From positions 1 to 18,497 of the forward strand of contig JAUUZA010000011.1 of NCBI GenBank assembly GCA_030590165.1: 18,497 bases of DNA, given 5' to 3'. Under the pieces are notes generated by a model. It was not told the origin of the DNA, searched no databases, and saw only the letters and a program-made list of their open reading frames with translations. Shown piece by piece: positions 1 to 18,497 of the stretch (within the stretch, counting starts at the first letter, position 1; every line of letters starts with the position of its first letter). The stretch is from Candidatus Altarchaeota archaeon (GTDB lineage: Archaea > SpSt-1190). The translations under genes and the position numbers were made by a program.

Positions 1-354
1 GCTATGAATAGATTTGGTTCTTCAAGACCTGCATCTGGAAGTGAACATGTAATTGCCAGTTTATTAAAAAACGGACAACACGGTTTCAAGGTCGCAATCG
101 CAACTCTTTTCACACTCAATATATTTGAGAGAACTGGCCTTGACAATTTTACTTTAATTCATTCAAAAGATTTGAAGAAAAAAATGAAAGAAAAAAAACT
201 TCCAACAACACTTGATGAAATTGATATAACGAGAAAAGAATTTTGTAAAGCAGTTGAAGACGCACCTAAATTAAGGGATAGATGGGGCATCTTAAATGAA
301 ATCCCTCTAAAAAGAGCTGAAATTGAAAATATTATAGACTCAATTGGTATCTAA
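1..354 (+). CDS. Glycerol-1-phosphate dehydrogenase-like protein, C-terminal part
   Basis: The reading frame is open from the first base of the window (codon GCT, then ATG at 4), so this is the 3' part of a gene that starts outside. The fragment begins with the motif SSRPASGSEH, then NGQHG 11 residues later, and has PTTLDE further on. In the glycerol-1-phosphate dehydrogenase/AraM branch of the iron-dependent dehydrogenase fold, the His of GSEH and the His of the following HG motif bind the catalytic zinc. The enzyme makes sn-glycerol-1-phosphate, the archaeal lipid backbone, from dihydroxyacetone phosphate. The gap between the two His residues is shorter than I recall for characterised enzymes (about 16), so this is a shortened or divergent member. 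AraM-like or another dehydroquinate-synthase-fold enzyme is the alternative. It ends 35 bases before the tyrosyl-tRNA synthetase gene. Confidence 0.68.
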   Translation, partial: AMNRFGSSRPASGSEHVIASLLKNGQHGFKVAIATLFTLNIFERTGLDNFTLIHSKDLKKKMKEKKLPTTLDEIDITRKEFCKAVEDAPKLRDRWGILNEIPLKRAEIENIIDSIGI

Positions 355-360
355 AGTAAA

Positions 361-369
361 AAATATAAG
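361..369 (+). promoter_or_regulatory. TATA-like box for tyrosyl-tRNA synthetase
   Basis: AAATATAAG is centred 25 nt before the ATG at 390. No Shine-Dalgarno sequence lies between them, which fits a leaderless transcript starting at or next to the start codon. Confidence 0.55.
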
Positions 370-389
370 CTATTATTTCTATTGTTTTA

Positions 390-1472
390 ATGGATGAAAA
401 AAAGAGATTAGAACTCATTTTACGTGCGCCAACAGAAGAATTCTTAATGGAAGACGAACTCAAAAACAAAATCAAAAAAGGAGAAAAATTGCGTCATTAT
501 ATTGGTTATGAAGTTTCAGGTCTAATTCATTTAGGAAATTGGCTTACTGCATTTAAAATTGCAGATTTGCAAAAGGCAGGAGTTGAAACTGAAGTTTTTA
601 TGGCAGATTTTCATAGTGTAATTAATAATAAACTTGGAGGCGACGCTGAATTTATAAAAAAAGTAGCTCGTGAATACTTTGAAAAAACAATGAAAATTGG
701 AATTAAAGTTGCAGGAGGCGACCCAGATAAAACAAAATTCACTCTTGCATCTGATGTTTACAATCAAGAGTATTGGGCAAGAGTAATCCAAGTTGGAAAA
801 GAAATTAATCTTTCAAGAGTGAAACGAAGTATAAGTATCATGGGACGCGAGGAAGGAAAAAGTATCCCAACAAGTTGGTTAATTTATCCTCTTATGCAAG
901 CGGCAGATATCTTCCACTTGGGTGTGAATATTGCTTCAGCAGGAATGGACCAAAGAAAAATTCATGTTATAGCACGAGAAGTTGGAATGAAAGTAGCTGG
1001 ATACAAACCAATGGCACTTCATAATCATATGTTGCTTGGACTTCATAAACCACCGGTTTGGCCAGTTCCTAAAGACAAGGAAGACCGTTGGGCTTCGTTT
1101 AAAATGAGTAAATCAAAGAAAGGAAGTGCAATCTATGTCAATGATTCTGAAGATGAAATTCGTAAAAAGATTGATTCGGCATTTTGTCCAGATGAAACCG
1201 GTTACAATCCGGTTCTTGATTGGGTAAAACATATAGTATTTGCACCTCAATTAAAAAGTGAATTCAAAATTATTCGTCCTGAAAAATATGGAGGAAATCT
1301 TAATTACAACTCATATGAAAATGTTGAAAACGATTTTATGAGTAAAAAATTACACCCCTCAGATTTAAAACATGGATTAGGTGACTTCATTGTAAAATTA
1401 CTTGAACCCTTCAGAAAAGAATTCAAAAATAGTACCATCATTGAAGAATTAAAAAATCGAGTCACAAGATAA
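390..1472 (+). CDS. tyrS: Tyrosyl-tRNA synthetase (archaeal type)
   Basis: Class I aminoacyl-tRNA synthetase charging tRNA-Tyr in the cytoplasm. At 360 residues it is slightly longer than the roughly 305-residue Methanocaldococcus enzyme it resembles. Visible motifs are the HIGH-type signature HLGN at residues 47-50 in SGLIHLGNW, the KMSKS loop at 238-242, and the tyrosine-pocket region with Y37 (YIGY) and D173 in MQAADIFHLG. GMDQRKIHVIARE matches the conserved GMEQRKIH block. The C-terminal RPEKYGGNLNYNSYEN and LHPSDLK motifs also match archaeal TyrRS. TrpRS is the close alternative, but the Tyr-pocket residues and C-terminal blocks favour TyrRS. The ATG sits about 25 nt after a TATA-like box. 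The 3' end overlaps the convergent permease gene by 11 bp. Confidence 0.93.
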   Translation: MDEKKRLELILRAPTEEFLMEDELKNKIKKGEKLRHYIGYEVSGLIHLGNWLTAFKIADLQKAGVETEVFMADFHSVINNKLGGDAEFIKKVAREYFEKTMKIGIKVAGGDPDKTKFTLASDVYNQEYWARVIQVGKEINLSRVKRSISIMGREEGKSIPTSWLIYPLMQAADIFHLGVNIASAGMDQRKIHVIAREVGMKVAGYKPMALHNHMLLGLHKPPVWPVPKDKEDRWASFKMSKSKKGSAIYVNDSEDEIRKKIDSAFCPDETGYNPVLDWVKHIVFAPQLKSEFKIIRPEKYGGNLNYNSYENVENDFMSKKLHPSDLKHGLGDFIVKLLEPFRKEFKNSTIIEELKNRVTR

Positions 1473-2559
1473 TTTCAAATAATGAAACGCCTAAAATTGT
1501 CATATAAAATAAGGCAGTGACCAAGGCAAATATCTTGGGGGCAGGTAATCTGGTCTTAATTGCTGGAAGAACCTTATAATATGCATAAGATGCGGTTATT
1601 GCAAACATTGGGAGAGTTAATTCTCCAGCCATACCAAGTATGTCTAAAAATCCAAACCCAAAAAATCCTGAAGTCAAAAAGATAATTAGGGGAGGAACAA
1701 CAACAGCCAAAGTCGATTTTACTCTACTCAATCCAAAATCGAATTGATATATGTGACGCGTACTCAACCCTATTCCTAAAAATGAAGTGAATAAAGCTGT
1801 CATAGTAAATAAAGAAATTATTACATTGAAAATACCACCATAATGAAGTGCAAGTCCCTTTGTTCCAAGGTCAGTTGTCCCAAAACCAAGAACTCCAACA
1901 GTAGTAATTGCAAATCCTAAATAAAGAATAAGACAAATTAAAACTGTTAAAGCAAATACTCTTGCGGCCTTACCCTTTGAGAGAAAATTAATTTCAGGTA
2001 GGACATTCAATCCAAAAAGTGCAAATAAAATTGTTCCAGTAAACTTCATAGTATTTCCAACACTGCTTGTTGCAAATTCAAATTGATTAAAATTTATAAT
2101 ATTAATCCCAGATAAAATTATAAGAAAAACAACGAGGGCAAACGCCAAGGGTATTGCAAGTTTTTCAATGGCCATAGTTCCTTTGTGTATTAACCAAGCT
2201 CCAATAACAAAGAGAAAAATTCCCCCATATGCTTCATTAATCCCAAAAAGAGCATTAAGCTGACTCCCAAAACCAATTAAGTAAGCAGAAATTGCTCCAT
2301 ACATTGAAAATATTAGTGTAAAATAAATAAAATATTTCCAACCGGGTCCTAATGATTGAGAAATAAGAGCTGGGATTTGAATCGGTTTTGTTTCCCGTTT
2401 AAGCATATCTGAAAGCATAATTGCGGAAAGAGTCAGAAAAAAAGCAACAATAATACCTATAAAAATTCCAGAAAACCCAACTAATTGTAAGGCTTTTGGC
2501 AAACCAAGGACACCTGCACCTATATTAGTTGAAATAGCTAGTGCTAATGCTCCCCACAT
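1462..2559 (-). CDS. Amino-acid permease, AAAP/HAAAP-like
   Basis: A 365-residue integral membrane protein with about 11 hydrophobic helices and very short loops. The N-terminus carries STNIGAGVLGLPKAL, which matches the TIGAGILGLP signature of TM1 in the amino acid/auxin and hydroxy/aromatic amino acid permease families of the APC superfamily. The unwound glycine-rich segment there forms the substrate and ion site. It presumably imports one or more amino acids by ion symport; substrate cannot be read from sequence. The ATG at 2559 begins almost directly in TM1, and no in-frame upstream start is needed. It is a single-gene unit, divergent from the gene at 2636 and convergent (11-bp overlap) with tyrS. 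Confidence 0.85.
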   Translation of the reverse strand: MWGALALAISTNIGAGVLGLPKALQLVGFSGIFIGIIVAFFLTLSAIMLSDMLKRETKPIQIPALISQSLGPGWKYFIYFTLIFSMYGAISAYLIGFGSQLNALFGINEAYGGIFLFVIGAWLIHKGTMAIEKLAIPLAFALVVFLIILSGINIINFNQFEFATSSVGNTMKFTGTILFALFGLNVLPEINFLSKGKAARVFALTVLICLILYLGFAITTVGVLGFGTTDLGTKGLALHYGGIFNVIISLFTMTALFTSFLGIGLSTRHIYQFDFGLSRVKSTLAVVVPPLIIFLTSGFFGFGFLDILGMAGELTLPMFAITASYAYYKVLPAIKTRLPAPKIFALVTALFYMTILGVSLFEIIL

Positions 2560-2606
2560 AGAAAAGAGTCAAAATATGAATAGATATGTTGTTTGTTGTT
2601 ACTAAT

Positions 2607-2615
2607 CAATTTAAA
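2607..2615 (+). promoter_or_regulatory. TATA-like box for the degenerate-paralogue/peptidase pair
   Basis: CAATTTAAA is centred 25 nt before the ATG at 2636, with no Shine-Dalgarno motif between. This is the same leaderless arrangement as for other first genes here. Confidence 0.45.
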
Positions 2616-2635
2616 CTCTACCAACACATAATAAA

Positions 2636-3259
2636 ATGTCATTTGACCTGAAACAAATTCCAGCTTATACAATTGAAGAACCCTTCAATCGGCTTAGTGA
2701 AGCCTTTGATGATGTTTCACGAAGAGACATAATTGAAAAACTTGAAAAATTCAATAATTTTAAAATTAAAAAAACAAGAGAAGAAGACCCTCCCATTATA
2801 GAATATAATTCTGAAACTAATATTATGACTCTTTCTGATGACTTAGTTCCTGAAACTGACTTCACTTTAAAAAATGTTTTCAAACAATTTTTCAAAATAA
2901 GTCAACCACTAAAATATGTTTTACAGGATAATAGTATTTCATCAACAGAAAGAAGTAGTTTATATTCAGAAATGCTTGAAGTTGTTTTAAAATTATACCA
3001 AGAAAGTGCAAAAATCATTATGAAAAATGAAAATAAAAAAGAGTATAAACTTCTTACTACGGCATATGGTTTTTTGATGAGTTGTTATTTTGACCAAAGA
3101 GAAGTGGGAGATAAAACTAATCCTAATGAAATTGAAAAAATTGCATTTGAAATAACATGCGGAACTATGAGATTAAACCAAACCAAAATTAAAAATAAAT
3201 TATTTGATGAAATATTAGCTTCTTATGTTGTGGAAAATAAAAAGCAGGTAATTAAATGA
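2636..3259 (+). CDS. Unknown protein, apparently a metal-site-degenerate paralogue of the downstream metallopeptidase
   Basis: I recognise no named family in this 207-residue soluble protein. By eye it resembles the product of the next gene at two places. The N-terminus (IPAYTIEEPFNRL, then DIIEKL) parallels FPEITLSSPFEKL, then EIIPYL. Residues 119-145 (KLYQESAK ... TTAYG) parallel VLCHEGAH ... PTAYG. If the alignment is right, the zinc-binding HExxH of the neighbour is replaced by QESAK at 122-126 and the EEG third-ligand motif is missing, so this copy could not bind zinc in the same way. It would then be an inactive partner, regulator or substrate-binding subunit; that is inference. The last four bases (ATGA) are the start of the peptidase gene, so the two are translationally coupled. 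The alternative is an unrelated helical protein with chance similarity. Confidence 0.72.
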   Translation: MSFDLKQIPAYTIEEPFNRLSEAFDDVSRRDIIEKLEKFNNFKIKKTREEDPPIIEYNSETNIMTLSDDLVPETDFTLKNVFKQFFKISQPLKYVLQDNSISSTERSSLYSEMLEVVLKLYQESAKIIMKNENKKEYKLLTTAYGFLMSCYFDQREVGDKTNPNEIEKIAFEITCGTMRLNQTKIKNKLFDEILASYVVENKKQVIK

Positions 3260-3987
3260 TAGCCTTTCCCGAAATAACTTTGAGTTCACCTTTTGAAAAA
3301 TTAGAAAAAGTTTATTCAAAAATGGGAGAGAAAGAAATAATTCCTTATTTAATTTATTTCACTAAAGTTAAAACTTCAAATAAACTTGGAGAAGATCAAG
3401 GACAATTTAAATTTGAAATTAAAAAATTCTTTAATAAAATCAAGAATAAGAGTGAAATCACAATTAATTCAAATCTTTTAAATAGAAAGGGAACTTTAGG
3501 AAAGGTCTTAACTCCACTTTATCACAATTATAATTCAAATAGTTTAAACCGAAATGGAAATTTAGGAAATATCTTGACTCTACTTTATCAAAATTATAAT
3601 TCAAGTTTATCATTTGAAAATCTTATTGAAATAAATAAATATTTAGAACTTTTTAATGTACTTTGTCACGAAGGTGCCCATGCAGCCGTTGCATATACTG
3701 ATGGCAGTTATAGAAGGATTGAAGAAGGATTACCCACGGCATACGGACAATTAAGTGTTTATCGCTTATTAAACGAAGGTGACGAAACTTCTTCTATTGA
3801 AACAACTAAGAACGCTTTAGAAAAAAGTCTTAATTCTCAAACTATTCCTGATGAGCGTAAAAAAATATATGTAGCCCCTGCACTAAATATAATAAAATTT
3901 GTGAAAAATACAAAAAACGCATCAGTAGAAGATATAATCGCAGACAAAATTTCACTCGAATATGTTTATTCACAATTTAATGACTGA
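3256..3987 (+). CDS. Putative zinc metallopeptidase (HEGAH motif)
   Basis: The 243-residue product contains HEGAH at residues 138-142, a perfect HExxH, followed by EEG at 156-158 in RRIEEGLPTAYG. HExxH plus a downstream glutamate is the gluzincin arrangement, with two His and one Glu binding zinc and the motif Glu activating water. The HEGAH-to-EEG pattern resembles peptidase-MA-type proteins. No signal peptide or membrane helix is visible, so it is probably cytoplasmic. Residues 71-114 hold a 22-residue unit repeated twice in tandem (see repeat entry), just before the catalytic helix. It is coupled to the previous gene by an ATGA overlap, with a weak AGGT motif upstream of the start. Its 3' end overlaps the convergent acyl-CoA synthetase gene by 18 bp. 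Substrate is unknown; a non-peptidase zincin is possible. Confidence 0.72.
   Translation: MIAFPEITLSSPFEKLEKVYSKMGEKEIIPYLIYFTKVKTSNKLGEDQGQFKFEIKKFFNKIKNKSEITINSNLLNRKGTLGKVLTPLYHNYNSNSLNRNGNLGNILTLLYQNYNSSLSFENLIEINKYLELFNVLCHEGAHAAVAYTDGSYRRIEEGLPTAYGQLSVYRLLNEGDETSSIETTKNALEKSLNSQTIPDERKKIYVAPALNIIKFVKNTKNASVEDIIADKISLEYVYSQFND
3466..3597 (+). repeat. In-frame 66-bp tandem repeat within the metallopeptidase gene
   Basis: Two adjacent 66-bp copies (3466-3531 and 3532-3597) are followed by the first bases of a third. Each encodes a 22-residue unit of the form S-N-x-LNR-x-G-x-LG-x-(V/I)LT-x-LY-x-NYN. The copies have diverged at both DNA and protein level but keep the frame exactly. Confidence 0.85.
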
Positions 3988-5286
3988 TAAAATTTTTGAT
4001 GCCCTATTAGGAGAAGCAACAATTGGAACTCCTTTTATTTGTTCATTCACTTTACTCGCATAAAATCCAGGTGGTGAAACTACAATAATTGGTTTCTTTC
4101 CTTTTTTAAATTTGTCAATAACTTTTACAATTCCTTCAGTAAGTTTCGGGAGTTGAAGTAAGAGAATTATAATAATTGCATCAACTTCAGATTCTTTCAT
4201 TAAAGCTGAAATTGCCTCGTCAAACATCTCAGGAGTTGCATCCCCAGTTAAATCAATAGGATTAGAAACTGAAACTCGTTTTGGAAATTTTGAAATAAGA
4301 TTCTTCTGAAGATTATCTGAAAGTGTTGAGAGTTCAATACCATATTTTTCTAAAGTATCACTTGCCATAACACCAAATCCACCACCACAAGTAACTATTC
4401 CTGCTTTTTTCACTTTAGTTTTCCAAATACTTCTAAGTTTTAAAACTTGTAAAAAATCTTCCATATTAGTTACTATCTCCCACTCAAGTTGTTTAACAAC
4501 ACCTTTGAAAACTTTAAAATTTCCAGCCATCGCCCCAGTATGACTCTTTGCAGCTTTTATTCCCTGCGTCGTTATTCCTGCTTTAAACACAATTACTGGT
4601 TTTTTTCCTCTCTTAGCAACTTCAATTAATTTTCTTCCGTCCTTTAATCCTTCAACATAAAATCCAATTACTTCAGTTTCAGGGTCATTCATAAAATAAT
4701 CTAAAATTTCATAATCACTAATTAGAAGTTGATTTCCATAACTCGCTATTTTTGAAATTCCAAGACCTATATTTCCTGCCCAATCTAAAATACTAGCAAC
4801 AGTTGCCCCACTTTGACTTAAAATACTCACCCTGCCTTTTGGAGGCATTCTCACTCGTGATAAGGGTAAAAAGGTAGCATTCAAATCATTTTTTGTATTT
4901 AGAACTCCAAGACAATTTGGTCCCCAAATCTCAATCCCAAATTTATCTGAAATTTTTTTTAATTCATTATCTAAATCTTCACGATTTGATTCACCAAATC
5001 CCCCAGATAAAATTACTGCACCTTTCAATTTGTGGGCCACTTCCTTCAAAGTTTTTACAACTGCTTCAGCAGGAATTACAAAAATTCCTAAATCAACTTC
5101 AGGAAGATTCTTTAAACTGAAAATTTTATGTCCATTAATTTCTTTTGCATTTGGATTCACCCCATAAATTTTTCCTGGAAAATCACTATTCATTAAATTT
5201 TCAAAAACTGTTCGCCCCGGTTTTTCTAATTTTCGGCTCACACCAAAAACTGCAACCGACTTCGGATTAAAAAACACTTTGAGCAT
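3970..5286 (-). CDS. ADP-forming acetyl/acyl-CoA synthetase, alpha subunit
   Basis: This 438-residue protein matches the alpha subunit of archaeal NDP-forming acyl-CoA synthetase. The enzyme converts acetyl-CoA (or another acyl-CoA), ADP and phosphate to the free acid, CoA and ATP. An N-terminal CoA-binding Rossmann domain (FNPKSVAVFGVSRK, about residues 6-130) is followed by succinyl-CoA-ligase-like domains with SILSQSGA. The phospho-accepting catalytic histidine is H249 in KSHTGAMAG. The length is near the roughly 460 residues of separately encoded alpha subunits, so it is not the alpha-beta fusion. No beta subunit (ATP-grasp) is in the window; it must be encoded elsewhere for activity. The ATG at 5286 is preceded by its own TATA box. 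The 3' end overlaps the metallopeptidase gene by 18 bp, convergently. Confidence 0.9.
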   Translation of the reverse strand: MLKVFFNPKSVAVFGVSRKLEKPGRTVFENLMNSDFPGKIYGVNPNAKEINGHKIFSLKNLPEVDLGIFVIPAEAVVKTLKEVAHKLKGAVILSGGFGESNREDLDNELKKISDKFGIEIWGPNCLGVLNTKNDLNATFLPLSRVRMPPKGRVSILSQSGATVASILDWAGNIGLGISKIASYGNQLLISDYEILDYFMNDPETEVIGFYVEGLKDGRKLIEVAKRGKKPVIVFKAGITTQGIKAAKSHTGAMAGNFKVFKGVVKQLEWEIVTNMEDFLQVLKLRSIWKTKVKKAGIVTCGGGFGVMASDTLEKYGIELSTLSDNLQKNLISKFPKRVSVSNPIDLTGDATPEMFDEAISALMKESEVDAIIIILLLQLPKLTEGIVKVIDKFKKGKKPIIVVSPPGFYASKVNEQIKGVPIVASPNRASKILSVIKL

Positions 5287-5305
5287 ACTCTAATCTAATA
5301 GCTAG

Positions 5306-5316
5306 ATATATATTTA
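5306..5316 (-). promoter_or_regulatory. TATA box for the acyl-CoA synthetase gene
   Basis: Read on the minus strand, AATAAATATATATC is centred about 26 nt before the ATG at 5286. It is the most canonical TATA element in the window and again implies a leaderless transcript. Confidence 0.6.
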
Positions 5317-5327
5317 TTTGGCATCAC

Positions 5328-7538
5328 TCATCTGAAATAACCACTATCTTCCTTTGGAACTCGTGTTCTAAATGTTTTTCGTAAACTTTTGTAAACCTCA
5401 ATTACTTTCTTACTCAAACTTGGGCCAACTTTTTCAATAGCTTTTTCAAAATCTTCTTGCGTTACTTTTTCTCTATCTTCACGCATTACAAACATTGCAG
5501 CCTCTCGACATACTGCCTCAAGGTCAGCACCACTAAAGTTTTCAGTTTTCTCTGCAATCTTAATCAAGTCAACTTTATCAACTGGCATTGAACGAGTATG
5601 AAGTTCTAAAATCTTTTTTCTTGTTATTTCATCTGGTGAAGAAACATAAACAAATCTATCTATTCTCCCTGGTCTAAGAAGAGCTGAATCAATTAAATCA
5701 GGACGATTAGTTGCAGCAACAAATACCACACCTTCCCTCTTTTCAATTCCATCTAATTCAGTAAGAATTTGGTTCACCACTCTTTCAGTTGCTTTATTTG
5801 AATCACTCCCTCTTATTGGTGCAATTGCATCTATTTCATCAAAGAAAACAATGCAAGGTGAAAGCTGTCTTGCCTTCTTGAAAATTCTTCTTATAGCTTT
5901 CTCACTTTCCCCCATCCACTTACTCAAAACCTCAGGTCCCTTTACAGATATAAAATTAGCATTAGCTTCATTAGCAGCTGCCTTAACCATTAAAGTTTTC
6001 CCACATCCGGGTGGGCCATAAAGAAGTATTCCTCTCGGTGGTTTAATCCCAAGTTTAATGAATTTTTCTGGTTCTGTTAATGGAAGCTCAATACTCTCTT
6101 GAATCTCTTGTTTAACATCATCAAGACCCCCAATATCATCCCACTTAACTTTTGGAATTTCAACCAAAACTTCTCTTAAAGCACTCGGCTCAACTTCTTT
6201 TAATGCCTCAATAAAATCTTGTTTTGTTACCTTTAGTTTTGTTAAAATTTCTGTTGGGATTTCTTCATCCAAATCAATCTTCGGTAAAATTTTTCTAATT
6301 GCAATTAATGCTGCTTCCTTCACAAATCCAGCTAAGTCAGCCCCAGTAAAACCAGGTGTAAGGTCTGCAATTTTATCTAGGTCAACCTCTTCCATTGGCA
6401 TACCCTTAGTGTGAATTTGTAAAACTTCTTTTCTTCCGGCTCTTGAAGGTACCCCTATAGAAATTTCCCTATCAAATCTCCCAGGTCTTCTCAATGCCGA
6501 ATCGAGTGAATCAGGACGATTAGTTGCAGCAATTACTGCTACTTGACCTCTTTCCTTTAGACCATCCATCAATGTCAAAAGTTGAGCCACTATCCTCCCT
6601 TCAATCCCATAAACATCATCACGCTTACTAGCAATAGCATCTATTTCATCAATGAAAATGATTGCAGGGGCATTTTTTTGTGCATTATCAAAAAGCCGTC
6701 TAAGTTTTTCTTCAGCATCTCCAGCAAATTTTCCTACAATTTCAGGTCCATTAATACTCCTAAAATATGCATGAGTTTCATTTGCAACTGCCTTTGCCAA
6801 CATAGTTTTTCCACAACCGGGTGGGCCATGCATTAAAACTCCTTTCGGCGGTTGCATACCTAATTGAGAAAAAATTTCAGGATGTTTCAAAGGTAATTCA
6901 ACAATTTCCCTAATTTTTTTAATAGTATCTCCCATTCCACCTATATCTTCATATGTTATGAAGGACCTTCTAACAACTTTTTCCTCGGGTTTTTTCAAAA
7001 TTATTGAGGTACTCTCAGTAATTATTACTCCGTCCTTCGGCTCAATTTCTTTTACTATGAATTTAATTTGTGGACCAAATAAAGGCAACATAATTTCAAT
7101 TTCAGTTTTATAGTCCTTTCGTACCCCACGTGGTAAAGACATTAAAACAATTAAATCTCCCTTCGTCAAGACTCTGTCTTTTAGAACCTGTGCTATTGCT
7201 CTGGGTTCAAGAGTCGGAAATTTTAATTTTCCAACAGGAGCAATAACAAGTTTTCTTAGTGGAACAACTGGTGCAGGACTAATCTTCACACGTTCACCAA
7301 CTATGGCACCAGAATTAGCACGCATCAAACCATCCATCCTAATAATACCAAGACCTATGTCAACAGGATAAGCCGTATCAACAACAGCAAAAGTTTTTTT
7401 CGCACCCCTAATCATAACAGGGTCACCAATAGAAACTCCAATTTCTTTCATACTTCTTGAATCTAATCTAATAAGACCTCGACCAACATCAGTTTTATTG
7501 GTTGGAGGTATTCCTGCAACTCTAAGTTCAATTTCCAC
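5328..7538 (-). CDS. CDC48/VAT-type AAA+ ATPase
   Basis: A 736-residue archaeal Cdc48/p97/VAT homologue, a hexameric unfoldase that threads proteins through its pore and can feed the proteasome. Domain order: double-psi-barrel N domain (about 1-90) plus its second lobe (to about 185), then D1 and D2 AAA modules. Both ATPase sites look intact: Walker A GPPGCGKT at 238-245 and 508-515, Walker B IIFIDEID at 293-300 and IVFFDEID at 563-570, with RRPGRFDR and LRPGRIDR second-region/arginine-finger motifs. The C-terminus ends GYFR, which only partly resembles the hydrophobic-Tyr-X proteasome-docking tail. Translation starts at GTG (7536-7538); the N-domain motif [18 protein letters not shown] follows at once, so no upstream start is needed. 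It lies just downstream of the TBP gene but has its own TATA box. Confidence 0.96.
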
Positions 7539-7559
7539 AGAAAAACTTAAGTGCCAAGT

Positions 7560-7568
7560 AAATAAATC
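7560..7568 (-). promoter_or_regulatory. TATA-like box for CDC48
   Basis: On the minus strand, GATTTATTTA is centred about 26 nt before the GTG start at 7538. This supports both that start codon and a leaderless transcript. Confidence 0.5.
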
Positions 7569-7587
7569 TTAGTCTTTATTTTAAAAA

Positions 7588-8193
7588 TTATTTCTTACTT
7601 TTCTTATCTTTATCCTTATCAATACGGATTCCTCTAATCGCTCCACTAGTGTTAATAGCTTCACAGAGTTTTCCAATCGCACGATCAACATCTTTAAGGC
7701 GTTTCAAGCCAACTAGGACACATCTTCCACTTGAAAACACTAAGAATGTAGCAGGTGGGTCATAAATTTTGAAGGTCAATCCAGGGAAAAGTTCAGGAGA
7801 ATAATAACTGTCATATATTTCATGAACAAAATGTTCCAAATTAACCTCAACATGCAAGTCTAAACTAAGAACTAAATTCTGAATCTCGACATCAACCTTT
7901 TCAATTTTCAAATTTAATTTTTCTTTAACTTCAATTTTAAACTTTTGAATGGCTGCGTCTAATTGATCAAAACTCTTAACACCAGCCAAAACTGATTTTC
8001 CATTGCGGAAAAGTAGGAAGGTGTAACCTTCACGTTTTCTATAAATTGCGCCAGGAAAAGTTCCAGGGTCATAATCAGCACCTAAAATTCTTGCAACTTC
8101 TGGAAGCTTAAATTCAACATAAAAATTCAGACTTGCAACTAAATTTTGAACCTCTCTATCTGTCTTTTCTACACTAACTTTAACATCTGACAC
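7588..8193 (-). CDS. tbp: TATA-box-binding protein
   Basis: General archaeal transcription initiation factor that binds and bends the TATA box. Its 201 residues contain the two imperfect direct repeats of the saddle fold (about 13-97 and 104-187), each with an NLV, an FPG and an LxF(R/S)(N/S)G block. The four DNA-intercalating phenylalanines are F46, F62, F136 and F153. Instead of the acidic tail of many euryarchaeal TBPs, the C-terminus is lysine-rich (IDKDKDKKSKK). The start is GTG at 8193, 26 nt downstream of a TATA-like box, so TBP itself appears to be made from a leaderless message and may autoregulate; that last point is inference. The gene sits between dph2 and CDC48 on the same strand. 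Confidence 0.95.
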   Translation of the reverse strand: MSDVKVSVEKTDREVQNLVASLNFYVEFKLPEVARILGADYDPGTFPGAIYRKREGYTFLLFRNGKSVLAGVKSFDQLDAAIQKFKIEVKEKLNLKIEKVDVEIQNLVLSLDLHVEVNLEHFVHEIYDSYYSPELFPGLTFKIYDPPATFLVFSSGRCVLVGLKRLKDVDRAIGKLCEAINTSGAIRGIRIDKDKDKKSKK

Positions 8194-8214
8194 TTAATGA
8201 TTGAGAATTTAGGC

Positions 8215-8223
8215 TATTTAAAG
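8215..8223 (-). promoter_or_regulatory. TATA-like box for tbp
   Basis: CTTTAAATA on the minus strand is centred about 26 nt before the GTG start at 8193. It is wedged directly after the dph2 stop codon (8224-8226). Confidence 0.5.
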
Positions 8224-9096
8224 TTAATCATTTAAATACTCTAAAACGACTCCCACTGGGGCTGCAGGTGTCATATAAGTGTCTTCTGCGATACGGGGAC
8301 AGGCTGCAATCACCCAAAAATCAATACTAAAGTTTGTTATTTCAGAAGTAAAACCGTCCCCTGCAATAAATATGACATTTTTTCCTTTCTTTCTTAATTT
8401 ATCCATCACTTCTTCAGCCTCTTCCTTGTAGAACTGTCCTGGTTTAATGCTTGTCACTACTGCTATCTTTTTCGCCGAGAATAATGCTGCAATTGGATAC
8501 TTTGGTGGTGTTGCCTCTTCACCCTGCCAATTATATGTTGGAAGTCCAAGAGCTGCAACAGCACTAGAATGAAAAACGCCATTAGACGCTATTACAAAAC
8601 CATCAACCTTGTCCTTTATTTTGTTGGCTGAACCAATGTCACATCCAGTAATTTGAGAAGGATGAACTGCCATAAAATCAGGTTCTCCCCCCCATACGAT
8701 TGTTTTTCCGGCCGCTTCAAGTTTCTTAGCATACTCCTTTACTGCATCCTTGTATTGAATCACATAAACCAACCCAACTCTATTAAAATTAGGAATAAAA
8801 TTTGGGATTTCTCCTCTTACCTGAATCTCAAAAAAATGTACATTTTTTGGAAAACTAAATTTTTTTGTTTTACTATGACCAAAATTAAACAAGGCATCTG
8901 CATCAAATTTTTCTAAGTAATGAAGAGGAACATCACAAGCCCCATAACATGGACTCGCTAAAAAGATGGGATTGGGAATAATTTTTGCCAAATCTTGTGC
9001 TCGAGGCATTAACCCAGCGGGAAGAAAAACTATGACTTTTTTATAAGAAAATTTATCAATAACTTTTTTTACATCATCAAGACGCAGGTCAATCAT
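8224..9096 (-). CDS. dph2: Diphthamide synthase subunit Dph2 (archaeal)
   Basis: Catalyses the first step of diphthamide formation on elongation factor 2. A [4Fe-4S] cluster cleaves S-adenosylmethionine to a 3-amino-3-carboxypropyl radical that is added to a histidine of EF-2. The three cluster cysteines, one per Rossmann-like domain, are visible as C54 in CYGACD, C152 in TGCDIG and C266 in ACPRIAED. At 290 residues it is shorter than the 342-residue Pyrococcus enzyme, but all three ligands are kept and the end looks natural. The start ATG (9096) overlaps the end of the HAD gene by 8 bp. No Shine-Dalgarno motif precedes it, so translation probably depends on coupling. Archaea use a Dph2 homodimer, so no Dph1 partner is expected. 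Confidence 0.93.
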   Translation of the reverse strand: MIDLRLDDVKKVIDKFSYKKVIVFLPAGLMPRAQDLAKIIPNPIFLASPCYGACDVPLHYLEKFDADALFNFGHSKTKKFSFPKNVHFFEIQVRGEIPNFIPNFNRVGLVYVIQYKDAVKEYAKKLEAAGKTIVWGGEPDFMAVHPSQITGCDIGSANKIKDKVDGFVIASNGVFHSSAVAALGLPTYNWQGEEATPPKYPIAALFSAKKIAVVTSIKPGQFYKEEAEEVMDKLRKKGKNVIFIAGDGFTSEITNFSIDFWVIAACPRIAEDTYMTPAAPVGVVLEYLND

Positions 9097-9685
9097 AATT
9101 TGAGTTAGAATGATTATTTAAGAGATTAATGGCAATGGCTTCAAACTCAGAAACAGTATTTAGTGCATCAAAAAGTACATCATTTTTGTGTTTATCATCC
9201 AAGAACCATAATGCTTGAAATGCTTTAATCCCTTTTTTGCGCATTGCTTCAATCACACTTTTTTTATCATCAATAAAAATATTAATGCCATTCAAAACTG
9301 CCAACTCAACTTTTTTATTATCATCTGATGCAAGTATAACTTCTGAACAAGGAAAGCCATTAATTTTTCTTCTTTGGTGTTCATCCCCAACAGTAATCAC
9401 TTTGATTTCTGCGCCCCTTGTTATAAGAAATGTTGCAAGTTCTTTGAGTCTTTTATGAATATATCTTTCCAATCGATTGAATAAAAATCGTTCAGCTTCA
9501 CGCCTCCCAAACCTTTCAGTTAAATCTGCAAATAAAAAACCCAAGTCTTTTCTCCCTTTAGTACCTTCAAAAATTTGTTCTATAGTCAATTTTTGGTATC
9601 TGAGATTTTCATTCACTCGCTTCACATACGCATTAGTATCAAAAATAACTCTGTCTAAATCAAAACCAATTACAAAATTTTGCAT
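9089..9685 (-). CDS. HAD-superfamily hydrolase
   Basis: A 198-residue HAD-fold protein, probably a phosphatase on a small phosphorylated metabolite. Motif I is FDLDRV, with nucleophile D9 and acid/base D11. Motif II is T98 in VITVGD, a lysine near K124-K125 may serve as motif III, and the acidic motif IV is IDD (D139-D140). A helical cap would occupy about residues 17-85. The substrate is unknown. AGGTGA lies 7 nt before the ATG at 9685, a good archaeal ribosome-binding site. The gene overlaps the YvcK-like gene upstream by 16 bp and dph2 downstream by 8 bp, so it belongs to one polycistronic message. Confidence 0.8.
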   Translation of the reverse strand: MQNFVIGFDLDRVIFDTNAYVKRVNENLRYQKLTIEQIFEGTKGRKDLGFLFADLTERFGRREAERFLFNRLERYIHKRLKELATFLITRGAEIKVITVGDEHQRRKINGFPCSEVILASDDNKKVELAVLNGINIFIDDKKSVIEAMRKKGIKAFQALWFLDDKHKNDVLFDALNTVSEFEAIAINLLNNHSNSNYD

Positions 9686-10491
9686 AATACTTCACCTAAT
9701 TTTTTTGGATCGTGGTATCCTTCAATCAAAAACATATCTTCAATCAAAATACGCGACTCATTAATATCAACTAAAACCCCGCTCGGTGGCTTTTGGGCCA
9801 AAATGTGCGTCAATTTAATAAATTTTTCAACTTCCTTAATATGATGAGATAATTGAAAATCGGACAATAATTTTACATCATTCAGAAGCCCAGTCACCAT
9901 GACTCTTTTTGGTACCTTCAAAATTGCATTTTTTATTTCTTCATTAATAAGATGTGGAAGAATGCTGGTGTATAAACTTCCCGGACCTAAAATTACAGAC
10001 TCCGCATTTTTCAATAATTCCAAAACTTCTGGATTTGGTTCACAGTCCCCAGTCAAACCCAAGTCTTCAACACGTCCTGAACTTTCATCAATTTGAACCT
10101 CTCCAGTTATCCATTTACCAAAAATTTTTGCTTGGAGGTCACATGATGTTAAAAAATGTGGAATAATTTTTTCCTCAACTTGTAACATTCTGCGGTATTC
10201 TTCCAAACCCTTACCAAATCCGTGTTCTTTAATTAAATTAAGTATGACTAAGTTTCCTAAAGCGTGTCCATCATGACGCGATTCCATAATTTTTGCTAAT
10301 GGATTCTTTGACAAGGTATCAACCACTCTTCTAAAATCTCCAATTGCAGGAATTCCAAACTCCTTTCTAAGTCGTCCAGTACTCCCACCATTATCAACAG
10401 TACAAACAACTGCAGCAAAATCTTTACCCTTCATCTGAAGTGCTTTTACAGTTGCACTTAATCCCTTTCCTCCCCCAAAACAAATTATCAT
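9670..10491 (-). CDS. YvcK/CofD-like protein
   Basis: The 273-residue product has the hallmarks of the YvcK branch of the CofD superfamily. These are an N-terminal glycine-rich nucleotide-binding loop (CFGGGKGLS), TVDNGGSTGRLR with GIPAIGDFRR, HALGNLVI and GPGSLYTSILPHL. Bacterial YvcK binds UDP-N-acetylglucosamine and is needed for growth on gluconeogenic carbon and for envelope metabolism. CofD itself is 2-phospho-lactate transferase of F420 synthesis. The GGSTGRLR and GPGSLYTS motifs favour YvcK. The immediate upstream neighbour is a GlmU-like nucleotidyltransferase, overlapping by ATGA at 10488-10491. Coupling a UDP-GlcNAc-type enzyme to a UDP-GlcNAc-binding regulator makes biochemical sense, but the role in archaea is unproven. 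Confidence 0.85.
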   Translation of the reverse strand: MIICFGGGKGLSATVKALQMKGKDFAAVVCTVDNGGSTGRLRKEFGIPAIGDFRRVVDTLSKNPLAKIMESRHDGHALGNLVILNLIKEHGFGKGLEEYRRMLQVEEKIIPHFLTSCDLQAKIFGKWITGEVQIDESSGRVEDLGLTGDCEPNPEVLELLKNAESVILGPGSLYTSILPHLINEEIKNAILKVPKRVMVTGLLNDVKLLSDFQLSHHIKEVEKFIKLTHILAQKPPSGVLVDINESRILIEDMFLIEGYHDPKKLGEVLCKIL

Positions 10492-11699
10492 TTTATCACT
10501 ATATCTTGTTTAACATAAACTATTTTTCCATCAGGGATATTTTTTCTTATAATAGTATTTGGGCCAATAGTAACACCACTACCAATAGGAATTCCAGGCA
10601 TAGTTGAACTATTTATTCCAAATCTACTATTATCTCCAACCGCACAGCCAAAATGCCCCCTATTTGTATCTTTTTGCTTTTCTTTAACTTCAGACACTAC
10701 TGCCTTCTTATCAAATCTACGATTTGCAGTAATAAATCCAAAACCAAACCATGTCTTTTTTCCTACAACTGAATCTCCAATAAAACTATGATGCATCTTT
10801 GAAGATTCTCCAATTAGACTTCGAGCAACTTCACTCCCAAATCCTGCGACTGAACCCATTTCCAATGAACTCTGTCTTACAAGTGAATCAGTTCCAATAA
10901 CTACACCTTTCCCAATATAAGCGGGGCCATAAACTTTAGCACCTGCCATAATCGAAGCCCCTTCATCAACATAAACTTCACCAACTAATTCCGCATTCTC
11001 CGAAACTGTTCCTTTAACCTCTGGACGAATTTCTTCAAGCACACGCTCCATTAGTGAAAGAGCATCCCAAGGATATTTTAGACTCGGCATCTCTTCTTTT
11101 GGAATCATATCAAAATCTGCTGGATTTTCTTTCAAATGATTTGCTAAAACTCTTTCAAGTTTGTAGTGGTCATCTTTGGAATCTGACGCTAATTCCCTAA
11201 TAAATTCATTACTAAATCTGTAGGCTGAATTAATTATAATATTTGAAGATGGGTTTTCTGGTTTTTCAATTACTCCTGTAACCTTATCTTTACTAATTGA
11301 AACGACTCCATAATCTCCTGGTTTTGTTACACTGGACAAAAGCAATTTTGTTCCGTGGCCTATAGTCAATTTCCCCAAAGCAAACCTACTAAATTGATGG
11401 CCAGACAGAACTAAAACATCATCACCATAATCTTCACTCCCAATAAGAGTTGCATCCCACATTCCACGAGGTTCATTTTGAACTCTATATTCAACTTCTT
11501 TATTCAATTCAACCTTTTTCAAAGTGTTTTTGATATTATCTTTCGGACCCTCAACTACAACAACTTCATCGACTGAAGGTAAATTATTGATGGTTCGTGC
11601 AATCAAGGGTAAACCCCCTATTTCAATTAGAGACTTATGATTCTGATTAAAAGGCCAAAAACGCGTCGAACTTCCTCCCGCAAGGATTACGGCTCTCAT
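10488..11699 (-). CDS. GlmU-like sugar-phosphate nucleotidyltransferase / acetyltransferase
   Basis: A 403-residue two-domain enzyme. The N-terminal half (about 1-215) is a nucleotidyltransferase with the loop AGGSSTRFWPF and the conserved lysine K22 in HKSLIEIGG. It joins sugar-1-phosphates to a nucleoside triphosphate. The C-terminal half (about 225-400) is a left-handed beta-helix of hexapeptide repeats, with NRRFDKK, GHFGCAVGDNSRFGINSSTM and PGIPIGSG. These resemble the acetyltransferase domain of archaeal bifunctional GlcN-1-P acetyltransferase/UDP-GlcNAc pyrophosphorylases. Exact sugar specificity is not readable; a glucose-1-phosphate thymidylyl/uridylyltransferase is possible. It is first in the operon that continues into YvcK, HAD and dph2, and has a TATA-like box 26 nt before its ATG at 11699. 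Confidence 0.85.
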   Translation of the reverse strand: MRAVILAGGSSTRFWPFNQNHKSLIEIGGLPLIARTINNLPSVDEVVVVEGPKDNIKNTLKKVELNKEVEYRVQNEPRGMWDATLIGSEDYGDDVLVLSGHQFSRFALGKLTIGHGTKLLLSSVTKPGDYGVVSISKDKVTGVIEKPENPSSNIIINSAYRFSNEFIRELASDSKDDHYKLERVLANHLKENPADFDMIPKEEMPSLKYPWDALSLMERVLEEIRPEVKGTVSENAELVGEVYVDEGASIMAGAKVYGPAYIGKGVVIGTDSLVRQSSLEMGSVAGFGSEVARSLIGESSKMHHSFIGDSVVGKKTWFGFGFITANRRFDKKAVVSEVKEKQKDTNRGHFGCAVGDNSRFGINSSTMPGIPIGSGVTIGPNTIIRKNIPDGKIVYVKQDIVIK

Positions 11700-11720
11700 G
11701 CTTAAATTTAAGTTTATTGC

Positions 11721-11729
11721 TTAAAATAC
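11721..11729 (-). promoter_or_regulatory. TATA-like box for the GlmU-like operon
   Basis: GTATTTTAA on the minus strand is centred 26 nt before the ATG at 11699. It would drive the four overlapping or closely packed genes down to dph2. Confidence 0.5.
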
Positions 11730-11783
11730 TTTAATCAAACTTATTTTTTAGAAAATTAACTAAACCAAAGAAAATTGTAACAA

Positions 11784-11791
11784 TTATAAAA
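11784..11791 (+). promoter_or_regulatory. TATA box for SRP RNA
   Basis: TTATAAAA is centred about 24 nt before the predicted 5' end of the SRP RNA at 11812, in an otherwise featureless AT-rich stretch. Confidence 0.6.
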
Positions 11792-11811
11792 GCTAAATGT
11801 TTACTAATATA

Positions 11812-12095
11812 GTCCGGCTAGGTTGGGGGGCTGACGTCCCTTACTCTCGTTTTACGGGGGTTACCACAAACCGTCTTGGTGGAACTGAAGCTTGGGAAGG
11901 GGATTACTGCTCGTCGGAATCCTTGTCTGTGGGGTGTCGAAATCTCGTACTGTAGTGGCTTTACAAGCATTGAACTGAGCCAGATCCTGACGGAAGCAAC
12001 TCTAAGTGCATTTGTGGGGTGCCTGCAGAGTTCGGGGTGGAGCTTCGCTTCGAGGAAGAACTCAAGTAAGTGTTTCGACCTAAAGTGTGCCGGAC
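11812..12095 (+). ncRNA. Signal recognition particle RNA (7S RNA)
   Basis: A GC-rich block in an AT-rich genome with the layout of archaeal SRP RNA. Its ends pair perfectly: GTCCGGC at 11812-11818 with GCCGGAC at 12089-12095 (helix 1). The Alu domain begins GGCTAGG followed by a run of Gs. It has a hairpin CTCGT-TTT-ACGGG and ends TTACCACAAACCGTC, close to the archaeal TGTAACC..AAACCG element. The S-domain helix 8 is recognisable at about 11977-12002 as GAGCCAGATCC, then GGAAGCAACTC, matching the universal CCAG..CC....GGAAGCA core that binds SRP54. The tetraloop there is TGAC rather than the usual GNAR. About 284 nt is near the usual archaeal 300. It would scaffold SRP19/SRP54 for membrane targeting of nascent proteins. 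Confidence 0.9.
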
Positions 12096-12099
12096 ATTT

Positions 12100-12837
12100 T
12101 CATATTAATTGACCTTTGTCTTTAAAATTAAGCCAAGTTTTCCAAATAGCAGTTGCATTTTCAATATGACCAAAATTATTATTGAAATGCCCACCTCTCG
12201 GTTCACCAATAAATAGTGCATCAGGAGTATGTGTAAAAAATGCCTGCATCATTCTGCGGTATTCTTCACTACCCCCATTAATCGGAATTGCACCATCACC
12301 ATCTCCTTTGTCTGCAGTGTGAACTGCTTTTATGATTGGTGCTACAGCTTCTACTTGTTCCCAAGGCGACAACCAAAACAAACCCTTTGAATGAATAAAC
12401 AATAAGTGAGCAATATCAACAAGAAGATTTTGTGAAACCATAGCAGTTTCAATTAATGAACCAAGAACTTGCTCATCAGTGAATAATGAAGGTTTAATAT
12501 TTTCAACAAAACACTTTTCTAAAATCATTTCTTTTGCCAAGTTACAATAAGAGTTTTTTGTTCCTGCATGAAGAACAAAATATGTTACTTGGTTTTTGAA
12601 TTCTTCAACCCAAGGAAGTGTTTCTTTTCTGAAGCTTGGAAATGGCGGATGTATTCCTAAAAAATTATGTTTAAAATCTTTTAGTGCATCAATTGTGGTT
12701 TGAACTTTTTCAACTGTACTATCTTTTAGAAGTTGGAGTTCAACTCCCTTAATTTCAACCCCTCGTTTTTCAAGCTCAATCAACATATCAAAATCTTTCT
12801 GTTTAAACTCTGGCGAGAATTTGACTCCAAGTTTCAT
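12100..12837 (-). CDS. Xylose-isomerase-like TIM-barrel protein
   Basis: A TIM-barrel protein of the AP-endonuclease-2/xylose-isomerase-like family (sugar phosphate isomerase/epimerase or endonuclease IV fold). Recognisable strand-end blocks are FLGIHPPFPS, FVLHAGTK, LLVDIAHLL, AVHTADKGDGDGAIPINGG and FIGEPRGG. Their His, Asp and Glu residues are the usual metal ligands of this fold. The substrate is unknown; sugar-phosphate isomerase and DNA-repair endonuclease IV are both possible, and the DG-x-IPI-x-GG element is shared by both. I chose ATG at 12837 (MKLGVKFSP); a TTG at 12855 would add six residues (MKGKKG). The gene stands alone, convergent with the SRP RNA, whose end lies only 4 bases beyond its stop codon. 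Confidence 0.8.
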   Translation of the reverse strand: MKLGVKFSPEFKQKDFDMLIELEKRGVEIKGVELQLLKDSTVEKVQTTIDALKDFKHNFLGIHPPFPSFRKETLPWVEEFKNQVTYFVLHAGTKNSYCNLAKEMILEKCFVENIKPSLFTDEQVLGSLIETAMVSQNLLVDIAHLLFIHSKGLFWLSPWEQVEAVAPIIKAVHTADKGDGDGAIPINGGSEEYRRMMQAFFTHTPDALFIGEPRGGHFNNNFGHIENATAIWKTWLNFKDKGQLI

Positions 12838-12935
12838 ACCTTTTTTTCCCTTCAAAGACTAAATGCTTTTGGAAAAGAATTTCAAAAAAACACTAAACAA
12901 ACCTATTTTTATTACATTCTTCTTACAATAATATA

Positions 12936-12940
12936 AGAGG
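12936..12940 (+). promoter_or_regulatory. Shine-Dalgarno-like GAGGG before the small membrane protein
   Basis: GAGGG lies 6 nt before the ATG at 12947, one of the few first genes here with a ribosome-binding motif. An AT-rich TATA-like stretch at about 12903-12914 would then give a short leader. Confidence 0.4.
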
Positions 12941-12946
12941 GCTATT

Positions 12947-13291
12947 ATGAAAAAATTTAGTAGAAGTCAAATAGGGATTACTATTGGGTTTATTTTTGGT
13001 TTTGCAAATATAATTCCCATGATACTTATGAAAATGACTTGGGACATACTGCTATCTGCATTTTCCCTGTGCGTAATTGGTGGATTTTTTATTTCAACAT
13101 CAAACTTAAAATTAAATAACATCCCAAAAGGAATGTTAATTTTCTTTTTGATAGCTACTCCACTAATGACATTAGTAGTTGCAGGCAGTCCAGAAGAATT
13201 AATTCCCATGTTGATTTCAAATTTAATTATGGGAAGTTTAATGGGTTATTTTATTGGTCGTTTTGAAAAAAAATATATCCTTGAAAAATAA
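12947..13291 (+). CDS. Small four-helix membrane protein, unknown
   Basis: I do not recognise this 114-residue protein. It has four hydrophobic segments at about residues 8-27, 31-50, 61-80 and 85-103, short polar loops, a positively charged N-terminus (MKKFSRS) and a charged C-terminal tail (RFEKKYILEK). The charge pattern suggests both ends are cytoplasmic. It is probably a real gene: good start context, normal codon use for this region, and no competing frame with better support. Neighbours on the same strand are the tandem unknown pair, but the 81-bp gap with its own TATA-like box means no operon link is shown. Confidence 0.65.
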   Translation: MKKFSRSQIGITIGFIFGFANIIPMILMKMTWDILLSAFSLCVIGGFFISTSNLKLNNIPKGMLIFFLIATPLMTLVVAGSPEELIPMLISNLIMGSLMGYFIGRFEKKYILEK

Positions 13292-13311
13292 ACAAGAAAC
13301 TTTATTTTCAA

Positions 13312-13347
13312 TAAAAGTCAAAACAACACTTTTTTAATGAAATAATT
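13312..13347 (+). repeat. 36-bp direct repeat, copy 1
   Basis: It matches 14563-14598 at 31 of 36 positions, sharing the uninterrupted core AAACAACACTTTTTTAAT. This copy ends at the TATA box of the first tandem paralogue; the other lies immediately before tRNA-Val. It may be a shared promoter element, a terminator-like T run, or the scar of a duplication or insertion. Confidence 0.75.
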
Positions 13348-13352
13348 ATAAA
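13345..13352 (+). promoter_or_regulatory. TATA box for the first tandem paralogue
   Basis: ATTATAAA is centred about 24 nt before the ATG at 13373, next to the end of the 36-bp repeat. The spacing suggests leaderless expression. Confidence 0.5.
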
Positions 13353-13372
13353 ATAATGAAATAAATAAAATA

Positions 13373-13912
13373 ATGAGTAATTTATTTGATATTATAAAAT
13401 CGGGAGAACAACAAATCAAACCAGGTGTAATTGCCAGAACACAATTTGAAGAAGGGTATTGTGGTGTTCTTGACATATACATACATAATGAAGCAAAATT
13501 GAAAAGAAATAAAGATAAAAATAAAATTTATGTTGTTGACCTCAAAGGAAAAAGATGGCTCGGTGCATTTGAAAATGCCGACTATCCATACAAAGAATTA
13601 CAACCATATGATAGATTTGGTAATTCCGCATACTTTCCAATGAGGTTTAAAGATTTAGATGAATTTCCAACTTCAAATGAAGGAAGCTTTCTTTCAGGAA
13701 ATAGTGTATATAATATAAACATTTTCTTTCCAATAACTAAGGATGAACAAGAGGGAGACATAACAATGTCTTTTGAGGAAGAAAATGTAAGTAAAAAGTT
13801 ATCTAATTATCTTAAACAAATTTTACCTAGAATGGGAGTCCCTAAAATAGATACTGAAACTATTGTTGAAGATATTTTCAAAAAATTAGGTTATTCTAAA
13901 ATAGGAAACTAA
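13373..13912 (+). CDS. Unknown protein, first of a tandem paralogous pair
   Basis: This 179-residue soluble protein belongs to no family I recognise. It is clearly paralogous to the next gene's product along its whole length. Shared blocks in order are an EEG motif near residue 27, IHN near 38, KGK-RW-GAFE near 58-67, QPYDR at 77-81, TSNEGSFLSG at 100-109, and the tail LPRMGVP (151-157) followed by EDIFKKLGYSKIG. The tail is best conserved and looks helical, perhaps for oligomerisation or partner binding. QPYDR and FLSG look like functional-site loops rather than structural filler, but no catalytic signature is known to me. There is no signal peptide or membrane helix. Confidence 0.7.
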   Translation: MSNLFDIIKSGEQQIKPGVIARTQFEEGYCGVLDIYIHNEAKLKRNKDKNKIYVVDLKGKRWLGAFENADYPYKELQPYDRFGNSAYFPMRFKDLDEFPTSNEGSFLSGNSVYNINIFFPITKDEQEGDITMSFEEENVSKKLSNYLKQILPRMGVPKIDTETIVEDIFKKLGYSKIGN

Positions 13913-13991
13913 ACAAAAAACCAAGTAGGGAAAATTTAGATAAATCCACAAAACTGAAAACTACCTCCTAATGAGAACCTAACAAAAGAAT

Positions 13992-14001
13992 TTTAATTAT
14001 A
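13992..14001 (+). promoter_or_regulatory. TATA-like box for the second tandem paralogue
   Basis: TTTAATTATA is centred about 21 nt before the ATG at 14018. This suggests the second paralogue can be transcribed separately from the first, which ends 105 bp upstream. Confidence 0.4.
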
Positions 14002-14017
14002 CCCTAAGTTATAGCTT

Positions 14018-14560
14018 ATGAACACTCCAACTGACGAAAATACCTTATTAAACATAATAAATTCTAAAAATAAAAGAATTCCAGAAGGGATAATTCTCAA
14101 AGCAAGGTTTGATGAGGGTCTTCGTGGACACATCCATATTTACACACATAATACAATAAAATTCAAACTTTCAGAAAGCGAAAATTATTTTATTAATTTT
14201 GAAGGTAAAAAATGGGTTGGAAGCTTTGAAACTAAAAACGGGTTATCTGAAAAAATACAACCATATGATAGACACCCACCAATGTATCTTCCCACAACTT
14301 TAGAAAAAATGGATGAATTATTGACTTCAAATAATGGGAGATTCCTCTCAGGTAAAAGAGCTCAAAACATACGTACCTCACTCAAAATAAAAAATTACAG
14401 TGACGAAGTAACAAAATATTTTAAGACTGAAAACTCAAACGATGAACTGTCCCAATATCTAGAACACATTTTACCTAGAATCGGCGTGCCTCAATTAGAG
14501 GTTAAATTTATTATTGAAGATATCTTCAAAAAGTTGGATTATTCTAAAATTGGGAAATAA
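14018..14560 (+). CDS. Unknown protein, second of a tandem paralogous pair
   Basis: A 180-residue paralogue of the preceding gene, with matching blocks EGKKW-GSFE (62-71), IQPYDR (80-85), LTSNNGRFLSG (102-112), ILPRIGVP (151-158) and EDIFKKLDYSKIG at the end. Roughly a third or more of positions look identical by eye, with insertions and deletions concentrated in the middle (about residues 115-140). The duplication is therefore old enough for the copies to have specialised, yet both keep the same motifs and full length, so both are probably under selection. Function is unknown. A near-copy of the 36-bp repeat follows directly after the stop codon. Confidence 0.7.
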   Translation: MNTPTDENTLLNIINSKNKRIPEGIILKARFDEGLRGHIHIYTHNTIKFKLSESENYFINFEGKKWVGSFETKNGLSEKIQPYDRHPPMYLPTTLEKMDELLTSNNGRFLSGKRAQNIRTSLKIKNYSDEVTKYFKTENSNDELSQYLEHILPRIGVPQLEVKFIIEDIFKKLDYSKIGK

Positions 14561-14562
14561 AC

Positions 14563-14598
14563 TAAAAGCGGAAACAACACTTTTTTAATAGAATAATT
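14563..14598 (+). repeat. 36-bp direct repeat, copy 2
   Basis: This is the second copy of the element at 13312-13347 (31/36 identical), starting 2 nt after the second paralogue's stop codon and ending 18 nt before tRNA-Val. It contains TTTTAATA at about 14583-14590, correctly placed (about 30 nt) to be the tRNA's TATA box. Confidence 0.75.
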
Positions 14599-14616
14599 TC
14601 AAACTAAAGTGTTAAT

Positions 14617-14689
14617 GGGGTCGTGGTCTAGTGGTTATGACGCTGCCTTGACATGGCAGAGGTCCCCGGTTCAAATCCGGGCGTCCCCA
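14617..14689 (+). tRNA. tRNA-Val (GAC)
   Basis: A complete 73-nt cloverleaf without an intron. Acceptor strands are GGGGTCG and CGTCCCC, the anticodon stem CTGCC/GGCAG encloses loop TTGACAT with anticodon GAC (valine), and the T arm is CCCGG-TTCAAAT-CCGGG. The discriminator is A. CCA is not encoded and must be added post-transcriptionally. The D arm carries TAGTGGTTA with the conserved GG. The acceptor stem has one mismatch, U5 opposite U68, where related archaeal tRNA-Val genes usually have U-A. Confidence 0.96.
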
Positions 14690-14711
14690 TGTTCTTTATT
14701 TTTTACGTGAA

Positions 14712-14797
14712 CGCTTTCGAGCGGAATCCAGCGAAGCTGGAGAACCCAAGCAAAGCGAGGAAGGCGAGCAGGGTGCAGCGAGAAATGGTTCAGGTTC
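14712..14797 (+). other. GC-rich hairpin-bearing segment after tRNA-Val
   Basis: About 85 bases of markedly higher GC than any flanking non-RNA sequence, with purine-rich GAAG/GCGAG phrasing. Hairpins visible: CGCT-TTCG-AGCG at 14712-14723 (UUCG-type loop), TCCAGC-GAA-GCTGGA at 14727-14741, and ACCC (14744-14747) able to pair with GGGT (14771-14774). It is too far upstream of the next gene's TATA box to be its leader, so it would be a separate small RNA, a processed tRNA 3' trailer, or a copy of a dispersed structured repeat. A 60-codon frame crosses it but overlaps the tRNA and is probably not coding. Confidence 0.45.
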
Positions 14798-14803
14798 ATA
14801 CAG

Positions 14804-14812
14804 CTTTTATAC
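14804..14812 (+). promoter_or_regulatory. TATA box for the three-helix membrane protein
   Basis: CTTTTATAC is centred 24 nt before the ATG at 14832, again implying a leaderless message. Confidence 0.5.
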
Positions 14813-14831
14813 CACTAAAACACTTAATCGT

Positions 14832-15137
14832 ATGACAGACTGGATACTCTCAATTCTTGCAACTCCATATATCGCAACTCCAATAGTCGCTTGGCTTTGG
14901 AAACAGGCAAAGTTCCCAGAACTCAACTGGAAAAAAATATTTCGCGGTGTCGCACTAACCTTTGCAGCCAGTATTTTACAAACACTTTCAATGTCACTCT
15001 CCAGCCTCACTTCAAATGACTGGATATTTTGGATAGTTTCTTTAACACATGTTCTTGGAAGCGCAAGTCAATTATTTGGTTTAGCAATAATTGGATTTTA
15101 TCTAATACTTGGTGCCTTTAATACAACAAAATTTTAG
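14832..15137 (+). CDS. Small membrane protein, unknown
   Basis: A 101-residue protein with three or possibly four hydrophobic helices (about residues 4-22, 38-56, 64-75 and 78-95), tryptophan-rich near the N-terminus (MTDWILS and AWLWKQAKFPELNW). The middle loop KFPELNWKKIFRG is basic and probably cytoplasmic. I recognise no family. The leaderless promoter spacing and hydrophobic periodicity support a real gene. It is on the same strand as the DUF432-MscS pair 34 bp downstream, which has its own TATA-like element, so co-function with the channel is only a guess. Confidence 0.65.
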   Translation: MTDWILSILATPYIATPIVAWLWKQAKFPELNWKKIFRGVALTFAASILQTLSMSLSSLTSNDWIFWIVSLTHVLGSASQLFGLAIIGFYLILGAFNTTKF

Positions 15138-15140
15138 GTA

Positions 15141-15150
15141 ATTAATATTA
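15141..15150 (+). promoter_or_regulatory. TATA-like box for the DUF432-mscS operon
   Basis: ATTAATATTA is centred about 26 nt before the GTG at 15172. The spacing supports that GTG as the start. A purine-rich GAGGAAG further downstream could alternatively act as a weak ribosome-binding site. Confidence 0.45.
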
Positions 15151-15171
15151 AGACAGAGGAAGAAAAATAAA

Positions 15172-15849
15172 GTGTTTGGAAAGCAGGAATTAGGAAAATC
15201 TCATAAAACAAAGTATTTTTCTATTACAAAAAAGAAGGACAGTTTTATCTATAAAAGAGACCAAAAAATAGTTCAAATTGTTGGGAAGAAAATAAATTTG
15301 AATGTACTGCCTCTTTCTCCAATAAATTTACCAAATAGACTCACAAATCATTTTGTGGTTGACTTTCCTGAAATTTATTTGTCTCCAGAAGGAAAACAAA
15401 TTATATTCTTAAGCATTCCAATTGAAATTGGAGTTTTTGTCAATGAAAGACTCGTTGACACTTTTGGATTTACTAAACCAGAATTTACATTATACGGTCC
15501 AGTCAAGGGAGGTATTATTTCCCGAATTGTCAAAGGGGAAAAAGTTGATGAAACCTCCACACCTAAATTTGGATATGCAATAATGCCACTTCGAATAAAA
15601 AATTATAATACACGAGTCAGACGAACTTCAAAAATTTTAATTAATTCAAGATATCTTGATTTTTATTATGGTGAAAAAAAATCCAATAAAGTAGAAAAAG
15701 TCTCAACTGAAATGATTAAACTTGATATCAAAGGAAGTATAAAAGTCAGAAATATGAATAAATGTTTTTTCAAAGGAATGACAAAGGTAAAAGCTAAGAC
15801 TCAATTACTCAAAAAAGAAGAATCAATTGATATGAGGTGGGGTATATGA
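15172..15849 (+). CDS. DUF432-family protein
   Basis: A 225-residue soluble, beta-rich protein resembling the archaeal DUF432 family. Supporting stretches are FLSIPIEIGVFVNERL, FTLYGPVKGGIISR and FGYAIMPLRIKNYN. No biochemical function is established for the family. As I recall it, DUF432 genes tend to sit next to mechanosensitive channel genes, and here the stop codon TGA lies inside the start of an mscS gene (ATGA, 15846-15849). A role in gating or assembling the channel is a reasonable inference, not shown. The start is GTG at 15172. Family assignment is from memory of motifs and is moderately sure. Confidence 0.7.
   Translation: MFGKQELGKSHKTKYFSITKKKDSFIYKRDQKIVQIVGKKINLNVLPLSPINLPNRLTNHFVVDFPEIYLSPEGKQIIFLSIPIEIGVFVNERLVDTFGFTKPEFTLYGPVKGGIISRIVKGEKVDETSTPKFGYAIMPLRIKNYNTRVRRTSKILINSRYLDFYYGEKKSNKVEKVSTEMIKLDIKGSIKVRNMNKCFFKGMTKVKAKTQLLKKEESIDMRWGI
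15834..15840 (+). promoter_or_regulatory. Shine-Dalgarno GAGGTGG deciding the mscS start
   Basis: GAGGTGG lies 5 nt before ATG 15846 and contains the alternative GTG 15837 itself. Initiation at ATG 15846, coupled to the DUF432 stop, is therefore much more likely. Confidence 0.65.
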
Positions 15850-16604
15850 TTGGAATTGAAATACTTTATGGAATTATAACTTTCATAATAGGATTTATTG
15901 TAATAAAACGAATTAATAAATTCACTGAAAAATCCTTCAAAAAGAAAATGCCAACAGGAATGGCAAAAAATTCGGCTCGTTTAACATACTATATTTTAAT
16001 GTTCTTACTTGCTATGGCATCACTTCAAGTTGCCGGATTTAAAATTGAAAGTCTATTGGTTGCAGGAGGAGTCATTGGTATGGCCATTGGTTTCGCGAGT
16101 CAGAAGACAGTTTCAAATCTTATTTCTGGATTATTCTTGTATGTCGACCGCCCTTTTGACCTAGGTGATAGTGTTGATATTAATGGTGTTGGGGGCGTTG
16201 TTGAAGACATTCAACCCTTAAGTACAAAATTAAGAACTTGGAATGGGCCTATTATGCGAATCCCAAATGAAAAAGTATTTGGTGCAAATATAACAAATTA
16301 TAAACAAATTGCGGCAAGAAGATTTGTACACAAGATTAGAATTTCTTATGATAGTGATATTGACAAAGCAATGACAATTATTAAAAAAATAATTGATGAC
16401 GAAATTTTTATTTTAAAAAATCCCTCTCCATCAGTAATCGTGACTGGTTTATTGGACTCCGCAATTGAAATCCAAATAAAAGCTTGGACACCAAGTTCAA
16501 AATTATATTCAGTAAAAACTAAAATTTTGAAGACATTTTATCTTGCGTTAAAGAAAAATAAAATAAAGATTCCTTATAATCAACTTCGTGTTCATCTAAA
16601 ATAA
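15846..16604 (+). CDS. mscS: Small-conductance mechanosensitive channel, MscS family
   Basis: A 252-residue homoheptameric channel subunit that opens under membrane tension and releases osmolytes on hypo-osmotic shock. It has three N-terminal helices (about 3-20, 46-62 and 69-100). The last is the pore-lining TM3 with the Ala/Gly packing pattern LLVAGGVIGMAIGFASQ and the following NLISGLFLYVDRPFDLGD, the most conserved MscS block. A beta domain (VGGVVEDIQPLSTKLRTW, MRIPNEKV) and an alpha/beta cytoplasmic domain follow. Length is close to the E. coli protein (286). I use ATG 15846 rather than GTG 15837 because the latter falls inside the ribosome-binding site. The gene is coupled to the DUF432 gene. 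Confidence 0.93.
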   Translation: MIGIEILYGIITFIIGFIVIKRINKFTEKSFKKKMPTGMAKNSARLTYYILMFLLAMASLQVAGFKIESLLVAGGVIGMAIGFASQKTVSNLISGLFLYVDRPFDLGDSVDINGVGGVVEDIQPLSTKLRTWNGPIMRIPNEKVFGANITNYKQIAARRFVHKIRISYDSDIDKAMTIIKKIIDDEIFILKNPSPSVIVTGLLDSAIEIQIKAWTPSSKLYSVKTKILKTFYLALKKNKIKIPYNQLRVHLK

Positions 16605-16641
16605 TTATTTTTTTCTTAATTCTTAGTAAATATTTTTACTT

Positions 16642-16678
16642 AATGAAAAATAAAAAAAGAACCCATCTTAAGATGGGT
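16642..16678 (-). terminator. Hairpin/T-run terminator for the small secreted protein gene
   Basis: The perfect palindrome ACCCATCTTAAGATGGGT (16661-16678) is followed, on the minus strand, by TTCTTTTTTTATTTTTC. It begins 7 nt beyond the stop codon at 16686. On the plus strand there is no T run after the hairpin, so it acts in one direction only. Such a bacterial-looking terminator is unusual beside the other genes of this window, which lack one. Confidence 0.75.
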
Positions 16679-16685
16679 CCAGAGC

Positions 16686-17060
16686 TTAAGCCCCATTCAA
16701 ATGATTTCTCATTCCTTTTCCCTTACCTTGTCCACGCATACCCATACTTCCTTGACCGAAGCCAAGTTCAGCACGGATTGTTTGAACAATCTCAAGGTCG
16801 CCATTTTCTCTGGCTTCATGCATTTCTGAAAACAGATGGAAATTTTCCTCATTTATAGCGGACATAATTCCACGAACAGGAAGATTATTTTCCTCACGGA
16901 GGTTTAACCATTCCTGAAAGTTTCCTGTTTCAATTGCATTTTCCATTGCCATATGTAGTTCATCACTAACATAGGCACCATTGCCTTGTCCTACCCCAAT
17001 TGCGAATACTGGGACAGACAAAATCAAAAGGGCTGCAAAAGCCATTATTTTTTTGTTCAT
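16686..17060 (-). CDS. Small secreted protein, unknown
   Basis: A 124-residue exported protein. From the ATG at 17060 it has a classical signal peptide (MNKK, hydrophobic AFAALLILSVPV, cleavage likely after FA). The mature part is helical and polar, with two related segments: ENAIETGNFQEWLNLREE and HEARENGDLEIVQ. It ends in a Gly/Gln/Lys/Met-rich tail (GQGSMGMRGQGKGKGMRN). A GTG at 17069 is in frame, but GGTGAG just upstream of ATG 17060 overlaps it and looks like the ribosome-binding site. I recognise no family; the Met/Gly-rich tail could bind metal or an anionic surface (guess). It is divergent from a membrane-anchored regulator and followed by a strong terminator, suggesting a highly expressed single-gene unit. 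Confidence 0.7.
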   Translation of the reverse strand: MNKKIMAFAALLILSVPVFAIGVGQGNGAYVSDELHMAMENAIETGNFQEWLNLREENNLPVRGIMSAINEENFHLFSEMHEARENGDLEIVQTIRAELGFGQGSMGMRGQGKGKGMRNHLNGA

Positions 17061-17077
17061 GTTTCTCACCTAATAAT

Positions 17078-17085
17078 CTATATAC
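17078..17085 (-). promoter_or_regulatory. TATA box for the secreted protein gene
   Basis: GTATATAG on the minus strand is centred about 22 nt before ATG 17060. Here both a TATA box at leaderless distance and a GGTGA motif are present, so the true start site is ambiguous. Confidence 0.5.
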
Positions 17086-17180
17086 TGAAACCATTCTAGT
17101 AGGTTGGTGAAACCCTGCTTTAGCTTGAAAAACTCTTGTTTTCCGAATAAAATCATACTTCAAAAAATGGATTTCTCAAT

Positions 17181-17189
17181 CTTTATAAT
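17181..17189 (+). promoter_or_regulatory. TATA box for the membrane-anchored regulator
   Basis: CTTTATAAT is centred about 25 nt before ATG 17210. The roughly 90 bases between this and the divergent TATA box at 17078 are the likely shared regulatory region. They contain a small GGTT-GGTGA-AACC inverted repeat near 17102. Confidence 0.5.
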
Positions 17190-17209
17190 CCCACTAAAAA
17201 AAAGGTATC

Positions 17210-17677
17210 ATGAATATGAAACCCTTATTAGCACTTTCAATCCTTGGTTTAATTTTTATTACTGTTTTATACTTTGACCATGACCCTGTGAATCCGATGG
17301 GACGCCGTTCAATCTTCCCAATGCTTTCATTAATTATTGTAATAATTGCAATGCCTATTATGAGTTGGTTTACAACCAAAAAAATTGAGGAATCTATGGG
17401 AGAAAAAATTCAGGCTTTCACAGAACTTGCTGGTGCAAAAAATGAACCAAAAAAAGCTGCACTCAAACTCCTCAGTCCAACAGAAAAAAAAGTTGTTGAA
17501 TTTCTTTTAGCTACGGATTATGTTGCGCTCCAATCTGATATTAGTAGGGAAATGGACAAATTGAGAACTCATAGGGCAGTGAAGAGTCTTCAAGCCAAGG
17601 GAGTAATTGAAGTCCATCCAAAAGGACGAACTAAATTTTTAAAATTGAAAAAAGAATTTCGTGAATTACTTAGTTAA
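17210..17677 (+). CDS. Membrane-anchored winged-helix transcriptional regulator
   Basis: A 155-residue protein with two N-terminal membrane helices (about 5-22 and 36-53) joined by a short outside-facing loop (DHDPVNPMGRRS). A charged linker follows, then a C-terminal winged helix-turn-helix at about 88-148 (LLSPTEKKVVEFLL, SDISREMDKLRTHRAVKSLQAKGVI, and a wing HPKGRTKFLKL). The DNA-binding part resembles MarR-like archaeal wHTH domains. The topology suggests it senses something at the membrane and regulates DNA directly. Its divergent neighbour, the secreted protein, is the obvious candidate target; that is inference. The 3' end overlaps the convergent thioredoxin reductase gene by 4 bp. Confidence 0.8.
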   Translation: MNMKPLLALSILGLIFITVLYFDHDPVNPMGRRSIFPMLSLIIVIIAMPIMSWFTTKKIEESMGEKIQAFTELAGAKNEPKKAALKLLSPTEKKVVEFLLATDYVALQSDISREMDKLRTHRAVKSLQAKGVIEVHPKGRTKFLKLKKEFRELLS

Positions 17678-18497
17678 TTTTTTAAACAAAATTTATGAAC
17701 TGATTCAGCTGCAATTGCACCCTCTGAGGTTGCAGTTACAATTTGGTGAAAATAATTACTGCCAGTTGTAATGTCCCCAGCTGCAAAAACTCCTTTCTCA
17801 TTTGTGTGCATTCCCCTATCAACCTTAATGAAACCGCGTTCATCTAAATCAATCTTGAAATTTGTTTCAAATGGAATTTCTGGACTAAATCCAATTTCAA
17901 TAAATAAACCATCAATTTCAATTTCTTTTCCTGATTTGATTTTAATTTTCTCTAAGTTTTTATCACCAATACATTCAATCACATTTTCATTAAACATAAC
18001 TTCTATGTTTTTTGTTGATTCAATTTTTTTGATGTATGCCTCTTGCATCTTTGAAAATTTTTCTTTTCTATAAATGAGATAAACTTTTTTTGAAATTTTT
18101 GAAAGCAAAAGTGCAGAAACTCCGGCTGAATTCCCACCACCAACAACCGCCACAATTTTATCTTTGAAAAAAGCACCATCACAAGTTGTGCAATAGCTAA
18201 CTCCTTTTCCAATAAATTTTTCTTCATTTTTAACTTCAAGTTTTCTTCGTTTGAGTCCGTGAGCAATAATCACTGTTTTAGCCTCAACTTCATTTCCCCA
18301 TTCACTCTTTAAAACAAAAGTTTTTCCTTTTTTTTCAACAACCTTTATTTTTTCCCTTATCAACTTTGTGCCAAGACTTTTGGCTTGATTCATCATTTTC
18401 TTCCCAAGCTCAAACCCATCTATTTTTTCAAATCCAGGATAATTTTCAATGAAGGGGTTTTCAATTATGAGTCCACCTTCCTTATCTGTAAAAACAA
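17674..18497 (-). CDS. trxB: Thioredoxin reductase, N-terminally cut by the window end
   Basis: A flavoprotein passing electrons from NAD(P)H to thioredoxin. The frame is open to the last base, so the start and the first FAD-binding GxGxxG lie outside. Visible are IENYPGFEKIDGFELGKKM (the ENYPGF motif), the redox-active CTTC in YCTTCDGAFF, the pyridine-nucleotide-binding VVGGGNSAGVSALLLSK, and the C-terminal FAD motif GVFAAGDIT. The NADPH-phosphate clamp usually written HRRxxxR is YRKEKFS here, so preference for NADPH is uncertain. Other two-domain disulfide reductases of this family, for example ferredoxin- or NADH-linked forms, are possible. Confidence 0.9.
   Translation of the reverse strand, partial: VFTDKEGGLIIENPFIENYPGFEKIDGFELGKKMMNQAKSLGTKLIREKIKVVEKKGKTFVLKSEWGNEVEAKTVIIAHGLKRRKLEVKNEEKFIGKGVSYCTTCDGAFFKDKIVAVVGGGNSAGVSALLLSKISKKVYLIYRKEKFSKMQEAYIKKIESTKNIEVMFNENVIECIGDKNLEKIKIKSGKEIEIDGLFIEIGFSPEIPFETNFKIDLDERGFIKVDRGMHTNEKGVFAAGDITTGSNYFHQIVTATSEGAIAAESVHKFCLKN

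Follow-up and report, generated by a model that had tools for sequence, protein, structure and literature searches.

Overlapping archaeal genes for a probable zinc peptidase and a putative paralogue without a metal site

How does the gene for a single enzyme give way to a pair, one of whose products lacks the active site? This question is raised by two overlapping genes, here named P1 and P2, of a Candidatus Altarchaeota archaeon from the SpSt-1190 lineage, the reported habitats of which are hydrothermal vents and oxygen-deficient waters (PMC10936187). The window, meaning the whole stretch of 18,497 nucleotides that was analysed, is one entire contig of a 724-kb genome in 64 contigs. Within it, the two genes lie between flanking genes on the opposite strand, and the locus is composed as follows:

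1462-2559, minus strand: Trp/Tyr-permease-like gene, the flank on the P1 side
2560-2635, plus strand: intergenic region 5' of P1, resembling the region 5' of the single intact gene in the relative G006
2610-2615, plus strand: TTTAAA, a possible TATA box in that intergenic region
2636-3259, plus strand: P1, 207 aa, a probable degenerate paralogue of P2, without histidine, HExxH or EEG
Within P1, just 5' of the ATGA overlap, plus strand: AGGT, a possible Shine-Dalgarno sequence
3256-3259, plus strand: ATGA, the 4-nt overlap of the P1 stop and P2 start, read from the sequence
3256-3987, plus strand: P2, 243 aa, probably a zinc peptidase, bearing HEGAH and EEG
3970-5286, minus strand: CoA-ligase-like gene, the flank on the P2 side

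Both open reading frames and their overlap are present as the preliminary description had them, yet its statement that the two proteins are made together goes beyond what an ATGA junction can convey. Same-strand genes meet at 276 junctions in this genome, 30 of which are such overlaps, the commonest junction type, hence the one joining P1 to P2 is no special sign. The arrangement suggests co-transcription and translational coupling, rather than the existence of a complex.

The downstream product is the more readily interpreted of the two, through these features:

3265-3351, plus strand: N-terminal block of P2, FPEITLSSPFEKL...EIIPYL, residues F4-L32
3466-3531 and 3532-3597, plus strand: the two copies of an internal tandem duplication of 22 residues (66 bp), absent from P1 and from the relatives
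3667-3681, plus strand: HEGAH, an HExxH zinc-binding motif, with H, E and H invariant in five family members
3721-3729, plus strand: EEG, the Glu before Gly being the presumed third zinc ligand, 14 residues past HExxH
3736-3747, plus strand: TAYG, a motif also in P1

P2 is probably a small zinc peptidase of the gluzincin type, likely cytosolic or otherwise soluble. Residues H138, E139 and H142 are invariant in the alignment of the five family members, and reading of the sequences finds Glu-Gly in all five, at 12-26 residues after HExxH in the relatives; the alignment column of E157 is also invariant, with the member from G002 placed imperfectly there. The codon usage of P2 is of the coding type, and its internal duplication, with 63 of 75 bases alike at an offset of 66, is apparently recent. 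Known families offer little by way of a name, as no Pfam or NCBIfam model reached its cut-off in a scan of P2, and the match to the SprT-like Pfam model PF10263 fell below threshold (16.9 bits, cut-off 25.6). In the predicted structure, HExxH lies inside a long helix of the C-terminal half (pLDDT about 63-87), and the N-terminal half is poorly modelled; in an uninformative fold search, all the proteins that this model retrieved were helical, 14-3-3 among them (Z ≤4.1), and none was a zincin. No relative of solved structure was found by sequence, or by fold search with the same imperfect model, nor were relatives of P2 found in viral contigs and phage records.

The history of the locus is best read from the same slot in related genomes. 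When 394 genomes were searched by profile, members of the P2 family turned up only in this genome and in four relatives, to the closest of which P2 is 29-30% identical, such that the family appears to be lineage-restricted and previously undescribed, with the H, E, H and Glu of the putative zinc site invariant in its five members. In G005 (HEKYH...DEEG), G006 (HEAAH...EEG) and G004 (HEGFH...DEG), the slot between the same two flanking genes holds a single gene. In G002, it holds one HExxH gene (HELAH...DEG) followed by an HD-domain gene, which the intact HExxH gene overlaps within the slot (L025:351-2133); the extra genes acquired by the slot therefore differ from one relative to another. It is empty in G001, with only 59 bp between the matches to the flanking genes, and neither flanking gene has a match in G003. 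The slots of G001, G002, G004, G005 and G006 contain no homologue of P1. Hence the conserved adjacency that the preliminary description had proposed to look for is not what the relatives display, since four have the intact gene only, one has neither gene and one has no flank match. Nor can the inactive sister be called obligate, as that description had it: the family needs no sister subunit, because four relatives carry the intact gene alone in the same slot. Two other readings of the locus were rejected: an assembly artefact, given that flanking gene order is identical in relatives, and a defence or toxin-antitoxin function, given that PADLOC gave no match of note and that the peptidase occurs by itself in relatives.

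The upstream product, P1, has so far a single occurrence, in an incomplete genome, and the features that invite its comparison with P2 are:

2657-2743, plus strand: N-terminal block of P1, IPAYTIEEPFNRL...DIIEKL, residues I8-L36, shared ungapped with P2
2999-3013, plus strand: QESAK, opposite HExxH when aligned by MAFFT or with BLOSUM45
3059-3070, plus strand: TAYG, a motif also in P2

As first described, HEGAH and EEG are found in P2 only. P1 contains no histidine at all, and no HExxH, so it cannot form a zinc site in any register, a conclusion independent of alignment. The more specific claim that QESAK takes the place of HEGAH holds in the alignments made with MAFFT and BLOSUM45, but the best BLOSUM62 alignment gives another register. 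P1 nevertheless has the marks of a protein-coding gene: its codon usage scores 0.198 bits per codon in its own frame, the other two plus-strand frames scoring -0.25 and -0.33, and a 207-codon open frame would arise by chance at the local base composition with a probability of about 2e-9. That the frame stays open after divergence to about 23% identity, with coding codon usage, indicates that P1 has not been drifting freely as a relic, and this intact frame, in a single known sequence, argues for selection on the protein. A hit of P1 to the HK97 capsid NCBIfam model (20 bits, cut-off 80) was rejected as chance; three weak matches within the same domain were not accepted as relatives, as they were short, had low scores and were in part interrupted by stop codons; and viral contigs yielded no relatives.

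Whether P1 is homologous to P2 is a question on which different comparisons disagree. Both proteins have the N-terminal pattern noted originally, ungapped and with the same spacing, and both have TAYG, although, by our own estimate, sharing one such four-letter word is close to what chance alone would give for proteins of these lengths. It could be that P1 is unrelated, a lineage-specific small gene inserted into the slot, and that the similarity arose by chance between two proteins rich in Lys, Asn and Glu. Consistent with this, BLASTP between P1 and P2 is not significant (E = 2.2), and the profile-profile comparison suggested in the preliminary description, run with hhalign between P1 and the P2 family, gave no significance either (E = 0.16). 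Nor do family profiles single P1 out, which ranks 3rd to 43rd of about 400 proteins whether P2 is combined with its relatives or omitted, and P1 shows no resemblance to the proteins of G005 or G006. Against this, when 488 proteins of the same genome were ranked against P2 by composition-corrected score, P1 came first under all four scoring schemes (shuffle z = 5.05, 8.12, 5.55 and 5.85, runner-up ≤4.8, decoy proteins being drawn from about 400 kb of the genome's own contigs); where z is 8.12, the next protein is at 4.5, and the P1-P2 score was equalled in at most 1 of 1000 shuffles. The N-terminal and C-terminal matching segments are colinear, and the order of predicted helices is equal in the two models, at low confidence, with P1 at a pLDDT of 40.5 and the shared alignment partly driving the result. 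A fold search with this weak model of P1 was uninformative, returning designed or generic helical proteins only (Z ≤8.6). Furthermore, P1 sits precisely at the slot in which relatives have their single peptidase gene, and the DNA 5' of P1 resembles that 5' of the intact gene in G006 to a degree reached in none of 2000 shuffles, albeit part of this region may serve the divergent permease gene. The similarity of P1 thus appears to be above chance against P2 alone. Judged from these comparisons, P1 is quite probably a paralogue of P2, and its being an unrelated insertion is rather unlikely. An active peptidase beside a paralogue with a broken site, as initially proposed, is the best-supported reading, with the paralogy drawn from moderate statistics plus position.

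If P1 is a paralogue, there are several fates that a copy without metal ligands could have met. Decay of a non-functional duplicate would explain the loss of the active-site motif, the absence from P1 of the conserved C-terminal Pro block and its occurrence in a single genome, but is very improbable for 207 coding-type codons that have diverged this far without a stop or frameshift. Alternatively, P1 may have become a self-derived inhibitor, filling the ancestral dimer or substrate site so that P2 stays off until P1 is removed. The promoter-proximal position of the P1 gene, and an open frame kept although its metal ligands are gone, would suit such a role, which we nonetheless consider quite unlikely, as the intact peptidase of the relatives has no inhibitor gene in its slot. 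Distinctly unlikely, too, is an independent non-catalytic role not exerted through P2, such as the binding of a ligand or substrate, with the joint transcript a relic of duplication: the extreme divergence of P1 from P2 and its family, and the ordinariness of ATGA overlaps in this genome, speak for it, whereas the tight overlap suggests co-expression and P1 has no known separate context.

The account we prefer is instead one of duplication followed by division of labour. The ancestral state would have been a single gene for a gluzincin-like peptidase, with HExxH and Glu-Gly, between the permease-like and CoA-ligase-like genes, which was then duplicated in tandem in the lineage of the window. 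The promoter-distal copy, P2, would have retained its zinc site and is presumably active; the promoter-proximal copy, P1, would have lost all zinc ligands and diverged fast, while remaining intact, coding and probably co-transcribed. Most likely, P1 would now function non-catalytically, through binding to P2; the homodimer of the ancestor would have become a heteromer, in which P1 would shape the substrate binding, stability or activity of P2. The duplication origin is supported by the evidence above, and the activity of P2, its contact with P1 and the effect of that contact are what we infer from it. Overall, we give even chances to a tandem duplication having turned P1 into a fast-evolving, non-catalytic partner that binds P2. 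More tentatively, it is possible, if short of probable, that this is a lineage-restricted, undescribed family of archaeal zinc peptidases in which one lineage's tandem duplication produced an operon-encoded heteromer of active and inactive subunits.

Pairings of this type have precedents. Bacterial M16B peptidases include both a homodimer (BHP) and heterodimers encoded by neighbouring genes with one metal site (PMC12731061), the latter also being described elsewhere in bacteria (PMC11266112). The M16B pairs TTHA1264/TTHA1265, SPH2681/SPH2682 and AlbF/AlbE, like the alpha and beta subunits of mitochondrial MPP, combine an active zinc peptidase with a homologue devoid of a metal site, as proposed here, and the prokaryotic subunits come from neighbouring genes, as P1 and P2 do. 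However, M16B is a family unrelated to P2, M16 enzymes having an inverted HxxEH and subunits of about 45 kDa, whereas the present pair has HExxH in P2 (HEGAH), comprises 207 and 243 residues, and is known from its genes alone. P2 itself is closer in kind to small zincins, namely gluzincins, minigluzincins and SprT-like proteins, in which HExxH precedes a conserved Glu in a small protein, as it does the Glu-Gly of P2; it differs in lying below all Pfam and NCBIfam cut-offs, and in the variable spacing from HExxH to Glu in its family, from 12 to 26. In archaea, the genes for Rrp41 and Rrp42 are adjacent. These RNase PH paralogues occur in one ring complex, the exosome (PMC3539426), with the catalytic centre assigned to Rrp41 (PMC7667871), yet they are unrelated enzymes of the RNase PH fold and widely conserved, in contrast to a pair found in one genome. 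Hence the original claim that no archaeal pair of this sort had been described stands for the P2 peptidase family within the literature searched, and not for the arrangement, already familiar from M16B and the exosome. What is new is an example in an undescribed peptidase family, in one genome.

Were the preferred account true, the step from a single-gene to a two-gene enzyme could be compared between close relatives. The same slot would show the birth of a pseudoenzyme, both before, in four relatives with one intact gene, and after, with an active and a dead copy. What the dead copy adds would be testable by comparing the proteins of both states, in a small-genome archaeon.

Elsewhere in the window, on the plus strand, the adjacent genes at 13373-13912 and 14018-14560 encode proteins of about 180 aa that are 42% identical and have no Pfam match above cut-off. 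This pair, the sole two copies in the genome, adjoins a tRNA-Val gene (14616-14690), and appears from its sequence to be a second tandem duplication, much clearer than that of P1 and P2. Further downstream, a gene for a DUF432 protein (15172-15849, plus strand) overlaps one resembling an MscS-type mechanosensitive channel (15837-16604, plus strand), MscS being assigned by reading of the sequence.
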